DNA of 38,876 nt from Clostridia bacterium (GTDB lineage: Bacteria > Bacillota > Clostridia > Christensenellales > Aristaeellaceae), in contig JAFYOR010000086.1 in NCBI GenBank assembly GCA_017547805.1, positions 1-38,876 of the forward strand, given 5' to 3'. The notes beneath the pieces are model-generated. The model saw nothing but the letters and a program-made list of their open reading frames with translations. It did no database searches and was not told the DNA's origin. Made by a program: the position numbers and the translations under genes. Within the stretch, counting starts at the first letter, position 1. Every line of letters starts with the position of its first letter. Shown here one piece after another: positions 1-38,876 of the stretch.

Positions 1-1
1 G

Positions 2-1339
2 CATCCCGCTCCGGCAAGGTGCGCGGATGGCGCGCCCACGCAGGCGGCGCTTGACGCGCTCAGGGAGGAACGCGGCAAAGCCGAGCAGACGGCGGTATCG
101 GCGCTGAATGATGCCGCATCTGCGCGTGCGGCGGCGGAGTCGGCGCGCGAGCATGTCAGGAGCCTGACGCCGGAACTGCTTGGAAAACTTCAGGTGGACA
201 GCGTGCGCGATGCGGCGCGCAGAAAGCGGCAGGAAGCGCTTGACGAGGCGCAGGAGGCGCGTGCCTCAGCCCAAACCCTTCAGGCGCGTGCCAATCGCCT
301 TGAACAGACACAGCGACTGATTCCACAGAAAGAAGCGGAACTCACCGCGATGCAGCAGAAGCATTCTGCTGCTGCGGCGCAGGCGGCGGCGCTGGAGGCG
401 CAGGCCGGAGAGATGCTGCGCCAGGAAAAAGAACTGCGCGCCGCGCTTCACCATGAAAGCGAAGCGCAGGCCAGAAAACAGATCGCCATGCTCAAAACGG
501 AATGCGTGCAGATCGGGCGGCGGATGGAGGAGACACAGAAAAGCGCGGCGCAGCTCAGGGAATCGCTCACGGCGCTGTGCGCAAAACGGGATGCGCTGGC
601 CGGCAGGCTCGCCGGCGCGCCGGCGGAGGACGCCGCCGCTGCGCTGAACGTCATGCTTGAAGAAGTTGAAAGGACGCTTTCCGCGCTGGCGGCGCAGGAT
701 CGCGTGCTGCATACGCGGTTGACCACGAACGAGAGGACGCTTGCGCGTATGCGCAGCGGCCTTGCGGATGCGGCAAAGAAGCGGGAAAAAAGCCGCATGG
801 TCTATGCCCTCTCCGATACGGCGAACGGACAGCTCAGCGGCAGGATCAAGCTCTCGCTGGAAACGTATGTGCAGGGGATGTACTTTGACCAGGTCATCGC
901 CCGGGCGAATGTGCGCCTGAGCGCGATGACGCAGGGACAATACACGCTGCGCCGCCGGCAGGAGAGCGGAAAGGCCGCCAAGACGGGACTGAATCTGGAG
1001 GTTATCGACCACATCAACGCCTCCGCCCGCGATGTGCGCACGCTTTCCGGCGGCGAGTCGTTCATGGCGTCCCTCGCGCTGGCACTGGGGCTGAGCGACG
1101 AGATTCAGGCGAGCGCCGGCGGCGTGACGCTGGATACGCTCTTTGTGGACGAAGGCTTCGGCTCGCTGGATGCGCAGGCGCTCTCGCAGGCGGTTTCCGT
1201 GTTGGCGGGATTGAGCGAGGGCAATAAGCTGGTGGGCATCATTTCTCACGTGGAGGAGCTGAGCCGGCGCATCGACCGCAGGATCGTCGTGCGAAAGGGA
1301 AAGGACGGCGTCAGCCACGCGCAGGTGATTGCCGAATAA
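2..1339 (+). CDS. sbcC: Exonuclease subunit SbcC, C-terminal part (5' partial)
   Basis: This is the C-terminal half of the SMC-like ATPase of the SbcCD (Rad50-Mre11 type) nuclease, which processes DNA hairpins and double-strand ends. The frame is open from base 2, and the first residues read His-Pro, as expected just after the CxxC zinc hook of SbcC; this placement is inference. A long Ala/Glu/Arg-rich stretch follows, the returning coiled coil. The C-terminal ATPase lobe carries the ABC signature (LSGGES, about base 1041), Walker B (LFVDEGFGSLD, about 1138) and the H-loop (SHVEEL). The gene ends in a strong terminator. The N-terminal lobe, and presumably sbcD, lie left of the window. Confidence 0.93.
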   Translation, partial: HPAPARCADGAPTQAALDALREERGKAEQTAVSALNDAASARAAAESAREHVRSLTPELLGKLQVDSVRDAARRKRQEALDEAQEARASAQTLQARANRLEQTQRLIPQKEAELTAMQQKHSAAAAQAAALEAQAGEMLRQEKELRAALHHESEAQARKQIAMLKTECVQIGRRMEETQKSAAQLRESLTALCAKRDALAGRLAGAPAEDAAAALNVMLEEVERTLSALAAQDRVLHTRLTTNERTLARMRSGLADAAKKREKSRMVYALSDTANGQLSGRIKLSLETYVQGMYFDQVIARANVRLSAMTQGQYTLRRRQESGKAAKTGLNLEVIDHINASARDVRTLSGGESFMASLALALGLSDEIQASAGGVTLDTLFVDEGFGSLDAQALSQAVSVLAGLSEGNKLVGIISHVEELSRRIDRRIVVRKGKDGVSHAQVIAE

Positions 1340-1383
1340 GCCGTTTTTGGAAAGATACTTCTTTGAGTTGCACAATACAACAC

Positions 1384-1418
1384 AAGCCGCCTCCCGGAAG
1401 GGAGGCGGCTTTGTTATT
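1384..1418 (+). terminator. Intrinsic terminator after sbcC
   Basis: A perfect 12-bp GC-rich stem (1384-1395 with 1400-1411) closes a GGAA loop and is followed by TTGTTATT. It lies 44 bp after the sbcC stop and 27 bp before the stop of the convergent secreted protein, so it may serve both. Confidence 0.9.
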
Positions 1419-1437
1419 GCCGTGCAGAAACTACGCT

Positions 1438-2310
1438 TTACATTTCAAGAATGGCGCTGAAGACGAAATCCTCAAAGACGGTGTCGCCGTTGTTGCAGCG
1501 GCAGTTGAAGCAGCCTTCCACGAGCAGACCGTCTTCGGTATTCTTGACGGTGTAGAGCTCAAGGGTGGCATAGTCCTTGCTCTTGGGATTGATGTCGTCG
1601 TATCTGTAGTTGGAGGTCAGGCCTTCGACGCTGGATACCAGCCATCTCTTGTTATCCAGGCTGACTTCAAAGCCTTCGATGTACTTCTGGCCGCTGACGG
1701 AATAGACATCGCCGGAACGGGCGTGCTGCGGGAAGTACAGGCTGATGTACTTAAACGGCGCGCGCTCGGCCTTGAACATGATGCTGTAGGCATTGACGCT
1801 TGCCCATTCACCGGTGGAGGAGACTGTCAGATTGTAGTCGCGGTTGTTGTAGATGCAGGTGGCGTAATTGGTGCGCTCCTGATAGTCAAATTCCATGCCC
1901 TTCTGAACCAGCAGGAGCAGCTGACCGTCGAAGTTGGGAACGAGCAGCGCGCGCAGATCGCTGTTGTTCTGGACGGAATAGCCCGCCGCGCCGTCCACGG
2001 TGGTTGCGGTCACGGTGTAGCCGGCCTTGCGGCAGACGGTGGTGTAGCTGTCGATGAAACCGGTGACGTCGCTGGGACGCTCATACACATAGGCGTCGCA
2101 GATGTAGCCCTCGGCAAAGGCGTAATCCGCCTGCAGCAGCTGACCGTAGGTATCAAGCACCTTGGAGGGATCGGGCATCGGCTCGGCAGATGCGCCGCCG
2201 CCAAGTCCGGAAAGACCGCCGCCGCCAAGACCGGTCAGACCGGCGGCAGACGCTGCGGCGCAGGCAAAGCACAGGGAAAGCGCGATGAGCAGGGCGAAAA
2301 GCTTTTTCAT
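1438..2310 (-). CDS. Secreted protein of unknown function, paralogue of its upstream neighbour
   Basis: 290 residues with a clear Sec signal peptide (MKKLFALLIALSL...ASAA) and no lipobox. A Gly/Leu-rich stretch (GLTGLGGGGLSGLGGG) follows, then a DPxxxL-led domain of about 100 residues (around 47-145) that also occurs in the gene just upstream. Shared features are an AGY motif, an ALLVPNFDG/WLVPDYRG motif and a LLLLV...DY end. The second half looks beta-rich and ends with a CFNCRC cluster. The start has AAGGAGG eight bases upstream. It lies 42 bp after its paralogue, so the two probably share a transcript. I recognise no named family; an extracellular or wall-associated role is inferred from the signal peptide only. 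Confidence 0.85.
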   Translation of the reverse strand: MKKLFALLIALSLCFACAAASAAGLTGLGGGGLSGLGGGASAEPMPDPSKVLDTYGQLLQADYAFAEGYICDAYVYERPSDVTGFIDSYTTVCRKAGYTVTATTVDGAAGYSVQNNSDLRALLVPNFDGQLLLLVQKGMEFDYQERTNYATCIYNNRDYNLTVSSTGEWASVNAYSIMFKAERAPFKYISLYFPQHARSGDVYSVSGQKYIEGFEVSLDNKRWLVSSVEGLTSNYRYDDINPKSKDYATLELYTVKNTEDGLLVEGCFNCRCNNGDTVFEDFVFSAILEM

Positions 2311-2352
2311 GGGGAGACCTCCTTATGTCAATTCAATCAGATTCAGTGTGAA

Positions 2353-3042
2353 TCACGGTACCCAAACCGGTTGGCGCGTGTACCAGTAGCCAAGACCGTC
2401 ACAGGTTTCGCAGTAGATGGAGCAGGGCACCTTGACGCCGTAATTGCGGTACCAGCCGGAGCCGTGGCAAAGGCTGCATTTGCCGTTCACACAGGCGAAG
2501 CAGTCCTGCTTGACTTCCTTGTACTCGACATGACCGCCGCCGGCGGAGGGTACATAGGATGAGCCGCCGGAACCGGACGAGGACGTGACGGCGGGTTTTG
2601 GCGTGGGCTTGGGCGTCGGGCGGGGCGTCGGCGTCGGGGTGGGCAGGGGCGCGTAGTCAAGCGACGGGCTGACAAGGAAGAGCAGCGCACCGCGGTAATC
2701 GGGAACGAGCCATGCGGCTTTTGCGCCGGAGGCGACCTTGTGCGCGTCCATGTCCATGATGCGTCCCTCGCTGACGTCGTAGCCTGCGGCGCTGGCAAGG
2801 GCGACGTACTGCATTAGGAACTGGTCGTAATCCCCCGGCATGGGGAAGGTGAAGGCGACGTAGGGCAGCCCGTCTTCCACGACGTCCTCCTCGTAGAGGA
2901 AGGACGTCGTGCCGATCAGATCGGCTGGGTCGGGCAGCGCGCCGCCGTTTCCAATCAGACCGGACAGACCGGCTGCTGCGGCGGATGCGCTCAGCACCAG
3001 CAGCAGGATCAGTACGGCGGAAAGGATGCGGAGCATGTTCAT
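2353..3042 (-). CDS. Secreted protein with Pro/Thr linker and DnaJ-like CxxCxGxG zinc ribbon
   Basis: 229 residues from the ATG that has AGGAGG nine bases upstream; the frame stays open further upstream without a better start. Order: signal peptide (1-23), GLSGLIGNGG stretch, a domain shared with the downstream paralogue (about 38-130), a proline/threonine repeat linker (134-150), a Ser/Gly spacer, and a cysteine-rich tail. The tail has C181-x2-C184, C189-SLCHGSG (C189, C192) and C207, C211-ETCDGLG (C211, C214). The CxxCxGxG units are like those of the DnaJ zinc-binding region and would bind zinc if intact. A zinc ribbon on an exported protein is unusual. Function unknown. Confidence 0.85.
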   Translation of the reverse strand: MNMLRILSAVLILLLVLSASAAAAGLSGLIGNGGALPDPADLIGTTSFLYEEDVVEDGLPYVAFTFPMPGDYDQFLMQYVALASAAGYDVSEGRIMDMDAHKVASGAKAAWLVPDYRGALLFLVSPSLDYAPLPTPTPTPRPTPKPTPKPAVTSSSGSGGSSYVPSAGGGHVEYKEVKQDCFACVNGKCSLCHGSGWYRNYGVKVPCSIYCETCDGLGYWYTRQPVWVP

Positions 3043-3082
3043 TGTTATCCCTCCTGTTGAGTTGCTTGTGTTCTTTGTCATG

Positions 3083-3091
3083 AGTATAACA
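3083..3091 (-). promoter_or_regulatory. Extended -10 promoter for the secreted pair
   Basis: On the minus strand TGTTATACT (TGn plus TATACT) lies 41 bp upstream of the start at 3042. No good -35 is visible, which suits an extended -10 promoter. It suggests that the secreted pair is transcribed separately from the MATE gene. Confidence 0.45.
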
Positions 3092-3136
3092 TGAAATGCC
3101 GCACCAAAAGTCGCATGGGATGCAATTACCTGCAGA

Positions 3137-4516
3137 TTATCTGGCAGCAAGTTCTTCCGGCGTATAGTTTTTATAGACCTTCCGCAGAACGATGCTGAAG
3201 GAGACGATCAGCACGAGGAAAGTCAGCGCCCAGGAGACGGGATAGGAAAGCATGAGGCACTCGATCGTGGGATAGAGCCTGAAGAGCGTCATCACCCAGA
3301 GGATGCGCAGCGCACACGCGCCCAGCAGAGAAATGATCATCGGCAGCACGGAGTAGCCCACGCCGCGCAGCGCGCCCGTCATCACGTCCATGATGCCGCA
3401 CAGGAAGTACGGACCGCAGACCAGATACACGCGCATGAGGCCGGATTCGATGACCGCCGGATCCGAGGAATACAGGCTCAGCAGCTGACGGCCGAACAGG
3501 CAGCTGCCCGCGCCCAGCAAAACGCCCGAGACGAGCGCCCAGAACATACAGGCGTTCACCGCCGCACGGATGCGTCCGGGCTTGCGCGCGCCAAGGTTCT
3601 GGCTGGCGAAGCAGGTGACAGCCTGATGGAAGGTGTTCATCGCCTGATAGATGAAGCTGCCGATGTTCATGGCGGCGGCGTTGCCGGCGATGACGATGGA
3701 GCCGAAGCTGTTGACGGAGGACTGGATGACGACGTTGGAGAGGGAGAAAACGGAGGACTGAATGCCCGCCGGCAGACCGATGCGCACGATCTCCTTAAGG
3801 ATTGCGCCATTGATGCGCAGCGCACGGGGATTCAGGTGCGTCGGTCCGTCCATGCTCATCAGCGACAGGACGATGAGCACTGCGGATACCGCCTGAGAGA
3901 TGATCGTTGCCAGCGCGACGCCGGCTACGCTCATGTGGAAGAGGATGACGAAGATCAGATTCAGCACGACGTTAATCACGCCCGAAATGGTCAGGAAGTA
4001 CAGCGGACGCTTCGTGTCGCCCACGGCGCGCAGAATGGCGGCACAGAAATTATAGAGCATCTGCACCGGCATGCCGAGGAACAGCACGCGGACGTAAAGC
4101 ACGGCCAGATCGATGACGTCTTCCGGCGAGCCCATCAGGCGCAGCAGTGGACGGGCAAGCACGAAGCCGATGACCGTCAGCGCAGCGCCGCCGACCAGAG
4201 ACAGAAGCACCGCCGTGTGGACGGTGTCGCTGACCTTCTGGCTTTCCCTTGCGCCGGTATAGCGGGCGACGAGGACGTTGACGCCCACGGACAGACCAAT
4301 GAACATGCTGATGATCAGGTTATTGAGCGAGCCGACGGAGCCGACCGCGGCCAATGCCTCGCTGCCGGCGTAGCGGCCCACGACGATGGTGTCCGCCGCG
4401 TTGAAGGCGAGCTGCAGAATGCCGGAGAGCATGATCGGCAGGGCAAAAAACAACACCTTGGAAAGAAGCGGTCCCTGCGTCATATCCATTGTCCGGTGAG
4501 CGTGCGTTCTGAACAT
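3137..4516 (-). CDS. MATE family efflux transporter
   Basis: 459 residues, the usual size for a 12-helix multidrug and toxic compound extrusion antiporter, which exports organic cations or drugs using Na+ or H+. The N-terminal part (TQGPLLSKVLFFALPIMLSGILQ, then AADTIVVGRYAGSEALAAVG) is typical of the family in Clostridia, and hydrophobic segments continue to the end. The start has AGGAG with a 7-base spacer. An extended -10 (TGCTATAAT) lies 53 bp upstream. The substrate cannot be read from sequence. Confidence 0.93.
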   Translation of the reverse strand: MFRTHAHRTMDMTQGPLLSKVLFFALPIMLSGILQLAFNAADTIVVGRYAGSEALAAVGSVGSLNNLIISMFIGLSVGVNVLVARYTGARESQKVSDTVHTAVLLSLVGGAALTVIGFVLARPLLRLMGSPEDVIDLAVLYVRVLFLGMPVQMLYNFCAAILRAVGDTKRPLYFLTISGVINVVLNLIFVILFHMSVAGVALATIISQAVSAVLIVLSLMSMDGPTHLNPRALRINGAILKEIVRIGLPAGIQSSVFSLSNVVIQSSVNSFGSIVIAGNAAAMNIGSFIYQAMNTFHQAVTCFASQNLGARKPGRIRAAVNACMFWALVSGVLLGAGSCLFGRQLLSLYSSDPAVIESGLMRVYLVCGPYFLCGIMDVMTGALRGVGYSVLPMIISLLGACALRILWVMTLFRLYPTIECLMLSYPVSWALTFLVLIVSFSIVLRKVYKNYTPEELAAR

Positions 4517-4568
4517 GATGATTCTCCTTGACGGTTGTGCACAGGTGGGAAATGCATTGAATATATTT

Positions 4569-4577
4569 ATTATAGCA
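4569..4577 (-). promoter_or_regulatory. Extended -10 promoter for the MATE gene
   Basis: TGCTATAAT on the minus strand, 53 bp upstream of the MATE start codon, with no convincing -35. Confidence 0.5.
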
Positions 4578-4620
4578 CTGTTTTGTGCGGTGTGAGAAGA
4601 AAAATGGCGGGAAAGCGAAA

Positions 4621-4659
4621 ATACCGGAAACCGCAGCGCAGGCTTGCGGTTTCCGGTAT
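4621..4659. terminator. Long hairpin in the MATE/CDF intergenic region
   Basis: A perfect 15-bp stem (4621-4635 with 4645-4659) and 9-base loop. On the minus strand it is followed by TTTTC, on the plus strand by CTGAAAAAAGG, so it fits best as a terminator for minus-strand transcription. No gene ending here is visible. Confidence 0.6.
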
Positions 4660-4937
4660 CTGAAAAAAGGCGGCCGACAGATGGACGCTTAGCACGGAAG
4701 ACGGGCGGCCATGACGGCCGCAGCGATTCGCATGCGCAGCGCAGCGGCGTTTTTTCGTCCTGTCCGCGATGGCTGTGTGCCGCCTTCGCAGGTCAGCATA
4801 CCCCGAAAACACCCTGCATATGCAAAAAAGCGCATGCGGAATGAATCTGTGTGAAGGAGTTTGCACAATTGCGGAGAATCTGAATAAGATTACCCTGAAA
4901 GCGACCGATGAGGGTCGGGTTTGGAGGACAGAAGATT
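4660..4937. other. Intergenic stretch without a recognisable gene
   Basis: About 280 bases between the hairpin and the CDF start. Short frames exist on both strands but none has a good ribosome binding site or recognisable product. Several short GC-rich inverted repeats occur (for example ggcggccatgacggccg near 4714). It could hold a small RNA ending at the 4621-4659 hairpin, but I see no clear promoter for one. Confidence 0.4.
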
Positions 4938-6098
4938 ATGCTGCTTGAATGGATTGAAAAACGAATGTCTGCCGCTGCGGATCCGCGCAGCGCGCTGGGC
5001 AAGGCGGCAAGCGTCGTGGGCATTGCGATCAACGTGCTGCTTTTTGCCGCCAAGGCGCTGGCGGGCTTCCTGAGCGGATCGCTTGCGATTACGGCGGATG
5101 CGTTCAACAACTTGTCCGATGCGTCGTCCAGCGTGGTGAGCCTGCTGGGATTCAAGCTGGCGGATCGTCCCGCCGATGCTAAGCATCCCTATGGCCATGG
5201 ACGCTATGAATATCTTTCCGCGCTGTTGGTCGCGGTGATGATCATGGTCATCGGCGTGGAACTGCTCAAGGGCAGCGTTGAAAAGATACTGCATCCGCAG
5301 CAGGCGGCTTTCAGCGTGCTGACGGTTCTGATTCTGGGCGGTTCGATTGCCGCGAAGCTCTATCTTGCTCGGTTTAACCGCGCTGCCGGCAAGAAAATCG
5401 GCTCCGCTGCGCTGGTTGCGGCGGCGGATGACAGCCGCAACGACGTCATTGCGACCTCCGCCGTACTTTTGAGCGGCGTGATCAGCTGGCTCACCGGTCT
5501 TCATACGGACGGATACATGGGCGCGGCGGTCGCGCTCTTTATCCTGGTCAGCGGCGTCAAGCTGGTGCTGGAAACCATCGACCCGATGCTTGGCTCCATG
5601 CCCGATGCTTCGGAGGTGGATTATATCCGCGACAAGATCCTTGGCTATCCCGGCGTGCTGGGCGTGCATGATCTGCTTGTGCATGATTACGGCCCGGGCA
5701 GGCGGTTTGCCAGCGTGCATGTGGAGATGAGCGCGTCGGAGGATCCGCTGATTTCCCATGATGTGATTGACAACATCGAGCGGGAGTTTATGGAGGGGGA
5801 TGGGCTGCATCTCGTCGTACATTACGATCCTGTTGCCACGAACGATCCGCGCCTGCCGGTCATGCGTGAGGAAATCACGCAGATTGCGCAGGAGATCCAC
5901 GACGGTATCACGATCCACGATCTGCGCATTGTGCCCGGCGTGTCGCATACGAACATCGTGTTTGACTGCGTCCTTCCCTACAGCGCGCGGATGGATGAAG
6001 CTGCCGTGCGCAGGATGATTTCCGATCAGATGATGGCCCGGCATTCCAATCACTACTGCGTGATCACGGTGGAGCGCAGCTTTGTCCGGTGTGATTGA
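4938..6098 (+). CDS. Cation diffusion facilitator (possibly manganese type)
   Basis: 386 residues. CDF proteins export divalent metals in exchange for protons. ATG 4938 was chosen because GGAGG lies ten bases upstream; the frame continues further up without a site. The TM2 metal site reads N57-x3-D61 (DAFNNLSD), followed by the HPYGHGR loop (83-89) of the FieF/MntE branch. The TM5 site reads D165-x3-D169 (DDSRNDV). An N-D-D-D site is, as I recall, typical of manganese exporters such as MntE rather than zinc ones (H/D-D-H-D). A long C-terminal cytoplasmic domain follows, longer than in minimal CDFs. A terminator lies directly downstream. Confidence 0.92.
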   Translation: MLLEWIEKRMSAAADPRSALGKAASVVGIAINVLLFAAKALAGFLSGSLAITADAFNNLSDASSSVVSLLGFKLADRPADAKHPYGHGRYEYLSALLVAVMIMVIGVELLKGSVEKILHPQQAAFSVLTVLILGGSIAAKLYLARFNRAAGKKIGSAALVAAADDSRNDVIATSAVLLSGVISWLTGLHTDGYMGAAVALFILVSGVKLVLETIDPMLGSMPDASEVDYIRDKILGYPGVLGVHDLLVHDYGPGRRFASVHVEMSASEDPLISHDVIDNIEREFMEGDGLHLVVHYDPVATNDPRLPVMREEITQIAQEIHDGITIHDLRIVPGVSHTNIVFDCVLPYSARMDEAAVRRMISDQMMARHSNHYCVITVERSFVRCD

Positions 6099-6104
6099 CC
6101 ATGT

Positions 6105-6131
6105 CCCTCCCGTTTGTCGGGAGGGGCTTTT
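6105..6131 (+). terminator. Intrinsic terminator after the CDF gene
   Basis: Stem CCCTCCCG (6105-6112) with CGGGAGGG (6118-6125), 5-base loop, followed by GCTTTTC. Confidence 0.85.
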
Positions 6132-6148
6132 CAGTTTGCGCCCGGATG

Positions 6149-6157
6149 TGATATAAT
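6149..6157 (+). promoter_or_regulatory. Extended -10 promoter for the acetyltransferase
   Basis: TGATATAAT (TGn plus TATAAT) 41 bp upstream of the start at 6199; TTTCAG at the -35 distance is poor. Confidence 0.5.
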
Positions 6158-6198
6158 ATATAGAACTTTTTTTCTCGCAGGACAGGAAAGGGCAAAGC

Positions 6199-7422
6199 AT
6201 GAAACAGGGAAAGCTTCAGGATCGCCTTATGATGCGGCGGCTTACGACGGATGACACAGCGCAGTATAATGCGCTGCTTCGCTATGCGTTTCAGGTGACG
6301 GACAGCGAATTGGCGTCGCTTGGATGGAACCAGAAGGAAATGGAACGATCCAAAAAGCCCGTGCTCAAAAAGACCGAGTCCTTCGGCTGGTTTGACGGGG
6401 ACAAGCTCGCCTCGCAGATCAGCGTCTATCCCATGCAGGTCAACATTTTCGGCACGATGTATAAGATGGGCGGCGTCACGGGCGTGGCGACGTATCCGGA
6501 ATACATGGGCCGTGGCCTGATGCAGAGCCTGATTAAGACCGCGCTTGACGATATGCGCGAAAACCACCAGTGCGTGTCCATGCTCGTGCCTTACATGGTG
6601 CCCTATTACCGCAAGCGCGGCTGGGAGATCGTCTCCGACAAGATGACGTTCACCATCAAGGATTCTCAGCTGCCCAAGCGCCGCAAGGTCGGCGGCATGG
6701 TTGAGCGCGTAACCATTGACAGCGAGGATATCCGCACCGTGCACGATGCGTTCACCGCGGCCCGCCACGGCGCGCTCAAGCGCAATGAGCTGGAGTGGGA
6801 GGAATACTGGCGCTGGGAGGCGGATGACGTCGTCGTCGCCGTCTATTACGACGAGGACGGGGAAGCGACCGGCTACCTCGTTTACTACATCGCCAATGAC
6901 GTCTTCAAGATCAAGGAGCTGGTGTACATCAACCAGACGGCGCGTCACGGCCTGTGGAACTATATTTCTGCGCACTTCTCGATGATTGAAAAGGTGGTCG
7001 GCAACAACTACACCAACGAACCGATGGCCTTCCTGCTGGAGGACAGCGAGATTCAGGAGGAGATTGAGCCGTACATCATGGCGCGCATCGTGGATTTTGA
7101 GGAGTTTATCAGGAAGTATCCCTTTGATATCATCTCCATCCACGACGATTTGCATTTTGTCATCGAGGATCCGGTGATGGAGTGCAACTGCGGTGATTTC
7201 TCCCTGCGCTGGGACAAGGACGGAAATACCATCATCGAGCGCGGAGGCACGCAGGGCGAACTGGTGCGCTGCGATATTCAGACGCTGACGACGATGTTCT
7301 ACGGCTATAAGCGCCCGACATACTTAAAGCGCGCTGAGCGCCTGAAGGCGAACGAGCGCGCGGTGCGCATCCTTGAGGATATCATCCCCATCGAGCAGCC
7401 GTACTTTTCGGATTATTTCTGA
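6199..7422 (+). CDS. Eis-like GNAT N-acetyltransferase
   Basis: 407 residues, the length of the Eis family (two GNAT-type lobes plus a C-terminal sterol-carrier-like domain). The N-terminal GNAT fold includes GGVTGVATYPEYMGRGLMQSL, where the R-G-L stretch is the acetyl-CoA pyrophosphate loop (about 90-112), followed by SMLVPYMVPYYRKRGWEIV, typical of Eis-type proteins. Known members acetylate amines of aminoglycosides or polyamines; the substrate here is unknown. It has its own promoter and terminates before rlmA. No neighbouring gene suggests a substrate. Confidence 0.85.
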   Translation: MKQGKLQDRLMMRRLTTDDTAQYNALLRYAFQVTDSELASLGWNQKEMERSKKPVLKKTESFGWFDGDKLASQISVYPMQVNIFGTMYKMGGVTGVATYPEYMGRGLMQSLIKTALDDMRENHQCVSMLVPYMVPYYRKRGWEIVSDKMTFTIKDSQLPKRRKVGGMVERVTIDSEDIRTVHDAFTAARHGALKRNELEWEEYWRWEADDVVVAVYYDEDGEATGYLVYYIANDVFKIKELVYINQTARHGLWNYISAHFSMIEKVVGNNYTNEPMAFLLEDSEIQEEIEPYIMARIVDFEEFIRKYPFDIISIHDDLHFVIEDPVMECNCGDFSLRWDKDGNTIIERGGTQGELVRCDIQTLTTMFYGYKRPTYLKRAERLKANERAVRILEDIIPIEQPYFSDYF

Positions 7423-7487
7423 TGGATGCCGATGCGTGGCGCTGAGGCGTCAAGACCTCAGCCCGCAGGCAGATTCATGGAGAGATT

Positions 7488-8303
7488 ATGATCAATACGA
7501 TTCTTCCCCTTTTCCGCTGCCCGCTGTGCGGCGGAGAATTTGAAAAGAGAGACAGCAGCCTTGTATGCGCAAAACGCCATACCTTTGATATCGCGCGGCA
7601 GGGCAGCGTCAATTTCGTTCCCCAGCAGAAGGAGAGCTTCTATAAAAAGGAGCTCTTTGAATCCCGCGCGAAGGTTTTTGAAGCGGGCGTGTTTGCGCCG
7701 GTGATCGACGTGCTGACGCGGGAAATCGACCGCCATGTTCCCAAAGACCGCCCCGTGCTGCTGGATGCGGGCTGCGGCGAGGGGTATTATACCAAGGCCG
7801 TCTGTGCGCAAAGGGAAATGACGCGCATCGGGTTTGATCTTTCCAAGGAAGCGGTGAAGCTTGCGGCAAAGGGGCCGAAGACGTCGTTTTTTTGTGCGGC
7901 GGATCTGAAAAACATCCCGCTTGCCGACCACAGCTGCGACATTCTGCTGGATATCTTTACGCCCGCGAACTACGCGGAGTTTGCCCGCGTGCTTGCGCCG
8001 GACGGCGTCGTTTTCAAGCTTGCGCCCAGGGCGGGATACCTCAAGGAGCTTCGCCGGGCGGCGGAGCATCTTTTGCGCCGCAGTGAATACGACGGCGGTC
8101 AGGTTGAGCAGTATGTGAAGGAGAAGATGGATCTGATCGGGCAGCTGGCGATCACCTATACGCTGCCGGTTGCGCCGGAAACGGTTTATCACCTCGCGCG
8201 GATGACCCCGATGCTTGCAGGTGTCGACGTGGATGCGCTGGATCTTTCCGCTGTCACGCAGATCACCATCGACGAAACGCTCTACATCGGCCGCGTAAAA
8301 TAA
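7488..8303 (+). CDS. rlmA: 23S rRNA (guanine-N1)-methyltransferase RlmA-type
   Basis: 271 residues, normal for RlmA(I)/(II), which use S-adenosylmethionine to methylate N1 of G745 or G748 in 23S rRNA helix 35. The N-terminal zinc site C11-x2-C14...C27-x3-H31 is present, followed by FDIARQGSVNF, a family hallmark. SAM motif I is LLDAGCGEGYY (91-101), and LLDIFTPANYAEFARVL fits motif IV. Start chosen at ATG 7488 with GGAG five bases upstream. The threonine aldolase gene starts 25 bp after the stop, so rlmA, ltaE and the next gene probably form one operon. Which of the two guanines is modified cannot be decided here. Confidence 0.92.
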   Translation: MINTILPLFRCPLCGGEFEKRDSSLVCAKRHTFDIARQGSVNFVPQQKESFYKKELFESRAKVFEAGVFAPVIDVLTREIDRHVPKDRPVLLDAGCGEGYYTKAVCAQREMTRIGFDLSKEAVKLAAKGPKTSFFCAADLKNIPLADHSCDILLDIFTPANYAEFARVLAPDGVVFKLAPRAGYLKELRRAAEHLLRRSEYDGGQVEQYVKEKMDLIGQLAITYTLPVAPETVYHLARMTPMLAGVDVDALDLSAVTQITIDETLYIGRVK

Positions 8304-8328
8304 GCAAAGCAACAAAGGAGTTACGACC

Positions 8329-9357
8329 ATGAGCAAGGTGTTTTTTCAGAATGATTACGGCGAGGGCGCGCATCCGCTGGTGATGCAGCGCCTGCTTGAA
8401 ACGAATATGGAGCATACCTGCGGCTACGGACTGGATGAATACAGCCTGAAGGCCGCGCAGCTGATCCTTGATAAGGTTGGCAATCCGAATGCGCAGGTGC
8501 ATATGATGGCCGGCGGCACCTCCGCCAACGCCATCGCGCTTTCCGCGTTCATGCGCCCGTTTGAAGCGGTCGTCTGCGCGCCGACCGGACACATCAACGT
8601 CCACGAAACGGGCGCGGTGGAGGCGACGGGCCACAAGGTGCTCGCCTGCGACAGCGAAAACGGCAAGGCGCTGCCCGAAGGCGTGCGCAGGGTTTGCCTG
8701 CTGCACGGCGATGAGCACATGGTGCATCCGCGCGTGCTCTACATCTCTCAGTCGACGGAGATCGGCACGGCGTATACGCTTGCTGAGCTCAAAGCGCTGC
8801 GAGCGGTGTGCGATGAGTTCGGTCTGTATCTGTATATCGACGGCGCGCGTCTGGGCAGCGCGCTGGCGGCGAAGGACTGCGACGTGACGCTCAGGGATCT
8901 TGGCGAACTCGCCGATGCATTCTACATCGGCGGCACCAAGAACGGCCTGCTCTTCGGCGAGGCGATGGTCGTGTGCAATCCTGCGCTGCAGCCGCATTTC
9001 CGCTATATGATCAAGAACCGCGGCGGCATGATGGCCAAGGGCCGCCTTTGCGGCGTGATGTTCCTGACCGCGTTTGAAAACGACGATTATTTTGCGTGGG
9101 CGGCGCATGCCAATGCCATGGCGGATATCATCCGCGAGGCGATGGCGGCGGCGGGGATCGCGCAGTTTGTCAGGACCACGGGCAATCAGGTGTTCCCCGT
9201 CCTCACCAAGGCGCAGCGCGATCGTCTGGCGGAGGAATTCGCCTTTGAGCGCTGGGAGGATCTGGACGAAGAGATGTGCGTGATTCGTTTTGTGACGAGC
9301 TGGGCGACGGCGGTTGAGGATGTGCGCAGGCTCGCCGGTGCGCTGGAGGCGCTGTAA
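8329..9357 (+). CDS. ltaE: Low-specificity L-threonine aldolase
   Basis: 342 residues, normal for the PLP-dependent beta-eliminating lyase family that splits L-threonine or allo-threonine into glycine and acetaldehyde. Visible motifs: NDYGEGAHP near the N-terminus, AGGTSANAIALS (61-72), YIDGARLGSA with D171 facing the PLP pyridine, and the PLP lysine K204 in YIGGTKNGLLFGE. The ribosome binding site is AAAGGAG. It is the middle gene of rlmA-ltaE-(ComEC-like). Close relatives may act on other beta-hydroxy amino acids. Confidence 0.9.
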   Translation: MSKVFFQNDYGEGAHPLVMQRLLETNMEHTCGYGLDEYSLKAAQLILDKVGNPNAQVHMMAGGTSANAIALSAFMRPFEAVVCAPTGHINVHETGAVEATGHKVLACDSENGKALPEGVRRVCLLHGDEHMVHPRVLYISQSTEIGTAYTLAELKALRAVCDEFGLYLYIDGARLGSALAAKDCDVTLRDLGELADAFYIGGTKNGLLFGEAMVVCNPALQPHFRYMIKNRGGMMAKGRLCGVMFLTAFENDDYFAWAAHANAMADIIREAMAAAGIAQFVRTTGNQVFPVLTKAQRDRLAEEFAFERWEDLDEEMCVIRFVTSWATAVEDVRRLAGALEAL

Positions 9358-9360
9358 GCG

Positions 9361-10362
9361 ATGGCAAAAAAGGCGCATTCTCGCGTCAAAAAACACAGAC
9401 GCGGATGCTTGAGCGGGTGTCTGGTCAATATCCTGCTGATTCTCGGCGTGGCGGCGCTGCTGCTGGTTGGCGCGTGCGTGCTGGGCTTTGTCGAGATTGA
9501 CGAGGCAACCGGTGCGCCGCAGCTGAATATCGATCCGGGGAAGATCGACCTGAGCGCCCTGCCTCAGGTGAGCCTGCCGGAGCTGTCCGGGATTGATGCG
9601 GGCAGCCTGATCAAGTGGGCGTACGGCGTGTCCAGGGAGGGCATGACGGTCAAGGTGCTCAAGGCAGGGGCGGGCGAGGCGATTCTCGTGTGCTGCGATG
9701 GATATACGCTGCTGCTTGGCGGCGGAGAAAACGGACTGATGACGGCGGGGCAGCTGCTGCTGTGCGGAGCGAAGAACCTGAGCGCGGCGGCGGTGATGGG
9801 CCTTGAAGACGGGCAGATGGGCGGCATGAAGACCGTTTTGTCCCTGACAAAGCCGGACTATCTGCTCTTCCCGGATTCCCAGACGAAGAGCGTCGACTAT
9901 AACATCATGCTGGATAAGGCGCAGGACGTTGGCACCCAAATGATCGCGGCCAATCAGGGACTGACGTTTTCCCTTGGCCGTGCGACGGTGCGCGTCGTCG
10001 GCCCGAAGTATAAAAACCATACCGATGAGCGCGATGACGGGCTCTCCATCCGCATCGATTACGGTCAGACCAGCATGCTGGTGATGGGCACGATTACGCA
10101 GGCGGCGGAGCGCGAGCTGGTTTCCTCCGGCGCGCCGATGGACGCAGACGTGCTCATCTGCGCCATGGGCGGCGACGAGGCGGCGACCGGCAGCGTACTG
10201 GTCGGCGCGGTGACGCCCGATATCGCCGTCATGACCGGAGAAAGCCCTGCCAATTCGGTGAAGGTTCGATTGCAGCGGGCGGGCTGCGAGGTGTACACCG
10301 TGAAGGAGCATGGCGTGATGACGCTGCTTTCCGACGGAAAGACGTTCACCGTGCAGCCGTGA
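9361..10362 (+). CDS. Membrane-anchored ComEC-like metallo-beta-lactamase fold lacking metal ligands
   Basis: 333 residues. A basic N-terminus and one transmembrane helix (about 20-44) put the rest outside the cell. From about residue 97 the sequence follows the ComEC/Rec2 C-terminal MBL domain: VLKAGAGEAILV for the usual VGQGDAxLI, then LLLGGG for LIDGG. The THxDxDHxGG metal motif is replaced by VMGLEDGQMGGM (145-156), the later PHHGS by CAMGGDEA, and the end matches the usual VxxRLxxAGxxVYxTxxxGxxxL pattern. The fold seems kept while every histidine ligand is lost, so a binding rather than hydrolytic role is inferred. The start lies 3 bp after the ltaE stop, suggesting coupled translation. 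Confidence 0.75.
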   Translation: MAKKAHSRVKKHRRGCLSGCLVNILLILGVAALLLVGACVLGFVEIDEATGAPQLNIDPGKIDLSALPQVSLPELSGIDAGSLIKWAYGVSREGMTVKVLKAGAGEAILVCCDGYTLLLGGGENGLMTAGQLLLCGAKNLSAAAVMGLEDGQMGGMKTVLSLTKPDYLLFPDSQTKSVDYNIMLDKAQDVGTQMIAANQGLTFSLGRATVRVVGPKYKNHTDERDDGLSIRIDYGQTSMLVMGTITQAAERELVSSGAPMDADVLICAMGGDEAATGSVLVGAVTPDIAVMTGESPANSVKVRLQRAGCEVYTVKEHGVMTLLSDGKTFTVQP

Positions 10363-10445
10363 GGGAACGGTGGAGGGTCTGCGGGCGCATAAGCGACATG
10401 ATTTCTCAAAACACCGTTCTTTATATGATGGACGCATGAATCAAG

Positions 10446-10493
10446 AAAACTCCCTCCTGTATTGTCATAAGACAAGACAGGAGGGAGTTTTAT
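10446..10493. terminator. Bidirectional terminator between the ComEC-like gene and rnz
   Basis: A perfect 15-bp arm pair (10446-10460 with 10477-10491) with A-tract on the left and T-tract on the right, so it works for both convergent transcripts. A small TTGTC/GACAA inner stem adds to it. Confidence 0.92.
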
Positions 10494-10501
10494 GTCGGGC
10501 A

Positions 10502-11401
10502 TTAATCCTTCATGAACTGCAGCGTGACGGACTGACCGTCCGCCGCGACGACGGTTTCAGGGAAAATCTCCTTGAGCATCGCCTCGTATTCCGTGGGGTC
10601 GGGCGTGGCGGGGCTGTAATGGGTGAGCCAGAGCTGCGCGGCGTTCACGTCGCGGGCGATCTGCGCGGCTTCGTGCATCATCATGTGGTGCGTGAATTCC
10701 GCACGCTCCTGCTTTTCCGCGTCGCCGTACATGCCTTCAAGGATAATCAGATCCGCGTCCTTGCCGTATTCGTAAATAGCCGGAACAGGACGAGTGTCGG
10801 TCGCGTAGAGCAGGGAGATGCCGCGGCGCGGCTCGCCCAGCACATCGGCAGGCGTGAAGCCGTCCACGGTTTCGCCCTTCTGCAGGCGTCCCCACAGCGG
10901 CATCGGCACGCCGAGCGCCTTCGCCTTGCGCGCATCGAACTTGCCCGGACGCGGGAGCGCCATGCGGTAGCCAAGGCACGGGATGCCGTGGTCGACGGGG
11001 AAGAGCGTGACGGTCAGGCCGGCAAGCGTGATTTCCGCGGTTTCTTCGCCGTATTCGTGGAAGATGATCTCGTAGGGCAGTTCCGGCGCGATCACGCGCA
11101 GACCGGCAACAACCTGCTCAAGGCCGACCGGACCGTACATGTGCAGCGGTTCGGTGCGGGCTTCGTTGCCCAGCGTCAGGAGCAGGCCGGGGAGGCCGCT
11201 CATGTGATCGGCATGGAAGTGCGTGATGAGAATGCCTTCGATGTTCTTAAAGCGAAGGGAATTCTGACGGATCGCGGTCTGCGTCCCCTCGCCGCAGTCG
11301 ATGAGGATGGCGCGTCCGTCGTGGCGGACATACAGGGAAGTGAGGGATCGGCCGGGAAGCGGCAGCATGCCGCCCGTACCAAGAAGCGTGACATCAATCA
11401 T
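10502..11401 (-). CDS. rnz: Ribonuclease Z
   Basis: 299 residues, close to the usual length of about 305. RNase Z removes the 3' trailer from tRNA precursors without encoded CCA and can trim some that have it. The start at 11401 (MIDVTLLGTGG) fits the family N-terminus and has AGGAGG nine bases upstream; the frame runs further up without support. The MBL metal motif is H61-F-H63-A-D65-H66, followed by LYATDTRP and the EFTHHMMMHEAAQIA region carrying later ligands. Both tRNA-Ala genes in the window encode CCA. Confidence 0.93.
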   Translation of the reverse strand: MIDVTLLGTGGMLPLPGRSLTSLYVRHDGRAILIDCGEGTQTAIRQNSLRFKNIEGILITHFHADHMSGLPGLLLTLGNEARTEPLHMYGPVGLEQVVAGLRVIAPELPYEIIFHEYGEETAEITLAGLTVTLFPVDHGIPCLGYRMALPRPGKFDARKAKALGVPMPLWGRLQKGETVDGFTPADVLGEPRRGISLLYATDTRPVPAIYEYGKDADLIILEGMYGDAEKQERAEFTHHMMMHEAAQIARDVNAAQLWLTHYSPATPDPTEYEAMLKEIFPETVVAADGQSVTLQFMKD

Positions 11402-11605
11402 GGACGGATGCCTCCTTTTCTGTGTCGGTTTGTAAATGGGCGCTGCATCGGGCGCTTGCCCCATGCACCATGAGTATAACAGCCGGAGCGGCGGCGCACG
11501 TCGCATGCGGAGCGACAAAGCGCACGCTGTATCGTGTATTTCTGCATGTATTCTAACAGGAAATCCCGCGCTTTGCAACGGATGGCTTGTTCCACGCAGC
11601 GTAGG

Positions 11606-11634
11606 TTGCTGCGCGACGGAGGGCATGCTATACT
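11606..11634 (+). promoter_or_regulatory. Promoter of the XRE-desulfoferrodoxin gene
   Basis: TTGCTG (11606-11611), 17-bp spacer, TATACT (11629-11634), 25 bp upstream of the start codon. The -10 also has a TGC extension (TGCTATACT). A regulator of this type may bind here, but no clear operator repeat is seen. Confidence 0.65.
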
Positions 11635-11658
11635 GTGGGGCATCAAGGAGGGATTGCC

Positions 11659-12267
11659 ATGAACCGATATGTGACCGGCGCCATGATCCGCCAGATGCGC
11701 GAAAAGAAGAACATGACGCAGGAGGACCTGGCAGCGCGGCTGTTTGTCAGCGGCAAGGCCATCAGCAAATGGGAAACCGGACAGGGGCTGCCCGATATTT
11801 CGCTGCTGGAGCCGCTGGCGCAGGCGCTGGAGATCTCCATCATTGAGCTGTTTTCCGGGCAGAGTGTCGTCAACCACAACCGCGCATCCAACATGCTGCG
11901 CTCGGTTTTATACGTCTGTCCCGTCTGCGGCAACAGCGTCTTTTCGCTGGGGCAGGCGGTGGTCAGCTGCTGCGGCATCACGCTGCCGCCGCTTGAAGCC
12001 GAGGAGCCCGACGAGGCGCATGAAATCCGCGTGGAGATCAGCGACGGGGATTATTATGTGACGATTGACCATCCGATGGAAAAGACGCATTCCATCACCA
12101 GCATTATCGCTGTCTCGGATAGCGGCTGCCAGATCGCAAAGCAGTATCCGGAAGGCAACGCACAGGCGCGCCTGCGCATGGACCGCGTGCGCTGGATCTA
12201 TGCGTACTGCAACCGGCACGGGCTGTTCCGCGTGAATCCGCGAGCGCTTGGGCGCAAGAAACCGTGA
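11659..12267 (+). CDS. XRE-type HTH regulator fused to a complete desulfoferrodoxin domain
   Basis: 202 residues, start at the ATG with AAGGAGG six bases upstream. Residues 1-65 are an HTH_3 domain (MTQEDLAARLFVSGKAISKWETG). The rest follows desulfoferrodoxin (class I superoxide reductase). A desulforedoxin centre is formed by C87-x2-C90 and C104-C105. The superoxide-reductase site has H121 (EAHEI for EKHVP), H138 (HPM), H144 (KTH), C184 and H187 (YCNRHGLF), that is all four histidines and the cysteine ligand. Superoxide reductase reduces superoxide to peroxide at an Fe(His)4Cys site. Joined to a DNA-binding domain, it could be an iron- or superoxide-sensing regulator, or a self-regulated enzyme; both are inference. 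Confidence 0.85.
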   Translation: MNRYVTGAMIRQMREKKNMTQEDLAARLFVSGKAISKWETGQGLPDISLLEPLAQALEISIIELFSGQSVVNHNRASNMLRSVLYVCPVCGNSVFSLGQAVVSCCGITLPPLEAEEPDEAHEIRVEISDGDYYVTIDHPMEKTHSITSIIAVSDSGCQIAKQYPEGNAQARLRMDRVRWIYAYCNRHGLFRVNPRALGRKKP

Positions 12268-12304
12268 CGAAGCGGCGCAGCATGGCAGGCGGATTTCTGC
12301 CGGG

Positions 12305-12847
12305 TTATTCGCGGTCGCTGCGCTGAAGATAGCGCGCAGGCACTTCCTTTGTCAGCCAGACGCCGTTTGCAGACCGATAGAATACATATCCGTCCTGCGC
12401 CATCTGCTGTGCGGAGATGCGGTAAATGACGGGCTTTCCGTGACGCGATCCGACGTTCAGCGCGGTGGCGGTGTCGGCGGAAAGATGAACGTACAGCCGC
12501 GCCTTGGGAATGAGTCCCTGCGCGTTAATCGAAGCAACATACTTTTCGCCTGTGCCATGGTACAGGTACTGGGGAGGCTGGCGCTGTTCCAGCTCAACGT
12601 CCACCGGTACCGAGTGTCCCTGGTTGGCGCGGATCAGCGTTTTTTCTTCATTGAAGGAATAACGCTGTTTTTCGTCTGTGGCGACGATTTCTTCAAGCAT
12701 CGCCATATCAAGGGGATGGGTTCTGGCGACGCCTTCAATGAGTTCGTCCACATTGGCCCAGCCGTGTTCATCAAGGGCAATCCCGATGACGTCGGGCTTG
12801 TGGCGAAGGATCAGGCTGATGAATCTGCTGGTATCGATCATTGACAT
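12305..12847 (-). CDS. kptA: RNA 2'-phosphotransferase KptA/Tpt1
   Basis: 180 residues, matching E. coli KptA in length and motifs. The enzyme moves an internal RNA 2'-phosphate to NAD+, giving ADP-ribose 1'',2''-cyclic phosphate and nicotinamide. In fungi it finishes tRNA splicing; bacterial substrates are uncertain. Seen: R15-H16-K-P, R73-A-N-Q-G-H78-S, YHGT (H97), R117 and YVHLS (120-123), then VGSRHGKPV. Start at 12847 has AAAGGAG. It follows the NYN nuclease gene by 70 bp on the same strand with no clear terminator between, so both are probably cotranscribed. Confidence 0.94.
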   Translation of the reverse strand: MSMIDTSRFISLILRHKPDVIGIALDEHGWANVDELIEGVARTHPLDMAMLEEIVATDEKQRYSFNEEKTLIRANQGHSVPVDVELEQRQPPQYLYHGTGEKYVASINAQGLIPKARLYVHLSADTATALNVGSRHGKPVIYRISAQQMAQDGYVFYRSANGVWLTKEVPARYLQRSDRE

Positions 12848-12901
12848 GTGTTTTCTCCTTTATTTCCACACTTGGAAATGATCAGATGCTCTTTTCTGCT
12901 C

Positions 12902-12913
12902 TTGTCCGGACAA
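12902..12913. repeat. Perfect 12-bp palindrome between the NYN gene and kptA
   Basis: TTGTCCGGACAA, just after the NYN stop codon. Too short and without a T-tract to be a terminator; it could be a protein-binding or RNA-processing site, or chance. Confidence 0.35.
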
Positions 12914-12917
12914 AGGC

Positions 12918-14477
12918 TCACGCCGTGGGAATCTGGATATTGACGCTGCCGTCGGCGTCGATGACCAGCTTCATCTGCCGCAGATACCGCTCGTAGAAGG
13001 CGTCCTTTTCGCGGGGCGTCATCACGATCCACGATTCCTTAAGGAACGCGTTCATGATCTCCGTGACGTTGAGAACGCCCTGCGCCTCGCCGTGGAGGAC
13101 GGCGTCAATCCGGCTCTGGATGGCGTCGATGAGCGTCTCGGTCTTGATCTTGTAGGACGCGCTGGTGCAGAAATCGTCCAGGAAGCAGTAGCGGATGTTG
13201 TGGATGGTGAGCGTGTCCATGATTGCCAGACCGCTCTTTTCCTTTTCCAGCATGACGAGGAAGCGAACGCCTTCCAGCTGCCGGATCATCGCCCAGTAAT
13301 CGCTGTCGGAGGAGACGAGGATCACGGCGTCCACGTTGTTTGAAAATACCTCGCGGCTTGTGCGTACGGCCAGCGTCATGTCCACCTGCGATTTGCTCTG
13401 GTTCAGGCGGGGCACCATGATGTGTTCCAGACGCATCCATTCTTCGCTGCCGGAATAGCTGACCGAATCGCGGACGAGCTTGAGGAACTTGTCGACCAGC
13501 TTTGTCCATTCCGGGGTGGTGTATTCGCTGTCAAAAAGGAGGATCTTGCTGATTTTGCGGATATCCGACTTGGGCAGGCTGCTGAGCGCTGCGGCGAGCT
13601 TGACGGCGTTGGAGTTTTCGCAGTCGACCACGATCACGCAGTTTTTGCATTTTTCAAGATGATCGCTGAGATTGCGCATGGTCTGATTGCCTGCATCGCG
13701 CACAAGAGAGAGGTTCACGAAGCGGTCTTCATGGCGCTCATAAAGAAGCGTCAGGAATTTCTCGTCTGTGAAGAGGATGTTGCCCTGATTGCTGGTGCCC
13801 ACGGAAATGGCGTCCCAGTTCAGATAGCATTGATAGGGATAGCGCTTGCGGTCTGCATTGTAAAGGATGCCGGCGTCCCTGATGCCGGATGCCTTTGTTC
13901 CGTTGGGCATCAGGAAAATGGGCTTGACGTATTCCCACTTGACCCATTCAGGAAAGAGATAGGCAATGGTATTGATGCGATTGCTGAGCTCCTGATTGAT
14001 CCGGATCAGATAGTCGTCGATCTGAGGCTTGCCCATGTACAGGGAAACGCCGTCTGCGTGCAGATCCATGACGGCGCTGGTAGGAATCAGATCGGGCATG
14101 GAGCCGATATTCTTGCCTTCCATCCTGAATGCATTGGCGATGGACATGTATTTCTGTTCCATTGCTGTTCGGATCATGCATAGATTCCGGATGATTCTTG
14201 CGGCTTTGTCATCATGCAGCTGTTCATAAATATCCAGCTGAGGCGGTTCGTGTTCGTTTTCGAAAATTCTTTTATCGATACCGAGCAGATACGCGACGAT
14301 GGACACGATGTTATGTGTGGGATTGCGCATTTCCTGATGGGCGGCGCGCTGTGCAAATATGTCCGGCTGCCGGCTGGGTTCGTTTTCCGTTTCCTCTTCA
14401 AACATGTGCCTGAGCTCTGACAGCCCCGACATGCCGTGCAGTTTGACTGATTTCTTTGAATTATCCTGCTTTGCCAT
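12918..14477 (-). CDS. NYN-domain (PIN-like) nuclease with N-terminal extension
   Basis: 519 residues from ATG 14477, which has GGAGG eight bases upstream; the frame extends further without a better site. The C-terminal half is an NYN domain, the PIN-like RNase fold: VVDCEN (D285), KSQVDMTLAV (D366) and SSDSDYW (D391, D393) supply the acidic metal site. The first 270 residues match no family I recognise; they contain a charged start and VKWEYVKPIFLMPNGTK-type beta-rich segments. A tail of about 80 residues follows the NYN fold. It stands directly upstream of kptA, suggesting a joint role in RNA cleavage and 2'-phosphate removal, which is inference. Confidence 0.85.
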   Translation of the reverse strand: MAKQDNSKKSVKLHGMSGLSELRHMFEEETENEPSRQPDIFAQRAAHQEMRNPTHNIVSIVAYLLGIDKRIFENEHEPPQLDIYEQLHDDKAARIIRNLCMIRTAMEQKYMSIANAFRMEGKNIGSMPDLIPTSAVMDLHADGVSLYMGKPQIDDYLIRINQELSNRINTIAYLFPEWVKWEYVKPIFLMPNGTKASGIRDAGILYNADRKRYPYQCYLNWDAISVGTSNQGNILFTDEKFLTLLYERHEDRFVNLSLVRDAGNQTMRNLSDHLEKCKNCVIVVDCENSNAVKLAAALSSLPKSDIRKISKILLFDSEYTTPEWTKLVDKFLKLVRDSVSYSGSEEWMRLEHIMVPRLNQSKSQVDMTLAVRTSREVFSNNVDAVILVSSDSDYWAMIRQLEGVRFLVMLEKEKSGLAIMDTLTIHNIRYCFLDDFCTSASYKIKTETLIDAIQSRIDAVLHGEAQGVLNVTEIMNAFLKESWIVMTPREKDAFYERYLRQMKLVIDADGSVNIQIPTA

Positions 14478-14573
14478 GGGTGTATCCTCCTTTTTTCGGT
14501 TGCATATGCCGGCATGGGAGGGGATATGGCGATGGTTTTCTGCAGACCTCCCGCTCCCTTGCGCGTTATTCTC

Positions 14574-14602
14574 ATTGTACGCTATTTTTATCGAAATGGC
14601 AA
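14574..14602 (-). promoter_or_regulatory. Promoter of the NYN-kptA operon
   Basis: Minus strand TTGCCA (14602-14597), 17-bp spacer, TACAAT (14579-14574); the leader to the start codon at 14477 is about 90 bases. Confidence 0.65.
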
Positions 14603-14644
14603 TGAAGATGGCGAGAGAATTTATGCTTTTTGCTGCAGAAATGG

Positions 14645-14730
14645 AGGGCGAAGCGATGGGCTGCATAAGGGAGTCTCATCTCGCGCCTTCGACGGGGCGA
14701 GGGTTGCCAGGTTCGACTTCCTATACTTTA
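14645..14730. repeat. Possible interspersed intergenic repeat unit
   Basis: Stretch with a CTCGCGCC/GGGGCGAG hairpin and, read on the minus strand, a GTATAGGAAGTCGAACC segment resembling both the T-arm side of the tRNA remnants (CATAGGAATCGAATCC) and the AGTATAGGAA near 29933. No gene seen. It may be a remnant of a dispersed element; evidence is weak. Confidence 0.3.
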
Positions 14731-14732
14731 TA

Positions 14733-14773
14733 CCATAACAAAAAACCACCCGTTTGGGTGGTTCTTTGTTATG
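14733..14773 (-). terminator. Terminator of tRNA-Ala(GGC)
   Basis: Core stem 14744-14751 with 14756-14763, extended outwards to pair CCATAACAAA with TTTGTTATGG. On the minus strand the core is followed by TTTTTTGTT. Confidence 0.88.
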
Positions 14774-14847
14774 GTGGAGCATAGGGGAGTCGAACCCCTG
14801 ACCTTTTGAATGCCATTCAAACGCGCTACCAACTGCGCTAATGCCCC
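14772..14847 (-). tRNA. tRNA-Ala (anticodon GGC), CCA encoded
   Basis: 76 bases with a complete cloverleaf: acceptor GGGGCAT/ATGCTCC with the G3-U70 pair that marks tRNA-Ala, D stem GCGC/GCGC, anticodon stem TTTGA/TCAAA around loop ATGGCAT (GGC), T arm AGGGG-TTCGACT-CCCCT, discriminator A and encoded CCA. It has a consensus promoter and its own terminator. Confidence 0.97.
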
Positions 14848-14860
14848 GTCAACAGAAAAG

Positions 14861-14889
14861 ATTATACTGCTTTTTGCAGCGGTTGTCAA
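14861..14889 (-). promoter_or_regulatory. Consensus promoter of tRNA-Ala(GGC)
   Basis: Perfect TTGACA (14889-14884), 17-bp spacer and perfect TATAAT (14866-14861), with the first tRNA base 14 bp downstream of the -10, so the 5' leader is only about 7 bases. Confidence 0.93.
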
Positions 14890-14987
14890 CATAAAGTTTT
14901 CTGTTTTTTCGTTTTTCTTCGCGCGGCGGGATGATAGCATCCGGCAGATACGTTATATTATCAGCAAAACAGAGAGGAAGTGTTTAT

Positions 14988-15170
14988 ATGAAGCCGTTTG
15001 TTCCTGTGGAAAAGATGAGCAAGAAGGCCAGAAAGGAACTGGCAAGCGCACGCAGAAAGACTTGGGCGGTTTCGCCTGTATCCAGACGGATTGAAAACAA
15101 GAAGCACGACAACAGAAAAAGAAAGTCCCATGACCGTTACGATGACGGATTCATGGGACTTGTTTGTTAA
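14988..15170 (+). CDS. Small basic protein, unknown function
   Basis: 60 residues starting MKPFVPVEKMSKKARKEL, rich in Lys and Arg. GAGAGGAAG lies seven bases upstream of the ATG, and the frame upstream is not needed. I recall similar short MKPFVP-type proteins in Clostridia, with unknown function, so I rate the N-terminal part as probably real. The last third is encoded by a perfect terminator hairpin that serves the convergent degV gene, so the C-terminus (SHDRYDDGFMGLVC) may be atypical or the gene may be truncated. The basic character would suit RNA or ribosome binding; that is a guess. Confidence 0.6.
   Translation: MKPFVPVEKMSKKARKELASARRKTWAVSPVSRRIENKKHDNRKRKSHDRYDDGFMGLVC
15123..15167. 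terminator. Terminator of degV, overlapping the small protein gene
   Basis: Perfect 11-bp arms (15123-15133 with 15151-15161) plus an inner CCGT/ACGG stem. On the minus strand it is followed by TCTTTTTC. It lies inside the 3' end of the small plus-strand ORF. Confidence 0.85.
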
Positions 15171-15190
15171 GTGGGAACGCTTGCTGAAGA

Positions 15191-16048
15191 TTACTTGGCG
15201 CACGTGCCGACCATGCCCAGCGCACCCGGGCCGCCGTGGCAGGTGATCACGCAGCCGGTCTTCATCCACGTGATGGACTTGAAGCCCAACGCCTTCGCCG
15301 TTTCTTCCGCGAGGGCACGGATCTCCGCCTCAAGGTACGGCGTGTCAATCAGGTAAAGGTGCTCGCGGTCAAGGTTGTGCTTGGCGGCGAATTCCTCGAT
15401 CATCTTCGGCGCGACCTTCTTGAGCGTGCCGCGATATTTCTTCTGCGCCATCAGCTTGCCGTTGATGATCTCAATGCAGGGATGCAGACCAAGCAGATTG
15501 CCCACCATCGCAGCGGCGTTGCTCACGCGGCCGCCGGCGCGCAGATAATCCAGATTCTTGGGGATGAAGCACATCTGCGTCTGCTCGCGCAGGTTTTCAA
15601 CAAACGCGACGACGTCTTCCACCGTGCAGTCGGGATGGGCGGCGAGATAGTCCGCGGCGGCAAGCACCACGGCCGCCTGACCGACGGACACATGCTTCGT
15701 GTCAACGCTGGTGACATACGGACGGTCGTCGCAGACGAGGACGGCATTCTGGTAAGAACAGGTCGTCACCGCAGAATACGCCAGATGCACAAGCTGATGA
15801 TCGGGATACTGCGCATGCAGCTCGTCAAAGGTTTTTGTAAAATCGTACGGCGTGCTGGCGCTGGTGGTCGCGCACTTGCCCGTGCGATCGTAGTAGGCGC
15901 AGACGTCCTCGGGCGGGAAGGTGCCGTCGTCAAACGTGACGTCGCCCATCTGTACATGCATCGGTACGAGGTGGATGCCTTTTTCGGCGGCAAGCGAGGA
16001 CGGAATATCGGAACCCGTCTCTGCGACGAGAATGATGTGCTTATGCAT
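15191..16048 (-). CDS. DegV family fatty-acid-binding protein (FakB-like)
   Basis: 285 residues, the normal DegV length. DegV/FakB proteins hold a fatty acid so that the kinase FakA can phosphorylate it. Seen: VAETGSDIPSSLAAEKGIHLVPMHVQMGD near the start, the TTSASTPYDF stretch with the lipid-head-binding Ser/Thr, FIPKNLDYLRAGGRVSNAAAMVGNLLGLHPCIEI, and the C-terminal HGGPGALGM. The start at 16048 has AAGGAG. No fakA is visible nearby. Confidence 0.93.
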   Translation of the reverse strand: MHKHIILVAETGSDIPSSLAAEKGIHLVPMHVQMGDVTFDDGTFPPEDVCAYYDRTGKCATTSASTPYDFTKTFDELHAQYPDHQLVHLAYSAVTTCSYQNAVLVCDDRPYVTSVDTKHVSVGQAAVVLAAADYLAAHPDCTVEDVVAFVENLREQTQMCFIPKNLDYLRAGGRVSNAAAMVGNLLGLHPCIEIINGKLMAQKKYRGTLKKVAPKMIEEFAAKHNLDREHLYLIDTPYLEAEIRALAEETAKALGFKSITWMKTGCVITCHGGPGALGMVGTCAK

Positions 16049-16123
16049 GCGATCTCTCCTTATCTGGCGCTATGTGCAGGGGTGTTTCTCCCCGAAAACA
16101 CGGTTTTACACGAAATCACGTAT

Positions 16124-16152
16124 ATTATAGCACAGATCATGGAGAATGTCTC
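16124..16152 (-). promoter_or_regulatory. Promoter of degV
   Basis: Minus strand GAGACA (16152-16147), 17-bp spacer, TATAAT (16129-16124) with a TGC extension. Confidence 0.65.
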
Positions 16153-16268
16153 AAACAAATCGGTTTTTGAAAAACTTTTTTTGAAAAGTGAGAAAACCTT
16201 TAATCTGTTTACGGAGCTGCATGTTTCCGCGGAAGCATGCGTCGGCGATTCTCTCCGAGAGGGATAAA

Positions 16269-16301
16269 GAGCCCTCCGCAGAGAGTCGGAGGGCTCAGGC
16301 A
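16269..16301 (-). terminator. Terminator at the downstream end of the tRNA-remnant gene array
   Basis: Perfect 10-bp stem (16269-16278 with 16287-16296), 8-base loop. On the minus strand it is followed by TTTATCCC. It lies 52 bp after the stop of the frameshifted ORF. Confidence 0.75.
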
Positions 16302-16347
16302 TGTTTTATCAGATGGTAACCTCCGCCATGTCATCAAGGGTGAAGAA

Positions 16348-16943
16348 TCATGGGTTCGGATTGTAGTGGATTCGTTCTGTTGCGGCCTTTACGCTGCCTG
16401 TGACGGCCAGGAAACACCGGGTGGCGGAATGCCAGTTTCCGGGCGCGCGGTCGAGAGAATCCTCGTTTTGACCGATGTGCGTTCCGTCGGTGAAAAGCAC
16501 GGCGTTATACTTTCGGTAAGCACAGGAATCGAAGTGCATATAGGCTACAAGGATGTATTCACATCTCACAAGAACGCCGACAAAGCTGCCGTCCTTTACG
16601 ACAATGTCGTTGGGCGCGATATCCGGATGCCTGTAGGTATCTTGATACTCTCCCTGACTTGTTTCATGTCGCTTTCAAAATAAATCGAATACTCGGCCGC
16701 CTGACGGAGGATGCGCTCGTATTCATCGGCGGGATACAGCTTCCTGACCAGATAATACGACCGGTCTTTTTCTTTTATTTGAATGGTGTTATCTGTAGTC
16801 TCGGGCGCATCTGTCAGCGTCCAGAGCACATTGGGTTCAAGGTCAGGATTTCTCAGCATGGTTATTCCCACCGTTTTGCTGCTTAGTGTCAGATGGATGC
16901 TTGGCTTTGCGTCCATCATAACATAGAAGGTGTCATTTATCAA
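16348..16943 (-). pseudogene. Frameshifted ORF of unknown function in the tRNA-Ala array
   Basis: Two minus-strand frames join into one coherent protein. The first (16943-16596) starts at a TTG or at ATG 16919 and runs DTFYVMMDAKPSIHLTL...ESDMKQVRE. The second continues YQDTYRHPDIAPNDIVVKDGSFVG...MRCEYILVAYMHFDSCAYRK to the stop at 16348. The break is near 16650, where GAGAG looks like an extra two bases or equivalent. Combined length would be about 195 residues. I recognise no family. The start has no convincing ribosome binding site, so the 5' end may be damaged too. A tRNA-Ala remnant lies just upstream. Confidence 0.6.
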
Positions 16944-16980
16944 TCGTTTGCAGAATCAGGAACAGAGTAAGAAGTTTTGG

Positions 16981-17025
16981 TCTGCGCGAATGCAGCGCGC
17001 TTCCGAGCGTGCATAACGCAACCCC
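16981..17025 (-). pseudogene. tRNA-Ala remnant D (5' half)
   Basis: From 17025 downwards the minus strand reads GGGGTTGCGTTATGCA, then CGCTCGGAAGCGCGCTGCATTCG. This aligns with remnant B through the 5' acceptor, D arm and anticodon arm with one gap, then diverges. The T arm and CCA are gone. It sits 45 bp after the stop of the winged-helix-like gene and 38 bp before the start of the frameshifted ORF. Confidence 0.6.
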
Positions 17026-17069
17026 GATGTGCTTGTCATAACATCATGGATAGATGGAAATTTGGCTAA

Positions 17070-17273
17070 TCAAAGGTAATATTTTCCATCAACAGTTTTA
17101 TGGATTACATTTGTTTCAACCAACTTATCCGTAATACGCTTGAATCCGTTGGGGTTAATCACACCTGCTTCGGTTAATGTCTTGGCTGTTTCAACAGAAG
17201 TCGCTCCGCATGCTTTCAATTTCTTGATGATTACATTTCTTCTAATGAGTGGGATTGGCGGAAAGAATGCCAT
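17070..17273 (-). CDS. Small winged-helix-like protein
   Basis: 67 residues (MAFFPPIPLIRRNVIIKKLKACGATSVETAKTLTEAGV...GKYYL). AGGAGG lies eight bases upstream of the ATG. The pattern helix-helix-GVINPNGFKRITDKLVETNVIHKTVDGKYYL looks like a short winged helix with a terminal beta wing. Similar short proteins are, as I recall, scattered in Clostridia without known role. Base composition is clearly poorer in GC than the core genes. It is one of four genes on the same strand in the tRNA-Ala remnant array. DNA binding is possible, not shown. Confidence 0.7.
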   Translation of the reverse strand: MAFFPPIPLIRRNVIIKKLKACGATSVETAKTLTEAGVINPNGFKRITDKLVETNVIHKTVDGKYYL

Positions 17274-17330
17274 AGGATTATCCTCCTGTCAAATTCAAGT
17301 ATATCTAATAGGTTAACATGGAATAAAAGA

Positions 17331-17354
17331 AAAAACCAGCCCTTTCGGACTGGT
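17331..17354 (-). terminator. Terminator attached to tRNA remnant A
   Basis: Stem 17335-17342 with 17347-17354 (one G-U pair), TTTC loop (GAAA on the transcript), followed on the minus strand by TTTTTTCTTTT-like sequence. It starts four bases after the CCA of remnant A, as in the functional tRNA unit. Confidence 0.75.
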
Positions 17355-17357
17355 CTG

Positions 17358-17439
17358 TGGTGGAGCATATCGGATTCGATTCCTATGACCTCTACAATGC
17401 GAATGTAGCGCGCTACCGAAGGATACCTAACTCAGCCCC
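17358..17439 (-). pseudogene. tRNA-Ala(CGC)-derived remnant A, 82 nt with CCA
   Basis: Minus strand begins GGGGCTGAGTTAGG and ends TATGCTCCACCA. The anticodon arm (CTACA-TTCGCAT-TGTAG) is identical to the functional tRNA-Ala(CGC), and G3-U70 and encoded CCA are kept. The D arm is replaced by a longer TAGGTATCCTTCGGTAGCGC form, and the T loop reads GGAATCGAATCC instead of CCGGTTCGAATCCGG. The acceptor pairs at only five positions. It should not fold as a normal tRNA. The stop and last eight sense codons of the metallophosphoesterase lie inside it. Confidence 0.75.
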
Positions 17440-17994
17440 ATTCTCTTTCGTTGCAGTCTTCTGCTGACGGAAAAGTGCGTTATTTTCAATCAATTCGTCC
17501 AGAGTGGCTGGCGTATAGCCGTTGAGCATGCAGCCTGCATTCAGAGCATGGTCAAAACGGCTCATAAACTGATATACATCATCCCTGCGTATGTGCAAAT
17601 GACCGAACACATGATATCCGCCATAACGCTTGCCATTCCATTCGGCAATAGGAAAATGGCAGAGACATACGGAACGTTCACCATCAACTAAATGCATCAT
17701 CTTGTCAACGGATTCAAAGCAAGAAATAGCCGATGAGTCTGCCAAAGTATGACGATCGTGGTTTCCGATCAGCAAATGTTTTTTTCCTTTGAGCCGACGA
17801 AGATACCATGTGGCCGAATAGCCGTTGCGATAAGCAAAATCGCCTACAATGTAAACGTCATCATTCTCTGCAACTTTTTCGTTCCAGCGGCTGATCAAGG
17901 CAGCGTCCATCTCTTCAATGCTCGAAAATGGTCTCTTATCCATGTCGATGACACGTGCATGACCAAAGTGCAAATCGGAAATATAGTAGATCAT
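17413..17994 (-). CDS. Calcineurin-like metallophosphoesterase
   Basis: 193 residues from the ATG giving MIYYISDLHFGH; the frame starts earlier but GGGGGA nine bases upstream supports this one. Full metal set: D7-x-H9, G51-D52, G77-N78-H79-D80, H113 and G131-H132-L-H134. This is the small YfcE/MJ0936-like or phage-type phosphoesterase group, which hydrolyses phosphodiesters; substrate unknown. The last eight residues (GAELGILR) are encoded by tRNA remnant A and lie beyond the usual NGY(T/M)P...LIENN end of the family, so the remnant only supplies a tail. GC content is low compared with neighbours outside the array. Confidence 0.88.
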   Translation of the reverse strand: MIYYISDLHFGHARVIDMDKRPFSSIEEMDAALISRWNEKVAENDDVYIVGDFAYRNGYSATWYLRRLKGKKHLLIGNHDRHTLADSSAISCFESVDKMMHLVDGERSVCLCHFPIAEWNGKRYGGYHVFGHLHIRRDDVYQFMSRFDHALNAGCMLNGYTPATLDELIENNALFRQQKTATKENGAELGILR

Positions 17995-18114
17995 AGTTGC
18001 GCTTCCCCCTTCCTCAATTGTTTGTTCAAACAATTATATCATATCAAAAACGTAGAGTTTTGAAAAGCATTTCCGTCTGTTCCGGCGATTTGCGTTGGCT
18101 TCAGCAATAAAGCA

Positions 18115-18143
18115 AAAGACCTTCTCAAAAGGAGAAGGTCTTT
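18115..18143 (-). terminator. Terminator attached to tRNA remnant B
   Basis: Perfect 12-bp arms (18115-18126 with 18132-18143), 5-base loop; the minus strand continues into TTTGC. Its core ACCTTCTC/GAGAAGGT is nearly the same as the terminator of the functional tRNA-Ala(CGC) (TCCTTCTC/GAGAAGGA), so tRNA and terminator appear to have been duplicated together. Confidence 0.8.
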
Positions 18144-18144
18144 G

Positions 18145-18226
18145 TGGTGGAGCATACCGGATTCGATTCCTATGACCTCTACAATACGAATGCAGCGCGC
18201 TGCCGAAGGATGCCTATCTCATCCCC
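18145..18226 (-). pseudogene. tRNA-Ala-derived remnant B, 82 nt with CCA
   Basis: Same length as remnant A and identical at 75 of 82 positions by hand count, including the altered D arm and T arm. The anticodon loop reads TTCGTAT (CGT), the acceptor pairs at only four positions, and the CCA and G3-U70 pair remain. It lies 28 bp after the stop of the GyrI-like gene and is followed at once by a terminator. Confidence 0.75.
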
Positions 18227-18253
18227 GATCGAGAGGTTCAGATTGGGACTTAA

Positions 18254-18718
18254 TTAGATGGCTCTGATTGGGAAAAACATATAGTTCTTTCCATTGGCTG
18301 GACAAGTAAAATCGTGAACTGCCCCAACCAATGCAATACTGTTTGTTACCATGTAGCTTAGTATCTCTGCGAACGTATTTTCGTTTTCTGTTTCTGCACA
18401 AATATATTCAAAACCCGGAATCGTCCATTTTGTCCATCCCTGGGGCGCTTCAGCATCATCAACACACTCGACACCAGCAAGGTATAGTCCTTTGCTGAAG
18501 TTATCTTCCCACGGCTTGTATGCATGGGAACAATCGGACATTGCACCCCAAATACCAACCAAATTGCCATTTTCGTCTTTTTTAGCCAACGGCTGAACTT
18601 CGCTAAAATGAGAGTTCGCATCCGACCATAATTTTTGAATAAAGCCTTGACCATCCATAGTTGAACCTTCTTTACCGATTACAACGAATGTATCTTTTAT
18701 GCGCTTCTCGATCTTCAT
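18254..18718 (-). CDS. GyrI-like / AraC effector-binding-domain protein
   Basis: 154 residues starting MKIEKRIKDTFVVIGKEGS, with GGAGGG six bases upstream of the ATG. The order beta strand (TFVVIGKEGS), helix with W (IQKLWSDANSHF), VGIWGAMSD, YLAGVECVDD, GWTKWTIPGFEYICAE and a final FPI strand is that of stand-alone GyrI-like small-molecule-binding proteins, related to the effector domains of BmrR and Rob. They bind hydrophobic or cationic ligands, or gyrase in the case of GyrI. No HTH is present. GC content is low and the gene sits between tRNA remnants B and C, so recent acquisition is likely. Confidence 0.8.
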   Translation of the reverse strand: MKIEKRIKDTFVVIGKEGSTMDGQGFIQKLWSDANSHFSEVQPLAKKDENGNLVGIWGAMSDCSHAYKPWEDNFSKGLYLAGVECVDDAEAPQGWTKWTIPGFEYICAETENENTFAEILSYMVTNSIALVGAVHDFTCPANGKNYMFFPIRAI

Positions 18719-18795
18719 ACGAACCCTCCAAATTCAAGTTTATCGAGTATATGATAGCATGAATAGATGCAGGTATCAATCGTACATGGATGAAA

Positions 18796-18825
18796 AGCGG
18801 ACAATTCATCGCTGAATTCTCCGCT
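18796..18825 (-). terminator. Terminator-like hairpin attached to tRNA remnant C
   Basis: Arms 18796-18808 and 18813-18825 pair with one internal mismatch around a 4-base loop; the minus strand continues TTTTCATCC. Confidence 0.65.
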
Positions 18826-18839
18826 CTGGTAAATCATGC

Positions 18840-18883
18840 ACCAAGCAATGCGAATGCGTCGCTACCAACTGTGCTAATGCCCT
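18840..18883 (-). pseudogene. tRNA-Ala(CGC) remnant C (5' half)
   Basis: Minus strand GGGCATTAGCACAGTTGG then TAGCG is identical to the functional tRNA-Ala(CGC) through the 5' acceptor and D arm, and the CATTCGCATTG anticodon part is kept. The T arm and 3' acceptor are lost. Its D arm is of the functional type, unlike remnants A, B and D. Confidence 0.7.
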
Positions 18884-18967
18884 ATGTGAATTTGTTCGAT
18901 TTCTTATACCAATTACGTTTTTGTGCAATTGGACTGATATTTTCGCTTTGTTCCATACATAATGAAA

Positions 18968-18993
18968 AAGTCCTTCTCTTTCGAGAAGGACTT
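18968..18993 (-). terminator. Terminator of tRNA-Ala(CGC)
   Basis: Perfect 11-bp arms (18968-18978 with 18983-18993), 4-base loop, minus strand continuing TTTCAT. The hairpin begins at the last base of the encoded CCA. Confidence 0.82.
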
Positions 18994-19068
18994 GGTGGAG
19001 CATACCGGATTCGAACCGGTGACCTCTACAATGCGAATGTAGCGCGCTACCAACTGTGCTAATGCCCC
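18993..19068 (-). tRNA. tRNA-Ala (anticodon CGC), CCA encoded
   Basis: 76 bases. Acceptor GGGGCAT/ATGCTCC with G3-U70, anticodon stem CTACA/TGTAG around TTCGCAT (CGC, reading the GCG codons common in this genome), T arm ACCGG-TTCGAAT-CCGGT, A73 and CCA. The D stem GCAC/GCGC has an A12-C23 mismatch. Four degenerate relatives of this tRNA lie downstream on the same strand. Confidence 0.93.
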
Positions 19069-19075
19069 ATAAAGA

Positions 19076-19140
19076 TATGTAAAGCGAATTGAATCGGTTT
19101 CGCTGTTGACCGTTGTCGGGTGATCTCCCGAACGAAGTAC
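19076..19140 (-). promoter_or_regulatory. Leader upstream of tRNA-Ala(CGC)
   Basis: About 65 bases between the promoter and the tRNA, containing a TCGGG/CCCGA hairpin (19116-19131) close to the transcript start. No coding capacity. Confidence 0.4.
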
Positions 19141-19168
19141 ATTATACCACGTTTTCTGTGAAATGCAA
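19141..19168 (-). promoter_or_regulatory. Promoter of tRNA-Ala(CGC)
   Basis: Minus strand TTGCAT (19168-19163), 16-bp spacer, perfect TATAAT (19146-19141). Confidence 0.6.
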
Positions 19169-19216
19169 GAGGGGATTTCAACTTTTTTTGAAAAAACAGG
19201 CAGAAAAAGCAAAGAA

Positions 19217-19245
19217 GAAACCGGAGACCTTCCGTCTCCGGTTTC
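19217..19245. terminator. Terminator hairpin between the Trp transporter and the tRNA array
   Basis: Perfect 12-bp arms (19217-19228 with 19234-19245) and CTTCC loop. The minus strand continues TTCTTTGCTTTTT, so it would end transcripts coming from the ABC transporter operon. Confidence 0.75.
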
Positions 19246-19351
19246 GTGCTGTTCGCCATATTTCAATAAACCGCTCAGGACCAGCTGCGGAGCGCCCATT
19301 GCGCGAACGCAGCGACTCAAACCGCCGCGAAGCGAAGCGGGTGTGGCGAAA

Positions 19352-19398
19352 ACCTCATCCGTCTGCCTTCGGCAGCCACCTTCCCCAAAGGGGAAGGC
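19352..19398. repeat. Double-hairpin intergenic repeat of gut Firmicutes type
   Basis: CCTCATCCGT followed by a CTGCC-TTC-GGCAG hairpin (19363-19375) and a CCTTCCCC-AAA-GGGGAAGG hairpin (19379-19397). I recall this arrangement as a dispersed noncoding repeat in Clostridia genomes; copy number here is not known. Further short inverted repeats fill 19260-19350. Confidence 0.55.
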
Positions 19399-19516
19399 TT
19401 ATTCGGTTAAGGACCGCGAAGCGGCAATAATTAACGAGGTAAGTGATCGCGGGCCTTCTGCCCGCAGATCACGCGTTAGAAGCAAGGCGAAGCGAAGTGC
19501 AAATGGCCTCAGGCCA
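19399..19516. other. Noncoding stretch downstream of the ABC transporter operon
   Basis: Contains a GTGATCGCGGGC/GCCCGCAGATCAC hairpin (19443-19472) and the palindrome ATGGCCTCAGGCCAT touching the stop of the ATPase gene. No gene is seen. Confidence 0.4.
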
Positions 19517-20290
19517 TCAGTTGCCGCATTCGATGGAGATTTCGTTGAACTTGGTGAGCAGATGCTCAACCTTCAGCCCCTTTCGCGCTTCGCCGGAAAG
19601 ATCCAGCTCCGCATGCCCCTGATGCATCATCAGCAGCCGGTCGCCGTATTCCACGGCGTAGCGCAGATTGTGGGTGACCATGATCGTCGTGAGCTTCTTT
19701 TCCGCGACGATCTTTCCGGTGAGCTGCATGATGATCTCCGCCGTCTTCGGGTCAAGCGCAGCCGTGTGCTCGTCCAGAATCAGGAACTCGATCGGGGTCA
19801 TCGTGCTCATGAGCAGCGCCATCGCCTGACGCTGACCGCCGGAGAGGCTGCCCACCATCACGCCCATCTTGTCTTCCAGTCCCAGCCCCAGCTGCGCAAG
19901 CAGCTCCTGATAGTGCGCCGTCTTCTTTTTGTTGACGCAGGGCATCAGGTTGAAGGGCTTGCCCTTGTTGTCCGCCATGGACATGTTTTCAAGGATCGTC
20001 ATCGAGGGACAGGTGCCGCGCGAGGGATCCTGATAGACGCGCCCGATGCGCCGCAGACGCTTGTGTTCGGGCATGCTTGTGATGTCCGTGCCGGAGATGA
20101 GGATCTTTCCCTCGTCCACGGGGATGGAGCCGCAGATGATGTTGAGCATCGAGGTTTTGCCCGAGCCGTTGGAACCCACGACGCAGACAAACTGCTTGTC
20201 CGGGATGGTCAGCGAGAAGTCGTTGAACAGACAGGTTTCATTCACCGTGCCCCGCTGATAGATTTTGTGAATGCTCTGCAGTTCAAGCAC
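19517..20290 (-). CDS. trpZ: ABC transporter ATP-binding protein (TrpZ-like)
   Basis: 257 residues. The motor subunit of a TrpXYZ-type importer. Walker A GSNGSGKTS (about 39-47), signature LSGGQRQAM, Walker B LILDEHTAAL and the H-loop VTHN are all present. It starts at GTG 20290, preceded by AAGGTG, and overlaps the end of the permease gene by 8 bases, so the two are translationally coupled. The tryptophan assignment rests on the gene order SBP-permease-ATPase of this family and the T-box leader in front of the operon. Confidence 0.88.
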   Translation of the reverse strand: MLELQSIHKIYQRGTVNETCLFNDFSLTIPDKQFVCVVGSNGSGKTSMLNIICGSIPVDEGKILISGTDITSMPEHKRLRRIGRVYQDPSRGTCPSMTILENMSMADNKGKPFNLMPCVNKKKTAHYQELLAQLGLGLEDKMGVMVGSLSGGQRQAMALLMSTMTPIEFLILDEHTAALDPKTAEIIMQLTGKIVAEKKLTTIMVTHNLRYAVEYGDRLLMMHQGHAELDLSGEARKGLKVEHLLTKFNEISIECGN

Positions 20291-21161
20291 GGCGCTTCAC
20301 CTTCTTTCTGTCGGAGCCGAGGACGATGATGATCAGCAGCAGCGCTGCCGTGACGAGCTTGAGATCGAACGGAGAAAGACCGAAATTGAGCGCCAGCGCC
20401 ACGCAGCCCTTGTAGAGAATCGAGCCGAGAACGACAGCCGTCGTCGCGCGCAGGAAGCGCAGACCCTTGAGAAGCTGGGTGCCGACGATGACGGAGGCCA
20501 CGGCAAGCACCAGCGTGCCGGTGCCCATGGAGATGTCAAAGTAACGCTGGTACTGGCACATGATGCAGCCGGAAAGCGCAACCAGCGCGTTGGCAATGGC
20601 CAGACCCAGAATCTTGACCGAGCCGCTGTCCTTGGCGAGGGTCGATACCAGCGTCGGGTTGTCGCCCGTTGCGCGCAGCAGGAAGCCGGAACGCGTGGCG
20701 AGGTAGAGATCCATGAGCACCTTCGCCAGCAGCGTGAGCGCAGCGAGGATGATTACCGGCACATATGTCTGCATCTCAAAGGAAAGGGAGGAAACCAGCG
20801 GGTTTTTGAAGATCGTGTCGTTCATGAAAAGCTGAACGTTGGATCGTCCCGCGATGTGCAGGTTTACGGAGTAAAGGCCGGTCATCACGATGATGCCCGA
20901 GAGCAGATCGCGCACCTTGAGCCGGACGTGGATCACGCCCGTCAGGACGCCCGCCAGCGCGCCGGCGAGCATCGACGCCGGGATCGTCAGCAGGGGGGAA
21001 ATGCCCTTGGTCATCATCAGCGCGGTGACGGCAGCCCCCAACGGAAAGGAGGAGTCCACAGTCATGTCCGGGAAATCGAGAATCTTGAAGGTGATGTATA
21101 CGCCCAGGGCGAGGATCGCGTAAATCAGTCCCTGCTCAAGGACGCTCAGCAGCAGTGTCAT
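20283..21161 (-). CDS. trpY: ABC transporter permease (TrpY-like)
   Basis: 292 residues with 8 to 9 hydrophobic segments, of the branched-chain/ribose-type permease fold. GVYITFKILDFPDMTVDSSFPLGAAVTA near the N-terminus is typical of the TrpY/YufQ-like subgroup that goes with PF04392-type binding proteins. GGAGG lies seven bases upstream of the ATG. It forms the membrane channel for the ligand delivered by the binding protein encoded upstream. Confidence 0.88.
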   Translation of the reverse strand: MTLLLSVLEQGLIYAILALGVYITFKILDFPDMTVDSSFPLGAAVTALMMTKGISPLLTIPASMLAGALAGVLTGVIHVRLKVRDLLSGIIVMTGLYSVNLHIAGRSNVQLFMNDTIFKNPLVSSLSFEMQTYVPVIILAALTLLAKVLMDLYLATRSGFLLRATGDNPTLVSTLAKDSGSVKILGLAIANALVALSGCIMCQYQRYFDISMGTGTLVLAVASVIVGTQLLKGLRFLRATTAVVLGSILYKGCVALALNFGLSPFDLKLVTAALLLIIIVLGSDRKKVKRRA

Positions 21162-21179
21162 GCGGAAACCTCCGGTGAT

Positions 21180-21225
21180 GGTTATTGAGGGAAAGGCGGG
21201 AGGAGCAGAGCCCCTCCCCTACAGG
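21180..21225. repeat. GC-rich inverted repeat between binding protein and permease genes
   Basis: GGCGGGAGG...CCCCTCCCC in the 84-bp gap inside the operon. It resembles a dispersed gut-Firmicutes repeat (a GTAGGGGAGGGGC...CCTCCCGCC type sequence). On the transcript it could form a hairpin that stabilises the binding-protein part of the message; that is inference. Confidence 0.4.
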
Positions 21226-21245
21226 AATGGCAGGGAAAATGAAAA

Positions 21246-22208
21246 TCACTCGGCTTCGATCGCGCGGGCGGCGAGCTCGTCATTGAGGGTGACGCCGAAC
21301 TGCTTCATGACCTTGCTGTTGACGTACAGGCCCGGCTCGGTGATGATTTCGTAGGGGATATCGCCGGCCTTCGCTTCGCCCTTGAGCACCTTGGCGGCCA
21401 TCAGACCGGTCTGCTTGCCAAGCGCAAGATAGTCAAGGCCTTCCGCGGCGATGCAGCCCAGCTTGACCTGCTCGATTTCGCTGCCGAAGACGGGCTTCTT
21501 CGCGGCGTTCGCCTTGTCCAGCATCAGCGCGAGGGCGGAAACGACGGTGTTGTCGGTCAGGTTGGAAAGGCAGTCGACCTTGGGCAGCAGGGCGTCCAGC
21601 GCCAGGGGCATGTCAGCGATGGTGCTGATGCCGGATTCGACGATTTCAAAGCCGTAGTTGGGCGCGAGCTGCTTGTAGATCTCGATGGCGGAAAGAGAGT
21701 TAACCTCACTGGTGGTGTAGAGGATGCCGATCTTCTTGGCGTCCGGGAGCATGGCGCGGATGGTCTTGAGCTGCGCATCGATGGGCAGTGCATCGGAGGT
21801 GCCGGTAATGTCGCCGGTAGCCTTGCCGTCAGCGGCAGCAAAGCCAGCAGCGACGGGATCGGTGACAGCGGTGAAGATCGTGGGGATGCGGCCGGAGGCG
21901 GCATTGTAGCAGGCCTGCGCCATCGGGGTGGCGATGCCGACCATCATGTCGACCTTCTTGCCGGCAAACTGACCGGCGATCTGCTGGGCGATGCCCATGT
22001 CCGCCTGTGCGTTCTGGTAATCCACCTTCAGGTTTTCACCTTCCACGATGCCCGCCTCGGCAAGACCGGCGAGGAAACCTTCGTAGCAGTTGTCAAGGGA
22101 GGCGTGCGGGGCGAACTGGCCGATGCCGATGGTGTAGCTCTGGGCAAAGGCGAGGGAAGAGACGAGAATCAGGGCGAGGGCGATCATCATGGTCAGGGTG
22201 CGCTTCAT
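21246..22208 (-). CDS. trpX: ABC transporter substrate-binding protein (TrpX-like)
   Basis: 320 residues: signal peptide (MKRTLTMMIALALILVSSLAFAQ), then a periplasmic-binding-type fold of the TrpX group (PF04392), with YTIGIGQFAPHASLDNCYEGFLAGLAEAG, PTIFTAVTDPVAAGF and KKIGILYTTSEVNS. It probably captures tryptophan. The signal has no lipobox cysteine, odd for a binding protein of a monoderm cell. The start has AGGAGG eight bases upstream and follows a T-box leader. It is the first gene of the operon and likely the most strongly expressed. Confidence 0.88.
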   Translation of the reverse strand: MKRTLTMMIALALILVSSLAFAQSYTIGIGQFAPHASLDNCYEGFLAGLAEAGIVEGENLKVDYQNAQADMGIAQQIAGQFAGKKVDMMVGIATPMAQACYNAASGRIPTIFTAVTDPVAAGFAAADGKATGDITGTSDALPIDAQLKTIRAMLPDAKKIGILYTTSEVNSLSAIEIYKQLAPNYGFEIVESGISTIADMPLALDALLPKVDCLSNLTDNTVVSALALMLDKANAAKKPVFGSEIEQVKLGCIAAEGLDYLALGKQTGLMAAKVLKGEAKAGDIPYEIITEPGLYVNSKVMKQFGVTLNDELAARAIEAE

Positions 22209-22290
22209 AATTTGTTCCTCCTGTTTTCTGGGGCGTTAGCCCGGTCGGTCGTGGGGAAGGACGGGAAGCGTTTATATGAGCCATGGAATG

Positions 22291-22575
22291 AAAAACGCCT
22301 CACGTCTCCATTTACTGGAAACGTGAGGCGGAAAGTTCTTCCGTGGTGCCACTCACTTTGGCCGGAAAACCCAGCCCGCTTAACCCCGTACCAACATACG
22401 GTGCAGCTGGATAACGGGTCTGCGTCCCGTCCCTGTCTAATAAGGCGGACGCCCGTTGACAGGGCCCTCAGAAAGCCCATTTCAAAAACCCATCTGTACC
22501 GCATTCCCAGCAACGGCGGCTCTCTTTGACAGCGTGCGATTTTCTACTTCTCTTTCCTCAAGCGGTTTGGTATTT
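22291..22575 (-). promoter_or_regulatory. T-box riboswitch (tryptophan-type) in front of trpXYZ
   Basis: Minus-strand leader of about 285 bases. Stem I shows the AG-bulge AGAGAG (22525-22520) and a GCTGGGAA distal loop. A UGG specifier candidate lies at 22479-22477 within GAAATGGGC. The T-box sequence AGTGGCACCACGG (22353-22341) presents UGGC, complementary to the GCCA end expected of tRNA-Trp. A terminator with a 14-bp stem of one mismatch (22296-22309 with 22317-22330) and TTTTTC tail follows. Uncharged tRNA-Trp should stabilise the antiterminator and switch on the transporter. Confidence 0.88.
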
Positions 22576-22581
22576 GATCGA

Positions 22582-22610
22582 ATTATACAGCGGTCATGGT
22601 ATTTTGTCAA
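22582..22610 (-). promoter_or_regulatory. Consensus promoter of the T-box-trpXYZ operon
   Basis: Perfect TTGACA (22610-22605), 17-bp spacer and perfect TATAAT (22587-22582). Confidence 0.92.
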
Positions 22611-22734
22611 CGGATGAATTGGGGAGGGTGCGCAAAAAAAGCGTGAATAATTGTATGGTATGCATGGGCGTCGGTGAAAAATCTGCTTGCATGAAGCGCA
22701 AAGGGGAATCTGCGGGTGACGGTTTGTCTCGCGC

Positions 22735-22763
22735 TTGATGTGCGCGCCGCCGTGTGCTATAAT
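22735..22763 (+). promoter_or_regulatory. Promoter of the DegT-type aminotransferase
   Basis: TTGATG (22735-22740), 17-bp spacer, perfect TATAAT (22758-22763) with a TGC extension; start codon 66 bp downstream. Confidence 0.75.
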
Positions 22764-22828
22764 GAAAAAACAGCATTGGCTGCCAACCTTACGAGAGTAT
22801 CAGCCCGGAGCGGGGCGGGAGGAAACAT

Positions 22829-24007
22829 ATGAGTGAATTTAAGGTCAGGGATAACTGGATGGCGTTCTGCCTGCCGGATATTTCCGAAGCGGAAATCGAG
22901 TCCGTCAGCGCGGCGGTGCGCTCGGGCTGGTGGGCAAAGGGACCGCGTACGATTGAATTTGAAAAGCAGTTTGCCGAGTATGTTGGCGCGAAATACTGCA
23001 TCGGTCTCAATTCCTGCACGGCGGCGCTGCATCTGGCGCTGGCCGCCAAGGGCATCGGCCCGGGGGATGAGGTCATCACCACGCCGCTGACCTTTGCCGC
23101 CTCCGCCAATACGATCCTGCACGTGGGCGCGACGCCGGTTTTTGCCGATATCGATATGGAAACCGGTCTGATTGACCCCGTAGAGATCGAAAAGAAGATT
23201 ACGAAAAAGACGAAGGCGATCGTCCCTGTGCATTATTCCGGCCTTGCGGCGGATCTTGGAAAGATCAGCGAGCTGTGCGATGCGCATAACCTCTTCCTTT
23301 CCGAGGATGCGGCGCATGCGGTGGAGACGCGCTACAACGGCGAACTCATCGGTCATCATCCGCGCGGCGCGGTGTCCTATTCCTTCTATGCGACGAAGAA
23401 CCTTGCCTGCGGCGAGGGCGGCGCGCTCATCACCGACGATGAGGAGCTTGCCAAGAAGGCGCGCGTCCTCTCCTGCCACGGCATGAGCGCCGGCGCGTGG
23501 AACCGCTACGGCAAGGAAGGCTCCTGGCGCTACGACATCGAAGAGCCGGGCTATAAGTACAATATGTTTGATATTCAGGCGTCGCTGGCGCAGGTGCAGC
23601 TCGCCCGCATGGACGATATGCAGCGCCGCCGCTTTGAATGCGTGAAGGTGTATGAGGATGCGTTTAAGGATGTGCCGCAGCTCATCCTGCAGAAGACGCC
23701 GGAATACTGCTTCCACAGCCGGCATCTGTATATCCTGCGCCTTGACACAAAGCGCCTGACGATCTCCCGCGATCAGTTCATCGAGGAGCTCAAGGCGCGC
23801 AACGTCGGCGTGAGCGTTCACTTCATCGCGCTGCACACGATGAGCGCATACACCAGCCGCTTTGGCTACAAGCCGGAGGATTTCCCCAACGCCTACAACT
23901 ATTCCGAGAGCGAGATTTCGCTCCCGCTGTATTCAACCCTCGGCGTGGACAACGCGAAATACGTTGCGGACGCGGTGCTGGACATCGTCAGAAAGTATCG
24001 CAGATAA
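22829..24007 (+). CDS. DegT/DnrJ/EryC1/StrS family sugar aminotransferase
   Basis: 392 residues, the usual size. These PLP enzymes transfer an amino group (usually from glutamate) to a keto-sugar nucleotide for surface glycans. Seen: GPRTIEFEKQFAEYVGAKYCIGLNSCTAALHLAL at the N-terminus, PLTFAASANTILHVGATPVFADID, the EDAAHAV stretch with the PLP-contacting Asp, and the Schiff-base lysine in FYATKNLACGEGG. GAGGAAA precedes the ATG. It is a single-gene unit with its own promoter and terminator; no other amino-sugar genes are in the window, so the exact sugar is unknown. Confidence 0.92.
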   Translation: MSEFKVRDNWMAFCLPDISEAEIESVSAAVRSGWWAKGPRTIEFEKQFAEYVGAKYCIGLNSCTAALHLALAAKGIGPGDEVITTPLTFAASANTILHVGATPVFADIDMETGLIDPVEIEKKITKKTKAIVPVHYSGLAADLGKISELCDAHNLFLSEDAAHAVETRYNGELIGHHPRGAVSYSFYATKNLACGEGGALITDDEELAKKARVLSCHGMSAGAWNRYGKEGSWRYDIEEPGYKYNMFDIQASLAQVQLARMDDMQRRRFECVKVYEDAFKDVPQLILQKTPEYCFHSRHLYILRLDTKRLTISRDQFIEELKARNVGVSVHFIALHTMSAYTSRFGYKPEDFPNAYNYSESEISLPLYSTLGVDNAKYVADAVLDIVRKYRR

Positions 24008-24015
24008 ACACGATT

Positions 24016-24059
24016 CATCCGTCCTTTCCTGTGTGGGAGGGGCGGATGTTCTTTTTTTC
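24016..24059 (+). terminator. Terminator after the aminotransferase gene
   Basis: Stem of up to 14 pairs including G-U (24016-24029 with 24035-24048), loop TGTGT, followed by TTCTTTTTTTCG. Confidence 0.88.
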
Positions 24060-24080
24060 GCGTGAGGCGTCCGGATGCTC

Positions 24081-24108
24081 TTTACAACCCATCATTTTGT
24101 GGTATAAT
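24081..24108 (+). promoter_or_regulatory. Promoter of the NrdD-like small gene
   Basis: TTTACA (24081-24086), 16-bp spacer, perfect TATAAT (24103-24108). Confidence 0.75.
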
Positions 24109-24143
24109 ATCACCGACAGACACAAGATATGGAGGTTATGCTC

Positions 24144-24416
24144 ATGTGTGAAGTCCATCTGACCGGCGGCACCTGCCCGCAGGAGGAGATCAATGCCTAT
24201 ATCGCGCGCGGCGAAGAGCTTTATGGCCGTACGCCCGATGCAATCGATATTCATCTGGACGGGGACTATGTGGAGCTGGCCTACCGTTTCCATAATCGTC
24301 CGTTCCACCGCATCCGCCGCATCACCGGCTATCTGGTCGGCACGTTTGACCGCTGGGGCAATGCCAAGCGGGCGGAGGAGCGCGACCGCGTCAAGCACAG
24401 CATCGGCGCGAACTGA
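24144..24416 (+). CDS. Small protein resembling the C-terminus of anaerobic ribonucleotide reductase
   Basis: 90 residues from the ATG that has GGAGG eight bases upstream (MCEVHLTGGTCPQEEINAY); an ATG 15 bases earlier is less well placed. The stretch R59-ITGYLVGTFDRWGNAKRAE...DRVKH resembles the end of NrdD, where a RVTGYxxxxxxWNEGKxxExxDR pattern follows the zinc site. Here the CxxC pairs and the glycyl-radical motif are absent. Stand-alone proteins of this size are, as I recall, common in gut Clostridia and often named after NrdD; enzyme activity is not expected. It has its own promoter and terminator. Confidence 0.75.
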   Translation: MCEVHLTGGTCPQEEINAYIARGEELYGRTPDAIDIHLDGDYVELAYRFHNRPFHRIRRITGYLVGTFDRWGNAKRAEERDRVKHSIGAN

Positions 24417-24436
24417 TCAATTGATATCTGAGCAAA

Positions 24437-24470
24437 AAAACTCCCTGTCCGGCCGGACAGGGAGTTTTTA
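24437..24470. terminator. Bidirectional terminator
   Basis: Perfect palindromic arms (24437-24450 with 24455-24468) around GGCC, A-tract on the left and T-tract on the right. It serves the NrdD-like gene and the convergent TetR gene. Confidence 0.93.
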
Positions 24471-24495
24471 TATGCGGATTTTGAATGTCAGTGCA

Positions 24496-25041
24496 TCAGC
24501 GGGCGGAGGCAACCGCGACGGTGTAAGCCTTTTCAACGATGTCGCGCGTGCTGTTCGTATCAAAAAGACCGACGATGGCAACGGCGGCAAGACCTGTGCA
24601 GTAGACGGTCATCCGCTTGAAGAGGTCCTGCGTGGCTTCCTCGCTGAGGCCTTCCTTTTCGCGGACCTGATCCTTCATCGGCGTGCAAAGCGGGACAAGC
24701 GCAAGCAGACGCTGCTTATCATCGCACACGCTCTCGTACAGATGGCGATACACATGCGGATGCTTGCAGGCGAAGAGAACAAACGCGGTGCACAGCTCGA
24801 CAAGCGCATGCTCGCCGTTAGCGGCTTCCAGCACTTCCTTGGCAAACAGCTCCTGCGCCTTCAGGTCAAGCGTTGCACGCAGTTCCTGCATACCGGTATA
24901 ATAGCTGAAAATCGGCTGTGTAGAACAGTTGAGCGCCTTGGCAACGGAGCGTGCATTGACCGCGTCCATACCTTCCTGGCAGAACATATCAAAAGCTTTT
25001 TCCAGAATCATTTCGCGGGTAATTCTCTGTTTCGGCGGCAT
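24496..25041 (-). CDS. TetR family transcriptional regulator
   Basis: 181 residues starting MPPKQRITREMILEKAFDMFCQEG; GGGAAG eight bases upstream favours this ATG over one five codons earlier. Residues 7-50 form the TetR HTH (ITREMILEKAFDMF, then VNARSVAKALNCSTQPIFSYYTGMQEL). The C-terminal ligand domain (TetR_C_33-like, with FACKHPHVYRHLYES) is of a type common in Firmicutes. The target is unknown; no divergent exporter lies beside it, though the MATE gene is in the window about 20 kb away. It has its own promoter. Confidence 0.88.
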   Translation of the reverse strand: MPPKQRITREMILEKAFDMFCQEGMDAVNARSVAKALNCSTQPIFSYYTGMQELRATLDLKAQELFAKEVLEAANGEHALVELCTAFVLFACKHPHVYRHLYESVCDDKQRLLALVPLCTPMKDQVREKEGLSEEATQDLFKRMTVYCTGLAAVAIVGLFDTNSTRDIVEKAYTVAVASAR

Positions 25042-25077
25042 AGCAACACTTCCCATTAATACAAATTTAACATGATT

Positions 25078-25106
25078 ATCCTAGCATATCCGCCATTTTC
25101 CGTCAA
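25078..25106 (-). promoter_or_regulatory. Promoter of the TetR gene
   Basis: Minus strand TTGACG (25106-25101), 17-bp spacer, TAGGAT (25083-25078). Confidence 0.7.
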
Positions 25107-25299
25107 TCGCCGTTTGCCACGGTTTTGCCACAACAGCGGGAAGCTGCGATGCGGTGTACACAATTAAGTGTGTTCATTTTCCCTGTTGTGAACAGGTTTT
25201 CTTAAAATCTGTGTAAAATGGAAATTGTGCAATGAAGACAAAAGCGGTGGAAAAATTTCTACAATGATATTATCGGGGAGAAGGTGGAGGAGAGCGAGG
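25107..25299. other. Intergenic stretch without a gene
   Basis: About 190 bases of AT-richer DNA between divergent promoters. It holds a CTGTTGTGAACAG palindrome near 25179 that could be an operator. No reading frame with a ribosome binding site is seen. Confidence 0.35.
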
Positions 25300-25328
25300 T
25301 TGCGTTCCTTCCGCGCACATGCTACAAT
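25300..25328 (+). promoter_or_regulatory. Promoter of the secreted peptidase-like gene
   Basis: TTGCGT (25300-25305), 17-bp spacer, TACAAT (25323-25328) with a TGC extension; start codon 63 bp downstream. Confidence 0.6.
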
Positions 25329-25391
25329 AGAAGGCGTACCGGCGCAGCGCCGGATGCGAACATATGCCCGACGATCAAGGTGGTAAAGAAG

Positions 25392-26168
25392 ATGAAACTG
25401 ATTTATTTGCTGGCTGTGCTTGTGCTGCTCGCGCCCGTTGCGCTGGGCGAGTCGCTTTCTCTGGAGGAGATGCTCGGCGCGCAGGATGTCTATTCCTTCA
25501 GCGTGCCCGCGCCGCAGATGGACACGCAGGAAAACAGCGCCCGCGAAGCGTTTATCGATCGTTACCTTGCGCTGGCACAGTCGCTCTTTGAGAAGGCGAA
25601 CGGCAGAGCGCAGCGCGCGCAGTATTCCGGCGACATCTATGTCTGCAAGAATTTCTCTGTCCATATTTTCAGGGAAACCTGCGGGGATTTTGCGATAGCG
25701 GAGTATCCGGACGTGCCGCTGATCATTCCCAACAACGAAAAAAAGGAAGACTGCGCGCCCTATGTCTACGGCGTTAAGTGGCAGGAGGTTTCCGCGCAGG
25801 AGGGCAATCCCTTTGTGGAGGCGGCGTCCTTCCGCTACAACAGCGATCTGTCCAAGGCGGAAAACGAACGCCTCGCCCGGGAATTCCTCATGCAGGTCAA
25901 ACGCGGCGATTATTTCCAGATGGCCGCCAACTACTATTACGGCGTCGGCGCGCACAGCATGGTCTTCACCGCGGACTACGATCCCGCGACGGACAGCGTT
26001 ATGTGGACCGATTCCAACATGAAGGGCAAGAGCGTGAACGGCGTGCGCTACGCCTATGTTCAATACGATGCGCAGAAGGACATCGACTGGTTTGTCGAAG
26101 CCTTCTGCAGGAAGAAATACGGCGCGACGATCTATCGCCTGAGAGAGGACATCATCTTCAGAGAATGA
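25392..26168 (+). CDS. Secreted protein resembling a papain-fold cysteine peptidase/amidase
   Basis: 258 residues with a signal peptide (MKLIYLLAVLVLLAPVALG); AAGGTGG lies eight bases before the ATG, and the promoter -10 lies inside the frame's upstream extension, ruling out earlier starts. The body resembles NlpC/CHAP-type folds: a Cys-led helix (YVCKNFSVHIFRE, C85), a KRGDYFQMA turn (170-178), GAHSMVF (H188), and MWTDSNMKG (D207, N209). C85-H188-N209 would be the catalytic set. This is inference from spacing and motif shape; no named family was recognised. Role outside the cell, perhaps on wall peptides. Confidence 0.7.
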   Translation: MKLIYLLAVLVLLAPVALGESLSLEEMLGAQDVYSFSVPAPQMDTQENSAREAFIDRYLALAQSLFEKANGRAQRAQYSGDIYVCKNFSVHIFRETCGDFAIAEYPDVPLIIPNNEKKEDCAPYVYGVKWQEVSAQEGNPFVEAASFRYNSDLSKAENERLAREFLMQVKRGDYFQMAANYYYGVGAHSMVFTADYDPATDSVMWTDSNMKGKSVNGVRYAYVQYDAQKDIDWFVEAFCRKKYGATIYRLREDIIFRE

Positions 26169-26293
26169 AATGCGCATACAGGAGCGATTTGCTCAGCGCT
26201 TATGTACGCAGCAGATTCTGCGCACATGCTGATTGAACAAGAAACAGGCCGCGGGCAATGCGGCGGCTTTACCGGCAGAAAGGAAGCGTGACC

Positions 26294-28363
26294 ATGGAAA
26301 CCCTTTTTATGAACCGAGAACTCTCCTGGCTCAAGTTCAACGAGCGCGTGCTGGAGGAGGCGGAGAGCGAGAAAACGCCGTTTTGCGAACGGCTGAGCTT
26401 CGCGTCGATCTATCAAAGCAACCTTGACGAGTTTTTCATGGTCCGCGTCGGCTCGCTTATCGACCAGCATGCCGTGTCGCCCAAGGCGCGCGACGGGAAG
26501 ACGCAGATGACCGCCGCGGAGCAGCTGCGCGCTATCCTGCCGGGGGTACGCCGGCTCAATACCCGCAAGGACGCCGTATACAGAAAGCTGATGGAGCAGC
26601 TGGAGATCAACGGCGTTCGTCTGGTGGATTTCCGCAAGATCGGCCGGCAGGAAGGCGAAAAGCTGGAGCGCTATTTTGACGCGCAGATCAAGCCGCTGAT
26701 TTCCCCCGTGATCGTCGGCGGCCGTCAGCCCTTCCCGTTCCTGAATAATAAGGATATTTATGCCGTCGTGGTGCTGGAAAGCAGCCGCGGCAAGAAACGT
26801 CTGGGCATCATTCCCTGCAGCGCGGGCGTATTTCCGCGCCTGATCGAGGTGTCTGCGTCCGAAAAGACGTTCATGCTGGCAGAAGAACTGATTCTGCATT
26901 TCCTGCCCAAGGTGTTCCCCGGCTATATTGTTAGGGCCAAGTCTCTGCTGCGCGTGACGCGCAATGCGGATATTGACGCGGACGCGCTGTACGACGATGA
27001 GCGGGACTACCGCGAGTTTATGGTGCAGGTGATCAAAAAGCGCAAGCGTCTTTCGCCTGTCCGGCTGGAGCTCTCGCGTGAGCTGGACAGCGACATCGTG
27101 CAGACGCTGTGCAAAACCATGGACGTCGGCAGAGAATACGTCTTTAAGAACAACACGCCGCTGGATCTTTCCTTCCTCTTCCAGATTCAGGATATCCTGC
27201 GCCAGAGAAGCGAACTGTTCTATCCGCGCCGCGTGCCGCAGCGCAGCGCCATGTTTGAGCCGGGCAAGCCGATTCTGCCCCAGATTGCCGAAGGGGATAA
27301 GCTGCTTTCCTATCCGTATGAAAGCATTAAGCCGTTCCTTGATATGCTCAGCGAGGCGGCCAACGACAAGGACGTTGTGTCCATCAAGATGACGCTCTAC
27401 CGCGTCGCCCGTCACAGCAAGGTGATCGAGGCGCTCATTGAGGCGGCTGAAAATGGCAAGGAGGTCCTCGTGCTGGTGGAGCTCAAGGCCCGCTTTGACG
27501 AGGAGAACAACATCGAATGGTCGCGCCAGCTGGAGGCTGCGGGCTGCCAGGTGATCTACGGGCTGGAGGGCTACAAGGTTCACAGCAAGCTCTGCCTGAT
27601 TACCCGCCGGGAAAACGGCGAAAACCGCTACTATACCCAGATCGGCACGGGCAATTACAACGAGAAAACGGCGAGACTGTATACCGATCTTGCGCTGATG
27701 ACCGCCAATGCGGACATCGGCAGGGAGGCGGCGGAGGTCTTTGCCGCGCTTTCCAAGGGCGAAACCATTCAGCAGACGGAGCATCTGCTGGTCGCGCCCA
27801 ACTGCCTGCAAAGCAGGATCATCGCCATGATCGACGAGGAAATCGAACGTGCGCGCCGCGGGGATGACGCCTATATCGGCGTGAAGCTCAACTCCATGAG
27901 CGACAAGGCGATTATCCGCAAGCTGATTGAAGCCAGCTGCGCGGGCGTCAAGATCGATCTGGTGATCCGCGGCATCTGCTGTCTGGTTGCGGGCGTGCCG
28001 GGCGCGACGGAGAATATCCGCGTGACGAGCATTGTCGGCCGCTTCCTTGAACACGCGCGCATCTACATCTTTGGCACGCGCACAAGGGCGAAGGTCTACA
28101 TCGCCTCTGCCGATTTCATGACCCGCAATACGCTGCGGCGTGTGGAGGTCGCCGCGCCTGTCTATGATGAGGCGCTGCGCCTGCGGCTGTTTGATATGCT
28201 CATGCTGCAGACCCGCGATAACGTGCAGGCGAGAAGGATGATGGGCGACGGCACATATGTCCGCGTGATGGCGCCGGAGGGGGAGGCGGAACTGAGCACA
28301 CAGGAACATTTCTTTCAGCAGGCGTATGACGCCGCAGCTGCCCGCAAGGATGTTCAGGGCTGA
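26294..28363 (+). CDS. ppk1: Polyphosphate kinase 1
   Basis: 689 residues, the usual size. Ppk1 makes inorganic polyphosphate from ATP by way of a phosphohistidine. The start METLFMNRELSWLKFNERVLEEAE is the family N-terminus, with AAGGAAG seven bases upstream. The active histidine is H430 in YKVHSKLCLITR and the second one H587 in EHARIYIFG; the PLD-like YIASADFMTRN follows. The domain set N, H, C1 and C2 appears complete. The stop is 9 bases before the GH4 gene, so both are cotranscribed. Confidence 0.96.
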   Translation: METLFMNRELSWLKFNERVLEEAESEKTPFCERLSFASIYQSNLDEFFMVRVGSLIDQHAVSPKARDGKTQMTAAEQLRAILPGVRRLNTRKDAVYRKLMEQLEINGVRLVDFRKIGRQEGEKLERYFDAQIKPLISPVIVGGRQPFPFLNNKDIYAVVVLESSRGKKRLGIIPCSAGVFPRLIEVSASEKTFMLAEELILHFLPKVFPGYIVRAKSLLRVTRNADIDADALYDDERDYREFMVQVIKKRKRLSPVRLELSRELDSDIVQTLCKTMDVGREYVFKNNTPLDLSFLFQIQDILRQRSELFYPRRVPQRSAMFEPGKPILPQIAEGDKLLSYPYESIKPFLDMLSEAANDKDVVSIKMTLYRVARHSKVIEALIEAAENGKEVLVLVELKARFDEENNIEWSRQLEAAGCQVIYGLEGYKVHSKLCLITRRENGENRYYTQIGTGNYNEKTARLYTDLALMTANADIGREAAEVFAALSKGETIQQTEHLLVAPNCLQSRIIAMIDEEIERARRGDDAYIGVKLNSMSDKAIIRKLIEASCAGVKIDLVIRGICCLVAGVPGATENIRVTSIVGRFLEHARIYIFGTRTRAKVYIASADFMTRNTLRRVEVAAPVYDEALRLRLFDMLMLQTRDNVQARRMMGDGTYVRVMAPEGEAELSTQEHFFQQAYDAAAARKDVQG

Positions 28364-28372
28364 GGAGGACAT

Positions 28373-29776
28373 ATGAAGGTCGAAAATGGAAAGGCCACGG
28401 GGATCCGCATTGCCTATATCGGCGGCGGCTCGCGCGCATGGGCATGGACGTTCATGCGGGATCTGGCAATGGAGCCGACCCTGAGCGGCGAAATTGCGCT
28501 CTATGACATCGATCATCAGGCGGCGGAAAACAACCGTATCATCGGCACACGCCTGAGCCTGATGCCGGACGCGCAGGGAAAATGGGATTACCGCGTCGCA
28601 CAGAGCCTTGGCGATGCGCTCACCGGCGCGGATTTCGTCGTCATCTCCATCCTGCCGGGCACATTTGATGAAATGGAGCACGATGTGCACATGCCCGAGC
28701 GTCTGGGCATCTGGCAGTCCGTCGGCGATACGGCGGGTCCCGGCGGCATTATCCGTGCGCTGCGAACGATTCCGATGTTCAGGGAAATCGCCGAGGCGAT
28801 CCGTGATTTTGCGCCGGAGGCGATCGTCATCAACTATACCAACCCGATGACGCTCTGCGTGCAGACGCTCTATGATGTCTTCCCGCAGATCCGAGCCTTC
28901 GGCTGCTGCCACGAGGTGTTTTCCACGCAGGAGCTTCTGGCGAAAGCGGCGCAGGAAATGCTCGGCATGGAGAAGGTCTGTCGGGACGAGGTGCACGTCA
29001 ACGTGCTGGGCATCAATCATTTTACGTGGTTCGACGCGGCGTCCTGCCGGGGCGTCGATCTGATGCCGGTGTACCGCGCCTTCGTCGACAAGCATTACGA
29101 TGAAGGGTTTGACGATCCCGCAAAGCCGTGGGACGCATCGCCCTTCAACTGCGCCCACAGGGTCAAATTTGATCTGTTCAGGCGCTACGGCCTGATCGCG
29201 GCTGCCGGCGACCGCCATCTGGCGGAGTTCATGCCGGGTGATGAGTACCTCAAAGATCCGGAAACCGTCAGGGCGTGGAAATTCGGCCTGACAAGCGTCG
29301 CGCACCGCAAGAAGGATCTTGAAAACCGGCTTGCAAGGAGCGCAAGGCTGGTTTCCGGTGAGGAAAGCCTGCCGCTTGAACCCACCGGCGAGGAGGGCAT
29401 CCGACTGATGCGCGCGCTGTGCGGCCTTGACCGCGTGGTGAGCAATGTGAACCTGCCCAACCGCGGCCAGATTGAGGGACTTCCGATGGGCGCGGTGGTG
29501 GAGACGAATGCGGTCTTTTCCAAGGGAAGCATTGCGCCGGTCTTTGCCGGAAAGCTGCCCGTGGAGCTTGAAGGCCTTGTTGCCGATAACCTGCACAGCT
29601 GCTTCTTTGTGATGTGTGCGGCGCGGGACGGCTGCCTTGAGGACGTTGTCCGTGCGTTCAAGTGGTCGCCCAATGTTTCCGCAAGGAACATTTCCGAGGC
29701 GGAGCTGCGCAGGCTGGTCAGCGATATGGTTGAGGCGACGCGTGCGTATCTGCCGGAGGGCTGGTATTACCGTTAA
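28373..29776 (+). CDS. Family 4 glycoside hydrolase (alpha-galactosidase/6-phospho-glucosidase type)
   Basis: 467 residues. GH4 enzymes use NAD+ and Mn2+ to cleave glycosidic bonds by oxidation and elimination. Seen: Rossmann motif AYIGGGSRAW (GGGS 17-20), YDID at the NAD-ribose site, NYTNPM, the metal pair C179-H180 (GCCHEV) and H216 (GINHFTW). The motif CHEV/GINH with YTNP resembles the MelA/AglA side of the family; whether the substrate is phosphorylated cannot be decided. AGGAGG precedes the ATG. The gene overlaps no other but follows ppk1 by 9 bases. Confidence 0.92.
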   Translation: MKVENGKATGIRIAYIGGGSRAWAWTFMRDLAMEPTLSGEIALYDIDHQAAENNRIIGTRLSLMPDAQGKWDYRVAQSLGDALTGADFVVISILPGTFDEMEHDVHMPERLGIWQSVGDTAGPGGIIRALRTIPMFREIAEAIRDFAPEAIVINYTNPMTLCVQTLYDVFPQIRAFGCCHEVFSTQELLAKAAQEMLGMEKVCRDEVHVNVLGINHFTWFDAASCRGVDLMPVYRAFVDKHYDEGFDDPAKPWDASPFNCAHRVKFDLFRRYGLIAAAGDRHLAEFMPGDEYLKDPETVRAWKFGLTSVAHRKKDLENRLARSARLVSGEESLPLEPTGEEGIRLMRALCGLDRVVSNVNLPNRGQIEGLPMGAVVETNAVFSKGSIAPVFAGKLPVELEGLVADNLHSCFFVMCAARDGCLEDVVRAFKWSPNVSARNISEAELRRLVSDMVEATRAYLPEGWYYR

Positions 29777-29814
29777 TCCTTACGCTCAAAGCCTCATTTA
29801 GCTGCGCGAAGCGG

Positions 29815-29998
29815 AGATGGGGTTCGGGGATGAAATCCCCGGGCGGGTTTGGGCGGCAGCCCAACGTATCCTGATAAAAACAAGCTCCCTCAGGGATTTC
29901 CCTGAGGGAGCATATTTGTTTTATGAAGTAGTATAGGAAACGTTAGGGACTGCCGTTCCTAAAACCCTGCTTGGGGATTTCATCCCCCAACCCCGACA
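29815..29998. repeat. MITE-like element: inverted repeats around a terminator
   Basis: The left arm (about 29819-29871) holds GGGGATGAAATCCCC and GGCGGCAGCCCAACGT. The reverse complement of the right arm (about 29940-29997) holds GGGGATGAAATCCCC and ACGGCAGTCCCTAACGT. Between them is a perfect 12-bp terminator stem. There is no ORF, so it would be nonautonomous if mobile. Confidence 0.55.
29884..29922. terminator. Bidirectional terminator for the GH4 and trpS genes
   Basis: Perfect arms GCTCCCTCAGGG (29884-29895) and CCCTGAGGGAGC (29900-29911), ATTT loop, T-rich on the right and TTGTTTTT on the minus-strand side. Confidence 0.9.
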
Positions 29999-30144
29999 AG
30001 GGATTTCTTTCTCCTCGCTCGACGCTTGTCGGTCAGGACGGCTCTGACAGCCCACCGGGCTGTCATTCACTCCCATCCCCGTTCGGATTTATCCGAATCC
30101 TTGACCCTTCTTCGCTTCGCGTGGTTTTAAGAGGGATTTTAGAA
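29999..30144. other. Noncoding repeat-rich stretch downstream of trpS
   Basis: Holds several hairpins: GACAAG/CTTGTC (29993-30031), TGACAGCCC-ACC-GGGCTGTCA (about 30046-30066) and TTCGGATTTATCCGAA (about 30083-30098). It looks like the tail of a dispersed repeat unit. No gene is seen. Confidence 0.45.
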
Positions 30145-31152
30145 TCACTTCGCCACGTAGCCGATCTTCTTCATCAGCTTCTGCAGCGTGCGCTCGGCAA
30201 GATAGCCGGCCTTCTCCGCACCGGAGCGGTACACGGTTTCCATGTACTTCTTGTCCTTCATGATGCGGGCGAACTCCGCCTGAATCGGCGCGAGGGTTTC
30301 GATGGTCACATCGGTGACGGCTGCCTTGAGATCGCCGTAGCCCTTGCCTTCAAAGGAGGCGACGACGCTTTCCATGCTCTCGCCCGTCAGCGCGCAGATG
30401 ATGGACAGCAGGTTGGACACGCCCGGCTTGTTTTCCGGATCAAAGCGCACGCAGGCGTCGGAGTCGGTGACCGCGCGGCGGTACTTGCGGCGGATGATGT
30501 CCGGCGTATCCAGAACGGAGATGAAGCTGTCCTCCACGTCCGACTTGCTCATCTTCCTGAGCGGATCGGACAGGCTCTTGACGCTCGCGCCGGTCTTGGA
30601 GTAGTAGCCCTCCGGCACGGTGAAGACATTGCCGTAGACGCCATTGACGCGCTGGGCGATGTCGCGGCAGATTTCAAGGTGCTGCATCTGATCCTTGCCG
30701 ACGGGGACGAGGTTCGCCTGATAAAGCAGGATGTCGCCCGCCATGAGCACCGGATAGGTGAACAGGCCGCAGTTGATGTTGTCGGCATGCTTGGCGCTCT
30801 TGTCCTTGAACTGCGTCATGCGGTTCATTTCGCCCATGTAGGTGTAGCAGTTGAGCAGCCACGCCAGCTCGGCATGCTGATGCACGTGGCTCTGGAAGAA
30901 CAGGACGCTCTTTTCCGGATCCAGACCGGACGCAAGCAGAAGACCCAGCATCTGCATGGCGTTCTGGCGGAACTTTGCCGGCTCCTGACGCACGGTGATG
31001 GTGTGAAGGTCCGCGACCATGTACAGGCAATCGTATTCGTCTTCCAGCAGCTTCCAGTTGCGCATGGCGCCGATGTAGTTGCCAAGCGTCGGGGTGCCGG
31101 TGGGCTGGATGCCGGAGAGGATGCGCTGCTTTTTGACCGGGGTCTGTTCCAT
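30145..31152 (-). CDS. trpS: Tryptophanyl-tRNA synthetase
   Basis: 335 residues, the normal length of the bacterial class I enzyme that charges tRNA-Trp. Start at ATG 31152 with AGGAGG nine bases upstream gives MEQTPVKKQRILSGIQPTGTPTLGNYIGA, where PTLGNYIG is the HIGH-type motif; KMSKS lies at RKMSKSD. The leader is only about 60 bases, too short for a T-box, unlike trpX. A terminator-containing repeat lies downstream. Confidence 0.96.
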   Translation of the reverse strand: MEQTPVKKQRILSGIQPTGTPTLGNYIGAMRNWKLLEDEYDCLYMVADLHTITVRQEPAKFRQNAMQMLGLLLASGLDPEKSVLFFQSHVHQHAELAWLLNCYTYMGEMNRMTQFKDKSAKHADNINCGLFTYPVLMAGDILLYQANLVPVGKDQMQHLEICRDIAQRVNGVYGNVFTVPEGYYSKTGASVKSLSDPLRKMSKSDVEDSFISVLDTPDIIRRKYRRAVTDSDACVRFDPENKPGVSNLLSIICALTGESMESVVASFEGKGYGDLKAAVTDVTIETLAPIQAEFARIMKDKKYMETVYRSGAEKAGYLAERTLQKLMKKIGYVAK

Positions 31153-31217
31153 AAGGATGTGCCTCCTTCTAAATCCGCTGACCGTAGGCGCGGATGATGT
31201 CGATTCAGATGTCTGAT

Positions 31218-31246
31218 ATTCTATCACAAAGCGGGGGGAAGGTCAA
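31218..31246 (-). promoter_or_regulatory. Promoter of trpS
   Basis: Minus strand TTGACC (31246-31241), 17-bp spacer, TAGAAT (31223-31218). Confidence 0.75.
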
Positions 31247-31256
31247 ATAATTTGAC
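31242..31256. promoter_or_regulatory. 15-bp palindrome overlapping the trpS -35
   Basis: GTCAAAT-A-ATTTGAC, perfect about a central base, in the divergent trpS/SH3-protein region. The overlap with the -35 of trpS suggests an operator, or simply two back-to-back -35 elements (TTGAC on each strand). Confidence 0.45.
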
Positions 31257-31340
31257 AAAAGCGGCAGGGTTTGACATGGATAACTCGTATAATAGATAGT
31301 ATGATACACGGATCTGTTTCCTGATGAAAGGAGAAAACAA

Positions 31341-31988
31341 ATGAAGAAAATCCTTGCGGCTGTGATGGCCTGTGTGCTGCTGCTGTCCTGCGCGATGGCG
31401 CTGGCGGATGTCACTGCGCGTTCCTATGGCACGACGGAGGGGGTGTATGCGCGCCCCAACCAGAAGCTCGCGCTGCGCAGCGGCCCGGGCACAAAGTATT
31501 CGGAGCTGTTTTCCATCGCTGCCTCGGGCGTGGAGGACTTCATGTTCTTCTGGCAGGAGAAGGGCGGCAGCGTCATGTGGGGCATGGTCGAGTTTGAGTG
31601 CCGCTATGGCCGTTATCGCGCATACACCGGCATGAAGCGCATTGACGTCAACAAGAATGACATCACGACGGGCAATTCCGAAGGTGTGATGTGCGCCGTG
31701 GGACGCGACGGCGCGTATGCGTATTATGGCCCGGGCCGTTACTATGCGCCGGTGGAGACGAAGGTGCCCGCGTGGACGGAGATCGTTGTCTATCACGAAG
31801 AAGGCGGCTGGGTGATGGCGGACTTTGTGCTGCCGGGCGCCAAGGATAATCAGTATGACAAGAATCAGAAGCAGCTGACCCGCGCGTGGATTCCGGTCGA
31901 CGCGCTCACGGGCTATATCAGCGCGGATGAGTATTGGTTCAACATGTGGCTGGAGGAAGAGGGCTACGATTGGGAAGACGTGGGCTGA
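31341..31988 (+). CDS. Secreted SH3-domain protein, unknown function
   Basis: 215 residues with a signal peptide (MKKILAAVMACVLLLSCAMALA), and AAAGGAG seven bases upstream. LALRSGPGTKYSEL (about 48-61) is a bacterial SH3 (SH3b) signature, and a second repeat may lie around AYAYYGPGRYYAPVETKV with VVYHEEGGWVMADF. SH3b domains bind wall peptides or act as surface modules. The C-terminus is acidic and aromatic (YWFNMWLEEEGYDWEDV). No catalytic domain is seen. The cysteine in the signal (SCAMALA) does not fit a clean lipobox, though it should be checked. Confidence 0.82.
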   Translation: MKKILAAVMACVLLLSCAMALADVTARSYGTTEGVYARPNQKLALRSGPGTKYSELFSIAASGVEDFMFFWQEKGGSVMWGMVEFECRYGRYRAYTGMKRIDVNKNDITTGNSEGVMCAVGRDGAYAYYGPGRYYAPVETKVPAWTEIVVYHEEGGWVMADFVLPGAKDNQYDKNQKQLTRAWIPVDALTGYISADEYWFNMWLEEEGYDWEDVG

Positions 31989-32033
31989 AGCGCCTCGCTT
32001 CCCGGTTGAATCAATCCACTCCCTGAAAGCGGC

Positions 32034-32072
32034 GAAGGGCGCATGAAAGGTCATCATGCGCCCTTCTTGTTT
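32034..32072 (+). terminator. Terminator after the SH3 protein gene
   Basis: Perfect 13-bp stem (32034-32046 with 32054-32066), 7-base loop, followed by TTGTTTCC. Confidence 0.85.
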
Positions 32073-32210
32073 CCCCGGCTGCGGCGCCGCTTAGTCTGTG
32101 ATTTGGCCTGATATCATTGACTTTTTGCCGGTGCGGCTGTATACTGTGCATACTTGGGTGTATATACCCGTGCATAAAATAACACATTCCATTTGCTAAG
32201 GAGTTTCGAT

Positions 32211-33239
32211 ATGGAAAGCAAAACCTCCCGCGTCATCGTGCTCATCCCGGCCTATAAGCCGGATGACCGCCTGACGGAACTGGTGAAGGAACTGAAGGAA
32301 AAGAATCTTGACGTGCTGCTGGTTGACGACGGCGGCGGAAAGACCTTTGAAAAGATCTTTGAGGATTGCCGTGCGCTGGGCGCGCAGGTCGCGGTGCATG
32401 CGGTCAATCAGGGCAAGGGCCGCGCGCTGAAGACGGGTCTCAATGCCGCGCTGCTGCTCTGGCCGGATCTGACCGGCGTTGTGACCGCCGACGCGGACGG
32501 ACAGCATACGCCCGTGGATATCCTGCGCCTGATCGAGGCGATGGATCAGCACGAGAACACGCTGGTGCTCGGCTCCCGCGCCTTTACCGGCAACGTGCCG
32601 TTCAAGTCTCTGTGGGGCAACCGCATCACCCGCGCGGTGTACGCGCTGGCCAGCGGCGTGAAGGTCGGCGATACGCAGACAGGCCTTCGCGGCTTGCCGC
32701 GCTGCGCGATTGAAGAGATGATCCGCATCGACGGCGAGCGCTACGAGTATGAGATGAACGTCCTGCTCAAGATCCGCGACATGAACCTCGGCGTTTTCGA
32801 GGTGCCGATCGAAACGATCTACATCAACGACAACGCGGGCAGCCATTTCAATCCCGTGCGCGACGCGATCCGCATCTACATGGTCATCTTCAAGTACATG
32901 TTCTCCGCGATTGCGTCTTTCGCCATCGACTATGCGCTGTACTGGCTGTGCCTTGGCTTTGGCTGGGCGAACTGGCTGAGCTATGCGCTGGCGCGCGTGG
33001 TGTCCTCTCAGGTGAATTATAACCTCAATAAGCACACCGTCTTTTCCGGGCGCGGCGGCAAGCACTCCATGCTTAAGTACTATGCGCTGGCGATTGTGCA
33101 GGGCGCCATCGGCGCGGCGCTTGTTCAGGTGCTGCCCAGGTTCATTCCGCTGCCGGCCAGCGTGATCAAGATCCCGGTTGATCTGGTGCTCTTTGCTTTC
33201 AGCTACATCATCCAGCGCGACTATGTATTTGATAAGTAA
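32211..33239 (+). CDS. Two-domain glycosyltransferase: GT2 (dolichol-phosphate-mannose-synthase-like) plus GtrA
   Basis: 342 residues from the ATG with AAGGAG seven bases upstream. Residues 5-220 form a GT2 domain: VIVLIPAYKPDDRL, VDDGGG, and the metal-binding DADGQHTP. From about 225 a GtrA-type membrane domain with four helices follows (FKYMFSAIASFAIDYALYWLC, then NYNLNKHTVFSGRG and FSYIIQRDYVF). Such fusions load a lipid-phosphate sugar and move it across the membrane for surface glycan decoration. The CPBP protease gene starts 6 bases after the stop. Confidence 0.9.
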   Translation: MESKTSRVIVLIPAYKPDDRLTELVKELKEKNLDVLLVDDGGGKTFEKIFEDCRALGAQVAVHAVNQGKGRALKTGLNAALLLWPDLTGVVTADADGQHTPVDILRLIEAMDQHENTLVLGSRAFTGNVPFKSLWGNRITRAVYALASGVKVGDTQTGLRGLPRCAIEEMIRIDGERYEYEMNVLLKIRDMNLGVFEVPIETIYINDNAGSHFNPVRDAIRIYMVIFKYMFSAIASFAIDYALYWLCLGFGWANWLSYALARVVSSQVNYNLNKHTVFSGRGGKHSMLKYYALAIVQGAIGAALVQVLPRFIPLPASVIKIPVDLVLFAFSYIIQRDYVFDK

Positions 33240-33245
33240 TCATCC

Positions 33246-34163
33246 ATGAAAAAGAGAAAGAAGAAGCGCGTCCGTGCGGCATATCCCGCTCGCGGCAATA
33301 TGGACGTCACCGGCGCGCTGATCCGCTGTGCGCTCGCCTGCTCGCTCTTTATCGTTGCGGCGGGCGCGCTGTCCGTTTCCGGCGCATACAGGGTGCTGCC
33401 GCAGTGGGCATCGATGCTCATTCAGACGGCGTTGACCGTGCTGTGCTTTGGCTTTCCGGCGGTGTATGGTCTGCTTCATGCCGACGGCGACCAGCGCGCG
33501 AAGATCGCCTGTCAGGCGGTTAGCGCGCAGCAGCTTCGATGGCTTGGGGCGGCAGGCGTGCTGCTGATATGCCCGATGACGCTGCTGACCGATCTGATCA
33601 GCGCGCCGTTTGTGCGCATGGGCATTGTGTCTGCCGGCGCTTCGGCGGCGCCGCCGTTTGCGCTGTTTGTGCCGATGCTCGTCAAGAGCGTGCTGATTGC
33701 GCCTGCCTGCGAGGAACTGTTTTTCCGGGGATATCTTACGGCGGCGCTTCGCGAGGCGGGAAGCCGCTGCGTGATGCTGATTTCCGCGCTTTTTTTCGCG
33801 CTGATGCATGGCGTGAATGCGGCGCTTGTGCCAAGGTTTTTGATGGGGCTTCTGCTCGGCGCGCTGGTGATGCGCACGGATTCCCTGCTTGCGGCGGTGA
33901 TTGTGCATGCGGCGTATAACCTGACGGTGCTGCTGCTCTCCTTCGTAGGGCTGGGCGGCCTGTTTTCGGGGCTGGGCTTTTTGTCCTGCCTGATCCGCGT
34001 GCCGCTCTGCGCGGCGTTCGTTCTTGCGCTTCGGGAGGCGTGTGAAGCCCGCTGCGCCAGAAGAGCGCTCCGCTTTGGGCCGCCGCTGACGCTGCGCCAG
34101 AAGATTGCCCTTGTATTTGCGCTGATTGCGCTGATCGTCTGTCCGCTTCTGATGGCGGGCTGA
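33246..34163 (+). CDS. CPBP (Abi) family intramembrane protease
   Basis: 305 residues with about eight hydrophobic segments. The CPBP motifs are complete: E156-E157-x3-R161 (CEELFFRG), H188 (FALMHG), and H221-x3-N225 (IVHAAYN). The family includes Rce1-like prenyl-protein endopeptidases and bacteriocin immunity or maturation proteins; no peptide substrate is visible here. The N-terminus is strongly basic (MKKRKKKRVR). It begins 6 bases after the glycosyltransferase stop; no strong ribosome binding site is seen, so translational coupling is likely. Confidence 0.9.
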   Translation: MKKRKKKRVRAAYPARGNMDVTGALIRCALACSLFIVAAGALSVSGAYRVLPQWASMLIQTALTVLCFGFPAVYGLLHADGDQRAKIACQAVSAQQLRWLGAAGVLLICPMTLLTDLISAPFVRMGIVSAGASAAPPFALFVPMLVKSVLIAPACEELFFRGYLTAALREAGSRCVMLISALFFALMHGVNAALVPRFLMGLLLGALVMRTDSLLAAVIVHAAYNLTVLLLSFVGLGGLFSGLGFLSCLIRVPLCAAFVLALREACEARCARRALRFGPPLTLRQKIALVFALIALIVCPLLMAG

Positions 34164-34181
34164 TTTGCCGGAGGGATACGC

Positions 34182-34658
34182 ATGAGCATGGCGCTGATCT
34201 GCATGGGCAGACTCAAGGAAAAATACTGGCGCGACGCTGCCGCGGAATATGAGAAGCGGCTTTCGCGCTACACGAGGTTTGAAACAATCGAACTGCCCGA
34301 CCTGCCGGAGCCGCAGAACAGCTCTCCGGCTATCGAGCAGCAGATCAAGGAAAAGGAAGGCGCGGCGATCCTTGCCAAAATCCGTCCGGATGACGCAGTG
34401 ATTGCGCTGTGCATCGACGCAAAGCAGCTGGATTCCGTTCAGCTGTCTAAAAAGCTCACGCAGATTCAGGACGGTGGAAAGCGCATCGTGTTTGTCATCG
34501 GCGGTTCGCTGGGACTCAGCGACGCTGTCGTCGCGCGGGCGAATGTGAAGCTTTCCTTTTCGCCGATGACCTTTCCCCACCAGCTGGCGCGCATCATGCT
34601 CCTTGAGCAGGTGTACAGGGCGTGCAAGATTGCGGCGGGGGAGAGATACCATAAATAA
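34182..34658 (+). CDS. rlmH: 23S rRNA (pseudouridine1915-N3)-methyltransferase RlmH
   Basis: 158 residues, typical length 159. RlmH is a SPOUT methyltransferase that works on the assembled 70S ribosome at helix 69. Seen: ICMGRLKEKYWRDAAAEYEKRLSRY at the N-terminus, FVIGGSLGLSD (SAM-binding trefoil knot), and the C-terminal FPHQLARIMLLEQVYRACKI...YHK with the terminal Tyr-His. GGAGGG precedes the ATG by seven bases. It is part of a tight plus-strand run from 32.2 to 38.3 kb. Confidence 0.96.
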   Translation: MSMALICMGRLKEKYWRDAAAEYEKRLSRYTRFETIELPDLPEPQNSSPAIEQQIKEKEGAAILAKIRPDDAVIALCIDAKQLDSVQLSKKLTQIQDGGKRIVFVIGGSLGLSDAVVARANVKLSFSPMTFPHQLARIMLLEQVYRACKIAAGERYHK

Positions 34659-34672
34659 AGAAGGTTTTTGCT

Positions 34673-35497
34673 ATGCATTACGACTTTGACCTTGTCGGCA
34701 AGATCGGCTCGATGGCGCTCATCCGCCGGGAGGACGCCGACATCGATTATAATATCTTCTCAAGGCTTGGACGCGAGCTCAAGCCCGGCATGATCTGGGT
34801 GACCAGCGGCGCGGCGGAAATCGGCCGTCTTGATTACATGCAGCGCACAGGGCATGAGCTTGACTGTTCAAGCGTCGAGGCGAAGACCGACTATGCCGCG
34901 CAGGGGCAGGCAATCCTCATGGAGCAGTACCGCCATTTTATCCGTCAGGATTATTCCGTGCGTCAGGTGCTGGTGGAGCATCAGCATTTCAACGACGGGG
35001 AAAAGCGCGAGCACATCCGCAAGCTCTTCCTGCGCGCGCGCGATCAGGGCGCGATCCCGATTGTCAACTACAACGACCCGGTTTCCGACGAGGAGAACCG
35101 CAAGTGGGAGCTTTCTGCGCTGCGGCGGGAAGGCCGCGAAGTGCATGAGTGCGTGGATAACGACGAGACCGCTGCGGTCATCGCGGGGCTTGTTTCCACC
35201 CGCGTACTGCTGATCATGACGAGCGTGGAGGGCATTTACGCCGATCCCAAGGATCCCGCGACGCTGGTGCGCGACGTGCTGGCCAAATCGCCCGAAGCGC
35301 TGGAGGAAAAGATCCGCGAACTTCAAAAGCACTGCGTCGGCGCGTCCCGCGCGGGCGCCAACGGCGCGCATGCCAAGCTGGAGTTTGCGCTTGCGCCCGC
35401 CATGCACGGCACGACGGTCATCATCGGGCATGCGCGCCACCTCATCAGCGATCTGGTCGAGGGCCGCGTACCCTGCACGAGAATCGGCATTGAATAA
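34673..35497 (+). CDS. Amino-acid kinase family protein, glutamate-5-kinase-like
   Basis: 274 residues. Motif order follows ProB: VTSGAAEIGR (38-52 region; ProB has VSSGAxxxG), AAQGQAILMEQYRHF, QVLVEHQHFND, PIVNYNDPVS, and DNDETAAVIAGL with LLIMTSVEGIY. No PUA domain follows and no proA lies beside it. ProB phosphorylates glutamate for proline synthesis, but the N-terminus lacks the usual glycine-rich KxGS loop in clear form (LVGKIGSMAL), so another carboxylate or a uridylate-type substrate is possible. Encoded just after rlmH (14 bp). Confidence 0.7.
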   Translation: MHYDFDLVGKIGSMALIRREDADIDYNIFSRLGRELKPGMIWVTSGAAEIGRLDYMQRTGHELDCSSVEAKTDYAAQGQAILMEQYRHFIRQDYSVRQVLVEHQHFNDGEKREHIRKLFLRARDQGAIPIVNYNDPVSDEENRKWELSALRREGREVHECVDNDETAAVIAGLVSTRVLLIMTSVEGIYADPKDPATLVRDVLAKSPEALEEKIRELQKHCVGASRAGANGAHAKLEFALAPAMHGTTVIIGHARHLISDLVEGRVPCTRIGIE

Positions 35498-35509
35498 GGA
35501 GATGTCGGC

Positions 35510-36301
35510 ATGAAAGCCAATTATCATACGCATACCGCCCGCTGCGGGCATGCGCAGGGTACGGACGAGCAGTACGTCCGCGCGGCGCTTGCGCAGAAGT
35601 TCGACGTGCTGGGCTTTTCGGATCATGTGCCGTGGCCGTATCAGACGCGGTTTACCAACCCCGGCGTGCGCATGCTCGTCAGGGAACTGGATGAATATCT
35701 GCGCAGCGTGCGTGCGCTGAAGGAAAAATACGCCGGACAGATGGAGATCCTTGCCGGGTTTGAGTGTGAGTACTTTCCGCAGTATATGGGATGGCTTGCG
35801 GACATGGCCGGGGAAAAACAGCTCGATTATCTGATCCTTGGCAACCATTACGACCAGACGGATGAAACAGGCATGTACTTCGGTCTTTGCACGACGGCTG
35901 CGCAGCTGCGCGCGTATGTCGAGAGCACGGTCAAGGGCATTGAAAGCGGACTGTTTGCGTATCTGGCGCATCCGGATCTGTTCCTGCGCCGGTATCGTCC
36001 GTTTGACAATAACTGCCGTGCGGCGGCAAGGGATCTGGCGCAGGCCTGCGCGCAGGCAGGGCTGCCGATGGAGTACAATCTGCACGACCGCTACCTTGCC
36101 CCGATGACCAACCGCGTCAGCTATCCGCATCCGGAGTTTTTTGACATCGCGGCGCAGGAGGGCGTGCGGATGATCATCGGTCTTGATGCGCACGAGCCGC
36201 AGGAGCTGTCGGATCCGACGCAGTGGGATCTGGCGCAGCGCGAGCTCAGGCAATACGGCGATCTGTTTATCGACCGGCTGGAGCGCTGCGCCGGCAAATG
36301 A
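35510..36301 (+). CDS. PHP-family histidinol-phosphatase-like protein
   Basis: 263 residues, the length of HisK-type histidinol-phosphatases. The metal site starts with H6-T-H8 and H14 (YHTHTARCGHA), continues with GFSDH(V)PWP, GFECEY, LGNHY, YLAHPD and IGLDAHEP. HisK makes histidinol from its phosphate in histidine synthesis, but no other his gene is visible and many PHP proteins of this type act on other phosphate esters. AAGGAG lies eight bases before the ATG; the gene starts 12 bp after its neighbour. Confidence 0.85.
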   Translation: MKANYHTHTARCGHAQGTDEQYVRAALAQKFDVLGFSDHVPWPYQTRFTNPGVRMLVRELDEYLRSVRALKEKYAGQMEILAGFECEYFPQYMGWLADMAGEKQLDYLILGNHYDQTDETGMYFGLCTTAAQLRAYVESTVKGIESGLFAYLAHPDLFLRRYRPFDNNCRAAARDLAQACAQAGLPMEYNLHDRYLAPMTNRVSYPHPEFFDIAAQEGVRMIIGLDAHEPQELSDPTQWDLAQRELRQYGDLFIDRLERCAGK

Positions 36302-36372
36302 CCGCTCCCAAATAACCGTTGACAGCCTGCCGGTTTGTATCGTACCCTTTTGGCAGGCAAGGAGGAATGTTC

Positions 36373-36786
36373 ATGGGTTTCTTTGACAGAATCCGCGCGG
36401 GTTACGCGCGTTTTATGGCCGGACGCTACGGCAGCGATCAGCTGAATTTCGCTATGCTGATCGTTGCGCTCATCGGCAGCCTGATCGGCTCTGTGACCGG
36501 GCTTGGCATCCTGACGATTGCTGCGGATGCGCTGCTGATCGTGATGTTTTATCGCATGCTCTCCAAGGACCGCTATCGCCGCGCGCATGAGAACCAGGTG
36601 TATCTGGAAAAGACCTACGGCATGCGCAAGGCGGTCGGCGAATGGATCAACCGCGTGAAGAACGGCAAGAAGTACCGCTATTTTGTCTGCCCGAAGTGCA
36701 AAAAGCGCCTGCGCGTGCCGCGCGGCGTGGGCAGCGTGACGATCACCTGCAAGGACTGCGGCACGAAGTTTGACAAAAAGGCGTAA
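36373..36786 (+). CDS. Small membrane protein with C-terminal zinc ribbon
   Basis: 137 residues. ATG 36373 is chosen because AGGAGG lies eight bases upstream; the ATG at 36367 is too near to it. Two hydrophobic segments (about 26-42 and 44-60) are followed by a basic linker and a zinc ribbon C106-x2-C109...C126-x2-C129 (FVCPKCKKRLRVP, ITCKDCGTKF). The ribbon is like those that bind nucleic acid or rubredoxin-type metal, facing the cytosol by the positive-inside rule. No named function. Confidence 0.82.
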   Translation: MGFFDRIRAGYARFMAGRYGSDQLNFAMLIVALIGSLIGSVTGLGILTIAADALLIVMFYRMLSKDRYRRAHENQVYLEKTYGMRKAVGEWINRVKNGKKYRYFVCPKCKKRLRVPRGVGSVTITCKDCGTKFDKKA

Positions 36787-36795
36787 TGCAGACAT

Positions 36796-36830
36796 ACGGC
36801 GGACGGCGCATGCCTGCCCGCCGTTTTTCT
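36796..36830 (+). terminator. Terminator after the zinc-ribbon membrane protein
   Basis: Stem ACGGCGG (36796-36802) with CCGCCGT (36818-36824), further partial pairing inside, followed by TTTTCTATTTC. Confidence 0.7.
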
Positions 36831-36895
36831 ATTTCTGATTGTGTTCGGGCGGCTGCCCGATGTAAGCTTTATAGAGAAGAAACGGAGCGGATCGA

Positions 36896-38299
36896 ATGAA
36901 AAAAGCATTAAAACGCGCGGCGGTTGTGCTGCTGATTGTCGTGCTGATCCTTGGCGCGGCGGCGGGCGGCTTGTTTGGCTATGCGGCGTGGCGGCGCGGC
37001 AGCGTCCCGCAGGAAGTCAGCCAGTGGGACATGGCGCTTGATTCCGGCAGGGACGTGATGCGCGTGCGGCTTGAAAACTTCTCTGCCGCGGATGTGACCG
37101 GCATGCAAGTAATCAGCACGGAAAACCGCAGCGGCGCGGATCTTGAGGAAATTGTGTTGCGCGCCTTTGCCAACGGGGCGGAAAGCCTTGGCACGGGAAC
37201 GCGGGGCGTCGACGTGACGAACGTGTATGTCAACGACGAGGCGGTTTCCTTCGCCTTTGATCAGGAGGATCCGACCGTCGTGCGCGTGGCGTATCCGTGG
37301 AAGGCCGGGGAAGAAATCACGCTGCGCTGGCACATCAGCGCGCCGCTCAGCGGCGATCAGACGCTCATTTCCCTGCCGGTCCTCGGCGTCGTGCAGGACG
37401 GCGCGTGGCGCACGGATGCGTGGGATCCGCTCGTACAGAGCGGCTTTGCGCAGGCGTTTGACTGGGAAATCTGGATGGAATACAACCACGACATCGACGT
37501 CGCCTTCGGCGGCGCGGTGCTTGGCTACGGCGATGATCCCAGCGGACGCATCTCTCAGGCGAGGATGCTCGGCGCGCGGGATGTGACGCTGCTGGTGACG
37601 CGCGGCAGAACGCTGCGCAGCCGGGAGGCGGCGGGCGTCAAGCTTGCGGCGGTCGCGGAGGGTTATTCTGCGGCGGAAGCGCTGCTTGATCAGGCGGAAA
37701 AGGCGCTTGAATCCCTTGCGCAGGCGGGCTTTGCGTATCCTTTCCCGGCGCTGACCATCGTGCAGATGGAAACGGGTTATGAAGACGGCTATGCTTGTTC
37801 CGGCCTGATTGCGCTGGGCAAGGAAGAGAATGCCGAGGCGCAGCTGCGGCGCATGACGCGCCTGATTGCCCGGCAGACCTTCGGCGTGCTGGTGGGCAGT
37901 GATCCGTGGCAGGAGCCGTGGCTGTCTTTCACGCTGGCGTCGACCGCCGAACTGATGGCTTATCGCCACAGGAAGGGGCAGCTGGCGTTTGAAGCGCGGT
38001 TCTTTGACGAGATTGAGGTGGCAAGCCGGCTCACCCGTCCATACGGCGTGACCGTCGGCGCGGGCATCGAGCGCTTCGGCGGGGATACGGAGATGACGCA
38101 GGTGCTGCGCGATCAGGGCGCGGCGATGATGCTGGGCATCGAGGAGGCGATGGGGCGCGAGGCTTTCCTTGCGGCGATGCAGGCGTATACCGGCGGTCAG
38201 GCGCATCAGATTGCGCAGCGCAGCGCGCTGGAAAATGCGCTTGAGCAGGCGGCAGGATCCAGCTTTGCCGGCTATCTGGAGGACGAGCTGTCCTTCTAA
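36896..38299 (+). CDS. Membrane-anchored M1-aminopeptidase-like protein without catalytic residues
   Basis: 467 residues: one N-terminal helix (about 8-30), a beta domain (45-215) like the N-domain of M1 peptidases, then a thermolysin-like region. MTRLIARQTFG (320-330) aligns with the family's VAHELAHQWFG: both zinc histidines are Arg (R322, R326), the catalytic Glu is L323, and the third ligand is F345. The GAMEN site is lost (ACSGLIAL), and the Tyr of YxKGA is R405 (LRDQGA). The scaffold positions FG, W342-L343 and GREAFLAAMQAY persist. It is therefore likely a noncatalytic binding protein at the cell surface. GGAG lies eight bases upstream. Confidence 0.78.
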   Translation: MKKALKRAAVVLLIVVLILGAAAGGLFGYAAWRRGSVPQEVSQWDMALDSGRDVMRVRLENFSAADVTGMQVISTENRSGADLEEIVLRAFANGAESLGTGTRGVDVTNVYVNDEAVSFAFDQEDPTVVRVAYPWKAGEEITLRWHISAPLSGDQTLISLPVLGVVQDGAWRTDAWDPLVQSGFAQAFDWEIWMEYNHDIDVAFGGAVLGYGDDPSGRISQARMLGARDVTLLVTRGRTLRSREAAGVKLAAVAEGYSAAEALLDQAEKALESLAQAGFAYPFPALTIVQMETGYEDGYACSGLIALGKEENAEAQLRRMTRLIARQTFGVLVGSDPWQEPWLSFTLASTAELMAYRHRKGQLAFEARFFDEIEVASRLTRPYGVTVGAGIERFGGDTEMTQVLRDQGAAMMLGIEEAMGREAFLAAMQAYTGGQAHQIAQRSALENALEQAAGSSFAGYLEDELSF

Positions 38300-38876
38300 A
38301 CGCACAGGAGAATCAGCAGTCCCGCGCAGACTGCGCCCAGCACGGGATAAGCGCTTTGCACCAGCGCGCCAAACCCCGCGCGTGAAAGCGCGAAGACGAG
38401 CGCGCCGGTCACAGCGGTAGAGGCAGCGGGGGAAAAGGGCAGCATGCCCATCATCCCGGCAGCCAATGCAGAAAGCGTGGACAGCGCAGATGCATACATG
38501 CAGGCGGCGACGAGCAGATAGCCGCCGCCAAGGCTGCGGCTCAGGGCGACAAAGGGCATAGGCTGCAGGGCGGCGTGCTGCGCATGGCGAAGGCATACAG
38601 CGCAGGCGAGGGCGAGCAGCGACAAAAACAGGCCGCAGAAGAGATAAACGCCGCGTTTGCGCGCGTGCGCGGAAAGGGTGAGCAGCGCGGGCTGCGTGCC
38701 AAGGAGCATCGCGGCATTGAGCGCGGCATAGGAAAAGCCGTCCGTCACCGCACGCACGGGCAGATCCGGCGCCATTGCCGGCAGGAAGCAGGCTTCGCCC
38801 GCGGGGAGCAGCGCAAGGCGCACGAGCAGCACCGGCAGGAGCAAAACAAGCGCCCCGCCGGCCAGCGCAAGCCCCC
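38296..38876 (-). CDS. Multispan membrane protein, C-terminal part (5' partial)
   Basis: The frame is open to the right edge; about 193 residues are visible, with five or six hydrophobic segments and short charged loops (HARKRG). Features such as GFSYAALNAAMLLGTQPAL and LSALAAGMMGMLP recall the YkvI-type membrane proteins related to amino-acid permeases, but this is a weak match by eye. Its stop overlaps the stop of the convergent M1-like gene by 3 to 4 bases, and no terminator lies between them. Confidence 0.6.
   Translation of the reverse strand, partial: GLALAGGALVLLLPVLLVRLALLPAGEACFLPAMAPDLPVRAVTDGFSYAALNAAMLLGTQPALLTLSAHARKRGVYLFCGLFLSLLALACAVCLRHAQHAALQPMPFVALSRSLGGGYLLVAACMYASALSTLSALAAGMMGMLPFSPAASTAVTGALVFALSRAGFGALVQSAYPVLGAVCAGLLILLCV

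Follow-up and report, generated by a model that had tools for sequence, protein, structure and literature searches.

How does a single intact tRNA gene come to stand at the head of a row of single genes that are separated by pieces of tRNA-like sequence? The window, i.e., the whole stretch of 38,876 nucleotides that was analysed, raises this question. We have found that the separating pieces A and B belong to a conserved 82-nt element, here called P82. Judging from sequence comparison, the array is fairly likely to consist of insertion products that were stacked at a tRNA attB by phage-encoded large serine recombinases (LSRs), probably together with LSR-less single-gene passengers moved in trans. 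The features of the window array, all on the minus strand, are as follows.

18993..19068, minus strand: intact tRNA-Ala(CGC) (ARAGORN and Rfam) and, by half-site length, the proposed attB, with a 20-nt B arm, the crossover AG and a B' arm
18968..18993, minus strand: terminator hairpin abutting the tRNA 3' end (hairpin scan)
18725..18993, minus strand: conserved cassette leader, which holds element C (76% against the leader of G009:C3)
18846..18883, minus strand: element C, resembling the tRNA-Ala 5' half (alignment to tRNA positions 2-40)
18751..18779, minus strand: promoter-like TTGATA-17-TATCAT ahead of passenger gene 1 (consensus match only)
18254..18718, minus strand: passenger gene 1, coding for a GyrI/Cass2-like effector-binding protein of 154 aa (ORF and Pfam)
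18145..18226, minus strand: P82 element B, attR-like, with a P arm scoring 13.0 and a tRNA 3' half whose T-arm is altered
18115..18143, minus strand: terminator 3' of B (hairpin scan)
17413..17994, minus strand: passenger gene 2, metallophosphoesterase-like by eye, 193 aa, no match in the Pfam search
17358..17439, minus strand: P82 element A, attR-like, with a P arm scoring 16.4 and an altered T-arm
17333..17356, minus strand: terminator 3' of A, near-identical to that 3' of the copy on contig C80
17070..17273, minus strand: passenger gene 3, small ORF of 67 aa, earlier named winged-helix-like
16986..17024, minus strand: element D, degenerate P82 5' part (weak match, nhmmer E 2.9e-4)
16596..16943, minus strand: passenger ORF 4, 115 aa, without a confident Pfam family

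The GC content of 16300-18970 is 0.444, against 0.586 elsewhere, and is the lowest among 182 segments of the same size. Terminator-like hairpins number 7 on both strands of 16200-19200 (2.6 +/- 1.7 in shuffles), and promoter-like matches in the region number 8 (5.8 +/- 2.5 in shuffles). The match of passenger gene 1 to Cass2 (E 5e-4, 20.7 bits) scores below the curated threshold of 27. The stop codon TAG of passenger gene 2 is at the same time the TAG of the proposed crossover in element A. A second array of the same make, with tRNA-Ala(CGC), terminator, one gene, 82-nt copy and terminator, is found on contig C80 of the same genome, which argues that the window array is not a product of chance.

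A preliminary description had taken A to D for degraded tRNA copies alternating with single genes. ARAGORN and Rfam both agree with it on the intact tRNA, and the genes lie where it placed them, with ORF stops at 18254, 17413 (inside A) and about 17070. Elements A and B are indeed present and related to tRNA, but they represent one conserved family rather than independent decay. Element C does resemble a tRNA 5' half, with tRNA positions 2-40 aligning at 18846-18882, but it lies within a conserved leader of ~265 nt and represents an element of another kind, while for D only the weak match listed above was obtained. Terminators directly follow the tRNA, B and A as had been described, but the hairpin scan of 16200-19200 gave none after C.

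In total, P82 has 24 copies, which come from 8 of the 29 genomes of the genus and from one phage contig (L119). A and B share 91.5% identity over 82 nt, and the C80 copy shares 91.5% with A and 90.2% with B; the nhmmer E values of A and B (1.4e-26 and 1.2e-25) were obtained with a profile built with both included. The set includes the LSR-adjacent hybrid of the phage (vir1), and leaves out D, the degenerate copies of L045 (5840-5911), L072 and L074, as well as the hybrids whose arm is of another type (L047:1851, L065, L073, L075, L077). A motif scan of genome contigs, from which records near the window's genome were possibly left out, returned nine stretches. Six of these are in known arrays of ruminant-rectum Clostridia MAGs, one is a fragment beside a CRISPR array in a MAG shared with two of the array stretches, and the other two are in a Bacteroidales MAG and a Burkholderiales MAG. 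Among viral contigs, the exact P82 motif was found in L119 only.

P82 reads, from its two halves, as a recombination product, with the attP half-site of a clade of LSRs on the left and the 3' part of tRNA-Ala(CGC) on the right. Its left arm is 25 nt long compared with 20 nt in the tRNA; this length holds for 18 of the 24 copies as printed and for four more when counted from GGGG, and does not hold for G3a and G16a. According to the available part of PMC3783163, the attP half-site is 25 bp and the ZD motif lies 5 bp nearer to the centre in attB, and the arms of 25 and 20 nt agree with this 5-bp shift. We have also scored the arms with a matrix of 14 LSR-adjacent arms, L119 excluded, for which the 99.9% background cut-off is 5.7 (n=14,133). 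The arms of 23 of the 24 P82 copies are above it, with G16a (3.0) as the one below; element D (1.5) is under it, and the tRNA scores -13.3. In the right half, four of the 24 copies match the tRNA 3' part exactly and 20 have an altered T-arm, which is mixed in 14 and of another type in 6.

As for the recombinase, the LSR of the phage contig L119 has the domains Resolvase, Recombinase and Zn_ribbon_recom, and behind it come a P arm/tRNA hybrid, a single-gene unit and a further P82. The same tandem order of LSR, attR, single-gene unit and P82 is seen in L047; that is, units without integrase adjoin an integrase-bearing element in both. Of 31 LSR loci examined (rows without a locus being left out, except G268:C1:22675), 19, counting the query, reach 56% identity or more, and 17 of them have DNA after the gene. 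A hybrid stands beside the LSR in 16 of these 17, at 51-225 nt past the stop in 15 cases and behind a broken LSR in one, and none was found in L151, the sole exception. All 16 LSR-adjacent hybrids have a plain T-arm, so most P82s are unlike a fresh attR. At G268, two attL fragments, a tRNA, two LSR elements and two attR are present, and an attL fragment followed after ~100 nt by an intact tRNA is found at L058, L063, L066, L076, L120, L168 and L176. Among viral contigs, LSR relatives were found in L119 only, in a search with one protein as query, which reaches close relatives but no others; against named phages there are four records, all less than 40% identical.

Two other assignments were rejected. 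PF00589 is common in the genus (at least 28 of 29 genomes), but none of its 72 places in the eight array genomes is on a contig with P82 or the leader, several of which end inside arrays, which argues against a tyrosine integrase as the agent. Element C does not look like attL, since its right side shows no signal of an LSR P' arm (11 of 11 scores negative).

What lies between the sites is one gene per P82, differing from site to site, with exceptions in L042 and L049, whose units have two ORFs; in L044 one cargo gene is on the opposite strand. Among 25 cargo proteins compared, there is one matching pair, over an HTH domain only. The leader was located 16 times in 7 genomes (counting alignments of at least 60 bases and the query itself), with identity of up to 97% between species and 94% between two loci in one genome, and different genes follow it wherever the contig extends. 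Empty and filled sites could be compared in genomes other than the window's, where they agree starting at the first base past CCA. For the P82 of G026 against the empty tRNA (G027 and the G026 contig C7), the identity is 76-98% per 50-bp bin in the first 250 bp after CCA and 38-59%, i.e., background level, on the upstream side. The P arm/tRNA junction is exact in four cases, and for two of these there is a matching empty site. No downstream synteny with the window locus (DegV) was found in the other loci compared, so the window array is without a matched empty site.

Based on the above analyses, tRNA-Ala(CGC) would be the attB for a clade of phage- and island-encoded LSRs, with a crossover in the D-arm region, at the AG of GGT-AG-CGCG or close to it. 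Every insertion would leave the P arm and the tRNA 3' half, that is, an 82-nt attR, at the far end of the insert, and the tRNA at the upstream flank would remain complete and able to accept the next insert. Because it would stay complete and reusable, genes would accumulate between the tRNA and older hybrids. The LSR-less single-gene units that share the leader would have been inserted in trans as non-autonomous passengers, not left behind as trimmed relics; the newest unit would be nearest the tRNA, and any unit might still be mobile. Direct support comes from the P82 family, the sequence and length of its LSR-type left arm, the LSRs beside hybrids, the exact empty/filled junctions elsewhere and the varied cargo.

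On the other hand, several observations count against this model. A crossover at AG would pass the altered T-arm of 20 of the 24 copies to the tRNA and damage it, but the tRNA at the array head is intact wherever an array has one, a possible exception being G019 (L072), where locus 1 has a degenerate copy whose T-arm is altered and ARAGORN finds no tRNA. In seven of the eight array genomes (array MAGs 77-96% complete), no LSR relatives were found at E 1e-20, while G002 and G014 have an LSR and no P82 array was found in either. Nor were circular cassettes observed. By the rules in the available part of PMC3783163, the allowed LSR pair is attP x attB, and an attR-bearing circle inserting into attB would be non-canonical. 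Element C and the altered T-arm are not accounted for.

It is possible, though rather doubtful, that the system is an integron analogue on an LSR basis, where the tRNA would serve as fixed docking site and P82 as cassette site, and phage LSRs would capture leader-bearing single-gene circles and shuffle them in trans. As the right halves of the tRNA and a fresh P82 are alike, an exchange between them would be self-reversing; in other P82s, cassettes may be locked in by the altered T-arm, because excision would break the tRNA. An unlikely alternative history is that full LSR phages or islands were inserted at the tRNA and then shrank to one cargo gene, so that hybrids are true attR and the units were never mobile. 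In its favour, LSR elements of ~3.3, 5.8, 11.7 and 25.7 kb are seen at sites of this kind, as is a phage; no close LSR was found in seven of the eight array genomes, most right halves are altered, and D and copies in L045, L072 and L074 are decayed. However, one leader precedes different intact genes across species, and random trimming should not yield one standard left end; moreover, the leader was not found after the attL-bearing tRNAs of G016:C112, G017 and G020, nor on the L120 viral record.

Equally improbable, in our estimate, is that an LSR founded only the first site and that RecA then swapped, duplicated and deleted genes through the short P82/tRNA repeats. The three right-half types with switch points within stretches common to the tRNA, the one odd right half of G009's three sites regardless of left arm, and the presence at locus 1 in G019 of two genes that lie beyond locus 2 in the window's genome speak for such homologous recombination, whereas the exact P arm/tRNA junctions and their matching empty sites speak against it, and 82-bp repeats are short for frequent RecA exchange. 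We have also considered whether P82 and C are retained as tRNA-like RNAs (e.g., mRNA 3' ends or decoys) with the array as a side effect. The acceptor arm is paired in 96% and the anticodon arm in 91% of cells. Overall, 87.4% of cells are paired and the covariation score is 0.108; for either value, only 2 of 500 shuffles come up to it. ARAGORN also calls some LSR-adjacent hybrids tRNA. However, in 14 of 24 copies the T-stem pair 57-71 is disrupted, and the number of pairs changing on both sides (2) is equalled in 288 of 500 shuffles; that the other arms pair is a consequence of tRNA ancestry, and shuffles can be exceeded by related sequences that have no structure. An RNA role for P82 is thus not favoured, and we regard it as very unlikely.

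Returning to the preliminary description, its idea that gene, tRNA-derived element and terminator form a repeating unit is borne out by the 24 P82 sites with differing cargo, and growth of the array stepwise beside tRNA-Ala would fit the data. Related genomes, to which that description had pointed, do carry different genes between the repeats, with exact junctions in G026/G027 and G010/G026; the window array itself has no matched empty site. The site-specific recombinase that it had suggested looking for exists as an LSR in phages and islands integrating at tRNA-Ala(CGC), but no close one was found in the window's genome. Membership in integrons is not supported, as none of the PF00589 places is on an array contig. 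Its simpler reading, insertion and decay in a tandem tRNA cluster, is rejected, since the left arm of P82 represents an LSR half-site and not decayed tRNA; the conserved family, the 25/20-nt arms and the P arm scores are all against it.

Integrons and integrase-less attC clusters likewise consist of single unrelated genes, each with a recombination site, and one head site. The present arrays resemble them in having unrelated single genes with one site each, and the cargo family Cass2 is named after integron cassettes; they differ in that the array contigs lack a tyrosine integrase and the sites are tRNA-derived LSR hybrids, with no attC claimed. Staphylococcal SCC elements differ from P82 arrays in their protein-gene target and much larger units. 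They are similar in that serine recombinases place elements, some in tandem, at one chromosomal gene (PMC3146451, available part). The same source describes Dehalococcoides ssrA islands, where the CcrB-like serine recombinase DsiB targets the tmRNA gene. Shared with the present arrays are the serine recombinase, tandem units, low GC and direct repeats with an upstream flank different from the gene, and some recombinase-less islands, proposed there as cis-mobilizable elements, recall the P82 units (PMC3146451). Unlike here, those islands have 20-bp repeats, T-loop insertion and larger size (PMC3146451); here the crossover is further 5', a whole 25-nt P arm is present per site, and the units are mostly of a single gene with a common leader.

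tRNA-dependent lysogeny, as the available part of PMC10865867 describes it for tyrosine integrases of actinobacteriophages, is similar in that the LSR elements split the host tRNA and carry their own same-isotype copy, which is the sequence layout of the G268 and G318 elements. The differences are that a serine recombinase lies beside attR where both ends are visible (G268, G318) and that no attL fragment was found within 600 nt upstream of the window tRNA. In the additive tRNA-Lys islands of Methylopumilus, repeats of the tRNA 3' end also flank variable genes, but these repeats are 20 bp, and tycheposons have a tyrosine recombinase and units of 4-200 kb (PMC10872708, available part). In the available main text of an LSR survey (PMC10083194), the string 'trna' is absent. 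Our literature search found no identical system, and a precedent may still exist in print.

The best-known arrays that capture single genes are those of integrons, which use a tyrosine integrase. It seems that this tRNA-Ala(CGC) of a gut Clostridia genome is a docking port where genes accumulate in a somewhat integron-like way. If phage LSRs do keep such arrays at tRNA, this type of gene capture arose more than once, gut Clostridia hold an unmapped reservoir for which the 82-nt element is a simple search key, and tRNA replacement, known for tyrosine-integrase phages, extends to serine recombinases. A related LSR group was observed near tRNA-Val.

The array in the window is headed by an intact tRNA gene:

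18993-19068, minus strand, tRNA-Ala(CGC), head of the array, followed by a terminator

On its 3' side, along the minus strand and past this terminator, a GyrI/Cass2-like gene is followed by element B and a terminator, and a phosphoesterase-like gene by element A and a further terminator; next come a 67-aa ORF, the degenerate copy D, and one more ORF. The GC content of the zone is 0.444, against 0.586 in the surrounding DNA. A and B belong to a family of 82-nt elements (P82) that join a 25-nt attP half-site of a large serine recombinase (LSR) to the 3' part of tRNA-Ala(CGC). That the array consists of LSR insertion products stacked at the tRNA gene is well supported by the analyses below, with the tRNA as proposed attB, P82 as an attR-like site at the far end, and the AG of GGT-AG-CGCG as the proposed crossover. 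At the proposed crossover of A, this AG falls in the TAG stop codon of passenger gene 2 (17413-17415). A second array lies on contig C80 of the same genome: a tRNA-Ala(CGC), a terminator, one metallophosphatase gene (Pfam Metallophos), and an 82-nt copy 91.5% identical to A, with a 3' terminator nearly that of A. A 70% homologue of passenger gene 2 occurs downstream of the array of G016 (L046:2912-3469), with no P82 beside it by profile search. Elsewhere in the window, a T-box leader (Rfam RF00230) lies at 22321-22571 on the minus strand.

We have searched 60 genomes (29 of the genus) with A by BLAST, followed by inspection, and found 24 P82 copies in eight genus genomes (G000, G003, G005, G007, G009, G010, G016, and G026) and one phage contig. 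Thirteen copies have an intact tRNA-Ala(CGC) upstream of them on the same strand of their contig, up to 3 kb away in 11 cases and 27-29 kb away in two; three are behind an LSR gene; the other eight are on three contigs that break off less than 0.8 kb from the first P82 and thus carry no tRNA. The cargo varies: among 25 proteins compared, only one pair matches, and in an HTH domain only. Families include glyoxalase, maltose acetyltransferase, HNH nuclease, YjbR, AraC-GyrI/Cass2, nucleotidyltransferase, PAP2, DUF6199, DUF3784, and DUF3592, several proteins have no family match, and gene GC ranges from 0.35 to 0.49. A leader of ~265 nt, whole or partial (at least 60 aligned bases), follows a tRNA or P82 at 15 of 16 places in seven genomes, the exception being in L045. 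Its identity reaches 97% between species and is 94% between two G009 loci; beyond it, sequences diverge or the contig stops.

Behind the recombinase gene of the phage contig (547 aa; Resolvase, Recombinase, and zinc ribbon domains) stands a hybrid whose left arm is P82-like and whose tRNA 3' half is exact; a unit with one gene and a further P82 come next. The three close relatives in the genus (65-70%) each precede such a hybrid, and relatives at E 1e-80 occur in 33 of 300 genomes drawn from the family. Of 31 loci examined, 19 are at least 56% identical (the phage locus included); contig ends cut two of these, and a hybrid is present in 16 of the other 17, L151 being the sole one without. The remaining 12 are 39-44% identical; the distance to tRNA-Val(CAC) is 272-360 nt for four of them and 1,152 nt for one more, and seven have no tRNA within 1.5 kb of sequence. 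Those near tRNA-Val(CAC) (L154, L157, L159, L160, and L161, ~43% identical) may form a sister group that targets a different tRNA.

Up to the crossover AG, the arm measures 25 nt in P82 and 20 nt in the tRNA, as expected of attP and attB half-sites, between which the zinc-ribbon motif is shifted by 5 bp (PMC3783163). In a matrix built on 14 LSR-adjacent arms, excluding that of the phage contig, and against 14,133 26-mers that precede an AG, a background that includes the P82 sites themselves, 23 of 24 P82 arms score over the 99.9th percentile; arm G16a (3.0) and copy D (1.5) fall below it. Upstream of tRNA-Ala(CGC), 10 fragments join the tRNA 5' part to a right arm in seven of nine loci scanned (L058, L063, L066, L076, L120, L168, and L176, picked after BLAST had revealed such pieces), with none in L061 and L062. 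As all 10 right arms, reverse-complemented, score 11-25, we read the fragments as attL. They number one or two per locus, ~100 nt apart, and this number may count past insertions; the intact tRNA ~100 nt beyond is read, from sequence, as supplied by the element. G268 shows the full succession of two attL fragments, tRNA, LSR elements of 3.3 and 25.7 kb, and two attR. G318 has an 11.7-kb element with one attL fragment, and G198 a 5.8-kb element with none.

Empty and filled sites can also be compared. The sequence 3' of P82 in G026 (L047) matches the plain-tRNA flank in G027, and that on G026 contig C7, starting at the base right after CCA, with 76-98% identity per 50-bp bin over 250 bp; on the upstream side, identity stays at the background level (38-59%). 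Against C7, G010 shows the same pattern over ~150 bp. This common flank contains an ORF, transposase-like by eye. A DUF5131 gene common to G007 and G016 lies beyond the last P82 of each, preceded by differing units, although the first ~200 nt after P82 do not align.

Some observations do not fit stacked LSR insertion. Four of the 24 P82 right halves are exact tRNA, 14 are mixed, and six are of another type, whereas all 16 LSR-adjacent hybrids keep the plain T-arm; a crossover at the AG would carry an altered right half into the tRNA. Either the altered P82s have fallen out of use, or crossover can also occur at a second point, in the T-loop, or right halves within one genome have been homogenised, to which G009 points. 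In G019 (L072:1610-1697, locus 1), where no tRNA was called, a degenerate tRNA/P82-like copy with an altered T-arm occupies the expected tRNA position, and is either an old P82 or a damaged tRNA from the head of an array. A close LSR is present in one of the eight array genomes (G026), and G002 and G014 have an LSR without P82 arrays. Element C, which resembles a tRNA 5' half, is not accounted for by stacked insertion.

We infer that the single-gene units lacking an LSR are mobile. The array works like cis-mobilizable element accretion; it resembles an integron array in outline, but is not classed as an integron.

In L055 (144-1337), the place behind the passenger gene where P82 is expected is taken by a gene that by eye resembles an IS110-type transposase, with no P82 half seen at its edges. 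In the G005 MAG (L116:5512-5535), 24 nt identical to part of the P82 right half adjoin a CRISPR array. L068 (4245-4268) and L177 (4286-4308 and 4538-4562) have, near the tRNA, short repeats of its final 23-25 nt (the T-loop junction), which suggest that an integrase of another type uses this tRNA gene.
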